From Mariprofundus ferrooxydans PV-1 (GTDB lineage Bacteria > Pseudomonadota > Zetaproteobacteria > Mariprofundales > Mariprofundaceae): a stretch of DNA of 64,000 nucleotides. Under the pieces are notes generated by a model, which worked only from the letters and a program-made list of their open reading frames with translations, made no database searches and was not told where the DNA came from. A program made the translations under genes and the position numbers. The stretch lies in NCBI RefSeq assembly GCF_000153765.1, contig NZ_DS022295.1:1056622-1120621 (forward strand), read 5' to 3'. Each line of letters opens with the position of its first letter. The stretch's first letter is position 1. Positions 1 through 64,000 of this stretch are shown piece after piece.

Positions 1-1935
1 ACGTCGCCATAATGGGATGCTGCGTCCGCTCAAAGGTCGGATCATCATGTATTGAAATGAAGGATTCAGCACATAATTCTTGTCCTTATCAATCGGTACA
101 TACAGTGCACTGGAAGCTGCGGCCTCCCAGAACTTGCTCTGGCCGCCAAGGCCCGCCACCGAGAATCGAACCATGTCAAAGTGCCCGCTGCGAGGACTCA
201 TAAGACGATCTCTGGAGTCCCATGAGAGCGACTGCGACAACTCACCGATCGTCGTCTTTCCCTGCTGTGCCTTGACGATATTGGATGCATTGGCAGGCAC
301 GCCGGTGAGATTGGTTTTACTGAAGTTGTAATTGATGCCGTAAGACATGTTCAGTGTAATCGGCACGCCAAAGCCGAAACCGGCGGCACTCTTGTCTGTC
401 TTGTAGGTAACAGTGGTAAGCGGGTCTGTTTTTACTTTGGTAAAGTTTACGGAGGCTGAGATATCACTGTCCAGAAAATAGGGGTCGACAAAGCTGCCGG
501 TGATATTCTGTGTCACTTGGCCATACTGGCCGTTAATATTGGCCTGATAACCCTTGCCGAACAGATTACTCTCGGCAATTTTGGCGGTGAGAATCACCTT
601 CTCACGTTGAGAAAAGCCGATACCGCCGGTAATCGATCCGGTTTTCTTCTCCTTGATCTTCACCTTCATATCCACCTGATCAGATGCATCAGTGGCTTTA
701 TCCAGTGACACACGTGCATCGTCCACCATCACGGCACGCCCCAGCTGCTCCTTGGAATGTTTGACTTGCGTACCCTGATAGAGAGAGCCTTCTGACTGCC
801 GGATCAAACGACGCAATACGATATCATCGGTCTTGTCATTGCCTGTTATTTCAATCCGCTCGACATAAACTTTCTTGCCTTTGTCGATATCAAAAGCAAC
901 CGACACGGTGTGAGCATCCAGGTCACGCTTAAGCAGCGGAGTAACACTGGCAAAGGCATAGCCCTCATCACCTACCCTGTCCGTAATAGACTGAATGGTG
1001 TTGCGCATCTTCTCCAGCGAATAATGCTCCCCTTTCTCCAGCTCAATCAGCTTCATCAGAGTTGCTTTATCCGGCACGATATCACCCTGAACATCCAGCT
1101 GATCCACCGTATACTGAACCCCTTCATGCACACTGAAGGTGAGAGTGAAATTGGTTTTATCCGCCGACAGCGCCAACTGCTCCGAATCCACCTTCATATC
1201 CAGGTAGCCGTTATTCAGATAATACTGCCGCAACAGTTGCACATCTGCGCCAAACCGCTGCTTGTTGAATACATCCTTTTTCATCAGCGTGTTCACAAGA
1301 TCAGTCTGGCGCGAAGCAATAGCTCCGCGCAACTGGCTATCGGAAAAAGCATGGTTACCGATAAAGCGGACACGACTGATACGCGTTACCTTGCCTTCAT
1401 GAATCTTGACTACGACATCAACGCGTCCATCTTTCGTCGGCGTACTGATAAACTGCACACTGTTCTGGTAATAACCGTCTTTCAGGTAGCCCTTACGAAA
1501 CATATTGCGATCTGCCTGCTGGTTTTTGGGATTAAAAAAGCCTCCCTCATGGAGCTTCATTTTTCGTTTCAGGTCTTTGGTTGAATGCTCATCGTTGCCC
1601 TCAATACTCAACTTGGCAATCAGTGGGTATTCCTTAACGTGACAAACCAGCTTGATGCCATGTGCGCCGCGCACACCGGTAAAACTGATATCTGAAAAGA
1701 AGCCCGATTTATACAGCGAGCGCACATCCCGGCTAAGCCGTTTGCGATCCAGCTTCTGTCCGACCCGGGTACTCATACGGGCAAGCACGGCCTGCTTTTC
1801 AACAAATTTACTGCCTTCAACATCTATAGACAGAATCACAGATGAATCATCAGCGGCATACGATAAAGAAGGCAAGCAACTGATACCTGTTCCCAGTACC
1901 AGCATCACGAACAGCAATCGAACAAAGCCTGTCAT
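1..1935 (-). CDS. bamA: Outer membrane protein assembly factor BamA (C-terminus cut by window edge)
   Basis: BamA is the central Omp85 component of the BAM complex, which folds beta-barrel proteins into the outer membrane. The 645 codons present start with a hydrophobic signal peptide (about residues 1-27, ending SLSYA), followed by five POTRA-type repeats to about residue 420. The early barrel follows, with the typical segment GGIGFSQREKVILTAKI. The end of the barrel lies beyond position 1. The ATG at 1935 is preceded by GGGGATAAG, a usable ribosome-binding site, and begins only one base after the rseP stop. The order rseP-bamA at the end of the rpsB-to-bamA chain is the common proteobacterial arrangement, so identification is secure despite the truncation. 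Confidence 0.96.
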   Translation of the reverse strand, partial: MTGFVRLLFVMLVLGTGISCLPSLSYAADDSSVILSIDVEGSKFVEKQAVLARMSTRVGQKLDRKRLSRDVRSLYKSGFFSDISFTGVRGAHGIKLVCHVKEYPLIAKLSIEGNDEHSTKDLKRKMKLHEGGFFNPKNQQADRNMFRKGYLKDGYYQNSVQFISTPTKDGRVDVVVKIHEGKVTRISRVRFIGNHAFSDSQLRGAIASRQTDLVNTLMKKDVFNKQRFGADVQLLRQYYLNNGYLDMKVDSEQLALSADKTNFTLTFSVHEGVQYTVDQLDVQGDIVPDKATLMKLIELEKGEHYSLEKMRNTIQSITDRVGDEGYAFASVTPLLKRDLDAHTVSVAFDIDKGKKVYVERIEITGNDKTDDIVLRRLIRQSEGSLYQGTQVKHSKEQLGRAVMVDDARVSLDKATDASDQVDMKVKIKEKKTGSITGGIGFSQREKVILTAKIAESNLFGKGYQANINGQYGQVTQNITGSFVDPYFLDSDISASVNFTKVKTDPLTTVTYKTDKSAAGFGFGVPITLNMSYGINYNFSKTNLTGVPANASNIVKAQQGKTTIGELSQSLSWDSRDRLMSPRSGHFDMVRFSVAGLGGQSKFWEAAASSALYVPIDKDKNYVLNPSFQYMMIRPLSGRSIPLWRR

Positions 1936-1936
1936 C

Positions 1937-3295
1937 TTATCCCCTGAATAAACGCGAAATATCATTATAAAATGCAAACACCATCAAACCGATAATCAGC
2001 ATCAAACCGATCATTTGCGTGATTTCCAAAAATTTTGGCGGCAGCGCCCGCCCCCGCAACTTTTCCAACCCCAGGTACAGCAACATGCCACCATCCAGAA
2101 TCGGAACAGGTAACAAATTCAGCACACCCAGATTCACCGAAATAAGTGCCAGAAAACCGATAAAATAAACCAGTCCAAGATCAGCAGTCCTGCCTGCCAG
2201 TTGCGCTATGGCAATAGGGCCGCCGAGATTATCGGGAGAAATAGCGGCTGTCACCATTTTACCAAACACAGACAGCGTCATACGAGTCATCTGCCAGGTA
2301 CGGACAAAACCATAGCTCATACCGTCAAATAACCCCATACGATAGAGCTCTGCTTTATGCATGGCATGCGATGCCAGACGCACACCTATACGCACCTGCT
2401 GATGATCATCAGACACCGGCGTCACCTGCAATTGCAGTAGCGTCTGGTCACGCAGGACCACAACGGACACATCATGCCCGGCGCTGGCCTTGATTCGCTC
2501 AATGAACTGATTCACATTTGCCACCGGCCATCCGTCAATCTGACGAATAATATCCCCCGGCTTAAGGCCGGCCCTCTCGGCAGGAGAGCCACTCATCACA
2601 TCATCCACCTTGATGGTCAGCCCCGGGTCAAAACCCAGCACCGAATCAGCCACGTTCAACATCAGCGGATCTGTTGACTGACGAGGCAGCGTCATATCCA
2701 GCGTTACAGGACGCTCATCGCGCTGCACACGCAGTTGCACCTGTCCACCAACATGGTCTTTCAGCTGCTCTTCCATCTGTTGCCATGAATGCACCGAGCT
2801 ACGGTTCACAGCGAGGATGCGGTCCCCCACCTGCAGACCGGCCTGCTCGGCAATCGATGCCGGAGCAATATGACCGACAATCGTTGGCAATACCGACTGA
2901 CCCAGCCATGCCACCAGCATAAAGGCAAATATTGCAAACACAAAATTGAAGCCGGGACCAGCTACAGCCACGGCCGCGCGTTTCCATACAGGCTGCAGGT
3001 TAAAGCTTCTGGCCCGCTCTTCCGCAGACAGCTTGTTTTCAAATTCCTCAGCCTGTTCATCGGGATTTTCACCCAGCATTTTTACATAACCGCCCAGAGG
3101 AATGGCTGCAATCACATACAGCACCTCGCCATCCCTGCTGCGCCATGAAAACAGGGCAGGACCGAAACCAATGGAGAATTTCTCCACCCGGATACCCAAC
3201 CTGCGCGCCACAGTGAAGTGACCGTACTCGTGCACTGCTATCAGCAGCGCAATGGCCACAACAAATGCCAGCGATGTATGTAGAATCTCGATCAT
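1937..3295 (-). CDS. rseP: RseP site-2 zinc metalloprotease
   Basis: This is an intramembrane protease that cleaves anti-sigma factors and signal-peptide remnants in the inner membrane. The zinc site HEYGH is at residues 22-26 in the first membrane helix, and the third-ligand motif LDG is at about 400-402 in the context NLLPVPILDGG. Two PDZ domains lie between them (about 110-290), and the protein ends in hydrophobic helices. Its 452 residues match the family length. The start overlaps the end of dxr by 4 nt and the stop abuts bamA, so translation is probably coupled. Its place next to bamA fits envelope-stress control by sigma-E-type systems, although no anti-sigma factor is visible here. 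Confidence 0.97.
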   Translation of the reverse strand: MIEILHTSLAFVVAIALLIAVHEYGHFTVARRLGIRVEKFSIGFGPALFSWRSRDGEVLYVIAAIPLGGYVKMLGENPDEQAEEFENKLSAEERARSFNLQPVWKRAAVAVAGPGFNFVFAIFAFMLVAWLGQSVLPTIVGHIAPASIAEQAGLQVGDRILAVNRSSVHSWQQMEEQLKDHVGGQVQLRVQRDERPVTLDMTLPRQSTDPLMLNVADSVLGFDPGLTIKVDDVMSGSPAERAGLKPGDIIRQIDGWPVANVNQFIERIKASAGHDVSVVVLRDQTLLQLQVTPVSDDHQQVRIGVRLASHAMHKAELYRMGLFDGMSYGFVRTWQMTRMTLSVFGKMVTAAISPDNLGGPIAIAQLAGRTADLGLVYFIGFLALISVNLGVLNLLPVPILDGGMLLYLGLEKLRGRALPPKFLEITQMIGLMLIIGLMVFAFYNDISRLFRG

Positions 3296-4440
3296 GCGCC
3301 AATCACCTCTTCCGCCAGAGATCTGGCATGCTCATCTATCTGCCACACTTCATCCAGTGTAACTACTGCACGGTCATCCACACGGGCCAGCACCTGCTCA
3401 ACAGTCGTGACAATCTGCATAAAGCCGATTCGCCCGTCCCGGAAAGCGGCATTAGCGACCTCATTGGCTGCATTCAGTGTAATGGCCAGGCTATCTTCGC
3501 CGCGCAGCACCTGCTGAACCAGTGCCATGGCAGGAAAGCGCAGATGATCCACAGCATGAAAATGCAGTGTGCCGGTTTTGGCCAGATCCAGCCAGGAGAT
3601 GCCCGTATCCAGTCGCGGCTCCGCCTGCATGGCATAGGCAATCGGCATGCGCATATCCGGCATTGCCAGCTGCGCCAGTGCAGAGCCATCCTGATATTCA
3701 ACCATCGCATGCACGATGCTTTCCGGATGGATAATAGCCGAGAGTTTCTCCGGCGGCAGATCAAACAGCCAGCGGGCCTCTATCAGTTCCAGCGCCTTGT
3801 TCATCATCGTTGCAGAATCGATACTGATTTTCGCACCCATATCCCAGTTCGGATGCGCTATTGCCTGTGCCGGCGTCACCGCATGCAACGATGCCGGGTC
3901 TCTGTCCCTGAAAGGACCGCCGGAGGCGGTCAAAACCACCTGCTTCACCGAACCACGCTCATGACCCTGCAGACACTGATGAACGGCGGCATGCTCGGAA
4001 TCGACAGGCACCACAACGGCCCCGGATGCTTCAGCTGCAGACATAAAAATGCGTCCGGCCGTGACCAGACACTCCTTGTTCGCCAGCCCCACGCGTTTAC
4101 CTGCACGTACGGCTGCCAACGTCGCGGGCAGGCCGGCAGAACCGACCATGGCCGCCATGACCATATCCGTATCAACATCGCTCGCCAGATTGATAGCAGC
4201 ATCCATGCCGCAGGCCAGACGCACACCCGCAGGCAGTTGCCCTTTAAGCGCTGCCGCAGCACCTTCGTCCGTCATCACAACCCATGACGGACGCAACTGA
4301 CGGGCCAGTGAAAGCATTTTATCACTATTACGATGCCCAACCAGTGCGTGCGCAGTGAATTTGTCCGGATGCCGTAACATCACATCAGCAGTACTGCACC
4401 CGATAGAACCGGTTGCTCCAAGTATGGTCACGCGTAACAC
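3292..4440 (-). CDS. dxr: 1-deoxy-D-xylulose 5-phosphate reductoisomerase
   Basis: Catalyses the NADPH-dependent conversion of DXP to MEP, the first committed step of non-mevalonate isoprenoid synthesis. The N-terminus shows the nucleotide-binding motif GATGSIG, and the metal/substrate motif SEHAAVHQ lies near residue 145. The C-terminal domain ([11 protein letters not shown], then helices) is complete. I place the start at the GTG at 4440 because GGGAG lies 5 nt upstream; a TTG at 4461 would add seven residues. The gene overlaps cdsA by 13 nt and rseP by 4 nt. Its neighbour uppS consumes isoprenoid precursors, so the operon joins precursor and lipid-carrier synthesis. Confidence 0.96.
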
Positions 4441-5213
4441 AGCATCTCCCACAACAACCAACTGACCGGCAGCGCCATGATCATCGCATCAACCCGGTCC
4501 AGTATACCGCCATGTCCGGGCAGCAACTTGCCACTGTCCTTGGCTCCGATCGTACGTTTAACCGCGGACTCTGAGAGATCACCCAGCATACCTGCCGCCA
4601 CAACGATCACAGCCAGCAACAGGGCCGGCAACACATCCAGCACCTGCCAGTGTATCCAGCATGCCATGGCCACACTGACACCTGCCACAAGACCGGCAAT
4701 GCTGCCCTCGACGGATTTACCCGGACTGATCGCCGGACATAATTTATGTTTACCCAGTTTGCGGCCGGCAAAGTAGGCGGCCGTATCAGATGCCCAGACA
4801 GCCAGACAGGCGCCGATAACCAGATACTGGCCAAGCGTGCTTGTGTGCGTTACAGCAACTGCCACGGCGAACATATACAGCCAGAAAAACAGCCATACCG
4901 CGGCAACAAAATGTGGAAAGGAGGCTTGCTGAAGGCGAGCGGAAAATACATACAGCGCAAACCAGGCCAGCATCATCAACAGGAAATAACGGGGATCGGA
5001 ATGCAAACTGAAAGCGTACCACAGTGGCAGTGACGAACCGATAAATACCAGCGGCCAACGCAACTTCATCAACAATACCAACTCACCTGTGGCAAGCAGA
5101 CCGACCAGAGCCAGAAAACGCTCAAACCACGGCGAAACCGAATGAAAGTACCAACCCCAGACCAGCACAATCAACAGCAATGCAGTAATAATTCGCTTGG
5201 TCAGCTCGCTCAT
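4428..5213 (-). CDS. cdsA: Phosphatidate cytidylyltransferase
   Basis: Makes CDP-diacylglycerol from phosphatidic acid and CTP, the branch point of phospholipid synthesis in the inner membrane. The 261-aa product is strongly hydrophobic, with about seven membrane helices. It carries the CDS signature near its C-terminus ([18 protein letters not shown] followed by DRVDAM), including the conserved Asp and Arg residues. The ATG overlaps the uppS stop by 4 nt. Length and signature are normal for the family. Confidence 0.96.
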
Positions 5214-5962
5214 ATCACCTGTTCACTGGTCAGGCCAAAACGGCGTTCGCGACCGGCATATTCGCTTAGTGCCGCCTGCAAATCCTGTTCGCAAAAATCA
5301 GGCCACAATACATCGGTAAAATAGAGTTCGGCATAAGCGGCGTCCCACAGGTGAAAGTTTGATATACGTTTTTCGCCACCCGTTCGGATCATCAGGTCCA
5401 GAGGGGCCACATCATGGCGCCACATCATGCTACGGAATGTTTCGGGGGTCAGCGAGTTCAATGCCTGATCACAATCCGGCTGTTGCAAAGCCCAGCGCAT
5501 GACATCTTTCACTGCAGCCAGAATCTCCTGCTGGCCGCCATAGTTCAGACATAGAATCAAATCCAGGTCTGTATTCGCTGCTGTTTCTGCACAAGCCTTC
5601 TCGACTGCGCGCCTGGCACTGCCCGGTAATGGTGCAATATCGCCCAGCACACGAAAACGGATACCGTTCTGCTGCATATCCGGCAAACTTCGGGGCAACA
5701 TCATGGCCAGCAGACTCATCAGGCCACGCACTTCCAACTTCGGCCTATCCCAGTTTTCGGTTGAAAAGGCATAGAGAGAGAGCTGCCTGATACCTATATT
5801 CCTTGCCCATTTAACCACATCTCGTGCGACCTCGGCGCCTTTCTGATGCCCCTCCAGTCGTGCACTACCCTGGGCCTTGGCCCAGCGACCATTCCCGTCC
5901 ATGATAATGCCGACATGTTTTGGCAAAGCCGGCTTACCCATCGGTGTGGATGTAGTCATCAA
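5210..5962 (-). CDS. uppS: Undecaprenyl diphosphate synthase
   Basis: A cis-prenyltransferase that extends farnesyl diphosphate with isopentenyl diphosphate to give the C55 carrier lipid used for peptidoglycan and O-antigen. The substrate motif [14 protein letters not shown] starts at residue 16, with the catalytic Asp at 22. The later motifs [14 protein letters not shown] and [20 protein letters not shown] are intact. The 250-aa length is typical. It overlaps frr and cdsA by 4 nt each, so it sits in the middle of the translationally coupled chain. Confidence 0.97.
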
Positions 5963-6510
5963 ACAGTCAGTATATCTTGTTCTTTGTGCTCGATAACCTG
6001 ATCAACTTCAGCGATGTATTTGTCGGTAATTTTCTGGATTCTATCCTGCAGACGCTTGCTCTCATCTTCGGGCAAGTTGTCATCTTTCGCCTGCTTCTTC
6101 ACTTCATCATTGGCATCACGACGGATATTACGAATCGACACACGCGCCTTCTCGCCAATGGTTCTGGCTTTCTTGACCAGCTCCTTGCGACGATCCTCGG
6201 TCAGCTCAGGCAACATGATACGTACCACTTCGCCGTCACTGGTCGGATTCAGGCCAAGGTCGGATTTCAGAATAGCCTTCTCAATATCACCTATGATCGA
6301 TTTTTCCCAAGGTGTAATCATCAAAATACGTGGTTCAGGTACGGAAATATTGCCCACCTGATTAAACGGCACCTCAGAGCCGTAATAAGAGACCGTCACC
6401 TGATCCAGCAAGGCTGCATTGGCACGACCTGTGCGGATGGTTGCCAGTTCCGACCTGAGTGCCACAACCGACTTTTTCATTCTTTCTTCCAATGCATCAA
6501 ACATCTTCAA
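5959..6510 (-). CDS. frr: Ribosome recycling factor
   Basis: Splits post-termination ribosomes together with EF-G. The 183-aa product is of typical length and has the family pattern throughout: an N-terminal helix with [20 protein letters not shown], the central beta domain with [16 protein letters not shown], and long C-terminal helices with [14 protein letters not shown]. It overlaps pyrH upstream and uppS downstream by 4 nt. The pyrH-frr-uppS order is widely conserved. Confidence 0.97.
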
Positions 6511-7274
6511 CTCTCCTGAACCAGTGTGCCGACTGCTTCACCGGATATCGCCTTAAGCAGCTGGCCCGGCGTCGTTACATCAAAAACTACAATCGGCATA
6601 TGATTGTCACGACATAAGGACATGGCCGTAGCATCCATCACACCGAGGCGTTTGGCCAATGCTTCTGTAAAGGTTAATGTCTCATACCTTTTGGCCGACG
6701 GATCTTTGGCTGGATCGGAGGTATAAACACCGTCCACTTTCGTACCCTTAAGCACGGCATCGGCCTGAATCTCCATAGCCCTGAGACTGGCCGCAGTATC
6801 CGTGGTAAAATAGGGATTACCCGTACCCGCAGCAAACACCAGAATACGCCCCTTTTCCAGGTGGCGTACAGCCCTGCGACGAATATAGGGCTCGGCGATT
6901 TCCTTGATATGCAGTGCGGATATCACTCGCACTGTTGCGCCCTGACGCTCAATGGCGTCCTGCAGGGCAATCGAGTTCATCATCGTGGCCAGCATACCCA
7001 TATAATCGGCGCTGGCGCGATCCATACCGGAAGCTGTGCCACTCATACCACGGAATATGTTACCGCCGCCGATCACGATCGCCAGTTCTATGCCGCTCTG
7101 TTGAACTTCAATCAGCTCCCTGGCCAGACGGTTAATGGTATTCGTATCAATACCAAATGCCGTATCGCCCATAAGAACCTCGCCGGAGAGCTTGAGCAGC
7201 ACCCGCTTATACGGGCGCTGCTCCAGTCCATTCAGAGAGGCATTCTCGACAGACTCATGATCGGCAGAAGGCAT
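6507..7274 (-). CDS. pyrH: UMP kinase
   Basis: Phosphorylates UMP to UDP in pyrimidine synthesis; the bacterial enzyme is a hexameric amino-acid-kinase-fold protein. Seen here are the N-terminal motif [14 protein letters not shown], the glycine-rich IGGGNIFRG, and [12 protein letters not shown] in the nucleotide region. The protein has about 20 extra N-terminal residues before KRVLLKL compared with the usual start. I use the ATG at 7274; the GTG immediately before it (7277) is an alternative. The gap to the tsf stop is under 10 nt, and the 3' end overlaps frr by 4 nt. Confidence 0.96.
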
Positions 7275-7281
7275 CACGCGT

Positions 7282-8160
7282 TCAGCTGCCCTTGATCTGA
7301 GCCGCTACTTCAGCCGCGAAATCATCTTCTTTCTTCTCGATACCTTCACCCAGCTGGAAACGAGCCATGCTGATAACAGTTGCATCACCAAGCGCCTTGC
7401 CGACCTTCTTGTCGGTATCCATGACAAAATCCTGCTCCAGCAAACACACCTCGGAGTAGAACTTGCTCAACTGACCTGCAACGATTTTATCCACAATCGC
7501 TTCCGGCTTGCCACTGGCAATCGCGCGATCAGTCAGCACAGCACGCTCACGCTCGACACTGGCCGCATCAACATCGTCACGACTGATAAACCGCGGATTA
7601 GCCGCTGCCACATGCATCGCCACACCGCGAGCCAGCTCTTCAGCCACAGGCTTGTCCAGACCAACCAGCACACCGATCTTGCCGCCGCCATGCACATAAG
7701 CGACAACCGTACCGCCATCCACTTCCGCGCGCTCAAAGCGGCGAACGCTCATATTTTCACCGATCGTGGCAATCAACTGCGACAGTGCCTGATCCACAGT
7801 AAACTCGGCATCAAAAGCCAGTGCGCCAAGTGCTGCAACATCAGCCGGGTTCTGATTAACAATAATATCGGCCAGCTTATTCACAAAACCGACAAACTGA
7901 TCATTCTTGCTGACGAAATCGGTTTCAGCATTGACTTCCAGCACCACACCTACATTACCCCGAGTAACACTGACTACCACGCCCTCGGCAGCAACACGGC
8001 CGGCTTTCTTGGAAGCGGCCGACAACCCCTTCTTGCGCAGATAATCTACTGCGGCATCTATATCACCAGCGGTTTCAGTCAGTGCTTTTTTGCAATCCAT
8101 CATACCTGCGCCGCTCATTTCACGCAGCTTCTTTACATCTGCAGCCGTAATCTGGCTCAT
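7282..8160 (-). CDS. tsf: Translation elongation factor Ts
   Basis: Nucleotide exchange factor for EF-Tu. The N-terminal UBA-like domain has [16 protein letters not shown], followed by the exchange motif [10 protein letters not shown] in the core. The C-terminal dimerisation region includes [14 protein letters not shown]. The 292-aa length is usual. The start is preceded by GGAGAGTGGA. The gap to rpsB (96 nt) contains a strong hairpin, described separately, which may adjust the tsf:rpsB ratio. Confidence 0.97.
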
Positions 8161-8201
8161 TCCACTCTCCGTATCTTATCGTATTGGTTCACTCAGTTTT
8201 T

Positions 8202-8241
8202 GCAGCACTTGCGATAGCGTCACCACTGTCGCAAGCGCTGC
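8202..8241 (-). promoter_or_regulatory. Strong hairpin between rpsB and tsf
   Basis: Read on the coding strand, 13-nt arms (12 of 13 complementary) enclose a 14-nt loop, directly after the rpsB stop. The hairpin is followed by AAAAACTG rather than a U-run, so it is not a simple intrinsic terminator. An mRNA-stability element, a processing site or a partial attenuator between rpsB and tsf are the likely roles; which one applies is inference. Confidence 0.55.
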
Positions 8242-8256
8242 TATTAACTCAAATTA

Positions 8257-9030
8257 TCAGGCAGCCTCTTCTTCAGACGGTGTCTCTTCAACAGACACAG
8301 ACATGGCCTCAACCAGATCCGCGCCGTCTTCGGCATTTTCCATGTGCCAGGCTTCTGCACCCTCCATCAGCGCATCGGCAATCTTGCTGCAGAACAGACG
8401 AACAGCACGAATTGCATCGTCATTGCCCGGAATGATGTAGTCAATACCGGTCGGGTTGCAGTTGGAATCGACTACTGCCACGACAGGGATACCCAGCTTC
8501 TGAGCTTCCTTGATAGCCAGCTCTTCCTTGCGCACATCCACGACGAACAGGCAGTCAGGCAGATTCACCATCTCCTTGATACCACCCAGTGAGCGCTCCA
8601 GCTTCTCCAGCTCACGCTGCATCTGCAGTGCCTCTTTCTTGGTCAGCAACTCAAACACGCCCTCTTCTTTCTGACGCTGCAGATCTTTCATCTTGCGTAC
8701 GGACTGCTGCACTGTAGCGAAGTTGGTCAGCGTACCACCCAACCAGCGGTGATTGATATAGAACTGGCCGGCACGGCAAGCTTCTTCCTTGATTGCATCA
8801 CGCGCCTGGCGCTTGGTGCCGACAAACAGCACGCGGCCGCCGGCAGTGGCCAGCTCCTGCATAAATGTGTAGGCCTCATTGGCCATACGCAGGGTTTTCT
8901 GCAGATCGATAATGTGAATGCCGTTACGTTTGCCGAAGATGTACGGAGCCATCTTTGGATTCCAGCGGCGGGTCTGATGACCGAAATGAACACCTGCTTC
9001 CAGCAGCTGCTTCATGGTAAATTGAGACAT
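8257..9030 (-). CDS. rpsB: 30S ribosomal protein S2
   Basis: Small-subunit protein needed for S1 docking. The sequence opens [20 protein letters not shown] and contains [23 protein letters not shown] and [26 protein letters not shown], all diagnostic for S2. At 257 aa it carries an acidic C-terminal tail rich in Glu. The ATG follows CTGGAGTATAT. It is the first gene of the chain leading to bamA, and upstream lie a candidate promoter and leader RNA. Confidence 0.98.
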
Positions 9031-9061
9031 ATATACTCCAGTTTGTTTTTAAGTTCCTCCA

Positions 9062-9117
9062 CGGTCTGACACCCCGCCACTTACACAAAGCGGGACACAA
9101 CGGATCAGTCCGTGTGC
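9062..9117 (-). promoter_or_regulatory. Candidate S2 (rpsB) autoregulatory leader RNA
   Basis: On the rpsB strand the 5' untranslated region folds into two adjacent hairpins. The first is CACACGGA pairing with TCCG-T-TGTG (one bulged U). The second has CCCGC pairing with GCGGG around a U/G-rich loop and ends shortly before the rpsB ribosome-binding site. The S2 protein is known to repress its own operon through a conserved leader in many proteobacteria. The match here is by position and fold, not by a covariance-model search. Confidence 0.45.
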
Positions 9118-9142
9118 GAATTAGCCCTCTCGAGCGGCGCGC

Positions 9143-9171
9143 TTTCTAGCTAAAAGCAGAGAAAATAGCAA
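9143..9171 (-). promoter_or_regulatory. Candidate sigma-70 promoter of the rpsB operon
   Basis: On the minus strand, TTGCTA (9166-9171) is separated by exactly 17 nt from TAGAAA (9143-9148), which is followed by the very GC-rich stretch GCGCGCC. A GC-rich discriminator next to the -10 box is typical of promoters of stably expressed, stringently controlled ribosomal genes. This position would give an mRNA leader of about 105 nt containing the candidate S2 leader. Confidence 0.5.
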
Positions 9172-9291
9172 GCTTTGGATGTCGTATATTGCACAGCAAA
9201 ACAGCAGACAGAACACCTCCGTTCACTATCATGGGTCTGCCATTGCCCGCCTGCCCCCTCACTTTCCGCTTCAGCCACCAGAGCGCCACAA

Positions 9292-9741
9292 TTAACACAG
9301 ATCGGGCAACCCCGGTGACAAGTCGGCTGTTTTATCTGAAAACGCAATGATCTCACTTCGCAGGATACCCGCGCCCAGCCATTCGATAGCCTCATCGATG
9401 GAGCGGTACACTCTGGAGTCGATCCTCGTTTCACGAGCAAAGGTGGTATATGCCCTAGCCAGACCGTACACCGCATCTGAAGCAACAACAATCGCACCTT
9501 TACTGTTAAATGTTCTCTTTTGCCCTGCTCCCATGCCGGCAGCAAAAGCAGCACCGCCTCCGGTCATTTCACTGACATCCGTTAAATACCTGCAATCCGC
9601 AAGTTCATGCACAGTGCCCTTGTCTTTATAGGCTTCGTTCAACGTTCAAACATGCTGCCCCAGCTCTACATTGGTCAACTTGCCGTAGAAAACTGACAGA
9701 AGCAGGTTATGGTTCTCAAAATATACTCTCTTGATAGACAT
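9292..9741 (-). pseudogene. STAS-like small protein interrupted by an in-frame TGA
   Basis: An ATG at 9741, with GGGGAAG upstream, opens a reading frame that would give about 149 residues but hits TGA at 9646-9648 (codon 32). The same frame then continues without another stop for 118 codons to 9292. The downstream part contains GAIVVASDAVYGLARAYTTF and SRVYRSIDEAIEWLGAG. This resembles the second half of small bacterial STAS/SpoIIAA-like proteins, where a similar D-x-FG-A-R segment precedes a C-terminal EA-x-x-WL helix. The assignment is by eye. A restart at TTG 9642 would make only the C-terminal part. A single C-to-T change in CGA would explain the stop; a sequencing error cannot be excluded. 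Confidence 0.65.
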
Positions 9742-9871
9742 CGCTTCCCCAACCCCATTGATTACAGCAAAGGATACAGGTTACTTTCACTATCCTGCAA
9801 GCAAAGTGAAGCAACTACCCTCTCTTTTCCCTGCGTCAGTAACCAGGATGTACTGCCAGCCAGCTCTTATC

Positions 9872-11104
9872 TCAGCTGGCGAGCAGCAGCGGATAACGGA
9901 AACGGGGGCCGACGCTGCACCCTTTAACCGTCCGCACCTGTGCCGTCGATATAGCCTGCTCACCAAAACGCCTGTTGATGGCATTCACGGCCTGCATCAG
10001 CTGCTGCTGACGCAGATCTTCCCGCATCAGACCAAACAGATCCGGCTGCGCATGCGCCTCGCGCTGCAGCTGTGTTGCCACAACACCGCAGCCACGATAC
10101 CTCTCACCCTCGATAAACAGACGCCCCAACGCATGGTGCACCGCACCATTGATACGCTTGAGACTGTTGGTCGGCAGATCCAGACCTACTTCCAGACCCC
10201 GACATTCAAAAGATTCGAGCGTCAGAAACAGATAGAGCCGACTGACCAGCAGCTGTTTTGCCACCAGATCGGCGACCAGACGCAGGGCATGATAGCCTAG
10301 GTATGCAGCGATAACGCGTCGTTTTTCGCTGATGCGTCCCATTGACGCGGTTTTGGCCATACTTTTGGGCAGCGGCGGCTCACATTCCAGCGTTAGTATC
10401 GCACGCCCGTTCAACTCATGCCGGAGCATCTGACCATGACGACCGATGAGGCGCTGTAGCAGCCTCTCATCGGCACGGGCAAACTGCAGTGCTGTGCGTA
10501 TATCCTTGCGACAGAGCAGTGCAGCACGGCTGCGTCCAATACCGGGAATCTCGCCCACGCCCAACTCAGCCAGAAAGGTGGCGATGGCCTGCACCGGCAC
10601 CACTGTCACCCCGTTCGGCTTGTGATGCTCCGATGCCATCTTGGCCAGCGTACGGCTGACACTTACACCGACCGAAACCGTGATACCAAGCTCATGCCAG
10701 ACAGCATGACGAATCTCATCAGCCAACTCCCGGTACGTTTTCTTCCACAGCTGGCGGATACCGTTAAAGTCGATAAACCCTTCATCAATCGAGTAGACCT
10801 CAACCACCGGACTGTAACGCCTGAGTATCGAAAACATCTGCTGTGAAATCTGACCGTAATAACGGAAATCGGGCGTCAGAAACGCGGCATGCGGTGCCAT
10901 GCGGCGAGCCTCCCACACCGGCGTACCCGTACGTATACCCAATGCCCTGGCGTCATAACTTTTGGCGATGACCATGGCATTGTGATTGGAGAGCACGCAG
11001 ATCGGACGACCACGCAACTTCGGATGGCGCGCCGCCTCACAGGAGGCATAAAATGCATCGCAATCAACATGTGCAATCGCACTCGGCCAGTCGGCTATAG
11101 ACAT
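9872..11104 (-). CDS. umuC: Y-family DNA polymerase, UmuC type
   Basis: Catalytic subunit of an error-prone translesion polymerase acting after DNA damage. The 410 residues include the palm motif HVDCDAFYASCE (Asp 14) and the second metal motif YSIDEGFIDF (Asp 107, Glu 108). The helix-hairpin-helix part IPGIGRSRAALL follows, then the little-finger domain. Length fits UmuC rather than DinB. The gene lies 51 nt downstream of a LexA-like regulator and is probably co-transcribed with it. No separate umuD is present in the window. Confidence 0.93.
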   Translation of the reverse strand: MSIADWPSAIAHVDCDAFYASCEAARHPKLRGRPICVLSNHNAMVIAKSYDARALGIRTGTPVWEARRMAPHAAFLTPDFRYYGQISQQMFSILRRYSPVVEVYSIDEGFIDFNGIRQLWKKTYRELADEIRHAVWHELGITVSVGVSVSRTLAKMASEHHKPNGVTVVPVQAIATFLAELGVGEIPGIGRSRAALLCRKDIRTALQFARADERLLQRLIGRHGQMLRHELNGRAILTLECEPPLPKSMAKTASMGRISEKRRVIAAYLGYHALRLVADLVAKQLLVSRLYLFLTLESFECRGLEVGLDLPTNSLKRINGAVHHALGRLFIEGERYRGCGVVATQLQREAHAQPDLFGLMREDLRQQQLMQAVNAINRRFGEQAISTAQVRTVKGCSVGPRFRYPLLLAS

Positions 11105-11155
11105 ATAGATTCAAAAACCTTTGCGCCGCAGAGAAGCAAGCGCCTGTGAATACCT

Positions 11156-11728
11156 CTAGAATTTACGGAACTGGCCGACAACTTCGCCGTAAATATCCAG
11201 CGACTGCTCCGGATAAATGCATGGATAGTCGGCATTGGCCGGCTCCAGGTAAGGGCCGCGACTATCGCCGCGCAGATATTTGATGGTAAAATCACCATCA
11301 ACAATGGCTACGACAATCTTACCGATTGATGGATTCTGTTTACGTTCAACCACCAGAAAATCGCCATCGTGAATACCTGCGCCGATCATTGAGTCACCAC
11401 TGACCGCCACCAGCACCGTACTGGACGGATGCTCCACCAGATATTCATCAATGGTAATCACATCACCCAACGCCTCGGTGGCGGGGCTGGCAAAGCCGGC
11501 CGGCGCCTGCCCCACATGCGGACGGGCAAAAAACATATTAGCCGGCCCCACTCGCCCGCCGGGAGCCTTCTGCAGATAGCCGGCAAACACCATGCGATCG
11601 ACAAACTTCACCGCCCCCTGCTTGCTCACACCAACCAGTGCCGCGATATCCGCATAGGAGGGGATCAATCGGTAGAGGGCATAGTAATCCTGCAACCGAC
11701 CCAGATAGATATGATCTTTATTCACCAT
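11156..11728 (-). CDS. LexA-like S24 autoprotease/repressor paired with umuC
   Basis: The N-terminal part (about 40 residues: SYADIAALVGVSKQGAVKFV) reads as a winged-helix DNA-binding domain, and the C-terminal half as an S24 self-cleaving peptidase. Counting from an ATG at 11782, the probable cleavage bond is Ala95-Gly96, the nucleophile Ser131 lies in SGDSM, and the general base Lys168 lies in TIKYL. The spacings of 36 and 37 residues equal those of UmuD. I prefer the internal ATG at 11728 (190 aa) because a promoter lies just upstream and overlaps the longer reading frame. It combines a LexA-like head with UmuD-like geometry and probably represses its own operon; whether it also acts as the UmuD subunit of a pol V complex is unknown. 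Confidence 0.82.
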   Translation of the reverse strand: MVNKDHIYLGRLQDYYALYRLIPSYADIAALVGVSKQGAVKFVDRMVFAGYLQKAPGGRVGPANMFFARPHVGQAPAGFASPATEALGDVITIDEYLVEHPSSTVLVAVSGDSMIGAGIHDGDFLVVERKQNPSIGKIVVAIVDGDFTIKYLRGDSRGPYLEPANADYPCIYPEQSLDIYGEVVGQFRKF

Positions 11729-11735
11729 GGAGCGC

Positions 11736-11764
11736 AGTATGGTATACGCTCGTACACTAGGCAA
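11736..11764 (-). promoter_or_regulatory. Promoter with palindromic operator upstream of the LexA-like gene
   Basis: On the minus strand TTGCCT (11759-11764) and CATACT (11736-11741) are separated by 17 nt. The spacer contains the near-perfect palindrome GTGTACGAGCGTATAC (11742-11757; 6 of 7 arm positions symmetric). A repressor bound there would block RNA polymerase. Transcription would start close to the ATG at 11728, so the mRNA may be almost leaderless. That this is an SOS box is inference from its position before a LexA-like/umuC pair. Confidence 0.55.
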
Positions 11765-11946
11765 GCGCGAATATGAAAACATCCATGATACACGAATACG
11801 GCAGGGTCAAATGAGGCGACTTACATCCCGGCATAAACGGAAAAAACTCCCCTGTTCAGCGGCAGAAAATTCCGCCCGCAACGGATACACTCTGCACATA
11901 GACAAGCCAACACATTGATATAAATAGGCTTTTAAAAACATTCCTG

Positions 11947-11963
11947 TTGGCAACGTTCTTGCA
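11947..11963 (+). promoter_or_regulatory. Sigma-54 promoter of the flgF operon
   Basis: The sequence TTGGCAACGTTCTTGCA matches the sigma-54 consensus, with GG at 11949-11950 and GC at 11961-11962 separated by exactly 10 nt. Transcription would begin near 11974, about 30 nt before the flgF ATG. RpoN control of rod, ring and hook genes is established in many polarly flagellated bacteria. The activator gene is not in the window. Confidence 0.75.
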
Positions 11964-12005
11964 TTAAGTTGTACAGCGGAAGATTGAAACAGGCAGGAGC
12001 AACAT

Positions 12006-12749
12006 ATGAATCTCGGTTACTATATCTCAGGCGTGGCAGGTCAGATGGCCCAGAACAAACTTGATGGCATCGCCCATAACCTGGCCAATGTGAACTCCGT
12101 CGGTTATATGGAGGATCGCACCTCTTTCTCCTCCATGTTCTCAGGAAAAATGTCCCGCGAAGGTGTGCCGAGTAAAACATCTGCAGCTTACCTCACCGCC
12201 AGCACCCAATATGTCAGCACGCAGGCCGGCAACATCCGCCAGACAAACAACGACCTCGATTTTTCCGTCCATGGTGACGGCTATTTTCGCATACAGATGA
12301 AAGATGGCACGGAAGCGCTGACACGCGCAGGCAATTTCAAGCTGGATGCAGAAGGCAACCTGTTAAATCAGAGTGGTCTGGCGGTACTGGATAAAAATGG
12401 AGGCCCAATCCAACTACCTGTCGGCAAAATCAGCGCCACCGACAACGGCTCGTTGTATGTCAACGGCCAGCCGGTTGCCGAGCTTGGCATCTCCATGATC
12501 AAGGATTCCAGGCAGATTCAAAAGGTCGCCGGCGTGCTGATTCGTACCGGACAGGACAACATTCAGCCGGCCAATGGCAGTATCAGCGTGCATCAGGGGG
12601 AGCTGGAAGATGCCAATGTCAATTCCGTACTGGCCATGACCCAGATCGTCGACACGATGCGCAACTACCAATCGATGATGAAGGTGGCGGAACAGTACAA
12701 CCAGCTCTCATCCCAGCTGAGCGACCGCGTCGGCATGGTACAGGGTTAA
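12006..12749 (+). CDS. flgF: Flagellar proximal rod protein FlgF
   Basis: Part of the proximal rod of the flagellar basal body. The 247-aa protein has the N-terminal rod/hook motif MAQNKLDGIAHNLANVNSVG and the C-terminal amphipathic helix VNSVLAMTQIVDTMRNYQSM shared by axial proteins. The start follows GCAGGAGCAACAT. It is the first gene after the sigma-54 promoter and is followed 47 nt later by flgG. The upstream partners flgB, flgC, flgD and flgE are absent and must lie elsewhere. Confidence 0.93.
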   Translation: MNLGYYISGVAGQMAQNKLDGIAHNLANVNSVGYMEDRTSFSSMFSGKMSREGVPSKTSAAYLTASTQYVSTQAGNIRQTNNDLDFSVHGDGYFRIQMKDGTEALTRAGNFKLDAEGNLLNQSGLAVLDKNGGPIQLPVGKISATDNGSLYVNGQPVAELGISMIKDSRQIQKVAGVLIRTGQDNIQPANGSISVHQGELEDANVNSVLAMTQIVDTMRNYQSMMKVAEQYNQLSSQLSDRVGMVQG

Positions 12750-12796
12750 AATATGTCAACAGACCTGAAACAGACAACAGATAAGGGAGTTTTATC

Positions 12797-13585
12797 ATGA
12801 TGCGATCTCTATGGACGGCCTCCACCGGCATGGCCGCACAAAGCCTCAATGTGGATGTCATTTCCAATAATATTGCCAACGTCAACACCAATGGCTTCAA
12901 ACGCGGCCGTGCCAATTTCCAGGACCTGATGTATCAGCAGATCAAGGCGCCCGGTGCAGAGGCCAGCGCCGCCGGCACGCAGCTGCCGACCGGCATTCAG
13001 GTAGGTCTCGGCGTACGCACAGCCAGTGTCGACAGCATCTTCTCCGAAGGCAGCTTTCAGCAGACCAACAACCCGCTCGATTTGACCATTCAGGGGCGCG
13101 GTTTTTTTCAGGTTCAGTTGGCTAACGGCGAAACAGCCTATACACGCGCCGGCTCTTTCAGCCTCGATGCGACAGGACAGATCGTCACCCAGAACGGTGA
13201 TGTACTGCAGCCGGGCATCACCATCCCCGCCGATGCACAATCTATTCAGATCGCACAGGATGGCACCGTATCGGTGACACAGGCCAACGCCACGCAGACT
13301 GTGCTGGGCCAGATTCAGATTGCCGACTTTCTCAACCCGGCAGGCCTGGCCAAGCTGGGCGGCAACCTGTTTCAGCCCAGCAATGCCTCTGGCACTGCCG
13401 TTATCGGTAATCCGACTGAAAATGGTCTGGGCTCCATGACTCAGGGTACGCTAGAAATGTCCAACGTGAGCATGGTTGAAGAGATGGTCAACCTGATTGC
13501 CGGACAGAGAGCCTATGAAATGAACTCCAAGGCCATTCAGGCATCCGATGAGATGCTGCAGACCGCCAACAACGTCAAGAGGTAA
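12797..13585 (+). CDS. flgG: Flagellar distal rod protein FlgG
   Basis: Forms the distal rod through the periplasm and rings. The 262-aa sequence has the diagnostic start [14 protein letters not shown], then [20 protein letters not shown], and ends with [20 protein letters not shown], all strongly conserved in FlgG. The length is exactly typical. The start is preceded by AAGGGAGTTTTATC. The flgA start follows the stop with no real gap. Confidence 0.97.
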
Positions 13586-13588
13586 GTG

Positions 13589-14293
13589 ATGCGTCATTTT
13601 ACTCCGCACTCTGCACTGCTGCTGATCGCGCTGCTTCTGCCTACCCTGGCCCTGTCCGAGCAGGCAGATACGACAGCCGACGTTACAATGCAGCAGTCAT
13701 TGACACGTTTTTTCAAACATGGCGTGACACTGCGGGGAGCAACAGCCGAACTGGTTAACGTTCGGCACTGGCCGGATGCAAGCGGCAGTCTGCGCTGGTC
13801 GCTGCCTGCCTCTCTGCGGAACCACCCCGGCCGTTTTTCACTGATTGCGGAACAGGGTAATCGGCGCTGGTACGTACCTGTACAGGTTCGCTGGATGGCT
13901 ACTGCCATCGTCATGCGTCAGAATATTTCGGCACGAAGCTTGCTCACACGAGATATGATGACAAACAGACGTACCGATATTGCCGGCCACCATGGTGCAT
14001 GGTGGCAAAACAGCTCCACACTGGTCGGCATGCGCACGACCCGCCCGCTCGCAGCAGGCGATGTAATCCTGAGCAGTTATGTCAAACAACCGCCACTGGT
14101 CAAACGCGGAGACCTCGTCTCCATTCTGCTGGATGTAGGTGGCCTGCATATCCGCGCAGAAGGCAAAGCCATGCGCAGCGCCGGCAAGGGTGAGAGCATT
14201 CCGGTCAGGAATATGCGCAGCCATGAGATGATTCAGGCCGTAGTTGAACAAACAGGTCTGGTACGCGTGTCATTAAATGGAGGTCCCGGATGA
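13589..14293 (+). CDS. flgA: Flagellar P-ring assembly chaperone FlgA
   Basis: A periplasmic chaperone for P-ring (FlgI) assembly. It has a signal peptide (hydrophobic residues about 8-22), a weakly conserved middle, and a C-terminal SAF/FlgA region with RPLAAGDVILSSYVKQPPLVKRGDLVSI and IPVRNMRS. The ATG at 13589 is used because AGAGG lies 6 nt before it; a GTG directly upstream is an alternative. It overlaps flgH by 4 nt. Confidence 0.9.
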   Translation: MRHFTPHSALLLIALLLPTLALSEQADTTADVTMQQSLTRFFKHGVTLRGATAELVNVRHWPDASGSLRWSLPASLRNHPGRFSLIAEQGNRRWYVPVQVRWMATAIVMRQNISARSLLTRDMMTNRRTDIAGHHGAWWQNSSTLVGMRTTRPLAAGDVILSSYVKQPPLVKRGDLVSILLDVGGLHIRAEGKAMRSAGKGESIPVRNMRSHEMIQAVVEQTGLVRVSLNGGPG

Positions 14294-14985
14294 ACATCCG
14301 AACTGCTATCTGCCTGCTCTGCATCGCCCCGGTCATCCTCGGTGGCTGTATGCCGCGGGTAGATAAGGTTGCCGATGCGCAACAAAAGCAAGTTGTGAAT
14401 CAGGCCCTGGCTACGCCCAGCGAGGACACATCCTCCAGCGGTTCATTATGGGCCGGTGGCGGCGCAGGTCTGATCTCCGACTCCAAAGCCTCACGCGTCG
14501 GCGATCTGGTGACGGTACTGGTCTCCGAAAGCGCCTCGGCCACGCGCTCGCTCGGCAGCAAACAGAGCAAGAAGTCTGCTCGCGACACCGGCCTGACCGC
14601 CAACATTAAATATGGCGGCGCGCTCGGCAATGCCGATGTCAATCCTTCCGGCAGCATCGGCATGACCAACTCCAAGAGTTTTGACGGCTCCGGTTCAACC
14701 AACAGCTCGGACACACTGACTGCCAGCGTCACCTCCGTGGTCACCACGGTCTATCCCAACGGCAATATGCGCATCATCGGCAAACGTCAGCTGGTCATCA
14801 ACCATGAACCGCAGGAGATCACCTTCTCGGGTGTCATTCGCCCCGTCGACATTGCACCGGATAACACCATCACATCCGCCAAGGTAGCGCAGGCCGATAT
14901 CAGCTATGGCGGTACAGGTTCACTGGCCGATACCGCTCATGAAGGCTGGCTATCCAAAACACTCGATAACATATGGCCATTCTGA
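14290..14985 (+). CDS. flgH: Flagellar L-ring lipoprotein FlgH
   Basis: Forms the L-ring in the outer membrane. The lipobox LGGC places the lipidated Cys at residue 20. The mature part contains GDLVTVLVSESASATRS and the conserved NGNMRIIGKRQLVINHEPQEI followed by FSGVIRPVDIAPDNTI, typical of FlgH. The 231-aa length is normal. It lies in the order flgA-flgH-flgI with overlapping ends. Confidence 0.96.
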   Translation: MNIRTAICLLCIAPVILGGCMPRVDKVADAQQKQVVNQALATPSEDTSSSGSLWAGGGAGLISDSKASRVGDLVTVLVSESASATRSLGSKQSKKSARDTGLTANIKYGGALGNADVNPSGSIGMTNSKSFDGSGSTNSSDTLTASVTSVVTTVYPNGNMRIIGKRQLVINHEPQEITFSGVIRPVDIAPDNTITSAKVAQADISYGGTGSLADTAHEGWLSKTLDNIWPF

Positions 14986-16091
14986 TGAGTTTTCGCCCCC
15001 TCTTCCTGCCTGCTATTGCATTATCTATGCTAATGATGCCGCTGATGGCCCAGGCCGAACGCATCAAGGATCTGGCTGATATTGAAGGCGTACGCGGCAA
15101 CGCTCTGGTTGGTTATGGCCTTGTGGTCGGCTTAAACGGCACCGGTGACTCCGGCACGTCATCACCGTTCACCATCAGCAGCATCACAGCCATGCTGGAA
15201 CGCCTCGGTGTCAATGTGAGAGCCGACATCACCAAGATGAAGCCAAAGAACATTGCTGCCGTCATGGTGACTTCCGAGTTACCTGCATTCGCTCGTCCCG
15301 GTCAACAGCTGGATGTCACCGTCTCCAGCATCGGCGATGCCAAGGACCTGCGAGGCGGAACCCTGCTGGTAACACCACTGCTCGGCGGCGATGGTCGCCC
15401 CTATGCCGTCGCTCAGGGGGGCCTCTCTACCGGTGGCTTCAGCATTGCCGGCAAGAGCGCCAGCACCACCAAAGGTCATCCGACCGCAGCCCGCGTGCCC
15501 AACGGGGCTCGCGTTGAGCGCGCCGCACCACGCGGCTTGTCTGCCGACCAGGACAAGATTTCACTGAATCTGCATAACCCCGACTTCACCACCGCTAAAA
15601 ACATGCAGGATGCCATCAACGCCCGACTGGGTAATGGTATGGCACGCGCTATCGATTCCGGCACGGTGCAGGTCTGGAATCCGAACAGCAATGCCGTTGA
15701 ATTGATCGCCCGGCTCGAACAGATTGACATCCCTCTGGACCATGCCGCCGTAGTCATCGTGGATGAACGCACCGGCACCATCGTTATGGGCCAGGAGGTA
15801 CGCATCGACACCGTGGCCGTGGCGCACGGCAACATCAGCGTCAGCATCACCGAGAACCCTCAGGTATCACAGCCTAACGCCTTTGGCGGCGGTCAAACTA
15901 CGACGGTGGATCGGAGCAAAGTCAATGTGCAGGAAGATGAAGCCAAGCTTGTCGTGCTGCCCAAGCAGGTATCGCTGTCCAAGCTGGTCACAGCACTCAA
16001 TGCCGTCGGAGCAACCCCCAGCGACCTGATTGCAGTACTGCAGGCCATCAAGGCTGCTGGCGCATTGCATGCCGAGCTAAGGACCATGTAA
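14985..16091 (+). CDS. flgI: Flagellar P-ring protein FlgI
   Basis: A periplasmic protein that surrounds the rod in the peptidoglycan layer. It has a signal peptide (ending LMAQA) and then the family hallmark RIKDLADIEGVRGNALVGYGLVVGLNGTGDS. The C-terminal region has LVTALNAVGATPSDLIAVLQAIKAAGALHAEL. I use the ATG at 14985, which shares a base with the flgH stop (TGATG); an in-frame ATG at 14973 would add four residues. The stop overlaps the flgJ ATG by one base. Confidence 0.97.
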   Translation: MSFRPLFLPAIALSMLMMPLMAQAERIKDLADIEGVRGNALVGYGLVVGLNGTGDSGTSSPFTISSITAMLERLGVNVRADITKMKPKNIAAVMVTSELPAFARPGQQLDVTVSSIGDAKDLRGGTLLVTPLLGGDGRPYAVAQGGLSTGGFSIAGKSASTTKGHPTAARVPNGARVERAAPRGLSADQDKISLNLHNPDFTTAKNMQDAINARLGNGMARAIDSGTVQVWNPNSNAVELIARLEQIDIPLDHAAVVIVDERTGTIVMGQEVRIDTVAVAHGNISVSITENPQVSQPNAFGGGQTTTVDRSKVNVQEDEAKLVVLPKQVSLSKLVTALNAVGATPSDLIAVLQAIKAAGALHAELRTM

Positions 16092-16573
16092 TGCGTGATC
16101 TCGTCGAAACCGTCATCAGCGGCATTATGCAACGGGAGCGCATGCAGCAGTCGCATGGCCAGACGCAACAGATAAACAGGTCGGCCAAACCCGCGGCACA
16201 GGTGCCAGGCCACGCGGCCCTGCACAGCGTTGGCTATCAGGTACCTGTTTCCGATCCGCAGCAAAAGGATCCTGCTCTCTGGAAGGCCAGCAAACAGTTC
16301 GAAGCCATCTTTCTGCAACAGATGATGAGTGAGATGCGCAGTACCGTCACAAAGTCCGACTTCATGCCGCACGGCTTTGCCGAAGATGTACATGCCTCGA
16401 TGATGGATGAGGCCATTGCGCAGGCCAGCACGCAACAAGGGAGCATCGGTATCGCCAATGCCGTCTATCGACAACTGGAAGCCGGCAACAAGACTCAAGC
16501 AATTCCGAATCCTGCCGATAAAACGGATATGACCACTGATTTGACGATGGAGGCAATCCGACATGCGCGTTAA
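16091..16573 (+). CDS. flgJ: Rod-binding protein FlgJ, N-terminal domain only
   Basis: The 160-aa product carries the rod-binding domain: ASKQFEAIFLQQMMSEMR, then HASMMDEAIAQASTQQGSIGIANAVYRQL. There is no C-terminal muramidase domain, unlike the enterobacterial FlgJ of about 315 aa. One-domain FlgJ is common outside gamma/beta-proteobacteria, and the cell must use a separate lytic enzyme to open peptidoglycan. The gene overlaps flgI by 1 nt and flgM by 11 nt. Confidence 0.88.
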   Translation: MRDLVETVISGIMQRERMQQSHGQTQQINRSAKPAAQVPGHAALHSVGYQVPVSDPQQKDPALWKASKQFEAIFLQQMMSEMRSTVTKSDFMPHGFAEDVHASMMDEAIAQASTQQGSIGIANAVYRQLEAGNKTQAIPNPADKTDMTTDLTMEAIRHAR

Positions 16574-16856
16574 CAACTCCGGTACCGCAACCGGTATCCA
16601 CAAAAGCAGCGGCACAGGTAAAGCTAAAGATAAAGCCACTGCATCAACCGGCAAAAGCCGTGACTCGGTACAAGTCACCGACTCGGCCAGCCTGCGCGAG
16701 AAAGCGCAGGTCATGCTCGCAGACATGTCTCCGGTACGTATGGAGCGGATCGAGGAAATTCGCGATGCACTCGAAAACGGGACATATCCTCAGGACAGCC
16801 ACAAGGTTGCCACTCAAATTGTTGCCAATGCACTGGCGGAGCACCCATGGTCATGA
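16563..16856 (+). CDS. flgM: Anti-sigma-28 factor FlgM
   Basis: FlgM holds the flagellar sigma factor FliA until the hook is complete, then is exported. The 97-aa protein has an Ala/Lys/Thr-rich disordered N-terminus and the C-terminal FliA-binding pattern VRMERIEEIRDALENGTYPQDSHKVATQIV. The start overlaps flgJ and the stop overlaps the next gene by 10 nt. The presence of FlgM implies sigma-28 control of late genes although fliA is not in the window. Confidence 0.88.
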   Translation: MRVNNSGTATGIHKSSGTGKAKDKATASTGKSRDSVQVTDSASLREKAQVMLADMSPVRMERIEEIRDALENGTYPQDSHKVATQIVANALAEHPWS

Positions 16857-17305
16857 CACAGCTACCCCCGCACACCATGTCCGAGTTGCATGCGCTGCTG
16901 ACCCGAATGGATGCATGCGCACGCGAGCTTGAATCAGTCGCCAACGCGGAATATGAAGCGATCAGAATACTTGATGGCGATCAGATTATGGCCCTGACGG
17001 ACCGGCGCATCATTATCCACCAGTGTCTGGCCAAACTTGAAGAGGACGGCAGGGCACTGCGTACGCGTGCGCGCATTCCCGAGGAGATGACAATGGAGGT
17101 GCTGATCGACCTGTTTGCAGGCAATCAGGCGAGCGAATTTCAGGCGCTGCGGCGCAACCTCTATGAACGCATGATCTACATCGACCGGCAGAGTCAGGAA
17201 AACAGTCTGCGCCTGCGCGCAGCCTACAATGTCTCTTCAACCATTCTGCAGCATCTGGGACTGGTTCAGAAGGAACAGCCTTACGGCAGGACAGCTGTTC
17301 GATGA
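16847..17305 (+). CDS. flgN: FlgN-family flagellar chaperone
   Basis: A 152-aa, mostly helical protein with heptad-like spacing, of the size of FlgN, the export chaperone for the hook-filament junction proteins FlgK and FlgL. Sequence conservation in this family is low. The assignment rests on its size, its helical character (LHALLTRMDACARELESVAN, then C-terminal ENSLRLRAAYNVSS), and its location between flgM and flgK, overlapping both by a few bases. Confidence 0.75.
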   Translation: MVMTQLPPHTMSELHALLTRMDACARELESVANAEYEAIRILDGDQIMALTDRRIIIHQCLAKLEEDGRALRTRARIPEEMTMEVLIDLFAGNQASEFQALRRNLYERMIYIDRQSQENSLRLRAAYNVSSTILQHLGLVQKEQPYGRTAVR

Positions 17306-19029
17306 TTTTCGACAGTCTTAATATTGCCGCGTCCAGCCTGCAGACTCAGCAAAAATCCATTAATGTCGTGTCACATAATATTGCCAATGCCAACACCGCC
17401 GGCTATTCACGACAGGTGGCTGACATTGCGACACTTACGCCTGAAAGCGTCGGCGGGCTCAGTCTTGGGCGCGGCGTCAATGTGACCGGCATAAGTCGGA
17501 TAGTCGATCCGATGATCAACAGCGCATTAAGCAACAACGGCAGCCAGATGAACTACTGGACCACGCAAAATACCGGCCTCAATAGCGTGGCAAATGTATT
17601 CGGCAGCCTGCAGAACACAGGCCTCGCTTCGGCTCTGGATAACTTTTTCCTCTCCTGGCAACAGCTGGCCAACAATCCGCAGGACAGTGCCCAGCAGTTC
17701 AATGTGCGCACCAAAGGCGAAACCCTGATTACCAACCTGGGAAGCATGAGTCAGCAACTGAGCGCTGCTCAGAGCAGCGCCGACGGCCAGATTGACAGCC
17801 AGATTCAACAGGCCAACAAGCTCATCGACACCATCGCCGCACTCTCCACACAGATCAGAAAACAGGAAAATGCCTTGTCGAGCAGTGCAGGTACAGCCAA
17901 TGACCTGCGCGATCAGCGCGATCAAGCCGTACGCTCTCTGGCCAACCTGCTGCCGGTGCAGCAAATTAGCGACAATAATGGCGGCTTGTTGCTACAGACT
18001 GCCAGTGGAGATCTGTTAACACAGGATGGCGTAGCCCGTCACCTGGCTCGCGGCACGGCGATCGGTGGCGGCTTTGCAGGCCTGGTGATCGCCCAAACCG
18101 GGCAAGCGGTCAACATCGGCCAGAGCGGCAGCATCGGCGGACTGATTGATCTGCGTGATAACAAACTTGGCGGCTATATGTCCCAGATAAACAGTCTGGC
18201 AGCCAATCTCGCATTTTCAGTCAACCAGATCCATGCCAGCGCGGCTTCCGCCACTACGGATACAACAATGACAGCCGGTCAGCCGAGTAATGTCGCGCTG
18301 GCACTGAATGACCCGGCTCAGTCTGCCGCATTTGCCAATCAAATCGTGTCAGGCAGCTTCAAAATACACGTTTACAATGCAACCGGCACAGCCACACCAG
18401 CTGGCGGCACTGCCATCAACATCACTGCAGGCACGACAACAATGGCCGATGTCATCACCAGCCTGAATGCAGTAACCGGAATCAGCGCCAGCATGGATGC
18501 AGGCAGCCGCCTCAATATCACCGCAGCAACAGGCAGCAGCTTTGCCCTGTCCAATGACACCAGCAACACGCTCGCTGCCTATGAAGTAAACAGCTACTTC
18601 ACCGGCTCGAGTGCGGCCACCCTGAACCTGTCGACATCAATCCAGGCGAGTCCTGCCGCCATTCATACCGGCCGTGTTGATCCGCTGACATCGACCATCT
18701 CCAGCTCTGACAACAGCGCTGCGATCGCGATCATGCAACTGCAGAATCAGGCTGTGTCATTTGACGGCAGCCTCAGCTCCAGCCTGCATAACCGTACCAC
18801 AGCTGTATCCACCCAGTATGGCAACGATGTCGCCACATCGCTTCAGCAACGGCAGTACCGCACAGCCGAAGCCGATTCACTCAACGCTCAGCGCCAGGCC
18901 ATTTCCGGTGTCAATACGGACGAGGAACTGGTCTCGATGATCAAGTTCCAGCGCGCCTATGAGGCATCGGCCAAAATCATAACCACAACGAATCAGATGA
19001 TGGATTCGTTACTAGGATTGATCCGATGA
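17302..19029 (+). CDS. flgK: Hook-filament junction protein FlgK (HAP1)
   Basis: The first junction protein between hook and filament. The N-terminus FDSLNIAASSLQTQQKSINV followed by NIANANTAGYSRQ and the C-terminus GVNTDEELVSMIKFQRAYEASAKII are diagnostic. The 575-aa length is usual. The middle is rich in Ala, Thr and Ser, as expected for a surface-exposed part. It overlaps flgN and flgL by 4 nt each. Confidence 0.97.
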   Translation: MIFDSLNIAASSLQTQQKSINVVSHNIANANTAGYSRQVADIATLTPESVGGLSLGRGVNVTGISRIVDPMINSALSNNGSQMNYWTTQNTGLNSVANVFGSLQNTGLASALDNFFLSWQQLANNPQDSAQQFNVRTKGETLITNLGSMSQQLSAAQSSADGQIDSQIQQANKLIDTIAALSTQIRKQENALSSSAGTANDLRDQRDQAVRSLANLLPVQQISDNNGGLLLQTASGDLLTQDGVARHLARGTAIGGGFAGLVIAQTGQAVNIGQSGSIGGLIDLRDNKLGGYMSQINSLAANLAFSVNQIHASAASATTDTTMTAGQPSNVALALNDPAQSAAFANQIVSGSFKIHVYNATGTATPAGGTAINITAGTTTMADVITSLNAVTGISASMDAGSRLNITAATGSSFALSNDTSNTLAAYEVNSYFTGSSAATLNLSTSIQASPAAIHTGRVDPLTSTISSSDNSAAIAIMQLQNQAVSFDGSLSSSLHNRTTAVSTQYGNDVATSLQQRQYRTAEADSLNAQRQAISGVNTDEELVSMIKFQRAYEASAKIITTTNQMMDSLLGLIR

Positions 19030-19907
19030 GAATTACCAGCGCCCAGATGTATAATACCCTGCTCACCGGGGTAAAACAGCAACAGGATATTCTGAACCAG
19101 GGCAATGCCCAGATTGCCTCCGGCACCAAGTTTCAGACACCGGATCAGGCCGGCATAGCCTATAAAACCTCGCTGGATATCAGGCATGCCCAGGTCGGCC
19201 TGCAGGGGGACCTGGATTCCATCACCACTGCCGACTCACGCCTCGCCAACAGTATGACCATGCTCAATGATATGACCAATATCATGAAAAGAGCGCAAAC
19301 CGTGGCTGTACAGATGGCAACAGCGTCCACCAGCGCCACCGAACGACTGAGCGCCGCCCAGGAGGCCACTCAACTGCTCAATCAGGCATTCAACGATGCC
19401 AACCAGCAATGGCAGGGGCAGTCGCTGTTTGCCGGCACGGCAACAGACAAAGCGGCATTTGTGACCGATACACTGGGAAATATCGTCTATAACGGCAATG
19501 CCCAGGATCGCACCATCGTCACCAGCGACGGGCAACAGGTCATCACTAATATACGCGGTGATAATCCCGCATTCGCTGCCGCCTTTTCCGCCCTGCAGGA
19601 CTTCAAAACAGCACTGCAGAATAACGATACGGCCGGAGTACAGAATGCGGTGGGCGCACTGACCAGTGCAAGCGACGGGGTCATCAACATGACCAGTGAT
19701 GTCGGTGCCAGACTCAACGGCGTACGATTGAATAAAACAGCCATTCAGGATCGACAGCTGAATCTGGCGACCCAGCTCAATACGAATGAAGCGGTAGATA
19801 TTCCATCCGTTGTCGCCCGCATGCAGCAATCGAGCATCGCACTGCAGGCAGCCTACAGCCAAATTAACCAGATCAAGTCCCTCACTCTGACCAACTTCCT
19901 CAGATAA
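19026..19907 (+). CDS. flgL: Hook-filament junction protein FlgL (HAP3)
   Basis: The second junction protein. It has the flagellin-like N-terminus MRITSAQMYNTLLTGVKQQQ and a C-terminal coiled-coil helix ending MQQSSIALQAAYSQINQIKS. The 293-aa length is standard. It is translationally coupled to flgK (4-nt overlap) and followed after 4 nt by csrA. Confidence 0.95.
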   Translation: MRITSAQMYNTLLTGVKQQQDILNQGNAQIASGTKFQTPDQAGIAYKTSLDIRHAQVGLQGDLDSITTADSRLANSMTMLNDMTNIMKRAQTVAVQMATASTSATERLSAAQEATQLLNQAFNDANQQWQGQSLFAGTATDKAAFVTDTLGNIVYNGNAQDRTIVTSDGQQVITNIRGDNPAFAAAFSALQDFKTALQNNDTAGVQNAVGALTSASDGVINMTSDVGARLNGVRLNKTAIQDRQLNLATQLNTNEAVDIPSVVARMQQSSIALQAAYSQINQIKSLTLTNFLR

Positions 19908-19911
19908 GCGG

Positions 19912-20169
19912 ATGTTGGTATTACGTAGAAAAGTCGGACAGGTCATTCAAATCAATGACAACATCCGCATCATTATTCAGGACGTGCAAAACGAGCACAT
20001 CGTACGCATCGGTATCGAGGCGCCCCCCGAAATCCCGGTGCATCGGATGGAGATTTACAACCTTATCCAGCAGGAAAATAAAGCTGCTGCCAGTGCCGGG
20101 GCGCTACAGTGGCTGAAAGGAGTAACCCATGAGTCCAGCAGTGATGACGAGAAAACAGCAGATGAGTGA
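19912..20169 (+). CDS. csrA: Carbon storage regulator CsrA
   Basis: An RNA-binding post-transcriptional regulator. The core is canonical: MLVLRRKVGQVIQIND, then VRIGIEAPPEIPVHRMEIYN with the RNA-contact Arg. At 85 aa it is longer than most CsrA proteins (60-70 aa) because of a C-terminal tail rich in Ala, then Ser/Asp/Glu. Such extensions occur in CsrA proteins antagonised allosterically by FliW. It is the penultimate gene of the flagellar operon and overlaps fliW by 41 nt. Confidence 0.95.
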   Translation: MLVLRRKVGQVIQINDNIRIIIQDVQNEHIVRIGIEAPPEIPVHRMEIYNLIQQENKAAASAGALQWLKGVTHESSSDDEKTADE

Positions 20170-20569
20170 TATCATGCCGCGTAACAGCGGGGCATTTTAT
20201 TTTCCGCAGGGCATGATCGGCTTCGGCGGTGCTCATGAATTCGGTCTGATCTACGAAGGTGTCGGCAAGATTGCCTGCCTGCAGTCGATAGATCACCCAG
20301 AGGCAGCCTTCCTGCTCACACCATGGGATGAGTCCCGTCTGGGCCCGCAGCCCGAACTAAACAGGGAGCAGATCCAGTGCATCGATGCAGAGGATGCAGA
20401 GAGCGTGCTGTGGATGCTGGTACTCAATCCGTTTGCAGATAAACAGTGGGTCACCGCCAACTTGAAAGCACCGGTTGCCGTTAACACGGAAAAACGCATC
20501 GGCCTGCAGTGTATTCGCTCCGAACCTGAACTGGATCTGCGCTTTCACTGGATGCCTCAGCCGGCCTGA
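20129..20569 (+). CDS. fliW: FliW, flagellin-sensing CsrA antagonist
   Basis: FliW binds CsrA and flagellin in turn, linking flagellin synthesis to export. The sequence contains FPQGMIGFGGAHEFGLIY near the N-terminus and LNPFADKQWVTANLKAPVAVNTEKRIGLQ in the second half, both family patterns. The ATG at 20129 has AAAGGAG seven bases upstream and is inside csrA, so I prefer it over the ATG at 20162. The 146-aa length is normal. Its coupling to csrA supports the partner-switch model. Confidence 0.92.
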   Translation: MSPAVMTRKQQMSDIMPRNSGAFYFPQGMIGFGGAHEFGLIYEGVGKIACLQSIDHPEAAFLLTPWDESRLGPQPELNREQIQCIDAEDAESVLWMLVLNPFADKQWVTANLKAPVAVNTEKRIGLQCIRSEPELDLRFHWMPQPA

Positions 20570-20572
20570 TCA

Positions 20573-20614
20573 CCGCTTTTCATCAGTTATCAATAGGCTG
20601 CGCCCGAAAAGCGG
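20573..20614 (+). terminator. Candidate terminator hairpin after fliW
   Basis: A perfect 9-bp inverted repeat (CCGCTTTTC and GAAAAGCGG) with a 24-nt loop starts three bases after the fliW stop. There is no U-run after it, so it may be a weak or factor-assisted terminator, or a 3'-end stabiliser for the flagellar mRNA. Confidence 0.4.
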
Positions 20615-20716
20615 CCACTTTCCGGCATAGCCGCAATCAATCAGCCCCACCCCTTTCCATTGTCTGAATTTACTCCTACACTGCAGTAAATCAGCGAAAC
20701 AGCGTCAGGAGCAAGA

Positions 20717-22069
20717 TTGAGAAAAAAGAACCCGTCGTGGACTGACCAACTCTCCCACTTGCTGGAAATGGACGTGGCCGACATTGCCAGCCTGCCGGCA
20801 CTCTACCGCCATGCCACCCATCTGCTGCGTTTTTCCTATCGGGTGGCCGAACGCTTTATCGTCGACAAATGTATCCAGCGCGCATCGGCGCTGGCCTATG
20901 CCTCGCTGCTGGCCATTGTGCCGATGGTGGCACTCGGCTTTTCGATCTTCACCAGTTTTCAGGCCTTTGATGCGATCTCCGGTCATGTACGGGACGCCCT
21001 GCTGGGATACCTGATCCCCACCAGTCAGCAGGCTGTTGAGAACTATCTGGGAACCGTTACAGACAAAACCACGGCCATCTCCATCTTCGGCGTACTCGGC
21101 CTGCTGTTCACGGCCACCGCCCTGTTGAACACAGTTGAGGAGGCATTTAACACGATCTGGCGCATTACCCGCGCCCGCGCCTGGCTTTCCAAGTTCATCA
21201 CCTTCTGGGCCACGCTGACACTGACTCCGATCCTCATCGGTGCATCGCTGAGTATCACCTCCTATTTCGCCGCCATGCCGCTGTTACAGCATGTGGCCGA
21301 GGGCGCCGGTTACCTCAGTCATATCCCCTTTCTGCTGCCGTGGATACTCTCTTCACTGGCGCTGACCACACTCTATGTGGTGCTGCCGAACACTACTGTC
21401 CCCTTCCGCTATGCCGTGGTTGGCGGTCTGGTTGGCGGCGCACTGTTTGAGTGGACCAAGATCGGCTTCACCTTTTATATCACCGAGATTGCCGACTACG
21501 AAAAGCTCTACGGCGCCCTCTCCACACTGCCGGTTTTTCTGATCTGGCTCTATCTGACATGGGTTGTGGTGCTGCTGGGGTCGGAAATAGCCTTCTGCAT
21601 GCAACATCCGGAGCAGTCGACCCGACAGAGAAACCGCTTTATCAAGCCGGGGCTGCAACAGTTTTATTCACATCTGATCCTGTTGCGCGCGGCCCAGTCT
21701 CTGGAGCGTGGCGAAACCCTGTCATTGGCCACACTGCTTGATGAAACGGAAGTGCCGGAAAATATCCTGCAGGAGTGGCTGGATCGACTGAGCGAGCTGG
21801 AGCTGCTCCGGCGCACGGACACCGACGGCAAGCAGGCGTGGGTACTGGCGCAGACCCCCGACCAGCTGAATCTGATGACCGTATTCAAGCGGCTCAATGA
21901 TGCCCCGATGCAGGTGCCCGAAGAGTGGGTTGAAAGCACACTTGGCCGCCAGCTGCTGGGGCTCTATTTTCGCATGCAGCGCGAGCATGCCGATATCCTG
22001 CAGCAGGTCACGCTCAGGCAGGTGATGACGCTGAGTAAAGAAGAGGAAGACGATGCCGCTGGCAAATGA
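20717..22069 (+). CDS. YihY/BrkB-family inner membrane protein
   Basis: A 450-aa member of the YihY (UPF0761) family. The N-terminal two thirds contain about six membrane helices and family segments such as RASALAYASLLAIVPMVALGF and WLYLTWVVVLLGSEIAF. The last 150 residues are a soluble, probably winged-helix-like region. The function of the family is unclear (it was once annotated as ribonuclease BN, wrongly). The start is a TTG with CAGGAG seven bases upstream; there is no in-frame ATG before conserved sequence. Confidence 0.85.
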   Translation: MRKKNPSWTDQLSHLLEMDVADIASLPALYRHATHLLRFSYRVAERFIVDKCIQRASALAYASLLAIVPMVALGFSIFTSFQAFDAISGHVRDALLGYLIPTSQQAVENYLGTVTDKTTAISIFGVLGLLFTATALLNTVEEAFNTIWRITRARAWLSKFITFWATLTLTPILIGASLSITSYFAAMPLLQHVAEGAGYLSHIPFLLPWILSSLALTTLYVVLPNTTVPFRYAVVGGLVGGALFEWTKIGFTFYITEIADYEKLYGALSTLPVFLIWLYLTWVVVLLGSEIAFCMQHPEQSTRQRNRFIKPGLQQFYSHLILLRAAQSLERGETLSLATLLDETEVPENILQEWLDRLSELELLRRTDTDGKQAWVLAQTPDQLNLMTVFKRLNDAPMQVPEEWVESTLGRQLLGLYFRMQREHADILQQVTLRQVMTLSKEEEDDAAGK

Positions 22070-22081
22070 CAGCATGCGCGC

Positions 22082-23209
22082 ATGACACATGCCCACCTGA
22101 TCATCGCCGATTCCGAACATGATGCCGATATGCTCTATGCCAGCGGCATGTTTGTCCCCGACCCGTTTATCGCCATTGCACTGGATGGAGAGTGGCATGG
22201 CCTTTTTTCGCCACTGGAAGTGGATCGCGCCGCCAAAGTATCGCGTTTTGCCGGTGTGCATCTGGACACCCCGTGGCGCAACGCCGCCGAGATCAGGGAG
22301 TGGCCGGGGCTTGCCGGCTGCGCGGCGGCCTTTCTGGCCTCACACAACACCCGAAGCATCAGCGTGCCGGCATCATTTCCGCTACGCTATGCCGATCAGC
22401 TGCGCAGCTGGGGTTTTGAGGTCACGGCATCAGCCGGCGCCTTCTTTCCCGAGCGGGCTGTCAAAACCGCCACCGAAATCAAATATCTGGCGCAGGCCGA
22501 ACGGCTGACACGCCAGTCCATGCAGCGAGGCGAGCAATATCTGGGCCGCTGCAGCATCGGCCATGACAACATCCTGCGCGATCCGGAGACCGGCAAGAAA
22601 GTGACATCGGATGATGTACGCCGGGCGATTGAAACCTTTTTGATCGGCAAGGGCGCGATGCCGGCCCATACGATTGTGGCCTGCGGTCGCCAGTCATCGG
22701 ACCCGCATAATACCGGCAGCGGTTATATCCGTGCGCATGAGCTGATTATTATCGATATCTTTCCGCGCGTCCTTTCTACCGGCTACTGGGGTGATATGAC
22801 CCGCACCTATGTCAAAGGCAAGGCAACGCCGGAGCAGAAGAAGATGTACAACACCGTGCGCGAAGGTCAGGACATCGGCCTCTCGATGATGGCCGCAGGT
22901 GTCGACAGTGTACAAATACACACGGCCATTACCGCCCACTTCGATGCACAGGGCTTTAAAACCGGCATGGTGCGCGGCAAACAGGGCGGTTTTTTCCACG
23001 GCACCGGCCACGGCGTCGGCCTGGAAATTCATGAGGGTCCGCGCGTCTCCACGCGCGGCGAAATCCTCAAGGCAGGCCATGTCGTTACCTGCGAACCCGG
23101 CCTCTACTACGCCCATATCGGCGGCGTGCGTCTGGAAGATATGGTCGTCATCCGCGACGGCGGCTGCGACAACCTGACCCGCTACAAGCGTCGCCTGGAA
23201 ATCGCATAA
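22082..23209 (+). CDS. M24-family Xaa-Pro aminopeptidase
   Basis: A cytoplasmic dinuclear metallopeptidase that removes residues N-terminal to proline. The creatinase-type N-terminal domain (about 1-135) is followed by the pita-bread domain. Metal ligands are visible: the two Asp residues in IIIDIFPRVLSTGYWGDMTR, the His in HGTGHGVGLEIHEGP, and the Glu residues in CEPGLYY and RLEDMVVI. The 375-aa length fits short PepP/PepQ-like enzymes. It follows the YihY gene by 12 nt and may share its transcript. Confidence 0.88.
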   Translation: MTHAHLIIADSEHDADMLYASGMFVPDPFIAIALDGEWHGLFSPLEVDRAAKVSRFAGVHLDTPWRNAAEIREWPGLAGCAAAFLASHNTRSISVPASFPLRYADQLRSWGFEVTASAGAFFPERAVKTATEIKYLAQAERLTRQSMQRGEQYLGRCSIGHDNILRDPETGKKVTSDDVRRAIETFLIGKGAMPAHTIVACGRQSSDPHNTGSGYIRAHELIIIDIFPRVLSTGYWGDMTRTYVKGKATPEQKKMYNTVREGQDIGLSMMAAGVDSVQIHTAITAHFDAQGFKTGMVRGKQGGFFHGTGHGVGLEIHEGPRVSTRGEILKAGHVVTCEPGLYYAHIGGVRLEDMVVIRDGGCDNLTRYKRRLEIA

Positions 23210-23349
23210 ATCAGCAGACAGGCAAGGCGTTGGGCAAATGAAGCTCCCGGGTGAAGAGGGTGACGCGCAGCTCCCCTGATAGCGTAAACCGACTCACACG
23301 GCCAGGCTAACTGGAAAAATTCTGCCCGATCTGGCACCATTACATCTCT

Positions 23350-23883
23350 ATGAGTGAGACCCTGACCTACTTTGCCTACGGCTCGAACATGTCCAGCAAA
23401 CGATTGCAGGCGCGCGTGCCTTCCGCCCGGCTCATCGGCACCGCCACCCTTACCGGTCACCGGCTCGCCTTTCACAAGTTCAGCCATGTCGATCTCTCCG
23501 CCAAGTGCGATGCATGCGAATCGGCCGATGATACGGACCGCGTGATCGGTGTGCTCTATCATCTGCCGCGCGCCGAAAAACCGGCGCTGGACAAGGTCGA
23601 AGGGTTGGGCATCGGCTATGATGAGAAACAGGTTCGGGTGCATGGCAGCGATGGCCATGTCGATGCATTCATGTATACCGCCACCCGCATTGATGATGCG
23701 GTCAAGCCGTTCCACTGGTACAAGCAGCATGTGATCCATGGCGCCCGGGAGAACCGGCTGCCGGATGCGTATCTGGCTTTTATCGACAGTTTTGAATCGA
23801 TTGACGATCCCGACAATGAACGCCATGAGCGCGAGCTGAACATCTACGGAAGCACCCGGATGACGAAACCGGCCCGCAGATGA
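23350..23883 (+). CDS. Gamma-glutamylcyclotransferase-like protein
   Basis: A 177-aa protein of the GGCT/AIG2 fold. The substrate loop YFAYGSNM is at residues 7-14, and the presumed catalytic Glu lies in LDKVEGLGIGYDEKQV. Family members release 5-oxoproline from gamma-glutamyl peptides; the exact substrate cannot be told from sequence. It is preceded by a 140-nt gap without a clear promoter and followed by a decayed region. Confidence 0.85.
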   Translation: MSETLTYFAYGSNMSSKRLQARVPSARLIGTATLTGHRLAFHKFSHVDLSAKCDACESADDTDRVIGVLYHLPRAEKPALDKVEGLGIGYDEKQVRVHGSDGHVDAFMYTATRIDDAVKPFHWYKQHVIHGARENRLPDAYLAFIDSFESIDDPDNERHERELNIYGSTRMTKPARR

Positions 23884-23898
23884 TCGCAAGGTTTGGCA

Positions 23899-24042
23899 GT
23901 AATTTTCATCAAAAATGAGAGACCTGTCTCGATCCTGGACACTGACCATTTCGGCAAGCTGACCTATATTGAAGTCGGCGCCACCTGCGCAGACATTGAG
24001 ACCTATATTCAACTTGGCGATGCCGTTGCTAAAACCAGCTGA
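23899..24042 (+). pseudogene. Relic of phosphatidylserine decarboxylase C-terminal region
   Basis: An open stretch without a start codon reads FIKNERPVSILDTDHFGKL followed by TYIEVGATCADIETYIQLGD and a stop at 24040-24042. This closely resembles the region of phosphatidylserine decarboxylase (Psd) just before its catalytic LGST/GGST site (NERPVSxLDTxHFGKVxxVEVGATCVG). The catalytic site itself and all N-terminal parts are missing. The homology is my recognition of the family pattern; about 47 codons survive, ending next to the dispersed repeat. Confidence 0.6.
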
Positions 24043-24069
24043 TTCATTTTATGGTTTATCCCGTATTTG

Positions 24070-24119
24070 CGGGAAATATGGCTAAAGAAAGCTTTTGGAT
24101 CCCCGGTTTGCGATAGCTG
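24070..24119 (+). repeat. Dispersed repeat copy A, left block
   Basis: About 48 bases starting GGGAAATATGGCTAAAGAAA and ending near GCGATAGCTG recur at 35016-35065 with roughly 85% identity in the same orientation. In both places the block lies 50-110 bases before the larger palindromic block, so the two are parts of one composite element. Confidence 0.7.
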
Positions 24120-24140
24120 ATTTGGACTGCATCAGGCAGG

Positions 24141-24351
24141 CACATGGATGTGCCGAATCACAAAAAGGCAGGACAGCCGTTTGGACGAGCTTTAGCTCGC
24201 CCGCAAGGGTGAGACACATGGATGTGCCTAATCACAAAAAGGCAGGAGCCGTTTGGACGAGCTAAAAGCTCGCCCGCAAGGGTGAGGCACATGGATGTGC
24301 CGAATCACAGCGTCAAACTAATTCAATATAGAGCCTATCGCGCGGCGGGAC
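24141..24351 (+). repeat. Dispersed palindromic repeat copy A, with 2.2 tandem units
   Basis: Units begin at 24141, 24215 and 24288 (periods 74 and 73). Each holds the hairpin core CACATGGATGTG, then GGCAGGA-GCCGTTTGGACGAGC and a second hairpin in which GAGC(T) pairs with (A)GCTC. From 24233 to 24351 the sequence matches 35121-35238 at about 95%. It also reads as a peptide (ARVRHMDVPNHSVKLIQYR) that recurs in copy B, but there is no start signal, so I treat it as non-coding repetitive extragenic DNA. Confidence 0.85.
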
Positions 24352-24391
24352 AGCGCCGCTTGTTCCCCCCGCTAGCAGGTTGCCGAGACAA

Positions 24392-24439
24392 GTATAAAAT
24401 CACGAGCTGGAGCGTGTAAGCGCGACCGTGATTTTATAC
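24392..24439 (+). repeat. 13-bp perfect inverted repeat
   Basis: GTATAAAATCACG at 24392-24404 is exactly complementary to 24427-24439, with a 22-nt loop. It lies 40 nt after the palindromic repeat and may be another module of the same element; it is not found beside copy B. Confidence 0.7.
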
Positions 24440-24489
24440 GCTGGATCGGGGACCCGCAGGGCAAGCTGGTTCCGGGGTTCCCTTCTTTG

Positions 24490-24517
24490 GTACTTTCTTG
24501 GGAACGCAAGAAAGTAC
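24490..24517 (+). repeat. 11-bp inverted repeat, terminator-like stem
   Basis: GTACTTTCTTG and CAAGAAAGTAC enclose GGAACG. It lies about 85 bases before the convergent hrpB stop. A stem of the same design (TTCTTTG paired with CAAAGAA) lies downstream of copy B at 35340-35367, so it may be the right-hand end of the dispersed element. Confidence 0.65.
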
Positions 24518-24602
24518 GAATATCGATCATAAACATCCCAACTCACTGTAACCGTTCAGCCAGACAGAGAGATAAAGTGAAACAGTCAGGTAAACTGTCC
24601 CG

Positions 24603-27188
24603 TTAACCACGATGCATCTGTTTTTTGGTTTTGCTGGTGGCCTCTGCGGTGAATGGGTCATCCGGCCAGTAGTGGCGTTTGTATTTTCCGCGCAGCTCTT
24701 TTTTCACATCGTGATAGGTGGTTTGCCAGAAGCTGTTCAAATCCTGCGTAACCTGCATGGGCTTACGCGCCGGTGAGAGTAGATGCATCGTCAGTTTGCA
24801 CGCTCCGTTTAGCAGCGTGGGCGTATCAAACAGACCAAACACCTCCTGCAGTCTGACGGCAAGTACCGGTTGTTCGGGATCGCTGTAATCAATCGTGACC
24901 GCGGAGCCGCTGGGCACGCTGATGCGCTCCGGCGCCAACTGCTTGATCAGCTGCTGCTGTTGCCAGCTGAGCTGATTCAACAGCAGGCTATGCAGATCCA
25001 GATTGAAACACTGTTTGAGGCTGTTCTCATGGTTTAAGTGAGGCTGCAACCAATCCTCCAGCCTGTCGCTCAGCGCCTGCTCTGAAAAATCGGGCAGCGG
25101 CTGCTCGGCAAACATATTTTTTACAGCTGCGCTCTTATCCAGATGATGATGAATAAATTGCACGCGCTGTTGCAGGCTGCGTGCCTTACTACTCCAGTTC
25201 AGACACCCCACTCCCTGCTCTCTGATGGCCTGCAGCAAACACTGTTGCACCGCCTCTCTGCTGTCGCTGTGATGAACAGTGGATTCCTGCAGCATGATTT
25301 TACCGATGCGGCTGACCTGTTTGACCTCAACGCGTTGTGCCTCGTCATTCCACTCCACCCGCTCTTCCTGCTCAATGATTCCGGAAAAACAGGTCTGCAG
25401 CTGTTCGGCGCTGATATCTGCCGCCAGATAGATACTGGCTTCTCCCTGTCTGGCATCCAGATTGGCGACCACGAGGTATTCATGCAGGTGGTGTTGGATA
25501 TAGGGCGGAATAACCGCGCCCTTACCGTTACTAAGCAGGTAACGTGCTTCATTGGGATTGCGGCGTTTGGCGATTCTGTCGGGATAGGCATAGGCCAGCA
25601 GTACGCCGCTATAGTGATGATCCGGTCGCTCCTTGTTTAAGCCTGCTTTGCTGCACTGTTTCACGCGCCTGAAAAAATCATCGGCGCTCTGCATGATGCG
25701 TTTACACTGCTGGTGATCGATGCCGTGATGGTTTGATTTTCCATGCAGCAGCACATTCAGCCTGTCATGGATGTCGGCAGATTTATCTGCATTAGCGAGA
25801 AAGATATCTTTCTCGCTGAGCAGGCTGGCAATCAGGCAGGCGTGATAAGCCTGATTCAGTTTAACAGCTGCCAGCATCATGTGCGCCAGACGCGGATGCG
25901 TGCCGAGCCTGAGCATATCGCGACCGTGCGCAGTGATGGTCCCCAGCCCATCGATTGCGCCGAGTTGTTGCAGCAGCGTTTTTGCCTGCTCTATCGCACC
26001 GTGAGGCGGCAAATCCATCCACTGCAGTTCATTAACATCAGTCACGCCCCAGTTGGCCAGCTCCAGCACCAGCGAAGTAAGATCGCTGTGCAGGATCTCA
26101 GGCGATGCATGTTTGAGCAGACGTGACTGCTGCGTCGCGCTCCACATACGATAACAGGTGCCGGCGGAGAGCCTTCCGGCGCGTCCGCTGCGCTGCACGG
26201 CCGAGTCCTGTGAAATGGCGCGGGTGGTAAGCCTGTTCATGCCCGAGGCCGGGCTGTAATCGAGCACGCGCTCCAGTCCTGAATCAATCACACAGCTGAT
26301 CCCTTCAATGGTGATGCTGGTTTCTGCAATATTGGTGGCCAGCACAATTTTACGCATACCTTTATCGGCAGGTGCTGCGATAGCCAGATCCTGTTGCTGC
26401 TTCTTCAGGCTGCCATGTAGCGGTGCAATCACAATGTGCCTGATCGATTCGCGATCAAGGAGCTGTTTGATCTGTCTGGCCAACTGATTGATCTCTTTGA
26501 CACCGGGCAGAAATACCAGGCAGTTGCCCTCGTGTTCATGGATGAATGTGTTGACCGTGTTGGTCAGGTCGATCATCAGTTGCTGCTGTGGATTACTGTT
26601 GCGCTGACGGATTGCGTGATCGAGATACCTGTTCTCAACAGGAAAGCTGCGACCTTCACTCTCAATGATCGGTGCGTGATGCAGCAGGCTCGCAACAGCA
26701 TCGGTATGCAGTGTTGCCGACATCACCAGTATTTTCAGATCCTCGCGCAGGATCTGCTGGCTCTGCAAACAGAGTGCCAGCGACAGATCAGCATGCAGGC
26801 TGCGTTCGTGAAATTCATCAAAAATCACCAGCGCCGTGTTTGTCAGTTCCGGGTCAGCCTGCAACTTGCGCGTTAAAATGCCTTCGGTGACCACCAGTAT
26901 CTTTGTCTTATCGCTAACGCAGCTATCCTGACGAATCTGGTAACCGACGGTTTCACCAACCTTCTCACCGAGCAGAAATGCCATACGCGCCGCCGCATTG
27001 CGTGCCGCGAGCCTGCGCGGTTCAAGCATGATGATCTGTCTGTCACCCAGCCAGCCCTCACCCAGCAGGGCGATGGGTACAGCGGTGGTTTTTCCTGCCC
27101 CCGGCGGGGCCTGCAGTACCAGACGATTGTGCGTGGTTAATTTCTCTTTGATCTCCGGCAGAACATCATGGATGGGAAGCAACGGCAT
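24603..27188 (-). CDS. hrpB: ATP-dependent helicase HrpB
   Basis: A DEAH/RHA-type helicase of 861 aa. The Walker A is APPGAGKTTAVP (about residues 28-39), the Walker B/DEAH-like box is DEFHERSLHADL, motif III is MSATL, and motif VI is QRSGRAGRLSAGTCYRMW. The HrpB-specific C-terminal region includes LLSPARKPMQVTQDLNSFW and YHDVKKELRGKYKRHYWPDDP. The HrpB role in bacteria is poorly known (RNA helicase activity is inferred from the family). It is a single gene with relics on both sides. Confidence 0.95.
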   Translation of the reverse strand: MPLLPIHDVLPEIKEKLTTHNRLVLQAPPGAGKTTAVPIALLGEGWLGDRQIIMLEPRRLAARNAAARMAFLLGEKVGETVGYQIRQDSCVSDKTKILVVTEGILTRKLQADPELTNTALVIFDEFHERSLHADLSLALCLQSQQILREDLKILVMSATLHTDAVASLLHHAPIIESEGRSFPVENRYLDHAIRQRNSNPQQQLMIDLTNTVNTFIHEHEGNCLVFLPGVKEINQLARQIKQLLDRESIRHIVIAPLHGSLKKQQQDLAIAAPADKGMRKIVLATNIAETSITIEGISCVIDSGLERVLDYSPASGMNRLTTRAISQDSAVQRSGRAGRLSAGTCYRMWSATQQSRLLKHASPEILHSDLTSLVLELANWGVTDVNELQWMDLPPHGAIEQAKTLLQQLGAIDGLGTITAHGRDMLRLGTHPRLAHMMLAAVKLNQAYHACLIASLLSEKDIFLANADKSADIHDRLNVLLHGKSNHHGIDHQQCKRIMQSADDFFRRVKQCSKAGLNKERPDHHYSGVLLAYAYPDRIAKRRNPNEARYLLSNGKGAVIPPYIQHHLHEYLVVANLDARQGEASIYLAADISAEQLQTCFSGIIEQEERVEWNDEAQRVEVKQVSRIGKIMLQESTVHHSDSREAVQQCLLQAIREQGVGCLNWSSKARSLQQRVQFIHHHLDKSAAVKNMFAEQPLPDFSEQALSDRLEDWLQPHLNHENSLKQCFNLDLHSLLLNQLSWQQQQLIKQLAPERISVPSGSAVTIDYSDPEQPVLAVRLQEVFGLFDTPTLLNGACKLTMHLLSPARKPMQVTQDLNSFWQTTYHDVKKELRGKYKRHYWPDDPFTAEATSKTKKQMHRG

Positions 27189-27308
27189 GCGCAGATGATA
27201 ACTTAAGTCAAAACAAAAACACTTTCAATGATTAGATCAGGCTCAAACTGTCCCTTTATTTTTTTAAGGGAAATCCGCAAAACAAGACTTGGCCCCGCCT
27301 ACTTCAAG

Positions 27309-27352
27309 AGCTGCACGGCGGTGACTGCACAGCCGAGATTGAAGATCGCATC
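27309..27352 (-). pseudogene. 44-bp fragment of an asparaginase gene
   Basis: 43 of 44 bases match 32789-32832 inside the asparaginase gene 5.4 kb away, in the same orientation. On the minus strand it still reads DAIFNLGCAVTAVQLL, then a stop. Flanking sequence does not match, so it is a short duplicated or left-over piece in the 194-nt hrpB-antiporter gap. Confidence 0.8.
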
Positions 27353-27382
27353 AGCAGGGGGACTCTTTTGTTGGGGGGCACT

Positions 27383-29080
27383 TTACTCTTCTGGCACGAG
27401 CAGTTTGTAATCGTCCTTCCTTAAGGCATCCAGCAGCGCATCAACTGTAGTTTTATCAATATCCATCGCCAGCAGTGTTTCTGAGCCCATCAACAGGCTA
27501 GCCTCCAGCGCCTCAGGGATAGCCCATGTAGCGCCGTATTTAATAAGCAGGTGCTTTGTATCCACATCCTTGGCTCTGGCAAAAACATTCAGCCCCGGAT
27601 AAATATCCTTGATATGTGAAACTACCCGTACAGCATGCAGAGGAGAATCAACCGTAACAATCACCAGCCTTGCTTTTCCGAGGCCAATGGCCGAAAGCAG
27701 TGCCGGGTCACTCATATCTCCATAGTAAACAGACTTGCCCTTTTTCCTCTCTCTCAGAACAAGATCATGGTCACTGTCATAAGCCATATAAGGGATCTGG
27801 CTGAGCTCAAGCATATTTGCAACCACCTGCCCTACCCTGCCGAACCCGGCAATCACTACAGGTGCGAAATTATCTTCATCGGGAATCTCTCCAATCAAGT
27901 CACGCCCTGCAGGTGCTTTTGCGGCAATCATCTCGCCCAGCTTCACACAAAACGGCGTGAGTAGCATGGTAATAGAAATCACGGCAATACCTACAGCAAA
28001 GATTTCATCGCCGATCACGCCCAGCACTCTTGCCGCGCCAAAAAGTACAAAGCCGAACTCTCCGCTCTGCGAAAGAAGAAAAGACATACGAAAGGCATTG
28101 CTTCTGGAAAAACCAAAAGTCAGTGCCAATAAAAAGACAACCAGGATCTTGATCAGCATAATAACAAAGACATGCCGGGCGATCGTCCACGGATGCTCCA
28201 TAACGATATTAAGATCCAGAGACATACCAACAGCCACAAAAAAGAGACTCATCAGGATGCCCTTATAGGGCTCGATATTGGCCTCGATCTGAATACGGTA
28301 CCTGGAGTCGGAAAGAGTCATCCCCATCAGAAATGCACCCAGAGCCATCGACAGCCCTGCATGCTCCATAGCCCAGACGGCAAAGACGACCGAGAGCATC
28401 ACTGTGAAGACAAATGCTTCCCGATTCCGGTCCCGGGCAAAACGGGAGAGTAGATATGGCACAATGTATTTCCCAACAGCAACGACCCCGGCGATCATAC
28501 CCGCAACAAACAGAACCTCTTCCCAGACAGGGATATCATCAGGTAAAACACCACCTTCGGAGAAAAGCGGCGTAATGGCCAGAAGCGGAATAACCGCCAG
28601 ATCCTGCATAAGCAGCACGGCAAAAGAAGCTGTCCCATAACGACTGGCGATTTCACCCCGCTCCTGAAGAATCTGAATGACAAAAGCTGTCGATGAAAGC
28701 GCAAGGGTAAGGCCAATCAACATTGCTACACCTGCCGACATAGGCATCGACCAATATGCATATGCGCCGATGACGATGCCCGAGAATACAATCTGCAGAC
28801 TGCCTAAGCCGAAGACCTCCCGGCGCATAGTCCATAACTTGCCAGGCCTCATCTCCAAACCAATCAGAAAAAGCAGTAGCACCACACCAATCTCGGCAAA
28901 GTGGCGAAGGCTCTCCACCTGATCGGTCAGTACCGGACCCGGTGAGTAGGGGCCAACGATAATACCGGCAATAAGCAAACCCAGAACAGAACCCACCCCA
29001 AGCTTCTTCGATATGCCCACGGTAATCGAGACGGTAACGAGCAGGAATAGTGCGGAAAAAAGGATGGCATCAAAGCTCAT
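27383..29080 (-). CDS. Kef-type CPA2 cation:proton antiporter with TrkA-N domain
   Basis: The 565-aa protein has about 12 membrane helices (residues 1-380) of the Na+/H+ exchanger (CPA2) fold. A cytoplasmic NAD-binding TrkA-N/RCK domain begins at VVIAGFGRVGQVVANML, about residue 410. This is the architecture of KefB/KefC potassium efflux systems, which protect against electrophiles and control pH. The start ATG at 29080 has GGGAGGAT upstream; longer reading frames lack this. No KefF/KefG ancillary subunit is beside it, so a specific Kef name is not given. Confidence 0.9.
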   Translation of the reverse strand: MSFDAILFSALFLLVTVSITVGISKKLGVGSVLGLLIAGIIVGPYSPGPVLTDQVESLRHFAEIGVVLLLFLIGLEMRPGKLWTMRREVFGLGSLQIVFSGIVIGAYAYWSMPMSAGVAMLIGLTLALSSTAFVIQILQERGEIASRYGTASFAVLLMQDLAVIPLLAITPLFSEGGVLPDDIPVWEEVLFVAGMIAGVVAVGKYIVPYLLSRFARDRNREAFVFTVMLSVVFAVWAMEHAGLSMALGAFLMGMTLSDSRYRIQIEANIEPYKGILMSLFFVAVGMSLDLNIVMEHPWTIARHVFVIMLIKILVVFLLALTFGFSRSNAFRMSFLLSQSGEFGFVLFGAARVLGVIGDEIFAVGIAVISITMLLTPFCVKLGEMIAAKAPAGRDLIGEIPDEDNFAPVVIAGFGRVGQVVANMLELSQIPYMAYDSDHDLVLRERKKGKSVYYGDMSDPALLSAIGLGKARLVIVTVDSPLHAVRVVSHIKDIYPGLNVFARAKDVDTKHLLIKYGATWAIPEALEASLLMGSETLLAMDIDKTTVDALLDALRKDDYKLLVPEE

Positions 29081-29401
29081 AGTCGTATCCTCCCTACCAC
29101 CAATTATTGCGCCTGAACGGATAAGCTCATCATTGTGCAAAGTGCGTGCAAGTCAATGCGGACGCGCTCTGTAATTTAATAGAGACAGCTGGGTCAGGCA
29201 TGGGTATATGAGTTACCCCCCTGCCCCGGGATCAGACTGCTCAAAAAAGCGCGATCAACAGTAGTCATGTTTTTAGCCTCCTGTTCATGAGTAACAGGCT
29301 GTTTTAAAGGTAACCAGAATCGGTGGTCGCAGGCACTCAGAATCACTTTTAATAGTGGAAGATCTATTGGCAGCAGGTACGAGAAACCTATAATTGCCGC
29401 C
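29081..29401 (-). other. Intergenic region upstream of the antiporter gene
   Basis: The 321-nt gap between the divergent antiporter and GNAT genes contains a candidate 24-codon leader reading frame (described separately) and a CCTGTT/AACAGG stem overlapping its ribosome-binding site. I see no clear -35/-10 pair on either strand and no relic. Confidence 0.5.
29194..29268 (-). CDS. Candidate 24-aa leader peptide upstream of the antiporter
   Basis: An ATG at 29268 is preceded by AGGAGG with a 7-nt spacer, one of the best ribosome-binding sites in the window. It opens 24 codons (MTTVDRAFLSSLIPGQGGNS and four more) ending 113 nt before the antiporter start. The AGG is part of a 6-bp stem (CCTGTT with AACAGG), so its translation could be switchable. 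There is no homology to support it; it may be chance or a leader peptide. Confidence 0.3.
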   Translation of the reverse strand: MTTVDRAFLSSLIPGQGGNSYTHA

Positions 29402-29959
29402 ATGTTGAGAAATAGCGCGATCAATACCACTGTTCGTCAGGCAAAAGCCTGTGATGCAGAGGCGATCAGTCATCTTGGCGGGGTTACCTTTGCCAGCGCC
29501 TATGGCGCGATTGTGCGGCCGGAGGACATGGCCGGTTATGTGGCAGATATCTTTGCGCCATCGCGAATTTCCGAAGAGATCGGAGCCTCCGATAGCGTCT
29601 ATCTGGTTGCCGAAACCGAATCAGGCATCGTCGGTTATGCCAAACTCGCCATGACAGAGACACCGGAAATGGTTCCGGCAGGCTATCCGATCGAGCTGGT
29701 GCGCCTCTACCTTGATCATCGCTACTATGGCCGGGGAATCGGCGAAAAGCTGTTGAGTGAAATCTGTTCGAGGGTTGTTAAGGCCGGGCATCGTGGATTA
29801 TGGCTGCGGGTATGGCAGAAAAATGAAGGTGCGATCCGATTCTATCGCCGCCACGGTTTCGAGATTGTCGGCAGCGAACCCTATTTTATCGGTGAGACGC
29901 CCAACCCCGTCGTTCTGATGTGCGCCGAGCTTGCCGCCCATGATGCCCCCACCGAGTAA
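29402..29959 (+). CDS. GNAT-family N-acetyltransferase
   Basis: 185 aa with the acetyl-CoA binding signature ELVRLYLDHRYYGRGIGEKLL (motif A, R/Q-x-x-G-x-G/A form) and the following LRVWQKNEGAIRFYRRHGFEIVG (motif B), as in RimI-like enzymes. The acceptor substrate is unknown. The ATG lies at 29402 without a strong ribosome-binding site. It is transcribed away from the antiporter and precedes metA by 89 nt. Confidence 0.85.
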   Translation: MLRNSAINTTVRQAKACDAEAISHLGGVTFASAYGAIVRPEDMAGYVADIFAPSRISEEIGASDSVYLVAETESGIVGYAKLAMTETPEMVPAGYPIELVRLYLDHRYYGRGIGEKLLSEICSRVVKAGHRGLWLRVWQKNEGAIRFYRRHGFEIVGSEPYFIGETPNPVVLMCAELAAHDAPTE

Positions 29960-30048
29960 CCGGGTTCCTTTCTTTCAGGATTAAAATAAACTACTGTTCC
30001 TCTTCACCTTTTGCCTGGTCGGCAGAGAAGAAGGAAGGAGCTGCATTC

Positions 30049-31080
30049 ATGCCGTTGGTTGAGCACACACCGTTGCCTGCATTTGAAAAATTACGTCAAC
30101 GCGGTGAAAAGGTGCTGACGCACAAGCAGGCACTGCATCAGGATATTCGCGAGTTGCATGTTGGCCTGCTGAATATGATGCCCGACGCCGCCATGATCGC
30201 CACGGAGATTCAGTTCATGCGCCTGGTGGGAAGCTGCAACCAGATCGCCCAGTTTTATGTGCATCCGTTTACCGTCGAAGGGCTGCCACGCAGCAAAGAG
30301 ACGCAAGCCTATATCGACAGCTATTACAGCAGCTTCGAGCAGATCAAGACGATGGGACTCGATGCCCTGATCGTCACTGGCGCCAATGTCTCCAACCCGT
30401 CGCTGGACCAGGAGCCGTTCTGGGAGCCATTGAAAGAGGTGATCGGCTGGGCCCGGGAGAATGTCACCTCGGTGCTCTGCTCGTGTCTGGCGACCCATGC
30501 ACTGGTCAAACAGCTCTACAATATCGAGCGGCAACCGATGCCTGCCAAGCTGTGGGGCGTTTATCCGCATCGTGTGACCCATAACGAACATCCGCTGCTG
30601 CGCGATATCAATACCCGCTTCGATGTACCGCACTCCCGCTTTAACGCGATCCACAGGGAGCAGCTTGAGCGGGCGGGTCTGACGATCCTGATCGAGAGCG
30701 ATGTTGCGGGGGTACATATGGCGGTCAGCCCCGATCAATACAGTCTGGTCTATTTTCAGGGACACCCCGAATACGACACCAACAGTCTGCTGAAGGAGTA
30801 CAAGCGCGAGGTGAACCGCTATATCAGCGGCGAGCGCGCCGACTATCCGCCCGTGCCCGAGAGCTATTTCTGTGAAGATGCCGCCGAGATTGTCGAGCAT
30901 CACCGTTTGCATGTGCAGAAGGCGATGCGAGAGGGCATTGCAACACCGCCATTCCCGGAGGCGCATATCGAGCCTCTGCTGGATAACACGTGGCGCGATA
31001 CGACCAAGTCCATCGTCAATAACTGGCTGGGACTGGTCTATGAAAACACATCGCTTGAGCAGTTTCGCCCAACGACCTAG
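30049..31080 (+). CDS. metA: Homoserine O-acyltransferase MetA type
   Basis: Activates homoserine with acetyl- or succinyl-CoA in methionine synthesis. The 343-aa sequence has the MetA features LHVGLLNMMPDAAMIATE, QFMRLVGSC, the catalytic Cys at about residue 146 in LCSCLATHAL, and the His/Glu region FQGHPEYDTNSLLKEYKREV. Because metY, which uses O-acetylhomoserine, lies 68 nt downstream, acetyl-CoA is the likely donor. The start has AAGGAGCTGCATTC upstream. Confidence 0.92.
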   Translation: MPLVEHTPLPAFEKLRQRGEKVLTHKQALHQDIRELHVGLLNMMPDAAMIATEIQFMRLVGSCNQIAQFYVHPFTVEGLPRSKETQAYIDSYYSSFEQIKTMGLDALIVTGANVSNPSLDQEPFWEPLKEVIGWARENVTSVLCSCLATHALVKQLYNIERQPMPAKLWGVYPHRVTHNEHPLLRDINTRFDVPHSRFNAIHREQLERAGLTILIESDVAGVHMAVSPDQYSLVYFQGHPEYDTNSLLKEYKREVNRYISGERADYPPVPESYFCEDAAEIVEHHRLHVQKAMREGIATPPFPEAHIEPLLDNTWRDTTKSIVNNWLGLVYENTSLEQFRPTT

Positions 31081-31148
31081 TACCCGAATTATAAAAATAC
31101 CGCCTGAGTCAGGCGTAAGCCCATCACCGAACCTATAAGGAGCGTTCC

Positions 31149-32423
31149 ATGAAAACAGAAACCATTGCCATCCATGCCGGCTACGAAACCGATCCGACCA
31201 CCAAATCGGTGGCGGTGCCGATCTATCAGACCGTAGCCTACGAGTTCGATAATGCCCAGCACGGCGCCGACCTGTTCAACCTGGCCGTGCCCGGCAATAT
31301 CTATACCCGCATGATGAACCCGACCAACGATGTACTGGAGAAGCGGGTGGCCGCACTCGACGGCGGCATCGCGGGTCTGGCTGTCAGTGCCGGCAGTGCC
31401 GCGATTACCTATGCGATTCAGACTATTGCCACAGCCGGTAATAATATCGTTACCGTGCCGATGCTTTATGGCGGCACCTACACGCTGTTTGCCCACATGT
31501 TGCCGGGTCAGGGCATCGATGTCCGCTTTGCCGAAAACGACAGCCCTGAGGCGCTGGAGAAGCTGATCGACGAGAAAACCTCGGCGATCTACTGCGAATC
31601 GATCGGTAACCCGGCCGGCAATATTGTTGATCTGGAGGCGATCTGTGCCATGGCCGACAAGCATGGCGTGCCGGTGATTGTCGATAACACCGTGGCACCC
31701 TCGCTGATTCGTCCGATCGATTATGGTGCCGCGATTGTGGTCTATTCGCTGACCAAATATATGGGCGGTCATGGCAATTCGCTGGGCGGCATGATTGTCG
31801 ATTCGGGCAAATTCCCGTGGGCCGAACATGCCGAGCGTTTCCCGATGCTTAATCAGCCGGAACCAGCCTATCACGGCGTGGTCTATACCGAGGCGCTGGG
31901 CGAGGCGGCATTTATCGGTCGCGCCCGCACCGTGCCGCTTCGCAACACCGGCTCGGCACTGAGCCCGATGAACGCCTTCCTGATTCTGCAGGGCATTGAG
32001 ACCCTGACCCTGCGTATGGAGCGTCACTGCGACAATGCCATGGCTGTCGCCAAACACCTGCAGAATCACCCGGCTGTGAATTGGGTACAGTATGCCGGCC
32101 TGCCCGATTCGCCGTATCACGCGCTGGCGCAGAAATACTGCAATGGGCGTCCGTCGGCACTGCTCACCTTTGGCGTGAAGGGCGGCTTTGAAGTAGCTGA
32201 AAAGTTCTATGATGCACTGGGCATGTTCAAGCGGCTGGTGAATATCGGCGACACCAAGTCTCTGGCAGCGCACCCGGCATCCACCACGCATCGCCAGTTG
32301 ACCGAGAGTGAGCTGAAAACTGCCGGCGTGACACCGGATATGATCCGTCTATGTATCGGTATTGAGCATATCGACGATATCATTGCCGATATCGATCAGG
32401 CGCTAGCCACAGCAACTGCCTGA
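31149..32423 (+). CDS. metY: O-acetylhomoserine sulfhydrylase
   Basis: A PLP enzyme that makes homocysteine (or methionine) directly from O-acetylhomoserine and sulfide (or methanethiol). The 424-aa length and KTETIAIHAGYETDPTTKSV start are typical of MetY. The PLP Lys is about residue 203 in YSLTKYMGGHGNSLGG, and the C-terminal LAAHPASTTHRQL is conserved. It is in an operon with metA and ends at a strong terminator, making a two-gene direct-sulfhydrylation pathway. Confidence 0.95.
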   Translation: MKTETIAIHAGYETDPTTKSVAVPIYQTVAYEFDNAQHGADLFNLAVPGNIYTRMMNPTNDVLEKRVAALDGGIAGLAVSAGSAAITYAIQTIATAGNNIVTVPMLYGGTYTLFAHMLPGQGIDVRFAENDSPEALEKLIDEKTSAIYCESIGNPAGNIVDLEAICAMADKHGVPVIVDNTVAPSLIRPIDYGAAIVVYSLTKYMGGHGNSLGGMIVDSGKFPWAEHAERFPMLNQPEPAYHGVVYTEALGEAAFIGRARTVPLRNTGSALSPMNAFLILQGIETLTLRMERHCDNAMAVAKHLQNHPAVNWVQYAGLPDSPYHALAQKYCNGRPSALLTFGVKGGFEVAEKFYDALGMFKRLVNIGDTKSLAAHPASTTHRQLTESELKTAGVTPDMIRLCIGIEHIDDIIADIDQALATATA

Positions 32424-32460
32424 AGAGCTTCCGGAAGACCGGGGATATCGTAATTCATTC

Positions 32461-32495
32461 AATGCCCTCTGCGAAAGCAGGGGGCATTCTTGTTT
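32461..32495 (+). terminator. Intrinsic terminator of metA-metY
   Basis: A 12-bp stem (AATGCCCTCTGC with GCAGGGGGCATT, one U-G pair) with a GAAA tetraloop is followed by CTTGTTT. It lies 38 nt after the metY stop. The rest of the gap to the asparaginase gene (32496-32685) shows no recognisable feature. Confidence 0.85.
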
Positions 32496-32685
32496 ATCGG
32501 TCGCCATCAGGGATTGAATCCCAGAATACTTTCAAGACTGTCTCGATAAAGTCGAGGAGGCCATTCTCGACCCCAGTGCTCAACTCACAGGCTTGAATCT
32601 CAGAACTTGCCGCAGACTGATGCGGCCTCATTCGACTGCGTTTACGAGATACAAGGCGTGAGTTATTGAGTTGTTTTCCACTGCT

Positions 32686-33177
32686 TCAAAGATCAGCCCG
32701 CTGAAAAACGCCCTCACCGCGATTTTTGCTGACATCATCCCAGCGGAAGATGTGGCCGTTCATCACCACGAAGACACCGGCACCCAATAGCTGCACGGCG
32801 GTGACCGCACAGCCGAGATTGAAGATCGCATCGGAGTTGCTGATCGAATAGGGAATCATCGCCCCGAACAGCACAACCGTTTTATTCTCCAGCTGCTGCC
32901 CCAGCACCCGTGCGGTATCAACCATGGTATCGGTGCCATGGGAGATGATGATCTTTGACTCTTTACAAGCGAGACAGCTGGCGAGGATGGTTTCCCGATC
33001 CTCATCACTCATCTCCAGGCTGTCCTTGAGCATCAGCTGCTCGGTGCTGTAGTCCAGCTTGCACCTGCCCCGCTCCAGCATGCCCGGAATAAACGAATCA
33101 CGGAACTCCAGTGCGCCGCTGATCTCATTATAGCGCTTACAGATCGTTCCACCGGTGATAAAAAATTTTAGTTTCAA
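32686..33177 (-). CDS. Single-domain asparaginase-like protein
   Basis: 163 aa corresponding only to the N-terminal half of type I/II L-asparaginases. The nucleophile-Thr motif FITGGTI is at residues 6-12, and the second catalytic motif IISHGTDTM lies in the middle. The C-terminal domain is absent. The reading frame ends cleanly after VMNGHIFRWDDV, as in other short asparaginase-domain proteins, so it looks complete rather than truncated. Activity is uncertain. A 44-bp piece of this gene recurs at 27309-27352. Confidence 0.8.
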   Translation of the reverse strand: MKLKFFITGGTICKRYNEISGALEFRDSFIPGMLERGRCKLDYSTEQLMLKDSLEMSDEDRETILASCLACKESKIIISHGTDTMVDTARVLGQQLENKTVVLFGAMIPYSISNSDAIFNLGCAVTAVQLLGAGVFVVMNGHIFRWDDVSKNRGEGVFQRADL

Positions 33178-33247
33178 AAGTGTCAGCTCCTGTGGGCATC
33201 TGTCGAACGGATTACCATAAGTCAGTCAGCCCGCGTTCATTATCAGC

Positions 33248-33526
33248 TCACGGCAGTGTAAAGAAGACGCTCGCACACGCAGCTACAGCTAACGGGCATA
33301 TCAAGATAGCACGCTCAATGGGACTTAGAAATGGACGTCGGAAGTACAACACCACCGGCAGGATAATCCAGGCAGGCCCGCCATAAATCAGCCATATTGC
33401 CGCGCCCTGAAGCAACTCATTGCGCAATGGGCCATCAGGAGTCATGAACCAGTTGGCAAAGTAGAACAGCATTGCGCCTGCCGCCAGGCAGCCCCACAAA
33501 AAAGCCAACCACTGAACGCCCTTCAT
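33248..33526 (-). CDS. Small hypothetical membrane protein (92 aa)
   Basis: The ATG at 33526 follows TCAGGGAT. The protein has three hydrophobic stretches (about 4-22, 43-58, 71-90) and little else. I recognise no family. It lies between the 401-aa membrane protein and the asparaginase-like gene on the same strand (gaps of about 195 and 70 nt), so the three could be co-transcribed. A longer reading frame to 33703 has no ribosome-binding site support. Confidence 0.6.
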   Translation of the reverse strand: MKGVQWLAFLWGCLAAGAMLFYFANWFMTPDGPLRNELLQGAAIWLIYGGPAWIILPVVLYFRRPFLSPIERAILICPLAVAACASVFFTLP

Positions 33527-33721
33527 ATCCCTGACTCCGTAACAGCATGAGCTGGATTTCCATCTATGAATCTCCTTTATATAACCTGATTTCTTTTCGC
33601 GAAAATGGAATCCAGGGAAAAAATCTTCTTGTCCGGTGCATACTATGAGCTGAAACCTGAATGTCTGCTGCCGCGAACCTTGATGTTGAAGTGACGGTGT
33701 CAAACTGATCCGGGGGCAGTC

Positions 33722-34927
33722 TCAGTCTGGCTTGCCCAGCTTATTCTGCGGTGCAGTTCCATGCGTCAGGCTGTATTGCTCGAGAAAGCGCTTCACCTTC
33801 GAATCCTTCTCACCAGTGAGGCTAACCTCCAGCTGCTGCAACCGCTCGCTGTTTTCCGGGCGGAGCATCTCATCCAGCTGCTGCTTGCCGCGAATGCCTG
33901 CGCTTCTCAGCGCCTGCAGCAGATCCCTGTCGGAAATAAACAACATCAACTGCGCCTGATCAATCCAGTCACTCAGCTGCTCTTTCGAGATCAGGTTTTC
34001 GATGCGGCTATACAGCAGGTCCCGTCGGTTACCGATCGTCGCCAGTTGATGAACATCCACAACCCCCTCTTCAAAGAGCCTGTCCCGCATAAATACATTC
34101 ATGCCCTGCAGGTACTCGATCGACAGCGTGGTAGCCGGTGAAAACAGCTCGCCCATATACCCGGAGCTTTTGACTCTCTGCCATGTGGCCTGCGCGGCCT
34201 GCATCGGAAAGAGGCCGGCAAAAAATGCGATCGCCACCAGCAAATATGCGGCCTTGCTGTTCTGTACAACAAGCGTTTCGCCATGATCGCCGGTACGGTA
34301 GGGCTTCAGGAACGCCTGCACCACACAATAGACCAGCACGGAGACAAACAGCGCCATGATCATGCGCACCGCACCGAAGAAGAACACCCTGGGCATCAAA
34401 TCCTGATTACTCGCGCGCATGACGATGTTATATATATTATACAGCCAGGCTCCGTACAGGGCCCACAACGGGATCGACAGCGGGAACAGGATACCCGGCG
34501 CAATCTGGCCGATACTGACGGACCTGAATGTCCTCATTATCAAATCCCGCTTGACGGAGGCCGGCGCTGATTCATGCATCAGGGATGAGAGATAAAAGGC
34601 ATTATCCGCTTGCAGGATATAGCCGAAGAGCAGCATCGTTATTGTTGAAATGCACACGGTCGGCATAAAAAAGTCATGCTTATCGTACAGGTTGAGTGAC
34701 TGACCATTATCCAGATAACCATTGGTGAACAAAAAAAGCAGCACGTAAAAGATGCCGCCAAAGATACTGGTCAGCGCAATCAGCGTGCAGTAACGGTTAA
34801 AACAGGCTGGCAGACGGAATATCGATAATCCGTGCTCTTCGGCAACCCGATAATCATGCGCCAGCATCATCGCAACGGGAACCGATAAAACACCGACAAA
34901 AATGAGAACTTCTGAAAGTGACATCAC
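33722..34927 (-). CDS. Uncharacterised polytopic membrane protein with helical C-terminal tail
   Basis: 401 aa. Residues 1-250 contain about six to seven membrane helices (for example VLIFVGVLSVPVAMML, YCTLIALTSIFGGIFYVLLF, ALFVSVLVYCVV). The last 140 residues are soluble and carry repeated short helical hairpins such as VVDVHQLATIGNRRDLLYSRI and SDRDLLQALRSAGIRGKQQL. These resemble helix-hairpin-helix modules of the DUF4332/RuvA type. I do not recognise the family as a whole. It starts the leftward gene group next to repeat copy B. Confidence 0.75.
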   Translation of the reverse strand: MMSLSEVLIFVGVLSVPVAMMLAHDYRVAEEHGLSIFRLPACFNRYCTLIALTSIFGGIFYVLLFLFTNGYLDNGQSLNLYDKHDFFMPTVCISTITMLLFGYILQADNAFYLSSLMHESAPASVKRDLIMRTFRSVSIGQIAPGILFPLSIPLWALYGAWLYNIYNIVMRASNQDLMPRVFFFGAVRMIMALFVSVLVYCVVQAFLKPYRTGDHGETLVVQNSKAAYLLVAIAFFAGLFPMQAAQATWQRVKSSGYMGELFSPATTLSIEYLQGMNVFMRDRLFEEGVVDVHQLATIGNRRDLLYSRIENLISKEQLSDWIDQAQLMLFISDRDLLQALRSAGIRGKQQLDEMLRPENSERLQQLEVSLTGEKDSKVKRFLEQYSLTHGTAPQNKLGKPD

Positions 34928-35015
34928 CCTACCCCCGATTCATCAAGAGCCGGAATAGAGTGTAGCAGAAAACCGTCGAAATTGCGGATCAACAAAAAAG
35001 TTCATCGCGGAATTC

Positions 35016-35065
35016 CGGAAAATATGGCTGAAGAAAGCTTTTTGATTCCCGGCATGCGATAGATG
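35016..35065 (+). repeat. Dispersed repeat copy B, left block
   Basis: Matches 24070-24119 (copy A) at about 85% in the same orientation, from GGAAAATATGGCTGAAGAAA to GCGATAGATG. It is separated by 55 nt of non-matching sequence from the palindromic block. Confidence 0.7.
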
Positions 35066-35120
35066 CTTTTAAAGCTACATACTACTCTGCTAAAGCAGAG
35101 CACCCCCCTTTCTTTTGCGG

Positions 35121-35238
35121 CACAAAAAGGCAGGAGCCGTTTGGACGAGCTTTAGCTTGCCCGCAAGGGTGAGGCACATGGATGTGCCGAATCACAGCGT
35201 CAAACTAATTCAATATAGAGCCTATCGCGCGGCAGGAC
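35121..35238 (+). repeat. Dispersed palindromic repeat copy B
   Basis: 118 bases matching 24233-24351 at about 95%, including the GGCACATGGATGTGCC palindrome (7-bp stem, 2-nt loop) and the block CAAACTAATTCAATATAGAG. Only one unit is present here, against 2.2 in copy A. The 590-nt gap 34928-35517 is made up of this element, its flanking stem and the carA terminator; I see no gene in it. Confidence 0.85.
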
Positions 35239-35339
35239 TTGTTCAAAACAATGGGGCGTTTTTGATTCGGGCTGTCCTGGCCCTCAGGGCTACGCCCCGC
35301 CTGTTCAGGCGTCCAAATGACTCCTGCCATTTGTCTTGG

Positions 35340-35367
35340 TTCGTTCTTTGTACGGACAAAGAATGAA
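35340..35367 (+). repeat. 12-bp inverted repeat beside copy B
   Basis: TTCGTTCTTTGT and ACAAAGAATGAA pair (11 of 12, one G-U) around ACGG. Its design mirrors the stem at 24490-24517 downstream of copy A. Confidence 0.65.
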
Positions 35368-35454
35368 CAAATACCTCCCTCCTCATCAATACCAGGACAG
35401 GAAGCGTCATCAGTTCATATTTACTAACACTAGTTTCCGGACTTCCGCGATGAA

Positions 35455-35500
35455 CAAAAAAAACGGCCCCGCCCTCCCTCAGGGAGATGGACGGGGCCGT
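35455..35500 (-). terminator. Intrinsic terminator of carA
   Basis: Read on the carA strand, a GC-rich stem (ACGGCCCCG with CGGGGCCGT, inner part also paired) is followed by a run of eight or nine U residues. It begins 18 nt after the carA stop. carB does not follow, so carA is transcribed as a single gene here. Confidence 0.9.
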
Positions 35501-35517
35501 CGTGATGCTTGCCGGTA

Positions 35518-36642
35518 TCAGGCGCGTGCGGCGTTAACCATCTCGGCAAAACGATCGAAGAGATAGTCCGAATCATGCGGACCGGGACTCGCCTCGGGAT
35601 GATACTGCACCGAAAAGACAGACTTGCCGGTTACACGCAATCCTTCCACGGTGCCATCAAACAGGGAGCGATGTGTGATCTCCACACCTGCGGGGACGGC
35701 ATCGTCGGAGACGGCAAAGCCGTGATTCTGACTGGTGATCTCGATCTTGCCGGTCGTCTCATCCTTGACCGGATGATTGCCGCCCCGGTGACCGAATTTT
35801 AGCTTGAAGGTGGACAGACCGAGTGCCTGACTGAGCAGCTGATGACCCATGCAGATGCCGAAGACCGGGATATCGCCGGCGATGAGCTCACGAATCGTAT
35901 CCACGGCATAGCCGACAGCAGACGGGTCACCCGGACCGTTGGAAAGGAAAATACCATCGGGGTTCATGGCCAGCACTTCGGCAGCCGTTGTGCCGGCAGG
36001 CACAATGCTCACCTGCATGCCGCGATCAGCCAGCTTGTGAAAAATATTACGTTTGCAACCGAAATCAAATGCGACGACGTGGGAGTTCATGCGCGGCTCA
36101 TGGTAGCTGACATCATCCAGATGGAAACTACCCTGCTGCCACTCTGAAACCTGTTTGCAGCTGACCTGTCCGACCAGATCGCGTCCTTCCAGCCCTTCCC
36201 ATGCACGCGCCATAGCCAGTGCATCGGCATCGGACATGCCATCGGAGGCAATCACACCATTCTGCGCGCCGTGATCACGCAGGTGACGCACCAGCGCTCG
36301 CGTATCGATACCGGATAAACCGACAATTCCCTGTTGCTGCAACCACTCAGCCAGATCGCCCTCGCTCCGATAGTTCGAGGTTATCCGCGCCGGCGCCCTG
36401 ACAATGCAGCCGCGCACAGCCACATCAGCCGATTCCATATCGTCAGCGTTGATACCGACGTTGCCGATATGCGGGTAGGTGAAGGTCATAATCTGATCGG
36501 TATAGGAGGGATCTGTAAGTATCTCCTGATAACCGGTTAACGAGGTGTTAAAGCAGACTTCTCCGACAGTATGGCCGACAGCACCAAAGGCATGCCCCCG
36601 AAAAATTCGTCCATCCGCCAATGCCAATATCGCTTCTGTCAT
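35518..36642 (-). CDS. carA: Carbamoyl-phosphate synthase small subunit
   Basis: The glutaminase subunit that feeds ammonia to CarB for arginine and pyrimidine synthesis. It has the N-terminal substrate-interacting domain ([22 protein letters not shown]) and the class I amidotransferase triad: Cys in [13 protein letters not shown], and His/Glu in [15 protein letters not shown] start at the ATG at 36642 (374 aa); a GTG at 36654 would add four residues. carB is not adjacent, which is unusual but not rare. The gene is divergent from the IMPase-family gene. Confidence 0.95.
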
Positions 36643-36900
36643 CGCTGCACGCACCTCTCATATAGAACGGCGCGGAGATTACGAAATCATGCGCATAAAG
36701 TCGAGTTACAAAAGCAGAGGCGGTTTAATTACAAAGAGATAATACGACAAACAGCACGCGGTAAAGCGCGGTTTCACAGCGCGCTTGCCGGTTACGGAAA
36801 ATGCGTTGTCTGCACGTAAGCGAACGACAGCCCGACTTTGTACCTTCCCGCCTTTATGGTTAAAGTCTTCCCCTTGCAGTATTTTATATCAGGAGAGCAC

Positions 36901-37707
36901 ATGGCGCATATCGACATGCAGGATTTGACGGATATCCTTCAACAGGCCGGACGCGAAATTATCATACCTGCGTTTGCTCAGGCCGTGCAATCGGAAACAA
37001 AGCTCGACGGCTCTGTGCTCACCGCAACCGATCTCGCCTGCCAGGCTTTTATTACAGAGCGCCTGCAACAACTGGATGCATCGATTGCCATGCTTGGCGA
37101 AGAGATGAGCGAGAGCGAACAACTCTCACTGCTTGGAGAGAGTAGTGAACGTCTCTGGTGTCTTGACCCGCTCGACGGCACAACCAACTTTGCCACCTAC
37201 CTGCCCTGTTTCGCCATATCTCTGGCTCTGATCGAACAGGGGTCGCCCTCCATCGCCTGTATTCATGATCCGATCAGACAGGAAACATTTACTGCGATAC
37301 GCAATCAGGGCGCGTTTCTCAATGGCAAACCTGTTCAGTCATCCGATGTAAGCACATTGCCTGAATCGGTTGGATTTATCGACTTCAAGCGCCTTCCCCC
37401 TGCTGTTGCCAGCCATATTGCCGCCAACCCATTCTATCGCAGCCAGCGAAATATCGGCACATGCGCTCTGGAATGGGCCTGGCTGGCGGTCGGACGCGGC
37501 CAGTTCATTATCCACGGCAAGGAAAAAATATGGGACTTTGCTGCCGGCAGCCTGATCGCGGCTGAAGCCGGCTGCATCGTCAGTGACTTCACGCCTGAGG
37601 ATCTTTTCCCCACCACCCGGCTCTCTTCCCCCATACTGGCAGCCTGCAACAACGCACTGCACGCATCATTGATACAGCAACTGACACGGGCAAGGCTGGA
37701 AAAATAA
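36901..37707 (+). CDS. Inositol monophosphatase family protein
   Basis: 268 aa starting at the ATG preceded by CAGGAGAGCAC. The metal-binding motifs of the family are present: Glu in LGEEMS, WCLDPLDGTTNF (DPxDGT), and the third-site Asp in KIWDFAAGSLIAAEAGC. Family members dephosphorylate inositol phosphates, PAP or fructose bisphosphate; its position before glpX is suggestive, but the substrate is unknown. The 120-nt gap to glpX has no terminator I can see. Confidence 0.88.
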   Translation: MAHIDMQDLTDILQQAGREIIIPAFAQAVQSETKLDGSVLTATDLACQAFITERLQQLDASIAMLGEEMSESEQLSLLGESSERLWCLDPLDGTTNFATYLPCFAISLALIEQGSPSIACIHDPIRQETFTAIRNQGAFLNGKPVQSSDVSTLPESVGFIDFKRLPPAVASHIAANPFYRSQRNIGTCALEWAWLAVGRGQFIIHGKEKIWDFAAGSLIAAEAGCIVSDFTPEDLFPTTRLSSPILAACNNALHASLIQQLTRARLEK

Positions 37708-37827
37708 AGATTTTTTTTGTCACAACTTGTTCGTGGTCGATTTCTGCTGCCAAAGCCGCTAGGATGCGGCTGCAATTGATTAAATGACCTTTAAAGTGTG
37801 CACCACTTAAAGGGAGGGGATAGTCCA

Positions 37828-38781
37828 ATGGGCAACGTTAGCAATCTGAAGATTGACCTGGTAGAAGTATGCGAGGCGGCGGCGCGCGCCTGTGCCCCGT
37901 TCGTTGGTTCAGGCCAGAAAGATGAGGGTGACGGGCTGGCTGTTGACGCCATGCGTACCCGCATCAACCAGGTCAAGATGAATGGCGTGATTGTTATTGG
38001 CGAAGGCGCCAAGGACGAGGCTCCTGCTCTGTATGACGATGAGAAGGTCGGCACCGGCGAAGGCATCGGCGTGGATATCGCCGTGGACCCGATTGAGGGA
38101 ACCAACCTGTTCGCCAAAGATATGCCCGGCTCCATCGTAACGCTGGCGGCAGCACCTGCCGGCTCTATGTACCGTCCCGGCTCCTGCTTCTATATGGACA
38201 AGCAGGTCTATCCTAAAGCCGCGCGCGGCCGGATTGACCCGGAAGCACCGATTGCAGACCGCCTGAAGCAGCTGGCTGCATCACTCGGCAAAGACGTTGC
38301 CGAGTTGAAGATCTTCATCCTCGACAAACCTCGCCATCAGCAAATGATGAAAGAGGTCTATGCTACAGGCGCCAAAGTACGCCTGGCTACGGACGGCGAC
38401 GTCAACGGCGCTATCCAGGCAGTACTGAATATGGGCTCTGATGCACTGTTCGGCATCGGCGGCACGCCTGAAGGCATTGTGACCGCCTGTGCAGCTCGCG
38501 CCATGGGTGCGGAAATGTTTGGCCGCATGGCTCCACAGAAGGATTTTGAGATCGAGCTGTGCAAGAAAGAAGGCATCGACACCAAACGCATCATCACACG
38601 CGATGAGCTGGTCACCTCCGACGACTGCCTGTTTATTGCCACCGGCCTGACTTCCGGCGCCTATGTGCGCCATGTGAAAACCGGCCATGACACTTACGGC
38701 AAGTTCATGACGACCGACACCGTGGTCCTTGACGGCGGCATCGGCAACATCCGGCACGTACAGACTACAATTCACGTCTAG
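37828..38781 (+). CDS. glpX: Fructose-1,6-bisphosphatase class II (GlpX)
   Basis: A Li+-sensitive class II FBPase (in autotrophs often also acting on sedoheptulose bisphosphate). The 317-aa sequence has the metal motif GEGAKDEAP, then VAVDPIEGTNLFAKDMPGS, and the later GGTPEGIVTACA and LDGGIGNIRHVQT. I start at the ATG preceded by GGGAGGGGA; a GTG 30 nt upstream lacks support. With tkt and gap it forms the first half of the carbon-fixation cluster. Confidence 0.95.
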   Translation: MGNVSNLKIDLVEVCEAAARACAPFVGSGQKDEGDGLAVDAMRTRINQVKMNGVIVIGEGAKDEAPALYDDEKVGTGEGIGVDIAVDPIEGTNLFAKDMPGSIVTLAAAPAGSMYRPGSCFYMDKQVYPKAARGRIDPEAPIADRLKQLAASLGKDVAELKIFILDKPRHQQMMKEVYATGAKVRLATDGDVNGAIQAVLNMGSDALFGIGGTPEGIVTACAARAMGAEMFGRMAPQKDFEIELCKKEGIDTKRIITRDELVTSDDCLFIATGLTSGAYVRHVKTGHDTYGKFMTTDTVVLDGGIGNIRHVQTTIHV

Positions 38782-38818
38782 GCGAAATCCACGCGCGCCC
38801 TCATCAACCGGGCTTATG

Positions 38819-38878
38819 GATTTTATAATTAATCGTGATTAGATTTTATAGTAATAAAAAATAGGGTTCATCGGAACC
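38819..38878 (+). promoter_or_regulatory. Candidate promoter/operator of tkt
   Basis: This AT-rich stretch contains a perfect TATAAT (38824-38829), two direct copies of GATTTTATA (38819 and 38842, 23 bp apart) and, between them, the palindrome TAATCGTGATTA. A small hairpin (GGTTC-ATCG-GAACC, 38865-38878) lies before the ribosome-binding site. A LysR-type (CbbR) regulator is a possible reader because it controls Calvin-cycle operons elsewhere; that is inference, and no cbbR is in the window. Confidence 0.4.
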
Positions 38879-38900
38879 ACCATTAAAAGGGGAAAAGCAT

Positions 38901-40889
38901 ATGAGCAACAATCGCAGACATCTGGCTAACGCCGTTCGTGCGCTGGCCATGGACGCTGTACAGAAAGCCAATTCAGGACACCCGGGCGCGCCTATGGGCA
39001 TGGCAGATATCGCCGAGGTATTGTGGAACGACTACATGAAGCACAACCCGACCAACCCGAAATGGGCTGATCGCGATCGCTTTATTCTGTCCAACGGACA
39101 CGGCTCCATGCTGATCTACTCCCTGCTTCACCTGACCGGTTACGATCTGGGCATTGAAGATCTGAAACAGTTCCGTCAGCTGCACTCACGCACACCGGGT
39201 CACCCGGAGTACGGTTATGCACCGGGCGTTGAGACCACAACCGGCCCGCTGGGTCAGGGCATCACCAACGGCGTTGGTATGGCACTGGCAGAAAAGACAC
39301 TGGCTGCCCAGTTCAACAAACCGGGTCACACCATTGTTGATCACAACACCTATGTATTCCTCGGCGACGGCTGCCTGATGGAAGGCATCTCTCACGAAGC
39401 ATGCTCACTGGCCGGTACACTGGGTCTGGGTAAGCTGATTGCATTCTGGGATGACAATGGCATCTCCATCGACGGCCATGTTGAAGGCTGGTTTACCGAC
39501 GATACCCCGGGCCGCTTCGAAGCTTATGGCTGGCAGGTGATCCGCAACGTCAACGGTCACGATTCAGACGAGATCAAGGCAGCTATCGAAACTGCCAAAG
39601 CAAACAGCGATCAGCCTACCATGATCTGCTGCAAGACGGTTATCGGCTTCGGTTCCCCGAACATGGCCGGTTCCCATGACTGCCATGGCGCAGCCCTCGG
39701 TCACGAAGAGATTGCTCTGGTTCGCAAGGAACTGGGCTGGGAATATGAGCCGTTTGTTATTCCTGAAGATGTCTACGCAGGATGGGATGCCAAGGATGCC
39801 GGCGCTGCCGCAGAATCCGACTGGGACGCCCGCTTTGCCGCCTACGCAGCCGAGTTCCCTGCCGAAGCAGCCGAGTTCACCCGTCGTATTAACAACGAGC
39901 TGGCCGCAAACTGGGAAGCTGATGCCGATGCATTCATTGCAGCAGTTGATGCGAAAGCTGAAACCATCGCTTCCCGTAAGGCTTCACAGAATGCCATTGA
40001 AGGTCTGGCCAAGATCACGCCTGAATTCCTGGGCGGCTCAGCCGACCTGGCCGGCTCCAACCTGACCCTGTGGTCCGGCGCGAAACCGGTCACCAACAAT
40101 GATGACGGCAACTACGTCAACTACGGTGTACGTGAATTCGGCATGGCTGCCATGATCAACGGCATCGCCCTGCATGGCGGCTTCGTACCTTACGGCGCTA
40201 CCTTCCTGATGTTCTCCGAATATGCACGCAATGCACTGCGCATGGCTGCATTGATGAAGGTTCGTCATATCGAAGTATTCACCCATGACTCTATCGGTCT
40301 TGGTGAAGACGGCCCGACCCATCAGCCTGTAGAGCAGACTGCAACCCTGCGCATGATCCCGAACATGGATGTATGGCGCCCTTGTGATGCGGTTGAATCC
40401 GCTGTGTCATGGAAGGCAGCGATCACGAATGTAACCGGTCCGACCTCACTGATCTTCTCCCGTCAGAACCTGGCACATCAGGCACGTACGGCTGAGCAGA
40501 TCAAACTGATCGAGCGTGGCGGTTATATCCTGAAAGACTGCGCAGGCACACCGGATGCAATTATTATTGCAACAGGTTCCGAAGTGTCACTGGCTATGGA
40601 AGCTGCAGCTGCACTGACAGACAAGAAGGTTCGCGTGGTTTCCATGCCATCGACCAACACATTCGACAAGCAGGATGCTGCGTACAGAGAGTCGGTACTG
40701 CCGGCATCTGTCTCTGCACGCGTGGCTGTTGAAGCCGGTGTTACCGGCTTCTGGGCCAAATATGTCGGCCTGAACGGCAAGGTGATCGGTATCGACACCT
40801 TCGGTGAGTCGGCTCCTGCCGGTGAACTGTTCAAGCTGTTCGGCATCACCACTGACGCAGTTATCGCGGCAGTAAACGAAATAGCTTAA
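38901..40889 (+). CDS. tkt: Transketolase
   Basis: A thiamine-diphosphate enzyme that moves two-carbon units in the Calvin and pentose-phosphate cycles. The 662-aa length is standard. Seen are [19 protein letters not shown] near the N-terminus, the ThDP/Mg motif [18 protein letters not shown], and the pyrimidine-domain [18 protein letters not shown] with [19 protein letters not shown]. The start has AAAGGGG upstream. It lies between glpX and gap in the same direction. Confidence 0.97.
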
Positions 40890-40918
40890 ATCATATAAAT
40901 ACGGAAAGAGGAGATTAA

Positions 40919-41929
<1,011 letters not shown>

Positions 41930-41937
41930 GCAACATA

Positions 41938-41966
41938 ACGTGGGAGCTTTTAGCTCCCACGTTTTT
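41938..41966 (+). terminator. Intrinsic terminator after gap
   Basis: An 11-bp perfect stem (ACGTGGGAGCT with AGCTCCCACGT) and 3-nt loop are followed by UUUU, nine bases after the gap stop. It separates glpX-tkt-gap from the pgk-pyk-fba group. Confidence 0.9.
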
Positions 41967-42114
41967 CATTGCCCGTTTGCATAAACAACGAACGCAAGCC
42001 GGCAGTGACAAACGTTTACACGTTGTTGACCTTGTCTGATGTCACACAGTTGCCTCTGATCCGGTGCAGACTGTCATAACACCAGATGTATTTAACTTCT
42101 AAAGGAGAAAGAGA

Positions 42115-43293
42115 ATGTCTGTAATCAAAATGACCGACCTTGATCTGGCTGGCAAGCGCGTACTGATCCGCGAAGACCTGAATGTGCCGATTAAAGATGG
42201 AAAGGTAACCTCTGATGCGCGCATCCGCGCCAGCATGCCAACGATTGAGCATGCGATGAATGCCGGAGCCAAGGTAATGCTGATGTCTCATGTCGGTCGT
42301 CCAACCGAGGGTGAATTCAGCGAAGAGAACTCTCTCAAACCGGTTGCAGATCACCTCTCTTCCCTGCTGGGTAAACCGGTACGCCTGATTCGCGACTATC
42401 TGGATGGCGGCTTTGATGTTGCCGACGGTGAAGTCGTACTGCTTGAAAACGTCCGTTTTAATGCCGGCGAAGGCAAGAACGACGAGTCGCTGTCGAAAAA
42501 GTATGCCGCACTCTGCGACATCTACGTAATGGACGCATTCGGCACTGCGCATCGTGCACAGGCTTCCACCCATGGCGCCGGCGTTTACGCACCGGTTGCA
42601 TGTGCAGGCCCGCTGCTGGCCGGTGAGCTCGAAGCACTCGGCAAGGCACTGCACAATCCGGCCCGTCCTATGGTTGCCATCGTCGGTGGTTCCAAGGTCT
42701 CTACCAAGCTGACCGTACTGGAGTCACTCTCTACCATCGTGGATCAGCTGGTTGTCGGCGGCGGTATCGCCAACACCTTTATTGCCGCAGCAGGCAATCC
42801 TGTCGGTAAGTCTCTGTACGAAGCCGATCTGGTGGATACATGCAAAAAGCTGACTGCCGATGCCGAAGCGCGTGGCGGCAGCATTCCTGTACCTACCGAT
42901 GTGGTCTGCGCCAAGAAATTCGCACCTGATGCTGAAGCAACACTGAAAGGTGCTACTGAAGTGCTTGATGATGACATGATTTTCGATATCGGTCCGGATT
43001 CCGCAGCAGCACTGGCCGAGATCATCATGAATGCAGGTACCATAGTCTGGAACGGCCCGGTCGGCGTATTTGAATTCGACCAGTTTGGCGAAGGCACCAA
43101 GGCTATTTCCCTGGCCATTGCCGAATCATCCGCATTTTCCATTGCGGGCGGCGGCGACACTCTGGCTGCAGTGGATAAATACGGCATTGCAGACAAAGTT
43201 TCCTATATTTCAACCGGCGGCGGCGCTTTCCTCGAGTTCCTGGAAGGCAAGAAGCTGCCAGCTGTAACCATGTTAGAGGAGCGAGCAGCTTAA
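42115..43293 (+). CDS. pgk: Phosphoglycerate kinase
   Basis: Transfers phosphate between 3-phosphoglycerate and ATP, in the fixing direction in the Calvin cycle. 392 aa with [18 protein letters not shown] at the N-terminus (substrate Asn/Asp/Arg), [19 protein letters not shown], and the nucleotide-loop [14 protein letters not shown] near the C-terminus. The ribosome-binding site AAAGGAG is strong. The stop is followed at once by the pyk GTG. The 148-nt leader suggests its own promoter, which I cannot place with confidence. Confidence 0.97.
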
Positions 43294-44754
43294 GTGAGTA
43301 AAATTATTCGTAGAACCAAAATTGTAGCAACACTGGGTCCGGCCTCGGAATCTCCTGCGGTACTGGATCGATTAATCAAAGCAGGCGTCAATGTCGTACG
43401 CCTGAACTTTTCCCACGGTACACCGGAAGAGCACCGTCAGCGGGCAGAAAGTGTGCGCGCTGCAGCCAAAAATAACGGCGTCGTTGTAGGTATTCTGGCT
43501 GACATGCAGGGCCCGAAAATCCGCGTTGGCAAATTCATCACCGGCAAAACCGAACTGGTTCCCGGTCAGAAGTTCATTATTGATGCAGAAATGGATCTGG
43601 ATGCCGGCAACGACGAGCGCGTCGGTATCACCTATAAGGAATTGATTGATGATGTTAAACCGGGCGACCGGCTACTGCTCAATGACGGTTTGATTGTCAT
43701 GGATGCGGATAGTGTCGTTGGACAGGAAATTCACTGCACGGTAATTCTCGGTGGTGAACTCTCCAATAACAAGGGTATCAACAAAGCAGGCGGCGGACTC
43801 TCTGCCGCAGCCCTGACCGAGAAGGATAAGGAAGACATCATTACCGCCTGCTCTATCGGCGTCGATTATATCGCCATCTCCTTCCCTCGCCATGGTGCGG
43901 ATATGGACTATGCCCGCTCGCTGGTTCGCGCTGCAGGTGGCCATGCCGGTCTGGTGGCCAAGGTTGAACGTGCTGAAGCGGTTGAAGATGAAAATCTGAA
44001 ATCTATTATGGAATCATCCGATGCAGTCATGGTTGCCCGTGGCGATCTCGGTGTGGAAGTCGGCGATGCCGCTGTACCGCCTATTCAGAAAAAGATGCTG
44101 CGTATGGCGCCCAAGTACAACTGTCCGGTGATCGTGGCTACGCAGATGATGGAGTCAATGTGCAGCAACCCCATCCCGACGCGTGCTGAAGTAAATGACG
44201 TAGCCAATGCCGTTCTCGACGGCACTGATGCTGTCATGCTTTCCGGCGAATCTGCAGCCGGCAAATACCCGGTGGAAGCAGTGGAAGCGATGCATCGCAC
44301 CTGTATCGAGACGGAAAAGCAGCGCGTACTGCCTTCATCGGCAACCCGCGATCCGCGTTTCCCTCCTCACTCGGTTGATGAATGCATTGCCCGTCAGGCG
44401 ATGGAAACAGCTCACTCCATGCCGATCCGTGCGATTGCCGCATTCACCGACACCGGTAACACAGTGCTCTATATGTCCCGTCACCTGGGTGATGTGCCGA
44501 TCTATGCACTGACACCAAAGCAGTCAACACTGGGTCGGGTAACGCTGTTCCGCAATGTCACCCCGTTGTGCATGCCGGTGGATTACGGACCAACTGAAGC
44601 ACCGCAGGCTACCATTGACGTAAAACAGATGATGCTCGAAAAGGGTATTGTGAACGAAGAGGACCTGATCATCATGACCTTCGGTACGCCGATGGGCCAT
44701 TCGGGCGGCACCAATGCGTTAAAGATCATTCGTATCGGGGATAACCTCAGTTAA
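43294..44754 (+). CDS. pyk: Pyruvate kinase
   Basis: Converts PEP and ADP to pyruvate and ATP. 486 aa with KIVATLGPAS, VRLNFSHGTPEEH, ILADMQGPKIRVG, the catalytic MVARGDLGVEV and MMESM, and the C-terminal allosteric domain. It starts with GTG immediately after the pgk TAA. Its presence between pgk and fba is found in some autotrophic proteobacteria and links triose output to pyruvate. Confidence 0.96.
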   Translation: MSKIIRRTKIVATLGPASESPAVLDRLIKAGVNVVRLNFSHGTPEEHRQRAESVRAAAKNNGVVVGILADMQGPKIRVGKFITGKTELVPGQKFIIDAEMDLDAGNDERVGITYKELIDDVKPGDRLLLNDGLIVMDADSVVGQEIHCTVILGGELSNNKGINKAGGGLSAAALTEKDKEDIITACSIGVDYIAISFPRHGADMDYARSLVRAAGGHAGLVAKVERAEAVEDENLKSIMESSDAVMVARGDLGVEVGDAAVPPIQKKMLRMAPKYNCPVIVATQMMESMCSNPIPTRAEVNDVANAVLDGTDAVMLSGESAAGKYPVEAVEAMHRTCIETEKQRVLPSSATRDPRFPPHSVDECIARQAMETAHSMPIRAIAAFTDTGNTVLYMSRHLGDVPIYALTPKQSTLGRVTLFRNVTPLCMPVDYGPTEAPQATIDVKQMMLEKGIVNEEDLIIMTFGTPMGHSGGTNALKIIRIGDNLS

Positions 44755-44818
44755 TTTGAGGTTGAAAACTCAGGCTCGAAAGAGCCAACTATCGGACGAA
44801 AGTCCTTTAAAATCTCAA
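44743..44818 (+). ncRNA. Structured intercistronic RNA between pyk and fba
   Basis: Three successive hairpins fit in 76 nt: AACCTCA with TGAGGTT across the pyk stop; GGCTC-GAAA-GAGCC (44773-44786); and GGAC-GAAA-GTCC (44794-44805). An alternative outer stem TTGAG (44756) with CTCAA (44814) could close the last two and end next to the fba ribosome-binding site. Two GNRA tetraloops in a row suggest a stable processed element or a translational control of fba. I recognise no known riboswitch class. Confidence 0.45.
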
Positions 44819-44829
44819 GGAGGAAGGAA

Positions 44830-45867
44830 ATGGCACTCATTTCATTGCGACAACTACTGGATCATGCAGCTGAAAACAGCTACGGCATGCCAGCATTCAA
44901 TGTAAACAATATGGAGCAGGTGCATGCAATCATGCAGGCTGCTGATGAAACCGATTCTCCGGTCATCATGCAGGGTTCTGCCGGTGCTCGCGGTTATGCC
45001 GGTGAGGCATTCCTGCGCCACCTGATCGCAGCTGCGGTTGAGCAGTATCCGCATATCCCTGTGGTAATGCATCAGGATCACGGTTCAGAGCCTGCAGTAT
45101 GCCTGCGCTCTATCCAGTCCGGTTTTTCTTCCGTCATGATGGACGGCTCGCTGATGGCTGATGCCAAGACACCTGCTACTTACGAGTACAATGTTGAAGT
45201 TACCAAAAAAGTGGTGGAGATGGCTCACGCCGGCGGCGTATCCGTTGAAGGCGAGCTGGGCTGCCTGGGTTCTCTGGAAACCGGCATGATGGGCGAGGAA
45301 GACGGCCACGGTGCGGAAGGCAAGCTGGATATGGACATGCTGCTGACCGGCGTGGACGAAGCCGCTGACTTTGTAGAGAAAACCGGCTGTGACGCACTGG
45401 CGATTGCCATCGGCACCTCTCACGGCGCTTACAAATTCACCAAGCCACCGACAGGCGCAGTACTGCGTATTGATCGCATTCGTGAGATCCATGCCAAACT
45501 GCCAAACACCCATCTGGTCATGCACGGTTCTTCATCCGTACCTCAGGACTGGCTGGCTATCATCAATGAGTACGGCGGCGACATGGGCGAAACCTACGGC
45601 GTACCTGTTGAAGAGATCGTTGAAGGCATCAAGTCCGGCGTACGCAAGGTAAACATCGATACCGACCTGCGCATGGCCTCTACCGGTGCAGTTCGCAAGT
45701 TCCTGGTTGAAAATCCATCGAACTTCGACCCGCGCAAGTTCCTCAAGGCTTCCACCGCAGCCATGCAGGGTATCTGCAAGGCTCGCTTCGAAGCATTCGG
45801 TTCTGCCGGCAATGCTTCCAAGATCAAGCCACGCTCTCTGGAGAGCATGATCAGCTACTACAGCTAA
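44830..45867 (+). CDS. fba: Fructose-bisphosphate aldolase class II (CbbA type)
   Basis: A zinc aldolase for fructose- and probably sedoheptulose-bisphosphate. The 345-aa sequence matches the class IIB enzymes common in Calvin-cycle operons: [31 protein letters not shown], the zinc/active-site [11 protein letters not shown] and [13 protein letters not shown], then [13 protein letters not shown]. The ribosome-binding site AAGGAGGAAGGAA is very strong. It ends the gene cluster at a long terminator. Confidence 0.96.
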
Positions 45868-45889
45868 TTAAGTAGTATCACGTCACAAC

Positions 45890-45924
45890 AAAAAAGGCGG
45901 GCTCGTGAGAGTCCGCCTTTTTTA
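45890..45924 (+). terminator. Intrinsic terminator after fba
   Basis: A 15-bp stem with a GTGA loop (A6-GGCGGGCTC paired with GAGTCCGCC-T6) ends in six T residues. The A-run before it makes the signal work on both strands. It closes the pgk-pyk-fba unit. Confidence 0.93.
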
Positions 45925-46028
45925 TTTCGCATAGCTTTGCGAGGAAATATCTGAAAAACCACAATCGGCGCATCGGTTATCCGCCTTTATTTTTATAAAC
46001 TCCCCTTCTATACTCTAAACCTTGACTG

Positions 46029-48311
46029 ATGGATCAGCAGTGGGGGCCTATGCATCAACTGCACCATACATTGAAACGGGATCTGACAAATACCCTACTG
46101 ATTTGGAGTACGGCCTTCTTTGCCCTGCTGGTTGTCGGGTTTCTGTTTTCATTTCACCAGATCGAGCACTATATGCTGGGGCTGGTGGCCGATCACCGGC
46201 TCAGCTATCAAACCAGAGAATTCGCCAAACATCTGGACCAGCAGGATAATCGCACCATCCAGCAGGAAGGCGATACGCTCGCTCAGGGTGATATCATTTC
46301 AGCCATTCTGATGGTTGATGCCAGCGGTGAACTGCTGCACCTCTCTATGAATAAAAACAGCATTCCTGCCCTGGTCCTGACCCAACCGGTCAACATGGAG
46401 AGCCTGCAGAAACAGGTGAAAAACCATGGGCATTTGCATCTGTTCAAGCGGAAAATTCCGGGCCATCATGCCACACTCGCTCTGATCATGGATGATCGAC
46501 CGATTGAAATCGCCCTCTTCTCGGCTACGACATGGACCGCCCTGCTACTACTTGCTCTGGTCCTGATATCCATCAAGGCACTGCATATCTCGCTCAGACG
46601 CAGCCTTGTCATACCCGTTGAAAAATTGCGTCATGCCATCAACGATGGACAGATGGATCAACAGGCTATCATGGCCCTGGAGCAGACACTCCCCGATGAA
46701 GCCTCGGAAATTCTTGATATTTTTGATCATTTAAAGCATGCCCATACAGATATGCGCGCTCAAATCACAACGATGGTGGCTACCATGCCCAGCTGTTTCT
46801 GGTGCTCGAATGATGGCAAAACCTATACGGGCGCATCTGACAGAACTGTCGATATCCTTAGAGTTCCATCGTCGGAATTAATGGGTCATCCACTATGGGC
46901 GTGGACCGGCAACCAGGAACAGATTGCGGTTAATCACAGGCTGCTGCAACAAGGTATTGCGAAAAAACGTACACGACTCGATTTTGCCTATCAGGTCACC
47001 AGCGACGGAGACACACGCTGGTTCGGTGAAAACATCACAATCTGTTACGATAAACAGGATCAGCCGAGTGTCATCTACGGCATTATCAATGACATCAGCA
47101 AACGCAAAAACAGTCAACAACAACAGGCTGAAGCGCTTGAGGAACAGCATCGCCTGCAGGCCACATCCACGCTGGTCGGCGGTATAGCACATGAATTCAA
47201 CAATGCGCTGGCAGGCATGAACGGTAACCTGTTTCTGATCAGGCAGGCTGTCACCGATGAGCAAGCTCTGGTCCGGATCAACCGCATTGAGCAGTTGATT
47301 AATCGCTCAGCAACCATGATTGAGCGCATGCTCGCTTTCTCCAGGCAGTGCAGCACACACCCATCATCCATTGATTTGATCGAATTTCTGGAAAGCTTCC
47401 GCATAAGCGTATTGCCCGCCTTGCCTGAAACACTCCGTTTTGAACTGCATCTGGATGCCATCAGGAAACGTCAGAGATCAGAGCGGCCGCTTATTCTGGC
47501 CGATATGCAAAAATTGCAGGAGGTCCTGTTTCAGTTAATCGACAATGCACGTCTGGCCACCAGGCACGCCATCGCACCGCGTATTGATGTGGCGCTGGAA
47601 TATATGGTGGCGAATGATGATTTCCTGCGCCATCACGCCGGTCTCTCATCCAGAGAGCTGCTTCACCTGACTATTGAAGATAATGGCAACGGCATTCCCG
47701 ACGAGATCAAAAGGCGGGTATTCGAGCCCTTTTTCACCACCCGCGAAATCGGAGAGGGAACCGGCCTGGGCCTCTCCATGGCACATGGCTATATCCATCA
47801 GATTGGTGGCGACATTGACTTTGACAGTCACACCGGTATCGGCACAACCTTTCATATCTACCTGCCTGCAATCATTAATCACTCAGACGTATCGCCTTCG
47901 GACAGCACAATATTGCGCGGCCATAACGAAACCATTCTGGTCGTCGATGACGATAAAATGGTACGGGAGTCCACCTGCTCTATTCTCGAGCGCATGGGTT
48001 ATCAACCTGTTCCGGCCAAAAACGGCGAACAGGCTGTAGAAATATTCACCCGGAGACAGGCTGAAATCAGGCTGGTATTCATGGATATCCTGATGCCCGG
48101 CATCAATGGCATTGAAGCCACTCGCCGTATCCGCAAACTCTCACCGGATATGCCTGTCATTTTTCTGACCGGCTATGATCGTACCCAGCCACTGGAGCCG
48201 GAGGTCTATGCCGAGAATACCGAGCTGATCAACAAACCGTTCCGTATATCCATGCTCAGTGACTCTATTCAGCAGGCTCTCGCAGGAAATCTGGGAAAAT
48301 CGCAGGAGTGA
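46029..48311 (+). CDS. Hybrid sensor histidine kinase/response regulator
   Basis: 760 aa. Membrane helix 1 is at about residues 23-43 and helix 2 at about 165-185, enclosing a periplasmic sensor region. A PAS-like domain follows (about 240-365). The phospho-acceptor is His388 in GGIAHEFNNALAGMNGN; the ATP-binding domain has VLFQLIDNARLA, DNGNGIPDE and EGTGLGLSMAHG. A C-terminal receiver domain begins ILVVDDDKMVRES, with Asp686 in VFMDILMPG. An ATG at 46050 with a G-rich upstream stretch is an alternative start. Its signal is unknown; fliK follows 93 nt later from its own promoter. Confidence 0.93.
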   Translation: MDQQWGPMHQLHHTLKRDLTNTLLIWSTAFFALLVVGFLFSFHQIEHYMLGLVADHRLSYQTREFAKHLDQQDNRTIQQEGDTLAQGDIISAILMVDASGELLHLSMNKNSIPALVLTQPVNMESLQKQVKNHGHLHLFKRKIPGHHATLALIMDDRPIEIALFSATTWTALLLLALVLISIKALHISLRRSLVIPVEKLRHAINDGQMDQQAIMALEQTLPDEASEILDIFDHLKHAHTDMRAQITTMVATMPSCFWCSNDGKTYTGASDRTVDILRVPSSELMGHPLWAWTGNQEQIAVNHRLLQQGIAKKRTRLDFAYQVTSDGDTRWFGENITICYDKQDQPSVIYGIINDISKRKNSQQQQAEALEEQHRLQATSTLVGGIAHEFNNALAGMNGNLFLIRQAVTDEQALVRINRIEQLINRSATMIERMLAFSRQCSTHPSSIDLIEFLESFRISVLPALPETLRFELHLDAIRKRQRSERPLILADMQKLQEVLFQLIDNARLATRHAIAPRIDVALEYMVANDDFLRHHAGLSSRELLHLTIEDNGNGIPDEIKRRVFEPFFTTREIGEGTGLGLSMAHGYIHQIGGDIDFDSHTGIGTTFHIYLPAIINHSDVSPSDSTILRGHNETILVVDDDKMVRESTCSILERMGYQPVPAKNGEQAVEIFTRRQAEIRLVFMDILMPGINGIEATRRIRKLSPDMPVIFLTGYDRTQPLEPEVYAENTELINKPFRISMLSDSIQQALAGNLGKSQE

Positions 48312-48342
48312 TCCTCTATTCATTGCCTGCAAATATTGATTC

Positions 48343-48358
48343 TGGCAAAAGAATTGCT
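48343..48358 (+). promoter_or_regulatory. Sigma-54 promoter of fliK
   Basis: TGGCAAAAGAATTGCT has GG (48344-48345) and GC (48356-48357) exactly 10 nt apart, as required for sigma-54. Transcription would begin near 48369, about 35 nt before the fliK ATG. Together with the flgF promoter it shows one regulon for two separated flagellar loci. Confidence 0.7.
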
Positions 48359-48404
48359 GGCTATTTCCAGATGAGTGTAATCATACAGAAAAGCCGAAAC
48401 CACC

Positions 48405-50096
48405 ATGCCTGAACAGCGGGTCGACAGCATCGCCAGAAGCGAGGCTACCGGCTGGTCAACGGCTGGCCCCTCCAGAAATGCAGCCGCTCCGCTACGTATT
48501 CTGACCGGCCAGCCCGGCAATCTGCCAACAGGTGAAGTCATCACCGCGATGGTCAGCAAAGCCAGGAACAATGGATTCAAGGTGACCCTTAATGGCGAAA
48601 CATTTACACTCAAAGGATTGCCTGCCTCACTGATTGGCAAACAGGTGGATTTTATTGCCCAGCACAGCAAGAGCGGCGGAAAAACCATTACACAACTATT
48701 CCGGGCCGGCATCGGTCGAAAAGCTGCAGGTACCCATCTGGCTATCCGCTCACCTCTGCCTGAGGCGCTGCAAACCGGCAATCGGGTTTCAGCTCGTGTC
48801 GAAGTGATTCGGGCAGGACAAATGCAGCTGCGCATCGCAGGCGGAGCGGCACATAACCATCCCCTTATCACCACAACGACTGCAAACGTGAAGACAGGAC
48901 AGATGCTCAACGGGGTATTGCAGCATGTCGACGGCAAGCCGGCATTACTGCTGTCCCGGCCGCAGGTGCGATCGGAATCCCATGTTTCACTGCCCGATCA
49001 AGCTCCCCGCTTAACGCCGGCAACCAGTAGCGAGAACTTCAATCTGGCCAACACGCGTCCGGGTACAACCACACTCGCCATCGTTGAAAAAACATTGGGC
49101 AATGGCCGTGCTCAACTCAGTCTGCAGGGCAACCACATTGAGACTCCTGCCCCGCCATCTGTTGCAGCCGGTGACGGGCTGATCATCAGGGTGGGTGACA
49201 AGCCGACCTCCCTGGAAGTCTTGTCAGTCCACCAGAATGTCATCGGCAAGGCACACGCCCTGTTACGTCAACAGGCAGCCAGTAACATGCCGCTAACCGA
49301 AACCCTGACCGCTATCCGCAACCTGCTCGCCCCGTTACCCGCCGAATCGCTGCACACAATCCCGGTTCTGTCACAGCTGCAGAACTGGCTGAGCAGTGTG
49401 ACCGTCGATCACGATACATCCTTAAATGGTGAGCGCCTGTCCAACATGATACAACACTCCGGCCAACTGCTGGAGCACAAGTTACGCAACCTGCTACACT
49501 CAGGCGCCAGCCCCGCAGCTACCCTGCACGATCTCAAAAGCATTATGCTGTCGATGGCTTCCGGCGAGGCGAAAATCAGCAACATGCATCATTTGACACA
49601 GCTGCTCAGCGAGTTGGGACACAGCGCTTCATCCCGTATTGAATCCACACAGGCGCTGAATGTGCTGACCCATGCACAACATGCCGATGCCACGCGCATT
49701 GAACTGCCGATGCTCGTCAATCAGCAGATGGTTAATGTTCAGCTATCGCTTGAACAGCATAGTCACTCCGGGAATGAGACCAGTGGTGGACAGGGTGAAC
49801 AGGCACCCTGCAAGGTACTGATCGCACTGGAGATGAGCGGACTGGGCAAGTTGCGCGTGGATGCCAGCATCTCGGAGATGTCCGTGCATGCCCGCATTCA
49901 TCATACCAGCCATGAAGCAAGGTCGCTGATGCAGTCGCACATTGAACGACTGGAAAGCCGGCTGCTGAATCTCGGCTTTAAAGAGGTATACCTGCTGGCC
50001 ACCCCGGCCCAGCCTGAGCAGCAGGTCCAGGAGCGTTTTGAACAGCTGGAGCAGGCAAAACCTGCATCATCCACCCTGCTGGATATCCGGATATGA
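48405..50096 (+). CDS. fliK: FliK-like flagellar hook-length control protein
   Basis: 563 aa with a variable, Ala/Thr/Ser-rich N-terminal part and a C-terminal domain of the Flg_hook (FliK-C) type: CKVLIALEMSGLGKLRVDASIS, then ARSLMQSHIERLESRLLNLGF. FliK measures the hook and switches export specificity through FlhB. The N-terminal part is not conserved, as usual. The identification is supported by the sigma-54 promoter and by the FlhB-like gene overlapping the 3' end by 4 nt. Confidence 0.82.
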   Translation: MPEQRVDSIARSEATGWSTAGPSRNAAAPLRILTGQPGNLPTGEVITAMVSKARNNGFKVTLNGETFTLKGLPASLIGKQVDFIAQHSKSGGKTITQLFRAGIGRKAAGTHLAIRSPLPEALQTGNRVSARVEVIRAGQMQLRIAGGAAHNHPLITTTTANVKTGQMLNGVLQHVDGKPALLLSRPQVRSESHVSLPDQAPRLTPATSSENFNLANTRPGTTTLAIVEKTLGNGRAQLSLQGNHIETPAPPSVAAGDGLIIRVGDKPTSLEVLSVHQNVIGKAHALLRQQAASNMPLTETLTAIRNLLAPLPAESLHTIPVLSQLQNWLSSVTVDHDTSLNGERLSNMIQHSGQLLEHKLRNLLHSGASPAATLHDLKSIMLSMASGEAKISNMHHLTQLLSELGHSASSRIESTQALNVLTHAQHADATRIELPMLVNQQMVNVQLSLEQHSHSGNETSGGQGEQAPCKVLIALEMSGLGKLRVDASISEMSVHARIHHTSHEARSLMQSHIERLESRLLNLGFKEVYLLATPAQPEQQVQERFEQLEQAKPASSTLLDIRI

Positions 50097-50380
50097 GCGA
50101 GCGCAAGCATCAGGCTATCGCCCTGAACTGGGATCCCTATCTGGATGCAGCACCAAAAATAACAGCCAAGGGCAGCGGTCAGCTGGCCGATGAAATCATT
50201 CGGCTGGCTCGTGAAAACAATATCCCGATCAGGGAGGACAGGGATCTGGTACAGATATTCTCGCAACTGGATATCGGAGCTTCCGTTCCGCCGGAAGTAC
50301 ACACGGCTATTGCAGAGATTCTGGCCTTCATCTACTGGACCAATCAGCAATACACCGACATTTTCGATGCCGACAAGTAA
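50093..50380 (+). CDS. FlhB C-terminal-domain homologue
   Basis: A 95-aa protein matching only the cytoplasmic C-terminal part of FlhB: DAAPKITAKGSGQLADEIIRLARENNIPIREDRDLVQIFSQLD, then IPPEVHTA-type and AEILAFIYW. The NPTH autocleavage site and the membrane part are absent. Such stand-alone proteins (FhlB/FlhB2, YlqH) can partly replace FlhB-C in export switching. Pairing with fliK, its functional partner, supports that role. Confidence 0.88.
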   Translation: MSERKHQAIALNWDPYLDAAPKITAKGSGQLADEIIRLARENNIPIREDRDLVQIFSQLDIGASVPPEVHTAIAEILAFIYWTNQQYTDIFDADK

Positions 50381-50522
50381 ACCTGTCTCCTTATTCCGCA
50401 TCCACTGTGGCAACAAAGGCTGCCGGACGACAAAAACAGATGCAAAAGAGAAACGGCGCGTGCTATGCTCAGGGTATGGATCGGCCTGGTACTACACTAT
50501 TTTGCTATTCAGGGAGTGAATC

Positions 50523-50972
50523 ATGAAAGTTTCAGAAGTAATGTCACACGGCAGTCTGAGTTGTAAAGCTGACGATACATTGCATGATGCTGCACAAAAA
50601 ATGGTCATGCGCCGCTGCGGTTCCCTGCCGGTTGTCGACGACAATGACAGCACCAAACTGGTGGGCGTTATTACCATCCGCGATACGATGTTGCCTCTTT
50701 ACCCCAACTTCGGCGAATATATCCATGATGCAAAAACCGCCCGCGATTTCGAAGATATGGAAGAGAACTACAAGCGCGTCATGCGCATGAAAGTGCGCGA
50801 TGTGATGACACCAAATCCGATGAGCGTCGATTCAGAGATGCCGGTATTGAAAGCTGCATCCTTCATGGGACTGAAAAACCTCCGCCGCATGCCTGTCGTT
50901 GACGATGGCAAGTTGATCGGCATGGTCAGTATCGGTGATATCAACAGGGGTATGTTTATCAAGCTGGGTTAA
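50523..50972 (+). CDS. Two-CBS-domain protein
   Basis: 149 aa made almost only of two CBS domains: MKVSEVMSHGSLSCKADDTL with LPVVDDNDSTKLVGVITIRD, and VRDVMTPNPMSVDSEMPV with RMPVVDDGKLIGMVSIGDI. CBS pairs bind adenine nucleotides and regulate partners or act alone; the target here is unknown. The start follows CAGGGAGTGAATC. A GC-rich hairpin follows the stop. Confidence 0.88.
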   Translation: MKVSEVMSHGSLSCKADDTLHDAAQKMVMRRCGSLPVVDDNDSTKLVGVITIRDTMLPLYPNFGEYIHDAKTARDFEDMEENYKRVMRMKVRDVMTPNPMSVDSEMPVLKAASFMGLKNLRRMPVVDDGKLIGMVSIGDINRGMFIKLG

Positions 50973-51000
50973 AACAGACATGGATGACTTACTACAAGCA

Positions 51001-51027
51001 GGCTCCGGCATCATGCCGGAGCCTCTC
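51001..51027 (+). terminator. Candidate terminator after the CBS gene
   Basis: A perfect 10-bp GC-rich stem (GGCTCCGGCA with TGCCGGAGCC, TCA loop) is followed by TCTCCTT. The pyrimidine tract is mixed, so efficiency is uncertain. Confidence 0.6.
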
Positions 51028-51042
51028 CTTGCCTAAAACGCC

Positions 51043-52554
51043 ATGAACAGCTCACTCCTTCCGCCGCATGTAAAAGCCTTCTTCGCACCGGACCTGTATC
51101 CTCATACCTCTGCCACTGTCGATATGATCCAGACCCATATATCGTGGGTATTCCTCGCCGGCGACTATGCCTATAAACTGAAAAAACCGGTCAACTTCGG
51201 CTTTCTCGACTTCTCCACACTGGCCGATCGTCGTCACTATTGTGAGCGGGAACTGCTGCTCAATCGCAGGCTGTCACCGGAAATTTATCTGGATGTGTTA
51301 CCCGTTTATCAGCATGGTGACAGATACGCCCTTTCGCCTCCCGGCACCATTATCGATTACTGTCTGAAAATGGCCCGTTTCGAGCAATCGGCACTGCTTG
51401 AAAACAAACTGCTCTCCGGCCGGTTCGATGCCTGCTGGATGGATTCGCTGGCCGAAGAGATGGCCCGCTTTCACCGCGAGCAAGAGAGCATCTATGCAGC
51501 AGATATCGATCATGTACATCTACTGGATGAACATATCCGTGCCAATATTGAAATTGCCGCGTCGCATATGCCTGCCGTGATGGATCAAAGCAGGTGGACG
51601 CTTGTTTCTGAATATGCAGCAGCCGCACAATACAAGCTCTCCCCGCTACTGATCGCCCGGCAGCTTGCGGGGCATGTACGCCATTGCCATGGTGACCTGC
51701 ATCTGAAAAACATTACACTGATTGACGGACATCCCCGCGTATTCGATTGCATCGAATTCAACGATGAATTCGCCACCATCGATACCATGAACGATATTGC
51801 ATTTCTGGTTATGGACTGCGATGCACATGGACACGGTGAGCTGGGCATGCGCTTTCTCTCCCGCTATCTGGAGCAGAGCGCTGATTACGACGGTCTGCCG
51901 CTCTTGCCCCTCTACCTCTTCTACCGGGCCGGCGTGCGCGGCAAGGTGGCCTGCCTGCTGGCGGAAGAACTGGAGCAGGGTTCGGACAAGCATGCAGCTG
52001 CACTGCATGAGGCCCGCCATTACTTTGAACTGGCTGCCGGTTATTGCCCTGTACCCGCCCCGCGCCTGTTTGCCATCGGCGGCCTGTCCGGCTCGGGTAA
52101 AAGCCATCTGGCCCTGCTGGGCTGCGGAGTGGAGCATGCCGTCATCATCCGCTCGGACGCCACACGCAAGCGTCTTGCCCACACTCATCCGGAGCTGGCG
52201 CTCTACGGCAGCAAGATGAACCAACTCACCTATGACACCGTGCTGGCGGCCGCCTCTACGGCACTTGCCGCCGGCCGCCCGGTTATACTCGATGCGGCAT
52301 TCCTGCATCCGGATCAGCGTCTGGCGGTCAAAAAGCTGGCCGATACGTCTGAGACCCCGCTCTGTTTCTACTGGCTGGAGATCGAAACAGAGGTACTGCG
52401 CTCACGCGTCGCCCGCCGTCAGCAAGCCGGCAGCGATCTCTCCGATGCCGATCTGGCCGTACTGGATCTGCAGCTGGCCGCATATCAACGCCCGAGCGAA
52501 CCCTGGATTGAGCATATCTCATCCAGCGATGCCTGGCCGGGCAGGCAGAGATAA
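51043..52554 (+). CDS. Aminoglycoside-phosphotransferase-like/AAA kinase fusion protein
   Basis: 503 aa with two kinase-like modules. The N-terminal part (about 1-330) is APH/choline-kinase-like, with HGDLHLKNITL starting at His216 and FDCIEFNDEF as the metal-binding part. The C-terminal part is a P-loop (AAA_33-like) kinase with GGLSGSGKS (Lys353) and downstream DAAFLHPDQR. Such fusions are widespread in proteobacteria and have no established substrate; resistance should not be assumed. It is followed at once by arfB. Confidence 0.85.
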   Translation: MNSSLLPPHVKAFFAPDLYPHTSATVDMIQTHISWVFLAGDYAYKLKKPVNFGFLDFSTLADRRHYCERELLLNRRLSPEIYLDVLPVYQHGDRYALSPPGTIIDYCLKMARFEQSALLENKLLSGRFDACWMDSLAEEMARFHREQESIYAADIDHVHLLDEHIRANIEIAASHMPAVMDQSRWTLVSEYAAAAQYKLSPLLIARQLAGHVRHCHGDLHLKNITLIDGHPRVFDCIEFNDEFATIDTMNDIAFLVMDCDAHGHGELGMRFLSRYLEQSADYDGLPLLPLYLFYRAGVRGKVACLLAEELEQGSDKHAAALHEARHYFELAAGYCPVPAPRLFAIGGLSGSGKSHLALLGCGVEHAVIIRSDATRKRLAHTHPELALYGSKMNQLTYDTVLAAASTALAAGRPVILDAAFLHPDQRLAVKKLADTSETPLCFYWLEIETEVLRSRVARRQQAGSDLSDADLAVLDLQLAAYQRPSEPWIEHISSSDAWPGRQR

Positions 52555-52555
52555 C

Positions 52556-52969
52556 GTGCTGGAGATTTCAAACACCGTCTCTATCGCCGATGATGAGATC
52601 GAGATCAACGCCATCCGCGCACAGGGCGCCGGCGGTCAGAACGTCAACAAGGTAGCCAGTGCCATTCATCTGCGCTTTGATATTCACGCATCATCGCTAC
52701 CGGATGCGTACAAGCAGCGCCTGCTGGCGCGGCAGGATCAGCGCATCAGCAAGGAAGGCATTATAATCATCAAGGCCCAGCAGTTCCGCAGTCAGGAGCA
52801 AAACAGGGCCGATGCACTCACCCGCCTGCAGGAGCTGATTAAAGCCGCTACCACCGTCGCAAAAAAACGCCGTCCGACCCGTAAAACCCGCTCTTCGATC
52901 AAGCGTCGCCTGGAAGGCAAAAACAAACGCGCCGAAATCAAATCACTGAGAAAGAAAGTGATCGAATAG
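52556..52969 (+). CDS. arfB: Alternative ribosome-rescue factor ArfB
   Basis: 137 aa starting at a GTG one base after the upstream stop. It has the RF1-like catalytic motif AQGAGGQNVNKVASAIHLRF (GGQ) and the Lys/Arg-rich C-terminal tail (KKRRPTRKTRSSIKRRLEGK) that enters the empty mRNA channel. ArfB (YaeJ) hydrolyses peptidyl-tRNA on stalled ribosomes. The length is typical. Confidence 0.93.
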   Translation: MLEISNTVSIADDEIEINAIRAQGAGGQNVNKVASAIHLRFDIHASSLPDAYKQRLLARQDQRISKEGIIIIKAQQFRSQEQNRADALTRLQELIKAATTVAKKRRPTRKTRSSIKRRLEGKNKRAEIKSLRKKVIE

Positions 52970-53206
52970 GGAGAGCGGCCCCCACTTCTAATTTAACGCA
53001 CTGACCCGACACATAAACTCGCTTCCCGGATACAGTTATCAGATCGGGTAAAATATGCCGGGTAGTTCTGCCATTCATTCCCCTTGCCGGAGCATCAAAC
53101 CCGGTCTCCGGCTTTCTTACAGGCGTACAAATTGGCCCCACAGGGGGAATTTCACAGCGTACGTTGCCCTCACCGATTCTGGCATCATGTATGCGAGGTG
53201 ATTGAT

Positions 53207-53398
53207 ATGAACGCGGACGAACAACCGACCAGTGAGCAGGTTACTTTCAGCCATCGCATGGCAGCCCAGGTGCATTTGATCGAGCAATACCGCCTGCAGC
53301 AGTTTTTTGCTACCGGTCGCATGCCCGGTCGCGATGAGGCGGCTGCCGAGTGGATCGCCCGCTTTGCCGCAGACTTTCCGCAATCCTTTAACAGCTGA
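53207..53398 (+). CDS. Small hypothetical protein (63 aa)
   Basis: The ATG at 53207 follows GCGAGGTGATTGAT. The product is predicted helical and amphipathic (SHRMAAQVHLIEQYRLQQFF, then WIARFAADFPQSF), with an acidic N-terminus. I recognise no family. It stands alone, convergent with pepN (12-nt gap). A longer reading frame to 53084 has no ribosome-binding site. The gap 52970-53206 shows nothing else. Confidence 0.5.
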   Translation: MNADEQPTSEQVTFSHRMAAQVHLIEQYRLQQFFATGRMPGRDEAAAEWIARFAADFPQSFNS

Positions 53399-53410
53399 GC
53401 AGGCGGTAGT

Positions 53411-56014
53411 TTATAAACTCTTGCTGACAATCTCCCTGACATCGGGCGATAACTCGGCATCGTTGATACGCTGCAGTTGTGCTCGCATCAGTGCGCTGCG
53501 CGCTGGCTCGATCCGTTTCCAGTTCATCAGTGCACGCACCATGCGCGAGGCCACCTGTGGATTAAACGCATCCAGCAGCAAGACCTGCTCGGCCACAAAT
53601 GCATAACCGCTACCGTCAGCGGCATGGAATACCGACGGATTACGCATGGCAAACGTACCGATCAACGCCCTCACCTTGTTCGGATTACGCGCATCAAAAC
53701 AGGGGTGCGCCATCAGTGACTGCACATGTTCCAATGTGCCCGGCAGCGATGATGCAGCCTGCACACCAAACCACTTGTCCATCACATTAGCTTCATGCCG
53801 CCACTGCGCCTCAAATGCAGCCAGCGCCAGCTCACGCTCAGGGCAGTCGCAATCAGCCAGTGCCGCCAGCGCCGCATACTGATCGGTCATATTATCGGCC
53901 TGTTCAAACTGCGCATAGACAAGCGCGCATGCCGCCTTGTCGCCCAGCCGGACCAGATAAGAGAGGCAGACATTCTTTAGCTTGCGCGCCTGCATGGCCT
54001 CATCAGAGAAACCTGTAACAGTGGAGAGTTGTCGGTAGAGCGCTTCCATCTCGCTACGCAGTGCCGCTGCAATATTGACGCGCAGCTGCTCACGCAGCTG
54101 ATGGATCAGTCCCGGATCGGCTGCGCTACAGGCTTCGGCAATATCGGCCTCCGACGGCAACAGCAGGGCTTCGGCCTTCAGTGCTGCACCCAGCCCTGCA
54201 TCGGTCAGCACATGATGCAGCGCATCAATCAATACCACCTCCGATGATGTATCTCCGGCCAACAACGCCTGCATGGTACGCATGGCCAGGCGCTGTGCCG
54301 CCGCCCAACGATTGAAGGAGTCCTCATCATGGCGCATCAGGAATGCGTCATCGGTAGCCGTGTAGGGATAATCAAGCTCCACCGGCGCGGAAAAACCGCG
54401 CAACAGCGATGGCAACGGCTGCTCACGCACCCCTGTAAATACAAACTCCTGCTCTGCTTCACGTACTAACAGCGTGCGGCTACTGCCTGAGGCTACCTCT
54501 TCACCGGCCAACTGCAGCGGCACGGCTTTCCCATCCGGCAACAACAGCCCCAGCGTCAGCGGAATCAGGAACGGTTGCTTCTCGCTCGATTCGGGTGTCG
54601 CAGGACAACTCTGGCTTACATGCAGCGTGCAGGTTGCATCCTGCTCATCATACGCCATGCGCACGACAAGCTTCGGCGTACCGGCCTGATCATACCAGCG
54701 CTGCATCTGTGCCAGGTCGATATCATTAGCATCACGCATCGCAGCGAGGAAATCCTCGGTGCTGACCGCCTGCCCGTCGTGACGGCGAAAATAGAGGTCC
54801 ATGCCACGCCGGAAACCGTCGCTTCCCAGCAGTGTATGATACAGGCGCACCACCTCCGCCCCCTTCTCATAGACGGTAACCGTATAAAAGTTATTAATCT
54901 CCATATAGGAGGCCGGGCGTATCGGATGGGCCATGGGACCTGCATCCTCGGCAAACTGATGGCTGCGCAGCAGACGCACATCCTCAATGCGCTTGACCGC
55001 CCTTGAGTGCAGGTCGGCGGTAAACTCCTGATCGCGGAACACAGTCAGCCCCTCTTTCAGGCTGAGCTGGAACCAGTCGCGGCAGGTCACCCGGTTACCC
55101 GTCCAGTTATGGAAATATTCGTGACCAATCACCGCTTCAATGGCGATATAGTCATCATCGGTGGCCGTTTCGGGGCTGGCGAAAACCAGTCGCGAATTAA
55201 AAATATTCAGCCCTTTGTTCTCCATTGCACCCATGTTGAAATCATCGACAGCGACAACCATGAACAGATCCAGATCATAGCAGAGGCCAAAACGCTGCTC
55301 ATCCCAGCGCATGGCGCGTTTCAACGAGGCCATCGCGTGCGCACAATGATCGATATGGTGCGCTTCTGTATAGATGCGCAGCGTAATATCGCGTCCGTCT
55401 GATGTGTGGAACTGATCCTCCACACATTGCAAATCCCCTGCCACCAGCGCAAACAGGTAACCCGGCTTGGCAAACGGGTCCCGCCACTCGGCCCAGTGGC
55501 GGCCGCCATCCAGCTCACCCTGTGCCACCGGATTACCATTGGAGAGCAGCACCGGATTTTCAGCCTTATCTGCCGTCATGCGTACGGTGAAGGGTGCCAT
55601 CACATCCGGTCGGTCGGGGTAATAGGTGATTTTTCGAAAGCCTTCGGCTTCGCACTGGGTGCAGTAGTTGCCTCCGGAACGATACAACCCTTCCAGCGAT
55701 TTGTTGGCCTCGGGATTGATACGCGTTGCAATGGTTAATTCAAAGCACTCCGGCACGTTTTCAATGCGCATGCCGCTCTCACTCACACTGTAGTCATCCG
55801 TAGTCAGCTCTTGCCCGTCCAGCGCCACGCTGAGCAGCTCCATATCCTGCCCGTCCAGCCATAAACTCTCACCTGCCGCTGCCGCCGGATTGCGCCTGTA
55901 GCGTACACTGGATACCACCCCGGTTGCCGAGGGCTGCAGTGAGAAATCCAGATACACGGTATCCACCAGATACGCCGGCAGCTGATAATCTTTCAGATAG
56001 ACAGTCTGTTGCAT
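53411..56014 (-). CDS. pepN: Aminopeptidase N
   Basis: An M1-family zinc aminopeptidase of 867 aa. The exopeptidase motif GAMENKGLNIFN and the zinc motif HEYFHNWTGNRVTCRDWFQL (HExxH, with the third-ligand Glu in LKEGLT) are in the second quarter. The C-terminal DUF3458-type region is present. Length matches the proteobacterial PepN. It recycles peptides in the cytoplasm. It is followed upstream by argA on the same strand with a 65-nt gap. Confidence 0.97.
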   Translation of the reverse strand: MQQTVYLKDYQLPAYLVDTVYLDFSLQPSATGVVSSVRYRRNPAAAAGESLWLDGQDMELLSVALDGQELTTDDYSVSESGMRIENVPECFELTIATRINPEANKSLEGLYRSGGNYCTQCEAEGFRKITYYPDRPDVMAPFTVRMTADKAENPVLLSNGNPVAQGELDGGRHWAEWRDPFAKPGYLFALVAGDLQCVEDQFHTSDGRDITLRIYTEAHHIDHCAHAMASLKRAMRWDEQRFGLCYDLDLFMVVAVDDFNMGAMENKGLNIFNSRLVFASPETATDDDYIAIEAVIGHEYFHNWTGNRVTCRDWFQLSLKEGLTVFRDQEFTADLHSRAVKRIEDVRLLRSHQFAEDAGPMAHPIRPASYMEINNFYTVTVYEKGAEVVRLYHTLLGSDGFRRGMDLYFRRHDGQAVSTEDFLAAMRDANDIDLAQMQRWYDQAGTPKLVVRMAYDEQDATCTLHVSQSCPATPESSEKQPFLIPLTLGLLLPDGKAVPLQLAGEEVASGSSRTLLVREAEQEFVFTGVREQPLPSLLRGFSAPVELDYPYTATDDAFLMRHDEDSFNRWAAAQRLAMRTMQALLAGDTSSEVVLIDALHHVLTDAGLGAALKAEALLLPSEADIAEACSAADPGLIHQLREQLRVNIAAALRSEMEALYRQLSTVTGFSDEAMQARKLKNVCLSYLVRLGDKAACALVYAQFEQADNMTDQYAALAALADCDCPERELALAAFEAQWRHEANVMDKWFGVQAASSLPGTLEHVQSLMAHPCFDARNPNKVRALIGTFAMRNPSVFHAADGSGYAFVAEQVLLLDAFNPQVASRMVRALMNWKRIEPARSALMRAQLQRINDAELSPDVREIVSKSL

Positions 56015-56079
56015 TGAAGCTCCTTGATGATCAGATAGTAAAAAGAGGCGGAGACAAGCTCACTCCCGGCTCAGGCCGG

Positions 56080-56601
56080 TCAGGCCTCGTTGATTTCGAT
56101 GATGGGCAATATGCGCATCGGTTTGATCGGCGCATCGCTCAAACGTTTTTCTACGGCCACTTCATCGCAATCGGCAAAGCGTGTGCAGTGCACGCATACC
56201 GTCCAGACCTTGTGTGGCAGGCTCTCTCTGGATACCACGGCATAGCCCATACGCTCGAAAAAGCCTGTCACATAGGTCAGAGCAAATACACGTGCCACAC
56301 CGAGTGCTGCCAGCCACTGTTCGCAACCCTCCACCAGCAGACGACCGATGCCGTGTTTCTGATGTGCCGGAGAGACTACCAGTGAACGGACTTCAGCCAG
56401 ATTTTCCCCATAGATATGCACGGCGACCACACCGCACAGCTCACCATCATAATCGGCAACGAGAAATTCCTGCAGATGCTGAAAAATATTATCGCGATCA
56501 CGCGCAAGAATGATGTTTTTGACGACGAACGGCTGAAGCAGTGTATAAATCGCCTCAACATCATCGACGCCGGCGTTGCGAACGCTTATCCGGTGACTCA
56601 T
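56080..56601 (-). CDS. argA: Short-form N-acetylglutamate synthase
   Basis: A 173-aa GNAT enzyme with VRSLVVSPAHQKHGIGRLLVEGC (acetyl-CoA site) and VFALTYVTGFFERMGYAVVSRESLPHKVW. Its tail VHCTRFADCDEVAV, with spaced Cys residues, is characteristic of short ArgA-type enzymes that start arginine synthesis without the amino-acid-kinase domain. Other GNAT roles cannot be fully excluded, but this tail is a strong sign. Confidence 0.82.
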   Translation of the reverse strand: MSHRISVRNAGVDDVEAIYTLLQPFVVKNIILARDRDNIFQHLQEFLVADYDGELCGVVAVHIYGENLAEVRSLVVSPAHQKHGIGRLLVEGCEQWLAALGVARVFALTYVTGFFERMGYAVVSRESLPHKVWTVCVHCTRFADCDEVAVEKRLSDAPIKPMRILPIIEINEA

Positions 56602-56657
56602 CCTCTGCTCCTCAACTGCTCAAAAATCTTCACAACCCAGTGCAGTGTCGCCGGGTC

Positions 56658-58334
56658 TCACGCTGCGGCAAGTGCCTGACCTCGATTGAGCATGCTCTCG
56701 GCATGTTCCAGCCCTTGCGCATCACCAAGCATACGGGCGATCTCCAGTTTGCGCGCCGGAGCATCCAGTTGCTGCAACGAGCTGAGCGTACGCCCGTCCT
56801 GCTCGTTCTTGCTGATCACCACCTGCCGATCCGCACAGGCGGCCACCTGCGGCAGATGTGAGATCACCAGCACCTGTCGCTCGCGACCCATTGATGCCAG
56901 CAGCTCGCCCACACACCATGCCGTTTCTCCGCCGATACCGGTATCCACCTCATCAAAGACAGCCAGCCCCGGAGCCCCTTCCATCGCACCGCACCCCTTC
57001 AGGGCCAGCACCATGCGAGAGAGCTCGCCACCGGATGCAACCGCAGAGAGATCGCGCCACGGTTCGCCGGGATTACTCATCACCTGCATGCGTACCTGAT
57101 CCATACCCGTAGCGGAGAAGGCTTCGGCAGCCGCCCCTGTACGGCTCTCATCTGTCAGACAAAAACGCACCTGCATACCTGCCAGCGCCAGACGATCAAG
57201 CAGAGGCCGTAGCGCTGTGCAGAGTGATTCACCCGCCTGTCTGCGCGCCTCGGTCAGTGCAGCCGCATGCACTCTGTATTTTTCGGCAGCATCATCCAGC
57301 GCACTCTGTGCCGCGTCCTCATCCCAGCCTGCCGTATCCAGTGCGGACAATCTCTGTTGCCACTCATCCATCAAAGCCTGCAGACCGGACTCATCGCAAT
57401 CATGCCGGCGCATGGCCTCCTGCAGGCGCATCAAACGCTCTTCTGTAGCCTGCAACTCACGCTCATCGAAAGAGGAGTCCAGTGCAGCCGCGAGCTCCGG
57501 CACCACTTCGCCCAGCAGAGCATCCACCTGCTCCAGCAGATCAAGACCGCCCTTCAAACCGGCATGGTAATCCTGAACGCCGGCCAACTCATGAGCGGCG
57601 CGCGCGATCAGCTCACGCGCATTCGGCTCCGCCTCATCCAGCAGCGCCATCGACAATCCCGCCGCAGCATGAATCTGCGCATGATGACGCCCTGCTTCCA
57701 CCTCCGCCTGCAATTGATCCGTCAGACCCGGCTCGATTTCCAGCGCCTGCAGCCGTGCCAACTCCTCACGCATCCAGTCGACCTGCTGCTCGGTATCACC
57801 ACGCTGCTGCTGCAACTGTTGCAGGGCTCTGCGCGCCTGCTGCCAATCCGCAAAGGCGGTCTTCACATTGCTCAGCAGCGGGCCGGTCACTCGAATATCA
57901 AGCAGCCGTCGCTGGAAATCCGGCTGTAACAGCGCCTGATGCTCATGCTGTCCATGCAGATCCAGGCACACGCGACCGAGCTGCTGCAATACCCTGGATG
58001 GCACCGGCACACCATTGATATACGCGCGCGAACGACCATCGCTGTTGATGATACGACGTAAAATCAGTTCATCCTCAACATCAATATCCTGCTCGGCCAG
58101 CAGCGCTGCGATCTGCTTTTCACCGCCCTGCCACACAGCCATCACTTCGGCCCGTTCCGCACCATGGCGCACCCAGTCCGCGCTGGCACGGGTGCCGAAT
58201 ACGGCACCGAGTGCATCCACCAGCATCGATTTGCCGGCACCTGTTTCACCGGTAAACACCGTCATGCCGGCGTCCAGCTGCAGCTGCACATGTTCAATCA
58301 AAGCAAATTGTTTGATAATCAGCGATACAAGCAT
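56658..58334 (-). CDS. recN: DNA repair protein RecN
   Basis: An SMC-like ATPase for double-strand-break repair, 558 aa. The Walker A is FTGETGAGKSMLVDAL (about residues 28-43), followed by long coiled coils. The C-terminal half has the ABC signature ASGGELSRMVLALKG and Walker B FDEVDTGIGGETA. It lies 11 nt after nadK on the same strand, the common nadK-recN order. No palindrome like that before the LexA-like gene is seen here. Confidence 0.96.
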   Translation of the reverse strand: MLVSLIIKQFALIEHVQLQLDAGMTVFTGETGAGKSMLVDALGAVFGTRASADWVRHGAERAEVMAVWQGGEKQIAALLAEQDIDVEDELILRRIINSDGRSRAYINGVPVPSRVLQQLGRVCLDLHGQHEHQALLQPDFQRRLLDIRVTGPLLSNVKTAFADWQQARRALQQLQQQRGDTEQQVDWMREELARLQALEIEPGLTDQLQAEVEAGRHHAQIHAAAGLSMALLDEAEPNARELIARAAHELAGVQDYHAGLKGGLDLLEQVDALLGEVVPELAAALDSSFDERELQATEERLMRLQEAMRRHDCDESGLQALMDEWQQRLSALDTAGWDEDAAQSALDDAAEKYRVHAAALTEARRQAGESLCTALRPLLDRLALAGMQVRFCLTDESRTGAAAEAFSATGMDQVRMQVMSNPGEPWRDLSAVASGGELSRMVLALKGCGAMEGAPGLAVFDEVDTGIGGETAWCVGELLASMGRERQVLVISHLPQVAACADRQVVISKNEQDGRTLSSLQQLDAPARKLEIARMLGDAQGLEHAESMLNRGQALAAA

Positions 58335-58345
58335 GGATTTACGAC

Positions 58346-59221
58346 CTACTCACGATCTTCAGGTTGACCGGCCCAGTTCAGCTTGCTTCTGAGCACTTCA
58401 AAATAGTGACGATGAGGCAGATAGACCAGAGAGATACTCTCTCCCTTGCGCACGACAACCCGGTCCCCTTCCTCTACCTTGAGCAATTCGATACCGTCCA
58501 GATTCACTGCGGCTTCTACCTGTGACTCGACCAGACGCAGCTGGATCACATCATCTGCCGGCACGATAATCGGCCTGTTAGACAAGGTATGCGGGCAGAC
58601 AGGTACCACGCTGATCGCCTGAATTTCCGGATGCACAATCGGGCCGCCGGCAGAGAGTGCATAGGCGGTGGAGCCGGCAGGGGTAGCCAGAATCAAACCG
58701 TCGGCCCGCATGCGGAATACAAACTGCTCACGCACAGCCATCTCGAAGCAGATCAGTCGAGGATGCGCGCTGCGCTCGAGCACTACATCATTCATGGCGA
58801 TCCCTTCAGCGCGCTTCTCATCGCCGCGCCAGACTTCTGCATGCAGGGAGAAGTGGCGTTTTGTCTTCAGGTTGCCTGCCAGAATATCATCAACCACGTC
58901 AAACATACTGCCTACCGGCGTATCGGTCAGAAAACCGAGACGTCCCAGATTGATACCGAGAATCGGCGTATCTGAATTCATAAAGTGGCGGGCGGCATGC
59001 AATAGCGTACCGTCACCGCCGAGCACAATCATCAACTCCACCTTGTCAGCCATCTCGCCAATCGGCAAGCGTTCACTGGCTATATTGCAATGAGTACACT
59101 GATGCAGGTGTTCATCAATATATACAGTACACTGCCTTTCAATCAGCCAGCGATGCAGTTCGCACATCAGTTTACAGGCACGCTCGTCATTAGGCTTGAC
59201 GGTGATACCAATGCGATTCAT
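58346..59221 (-). CDS. nadK: NAD kinase
   Basis: Makes NADP from NAD, supplying the reductant for biosynthesis. The 291-aa product starts MNRIGITVKPNDERA and has VLGGDGTLLHAAR (GGDG), INLGRLGFLTD, then LATPAGSTAYALSAGGPIVHP and the last domain with VNLDGIELLKVEEGD. The ATG at 59221 follows AAGGATGCG and overlaps the stop of the dihaem cytochrome gene by 4 nt, so the two are translationally coupled. Confidence 0.96.
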   Translation of the reverse strand: MNRIGITVKPNDERACKLMCELHRWLIERQCTVYIDEHLHQCTHCNIASERLPIGEMADKVELMIVLGGDGTLLHAARHFMNSDTPILGINLGRLGFLTDTPVGSMFDVVDDILAGNLKTKRHFSLHAEVWRGDEKRAEGIAMNDVVLERSAHPRLICFEMAVREQFVFRMRADGLILATPAGSTAYALSAGGPIVHPEIQAISVVPVCPHTLSNRPIIVPADDVIQLRLVESQVEAAVNLDGIELLKVEEGDRVVVRKGESISLVYLPHRHYFEVLRSKLNWAGQPEDRE

Positions 59222-59514
59222 CTGGACGCATCCTTCCAGTCTTTCGGCTGGACATGACACTGAAAACACTGGCCGCCCTTGATGTGACCCTTCGGTTGCG
59301 GGCGCATGCCTTTAACGCCGTGACACTCCATACACCGCTGCGTTTGACCTTTTTTCAGGTGGGCAACAGCAAGGTGAGTTTCATCATTAGGCACATCCTT
59401 GGTCGTGCGCTCGCTGGTACCGAGCACCAGCACCAGGACAACCGTCGCAACAATCGCCAAGAAAACGGCATCGCGCTTACCCGGCCGCCATGATTGCTTC
59501 TGTCCGTTACTCAT
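59218..59514 (-). CDS. Membrane-anchored dihaem c-type cytochrome
   Basis: 98 aa: a Lys/Arg-rich cytoplasmic start, one membrane helix (about residues 16-32) that also serves as signal anchor, then a periplasmic part with two CXXCH haem sites, CMECH (61-65) and CFQCH (83-87). The spacing of 18 residues between them and the absence of other domains resemble small multihaem cytochrome modules. Its partner is unknown. It is the first gene of a cytochrome-nadK-recN group and may feed a respiratory chain in an iron- or sulfur-oxidiser. Confidence 0.85.
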   Translation of the reverse strand: MSNGQKQSWRPGKRDAVFLAIVATVVLVLVLGTSERTTKDVPNDETHLAVAHLKKGQTQRCMECHGVKGMRPQPKGHIKGGQCFQCHVQPKDWKDASR

Positions 59515-59748
59515 TATATCACCTCAATTTCGGAGTTATCTCTGCATATGCGGCAATGATGAATGAATTTCCATGCCGATGCCATCAGCGATACCCACTC
59601 AACCCGACCGACGTCCTATCACTGTCCCTCCAGCCATGCTTATAGGCAGGAACAACCGAGGGTAGATAATGGAAACTTCCATTCCATTGTACAGATGTAG
59701 AACTGCATTATTTGTTGGTTGCATCTGCGCATGTGTCGAACAGGACTC

Positions 59749-59767
59749 TTTCAGCAGCATGCTGAAA
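59749..59767. promoter_or_regulatory. 8-bp perfect palindrome
   Basis: TTTCAGCA-GCA-TGCTGAAA is a perfect inverted repeat with a 3-nt centre, about 150 nt before the VOC gene. It could be an operator or a small RNA hairpin. No -35/-10 pair could be tied to it. Confidence 0.4.
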
Positions 59768-59781
59768 TGACTACCTGGCAC

Positions 59782-59827
59782 AAAAAAAAGGAGGCACCGC
59801 GCTGTTTGCCATGCCTGTTTTTTTGCA
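59782..59827 (+). terminator. Terminator-like stem inside the 5' region of the VOC gene
   Basis: A run of eight A, then AGGCA, a 15-nt loop, TGCCT and a run of seven T. Because no gene ends here, it may be a transcription attenuator for the downstream gene or the end of an unannotated short transcript. Confidence 0.45.
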
Positions 59828-59918
59828 GAGACTCATTATTAAACTACTGGTTCCAACTTATGTATGCTGGCAGCATATCTCGATATATTGATTTTGATGT
59901 ACCAGGGTGGTGATCAAC

Positions 59919-61166
59919 ATGAGCCAGTCACTTTCATTTGCACGGCACGGCGACAAACTTAACTCCGAATTTTTCGAAGAATATCTGGTCAAACTACTCG
60001 AAGAGCGCGACCGCTCGGGGCTGACCGACAATATCCATGAAATCGACGCCATTATGCTCACCGTCGATCCGGGACGCTCGATCAGCTATATCGCTGAGCT
60101 CGCCCTGATGACGCCCTATCATTATCTGGTAACTCTGGAGAGCGAAAGTCACTGGACGCATGTCCTGCGCATCGATATGAATTCGCCCGACTTCCTCGTG
60201 CGCGAGGTGAAGGACCCGAATACCCGAGGCATATTTCGCAGCCTCAACGAGGTCTACCCGATAGGCCGACACAAGCCCAACAGCCGCTATATGGGCGAAA
60301 TTCTGCGCGTCAATGACCTGCACAATGTCGTGCAGTGCCAGCAGGAGCGCGAATTCCGCTTCTTCACCCGGGACGAAGTCCGCAAGCTGGAGATGCCGGA
60401 CAACCTCGCTATCAGCAAACCATCACCCTACACGCATAACATCGTCGGCTACATGGAACGCCAGCCCGGCCAGCTGCGAACCTATGCCCTCGGCACCAGC
60501 ACCATCCGCGATGATGTGCAGGAGGCTTATCTGGCTGCCAAACAGGCACAGAGCGAGCTGGGCATCGACAAGCTCATCCTGCCCATCGACCACCTCGCAA
60601 CAAGGGTCTACAGCCAGAATCGCGAGGTTGCCATCCTCGAATACCTCTCCCTGTCGAGTTACTACTACTGGGGCTCCTACAATATCGCGGATCAGAACTC
60701 ATCGACCAACGTGACCAAGAGTGTGCATTACGAAAACGAGAGGCACAGCCCTGCCAAGGTATTCACTGCCAACAACACGCCCTATTTCGTCAACCACCTG
60801 GAGAAGCTGCCCTCGCCGACTGAAACCTTCGTTCGCAACTACGGCCCGCGCCTGCACCATCTTGCCGTCGCGGTCAGTGATGAGGCATCGGAGCGGGATC
60901 AGGGTGGACTGGACAATATCGATTTCGTGGTCAGCCAGATTGCATCGCAGGGACGCAACTTCCTGCTCGACGTCATCGGCTCCAAGGAAGACGGTCTGAA
61001 ACAGATCTTCTCCAGCGCATCGGAGCACTCCTCGCTAATCATCGAATACGTGCAGCGATTCGGCGATTTCGACGGCTTCTTTACCAAGGACAACGTTGCC
61101 GAGCTCACTCATGCAGCCGGCGTCGAGGAAGAACTGCTCGGACTGCAGGCCGACTCGAAGGCGTAA
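59919..61166 (+). CDS. VOC-fold protein similar to 4-hydroxyphenylpyruvate dioxygenase
   Basis: 415 aa from the ATG at 59919 (preceded by GGTGGTGATCAAC; a GTG 12 nt upstream is an alternative). The C-terminal half shows the vicinal-oxygen-chelate pattern of HPPD. The three probable metal ligands are His225 in PIDHLATRV, His314 in LHHLAVAVSD and Glu376 in LIIEYVQRFGDFDGFF, the same order and context as in HPPD (DHxxxNV, HHxA, LEIIQR). The N-terminal half (1-200) is not recognisable as HPPD. It stands alone without tyrosine-catabolism genes. The substrate is unknown; HPPD-like dioxygenase, hydroxymandelate-synthase-like or a new member are all possible. Confidence 0.65.
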   Translation: MSQSLSFARHGDKLNSEFFEEYLVKLLEERDRSGLTDNIHEIDAIMLTVDPGRSISYIAELALMTPYHYLVTLESESHWTHVLRIDMNSPDFLVREVKDPNTRGIFRSLNEVYPIGRHKPNSRYMGEILRVNDLHNVVQCQQEREFRFFTRDEVRKLEMPDNLAISKPSPYTHNIVGYMERQPGQLRTYALGTSTIRDDVQEAYLAAKQAQSELGIDKLILPIDHLATRVYSQNREVAILEYLSLSSYYYWGSYNIADQNSSTNVTKSVHYENERHSPAKVFTANNTPYFVNHLEKLPSPTETFVRNYGPRLHHLAVAVSDEASERDQGGLDNIDFVVSQIASQGRNFLLDVIGSKEDGLKQIFSSASEHSSLIIEYVQRFGDFDGFFTKDNVAELTHAAGVEEELLGLQADSKA

Positions 61167-61340
61167 CCTTTACGAACAGATCCTCCCCTAACCTCGCGCT
61201 ACTGCTAGGCCTGCTGTTTGCATACTTCGGATTTACGCAGGGAGTTTAGAGAGAGCAGGCTTCACCTTTCCTGCATCAGCAGCATCAATTGCGTGCGATC
61301 GGCAGGGAAAAAGAAATGTCACTGCCAATGTTACCACGCA

Positions 61341-62630
61341 TCATGGTTTATCCGGTGTATCCTTAAACACCTGCAACATCGTGGAGAAAGCAGAGTCTTT
61401 GCCGAGCAGCAGCAGATTGGCAACGTTGGCACTGACCACGGCAAGCATACCGGGCAGGATGATATTGGGGTTGGCTGTCAGTTCCAGCAGGGCGATCAGT
61501 GCGGATAAGGGTGCGCGCAAGGCGGCGCCGAGCATGGCCACCATGCCCAATATGGCATAAAAACCAATGGAACCGGCATAAGCCGGATACAGACCATCGG
61601 CGACAAAACCGGAGACGGAACCAATCGCACCACCAATCACCAGCATCGGGCCGATCAGGCCACCGGGAATGCGCAGACCAATACAAGTAGCTGTGGCAAT
61701 CAGTTTGGTGAAGATCAGAGCCAGTACCAGCGTCACAACGGCCTGTCCGTGTAACATCAATTCCAGTGTATCATAACTGATGCCCATGATCTGGGGTGTC
61801 CACTGCGCCAGAATTCCCGTACATAGTCCGGCCAGCACATAGCAGCGGGTCAGCGGCCATCTCCGGGTCGTACGCAGAATAATCTCGCTCATACTGACAA
61901 ACAGCATGGCAAACAGACCAATCACAAAACCCATCACGGCGATGAAGGGCAGCTCCAGCAGTGAGCCCATATTCATGCTCGGGATCGTAAAGGCCGGATG
62001 CTGCCCGTAGATTCCACGACTGATAATGGCTCCGACGACCGCCGCCATAATCACCGGAAAAAACCGGATAATGCGATACTTGACCTGCAACACCTCAATC
62101 ACGAACACCACGCCCGCCAGCGGCGTATTAAATGCTGCCGCAATTGATGCCGCAGCACCACAGGCTATCAGGGTATGATTTTCCTCGGCACTGGTCGGTA
62201 TAACAGACCCGATCAGGTTGGCACTGGCCGCACCGATATGTACGCCGGGACCTTCCCTGTCCACGGACTGGCCACTGACGATAGCAACTAAGCCGCCAAA
62301 GAATTGCACCAGCGTATTGCCGAGAGGTAAGCGTTCTTTGCCGGGAAGATGGATACGATCCAGAATATGCACCACGCCTATCTGTAGATAATGCTTGGGA
62401 ATACGTGAGAAAACCGCCCCCAGCAGCAGACCGCCTGCCACCGGCAGCAAAAATTGTTCCCAGCCGGACAGGCCCTCATAATTGCCAACCTGTGCTCCGG
62501 GCAAAAACAGGGTCTGACTCAACTCAATACACCAGCGGAATAACAATACGCCCAAACCAGCCAATGCCCCGGCACAAGTACCAAGCATGGTCAACCGAAT
62601 CAACGCACTTCGCGCAACAGGAGTGGACAT
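61341..62630 (-). CDS. CLC-family chloride channel/antiporter
   Basis: 429 aa with about 10-12 membrane helices. The gating Glu is residue 126 in SVDREGPGVHIGAAS (the usual GREGP has Asp at the first position), and the C-terminal anion-binding segment is RIPGGLIGPMLVIGGAIG. The N-terminal GSGIP motif is replaced by a GVVHILDR segment, so it is not a close ClcA. There is no cytoplasmic CBS domain. The role is probably Cl-/H+ exchange or a channel; the anion is not certain. It is convergent with the VOC gene. Confidence 0.88.
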   Translation of the reverse strand: MSTPVARSALIRLTMLGTCAGALAGLGVLLFRWCIELSQTLFLPGAQVGNYEGLSGWEQFLLPVAGGLLLGAVFSRIPKHYLQIGVVHILDRIHLPGKERLPLGNTLVQFFGGLVAIVSGQSVDREGPGVHIGAASANLIGSVIPTSAEENHTLIACGAAASIAAAFNTPLAGVVFVIEVLQVKYRIIRFFPVIMAAVVGAIISRGIYGQHPAFTIPSMNMGSLLELPFIAVMGFVIGLFAMLFVSMSEIILRTTRRWPLTRCYVLAGLCTGILAQWTPQIMGISYDTLELMLHGQAVVTLVLALIFTKLIATATCIGLRIPGGLIGPMLVIGGAIGSVSGFVADGLYPAYAGSIGFYAILGMVAMLGAALRAPLSALIALLELTANPNIILPGMLAVVSANVANLLLLGKDSAFSTMLQVFKDTPDKP

Positions 62631-62720
62631 CAGACCAGTTTAGACAGCAAACGCTATGAATGCATGCTTTTATAAACACAGCCAAATAAAGCTCTCAAAT
62701 CCGGGAGTGACAAGGCGCGC

Positions 62721-62749
62721 TTGCATACGGAGAGCCGCATCACTATCAT
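62721..62749 (+). promoter_or_regulatory. Candidate promoter of rpsF
   Basis: TTGCAT (62721-62726), a 17-nt spacer and TATCAT (62744-62749) are followed by GCCGCGCC. The GC-rich discriminator is like that of the rpsB promoter and fits stringent control of ribosomal genes. The leader would be about 88 nt. Confidence 0.5.
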
Positions 62750-62810
62750 GCCGCGCCACTGCAGCCATTGTTGCAGTAACATACCTTGCTCCGGACGCGC
62801 ATAGTGGCCG

Positions 62811-62843
62811 GGGCGTACGAAAGTACACCGAAAGGAGCGCCGT
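62811..62843 (+). promoter_or_regulatory. Candidate S6:S18 leader motif
   Basis: Just before rpsF a GTAC-GAAA-GTAC hairpin is followed by ACCGAAAGGAG and then CGCC, which can pair with GGC at 62812-62814. This leaves an asymmetric 3' loop with the CCG triplet and the ribosome-binding site. S6:S18 leaders in many bacteria use a bulged CCG next to the ribosome-binding site to repress the operon. The match is by eye. Confidence 0.4.
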
Positions 62844-63311
62844 TTGTATTACGAAACTATTTTTATAGTCAACCCTGACATCTCTCAGGAAAACACCGAA
62901 GCGATGACCGATGAACTGATCGGCAAAGTGGAAAAATCCGGTGGCCGCATTGTAAAACGCGAAAACTGGGGATCACGTCCTCTGGCCTATTCCATAGCCA
63001 ATCGCAAACGCGGTAATTATGTCCTGCTGGTCACCGATGGTGAACCTGAAGCCCTTAAGACACTCGAGCACGCAATCAGCCTGGAAGAGCGCATCATCCG
63101 TTCACAGACCGTCAAACTCACCGAACTCTCTGATGAGCCGTCTCCACTGGCACGTCGCAAGAAACCTGCCGAGTCGGAAGAAGCTACTCCGGAAGCAGCT
63201 GCAACTAATGATACTGCAACCGATACCGCCGCCGATGATAGCGTAACAGCAGCAGCCTCTGACAGCGATGATGGAGCAGCCAAGAGTGACGGAGCCGAAG
63301 CAGCAGCCTGA
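62844..63311 (+). CDS. rpsF: 30S ribosomal protein S6
   Basis: The sequence starts at a TTG with AAAGGAG 6 nt upstream: (M)YYETIFIVNPDISQENTEAM, then VKRENWGSRPLAYSIANRKRGNYVL and SLEERIIRSQTVKL. At 155 aa it has about 50 extra C-terminal residues, an Ala/Glu/Asp/Thr-rich acidic tail, longer than the Glu tail of E. coli S6. Its 3' end overlaps the PriB-like gene. Confidence 0.96.
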   Translation: MYYETIFIVNPDISQENTEAMTDELIGKVEKSGGRIVKRENWGSRPLAYSIANRKRGNYVLLVTDGEPEALKTLEHAISLEERIIRSQTVKLTELSDEPSPLARRKKPAESEEATPEAAATNDTATDTAADDSVTAAASDSDDGAAKSDGAEAAA

Positions 63312-63651
63312 ATTCAATCGGGCCCGGATCACCGGCCGGTTGCAACAGATTCGTGATCGCTGGATGCCGGATGGCAGTAAAGCACTGATTGCAGAACTGG
63401 TAACCCGCCGCCCGGAACTGGGTCCTGTTCGGGCAGGTGTTCAGGATGAACAGCCACTGCCTTTGCGCGCCGCAGGCGATATCGTCAGCCAGATGCTCGC
63501 CCTCGATGGTCAACTGGTGACCATTGAAGGCTGCCTGCGCAGGAGATTTTACAGCCGGGAAGGACAGCCCTGCTGGGGTCAGATGGAAATTTGGGTGGAT
63601 CGTTGCCAGCGCATTGAGCAGGCCGCGGAATCGCACCAGACTAGAGATTGA
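63286..63651 (+). CDS. priB: PriB-like single-strand DNA-binding protein
   Basis: About 121 aa from a GTG with GGAG 9 nt upstream; ATG codons at 63268 or 63271 are alternatives. It is an OB-fold-type small protein (FNRARITGRLQQIRDRWMPD, then LPLRAAGDIVSQMLALDGQLVTIEGCL). Its position between rpsF and rpsR is the classic place of priB, the primosome component. Sequence similarity is modest, so position carries much of the call. Confidence 0.75.
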   Translation: MTEPKQQPEFNRARITGRLQQIRDRWMPDGSKALIAELVTRRPELGPVRAGVQDEQPLPLRAAGDIVSQMLALDGQLVTIEGCLRRRFYSREGQPCWGQMEIWVDRCQRIEQAAESHQTRD

Positions 63652-63663
63652 GGAGATATCAAG

Positions 63664-64000
63664 ATGACTGAAGCAACAAAAACCGAAGCAACAGCAGCAC
63701 CACGTCCACAGGCAGCACGCCCACAGGGTGATCGTCCGCAGGGCGACCGTCCACAGCGTCCACAGGGTGATCGCCCGCAGCGCCGCCCCGCCGCCGGTCG
63801 TTTTCAGCGCCGTCGTAAATTCTGCAAGTTCTGTGCAGAAAAGAACGTAACGATTGATTACAAAAACCCGGATCTGCTGCGTGGCTTTATTACTGAGCGT
63901 TACAAGATTCTGCCTTCACGCGTGACCGGCACCTGTTCTTCACACCAGCGCAGACTGACCACAGCTATCAAGCGCGCCCGTGTGCTGGCTCTGATTCCGT
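63664..64000 (+). CDS. rpsR: 30S ribosomal protein S18 with repetitive N-terminal extension (3' end cut by window)
   Basis: The ATG at 63664 follows GAGGAGATATCAAG. The core starts about residue 47 with [20 protein letters not shown], then [19 protein letters not shown] and [13 protein letters not shown], diagnostic for S18. The first 46 residues are an added Ala/Thr/Pro and R-P-Q-G-D repeat ([13 protein letters not shown] and so on), unlike the usual 5-20 residues. The gene runs beyond position 64000 after 112 codons. Confidence 0.96.

Follow-up and report, generated by a model that had tools for sequence, protein, structure and literature searches.

HPPD-like VOC proteins associated with the ATP-grasp/alpha-E/transglutaminase/Anbu system: possible accessory oxygenases

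Main finding

A stretch of 64,000 nucleotides from Mariprofundus ferrooxydans PV-1 (the window) was analysed, which contains the gene of a VOC protein. The family of this protein is very probably associated with the ATP-grasp/alpha-E/transglutaminase/Anbu system. The protein is best explained, with moderate confidence, as a non-heme Fe(II) enzyme of the 4-hydroxyphenylpyruvate dioxygenase (HPPD)/hydroxymandelate synthase (HMS) type, which would carry its metal only in the second of two VOC domains and would serve as an accessory of the system. The link to the system is strong. For the chemistry, we infer that the enzyme contains iron, uses O2 and acts on a 2-oxo acid, and the nature of its substrate and its being active in the window organism are likewise inferred.

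The gene and its family

The coding sequence (59919..61166, plus strand) starts with an ATG at 59919 and its stop codon ends at 61166, yielding a product of 415 amino acids (aa); an alternative GTG start at 59907 would add four residues. The assignment is based on the ORF, on 60 aligned homologues and on the dN/dS values of 0.057-0.082 in comparisons with zetaproteobacterial orthologues. These values show that the window copy is under purifying selection, and decay of the gene was thereby ruled out. The neighbouring genes encode an NAD kinase, a ClC channel, RecN and S6, and thus the original prediction was right that no gene of tyrosine catabolism is near. Its view of an apparently autotrophic organism also fits, since Zetaproteobacteria are the closest relatives that bear a name. 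A 98 aa ORF with two CxxCH motifs (59218-59514, minus strand) is oriented divergently to the VOC gene; it resembles a small multihaem-type cytochrome and had no Pfam match.

Direct sequence searches of Pfam, NCBIfam and the PDB did not yield any match to the VOC protein, and a profile of the 60 family members did not match any PDB entry either. A weak similarity to Glyoxalase_4 (PF13669), which belongs to the VOC superfamily, was found in 25 of the 60 members, but none of these matches was significant (best E-value 0.017), and the Pfam search did not reveal this domain in the window protein itself.

Scanning a single genome for each species uncovered 142 stretches encoding members of the family, and 80 loci with 68-89% identity were kept. 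Their hosts are Zetaproteobacteria, sulphur-oxidising and methane-oxidising Gammaproteobacteria, Methylophilaceae and Gallionella. The distribution is patchy, the gene being present in 4 of 61 genomes of a sample of relatives and in 6 of 398 genomes of a phylum sample. The alignment of the 60 homologues is shallow (Neff about 1.65), with a mean column identity of 79%, and a search for distant relatives in the 398 genomes retrieved close ones only, indicating that the family is narrow. Collections of phages and plasmids did not contain any match, and therefore a phage or plasmid gene was ruled out. In a phylogenetic tree the zetaproteobacterial copies clustered together inside the Gammaproteobacteria, and the copies of Methylococcaceae were intermixed with those of Methylophilaceae, which suggests lateral transfer of the gene and is consistent with its lateral acquisition by the Zetaproteobacteria. 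In Methylomicrobium sp. wino1 (locus L067) the homologue is distributed over two ORFs of 155 and 180 aa, and thus a frameshift or a pseudogene is possible there.

Predicted fold and metal site

The C-terminal half is homologous to HPPD. In a comparison with a profile of 15 true HPPDs, using the HPPD L120 as reference, hhalign placed residues 221-396 of the VOC protein on HPPD residues 167-352 with a probability of 85% and a pairwise E-value of 5.9e-6. The strength of this match depends on the settings, as others gave E-values of 0.0026 and 0.0009 and probabilities of 11-23%, while the alignment of the C-terminal half was unchanged. As a control, the real C-terminal half scored 31.9 at one setting, compared with 10.7-21.3 for 20 column-shuffled versions. 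The C-terminal VOC module was delimited to residues 216-400 (60564..61118, plus strand) from the alignment with the HPPD catalytic domain and from a structural model, in which it extends from strand beta220-229 to strand beta373-380; it is weaker in a second model (see below).

H225, H314 and E376 had been proposed to form the metal triad of HPPD, and these positions turned out to be correct. All three are invariant in 60 of 60 aligned homologues, and in the profile alignment they fall on the iron site of HPPD. The predicted ligand H225 (codon 60591..60593), in the first strand of the module, is aligned with H165 of L120 (IDHLTHNV). H314 (60858..60860), which follows the invariant H313 at a position that is Gln in HPPD, corresponds to H243 (QHIA), and E376 (61044..61046) within IIEYVQR corresponds to E322 within FFEIIQR. 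The invariant residues Q362-I363-F364 (61002..61010) are aligned with the conserved QIF strand of HPPD (Gln379/Phe381 in Arabidopsis); all these codons are on the plus strand. The end of the protein, NVAELTHAAG, had been called HPPD-like as well, and indeed it was aligned with the C-terminal GNFKALFE helix of HPPD.

An AlphaFold model (pLDDT 73.8, pTM 0.79) comprises two VOC modules, and the predicted ligands sit on the expected strands 220-229, 312-319 and 373-380. The N-terminal module (residues 39-190; 60033..60488, plus strand), in which no metal ligands were recognised, has the predicted VOC order beta-alpha-beta-beta-beta in residues 39-97, followed by residues 125-180. Its predicted elements are beta39-49, alpha54-64, beta68-74, beta78-84, beta91-97, beta125-131, alpha134-143 and beta175-180, and with the exception of the loop 101-123 the pLDDT is mostly 77-96, above that of the C-terminal half. 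The best 50 PDB matches obtained with Foldseek were all HPPD or HMS, covered the whole chain (best E-value 6e-13) and did not include any non-metal VOC family. A model of the divergent homologue L080 was poorer (pLDDT 67.5) and left the last C-terminal module unfolded, and again HPPD and HMS accounted for all of its best 50 matches (best E-value 7e-7). The protein is thus predicted to be an HPPD-like two-domain VOC fold in one chain.

The first 200 residues had been described as unfamiliar. This is true for the sequence, as no similarity between the N-terminal half and the HPPD profile was detected (E-value 0.095), but a foreign domain is not predicted, and an unrelated domain was ruled out by the AlphaFold model. 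In HPPD the N-terminal VOC domain is metal-free. Because of the two modules in the model and the whole-chain Foldseek match, the N-terminal half is most likely the same degenerate, metal-free first VOC domain. Metal-dependent catalysis by the VOC protein is very probable, and HPPD-type oxygenation is probable.

A ligand set of two His and one Glu is also found in extradiol and glyoxalase-type enzymes. A metal-dependent VOC enzyme that serves the same system with another chemistry, e.g., an extradiol-type ring cleavage or the reaction of a redox-neutral isomerase, lyase or hydrolase, was therefore considered. Many chemistries are possible on the VOC fold, the triad is common to these enzymes, and the substrate residues of HPPD are lost (see below). 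The best 50 structural matches of both models were nevertheless all HPPD or HMS, and the QIF...E-x-x-QR motifs and the C-terminal helix are HPPD-like, which makes this explanation rather unlikely.

Differences from HPPD

The VOC protein shares several features with HPPD (TIGR01263) and HMS, i.e., two VOC domains per chain with H/H/E in the second, the QIF strand, the E-x-x-Q-R motif, the C-terminal helix and the top Foldseek matches. It differs from them in an identity of only about 8-16% in structure alignments and in the lack of a match to the family HMMs. The positions of Arabidopsis HPPD were assigned by motif and spacing, via L120 and a substrate-bound structure (PMC6750108). The network Glu394-Gln379-Asn423 of the inactive state is preserved as E376, Q362 and N392, and Phe381 and Asn282 are preserved as F364 and N292. 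In contrast, Gln307 is changed to His313, Gln293 to Pro300 and Phe424 to Val393. P300 (codon 60816..60818, plus strand) is aligned with Q228 of L120, and both Pro300 and His313 are invariant among the 60 homologues. In the plant enzyme, Gln293 and Gln307 belong to the network of hydrogen bonds to the substrate, and the exchange Gln293Ala reduced the efficiency about 3700-fold and Gln307Ala about 99-fold (PMC6750108). As these two positions are occupied by Pro300 and His313, 4-hydroxyphenylpyruvate is unlikely to be the substrate; judged from the alignment, the iron-binding half of the active site is preserved and the aromatic-substrate half is not.

It could be argued that the protein is a true but divergent HPPD or HMS for aromatic 2-oxo acids, as the fold match spans the whole chain and the triad as well as N292, Q362, F364 and N392 are aligned with HPPD residues. 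Against this stand the lack of sequence matches in Pfam, NCBIfam and the PDB, the invariant Pro and His at the positions of Gln293 and Gln307, and the gene neighbourhood of the family, which is a peptide-ligation system and not tyrosine catabolism. In addition, a search of the window genome with TIGR01263 did not reveal any HPPD. A true HPPD or HMS is thus very improbable. A new dioxygenase or another use of the fold had been suggested from the sequence, and the first part of this idea stands insofar as the protein is probably not HPPD itself; the link to the system described below had been missed, because this context is invisible in the window.

Linkage and co-occurrence

The VOC gene was called at 84 loci, comprising the homologues and the window locus. 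At 57 of them a gene for an ATP-grasp, alpha-E, transglutaminase, DUF2126 or Anbu protein is located within 6 kb, often in the same operon, and at 41 it directly adjoins the VOC gene. The median gap between the VOC gene and its neighbour was 54 bp in 44 same-strand pairs. Typically, genes for ATP-grasp, alpha-E and transglutaminase precede the VOC gene, which is followed by the gene for Anbu or for a transglutaminase-DUF2126 protein of 1100 aa. The neighbours were identified by the Pfam domains CP_ATPgrasp_1/2, Alpha-E, Bact_transglu_N with Transglut_core, DUF2126 and Proteasome, and Anbu additionally by matches to the solved Anbu structures 5loy and 5nyj in the PDB, with E-values down to 4.6e-66. 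The linkage occurs in many lineages among the relatives, but the VOC gene is unlinked at the window locus and in 27 of the 84 loci. A VOC relative was sought beside the core operons of gene-negative genomes and was not found. At the methanotroph loci L025, L031, L067 and L080-L084 the VOC gene lies away from the core, and different conserved genes surround it (clusters 33-37; 18-20, 24-29).

The Anbu operon was reportedly described by Valas and Bourne in 2008 and by Iyer et al. in 2009. In two structural papers it is given as four genes, encoding ATP-grasp COG2308, alpha-E COG2307, a transglutaminase and Anbu, and no dioxygenase or glyoxalase member appears in the descriptions there (PMC5666114, PMC6376114). 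This is a difference from the present loci. In most of them the VOC gene is flanked by the core genes of the operon, which the window genome contains as well. A peptidase activity of Anbu itself was not shown (PMC6376114).

The association was also apparent at the genome level. For this analysis 36 gene-positive genomes were used, most of which had been picked because the system was absent near the VOC gene, the others being controls. Alpha-E was detected in 35 of them and in 205 of 392 gene-negative genomes of the phylum sample (p = 9e-9, phylogeny ignored); the only exception was the metagenome-assembled genome G401. DUF2126 was found in 31 of the 36, compared with 8 of 57 gene-negative relatives (p = 3e-12, phylogeny ignored). 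When the comparison was confined to the 41 relatives up to the same order, the four gene-positive genomes all belonged to the nine with alpha-E (p = 0.001, phylogeny ignored), and the only three genomes with both DUF2126 and Anbu were all gene-positive (p = 0.0004, phylogeny ignored). Several gene-positive genomes, including G402, G403, G428 and G432, contain second DUF2126 copies, which match the profile mainly between positions 338 and 826, are encoded by ORFs of about 710-850 aa and are a shorter variant of DUF2126.

An incidental association, caused by a shared mobile region or lifestyle, with the VOC enzyme having an unrelated function in nitrogen limitation, would be in line with the 27 unlinked loci, the unlinked window locus and the lateral transfer suggested by the tree. 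It is highly unlikely in view of the many lineages in which the gene sits in the operon at a short distance from its neighbours, the presence of alpha-E in 35 of 36 gene-positive genomes even when unlinked, and the promoter type in common (see below).

In the phylum sample alpha-E is present in 211 of 398 genomes and the VOC gene in 6, and hence the VOC gene is missing from the majority of genomes that have the system, showing that it is optional. An optional gene and an extreme conservation (79% mean column identity) would fit a protein with many contacts, and alpha-E likewise is a partner that does not look like an enzyme. The metal site might thus be structural or sensory, and the VOC protein a non-catalytic partner or regulator of an ATP-grasp/alpha-E complex. 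The invariance of the triad and of second-shell HPPD residues exceeds the needs of a scaffold, however, and this explanation is quite improbable.

Regulation

VOC copies without a same-strand core gene before them were defined as leaders. A sigma-54 -24/-12 element was present within 120 bp of 36 of 58 leader copies (mean of 1.4 and maximum of 4 in shuffled sequences), but only before 1 of 21 copies inside operons. With a score of at least 10 of 12, such an element also preceded 19 of 28 ATP-grasp leader genes, compared with 6 of 138 other leader genes. A palindrome similar to NtrC sites, GCACN5-7GTGC, was found at 9 of 47 VOC leaders (0.9 in shuffled sequences) and 11 of 28 ATP-grasp leaders (0.6 in shuffled sequences), in contrast to 3 of 128 other genes. 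According to published work, expression of the core operon depends on NtrC in Burkholderia cenocepacia (PMC5491218), and in Pseudomonas putida the operon is induced when nitrogen is limiting (PMC7801951, PMC8050072).

The window genome encodes RpoN, and its core operon has the sigma-54 element TGGCATGATCGTTGCT at L104:7911. Neither a sigma-54 element nor an NtrC-like site was found upstream of the window VOC copy. An inverted repeat, TATGCTG-G-CAGCATA (59863-59877), is located about 42 bp upstream of its start codon and may be an operator in this copy without a sigma-54 site.

Discussion

It seems reasonably likely that the VOC protein is an Fe(II) oxygenase of the 2-oxo-acid type that modifies a product or substrate of the system under nitrogen limitation. 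According to this model, nitrogen limitation would lead to activation of the ATP-grasp/alpha-E/transglutaminase system by NtrC and sigma-54. The ATP-grasp and DUF2126 amidoligases would make an amide-linked, peptide-like product, and the transglutaminase-like and Anbu enzymes would cleave or swap amide bonds. Fe(II) held by H225, H314 and E376 would bind a substrate or product bearing a 2-oxo acid in a bidentate manner, and reaction with O2 would result in oxidative decarboxylation and hydroxylation of this compound.

Both the fold and the operon have been described before. Pfam and NCBIfam do not contain a model of the VOC family, in spite of the 142 stretches found in a single scan. Outside Iyer et al. 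2009, the main analysis of these operons, a literature search did not uncover any paper that joins an HPPD-like or VOC enzyme with an Anbu-type system. The presence of a VOC gene in the Anbu gene set of other organisms thus points to a putative, unreported oxidation step that is added to the system. That the family represents an undescribed group of Fe(II)/2-oxo-acid oxygenases acting as accessories of the Anbu/ATP-grasp/alpha-E system is proposed tentatively, at slightly less than an even chance.

Knowledge of the Anbu operon dates back to 2008, yet we are aware of no substrate or product. The system is widespread, judged from alpha-E in the phylum sample, and it is nitrogen-regulated. As its active site can be recognised, an oxygenase would offer a chemical handle on the system, accessible through measurements of O2 uptake, of mass shifts and of a dependence on 2-oxo acids. 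If the proposal is true, cells starved for nitrogen use the system to make a small metabolite or tag of peptide-like nature, which is oxidised by the VOC enzyme, and the system is not confined to protein degradation. The question is testable, as Methylophilus, Methylovorus, Methylobacillus and Methylomonas are cultured models.

In the window genome (G000) the core genes for ATP-grasp, alpha-E and transglutaminase are located at C3:987.9-991.5 kb (L104:7878-11475), beyond the window. The distance to the VOC gene is about 125 kb, and the VOC enzyme would have to partner this distant operon. A search of the genome did not reveal Anbu or DUF2126, so the enzyme would be limited to the three-gene core, or to something else. 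Directly after the core transglutaminase gene lies a gene for a GGACT/AIG2-like gamma-glutamyl cyclotransferase (PF06094; L104:11541-11999, about 991.5-992.0 kb on C3), which hints at gamma-glutamyl chemistry.
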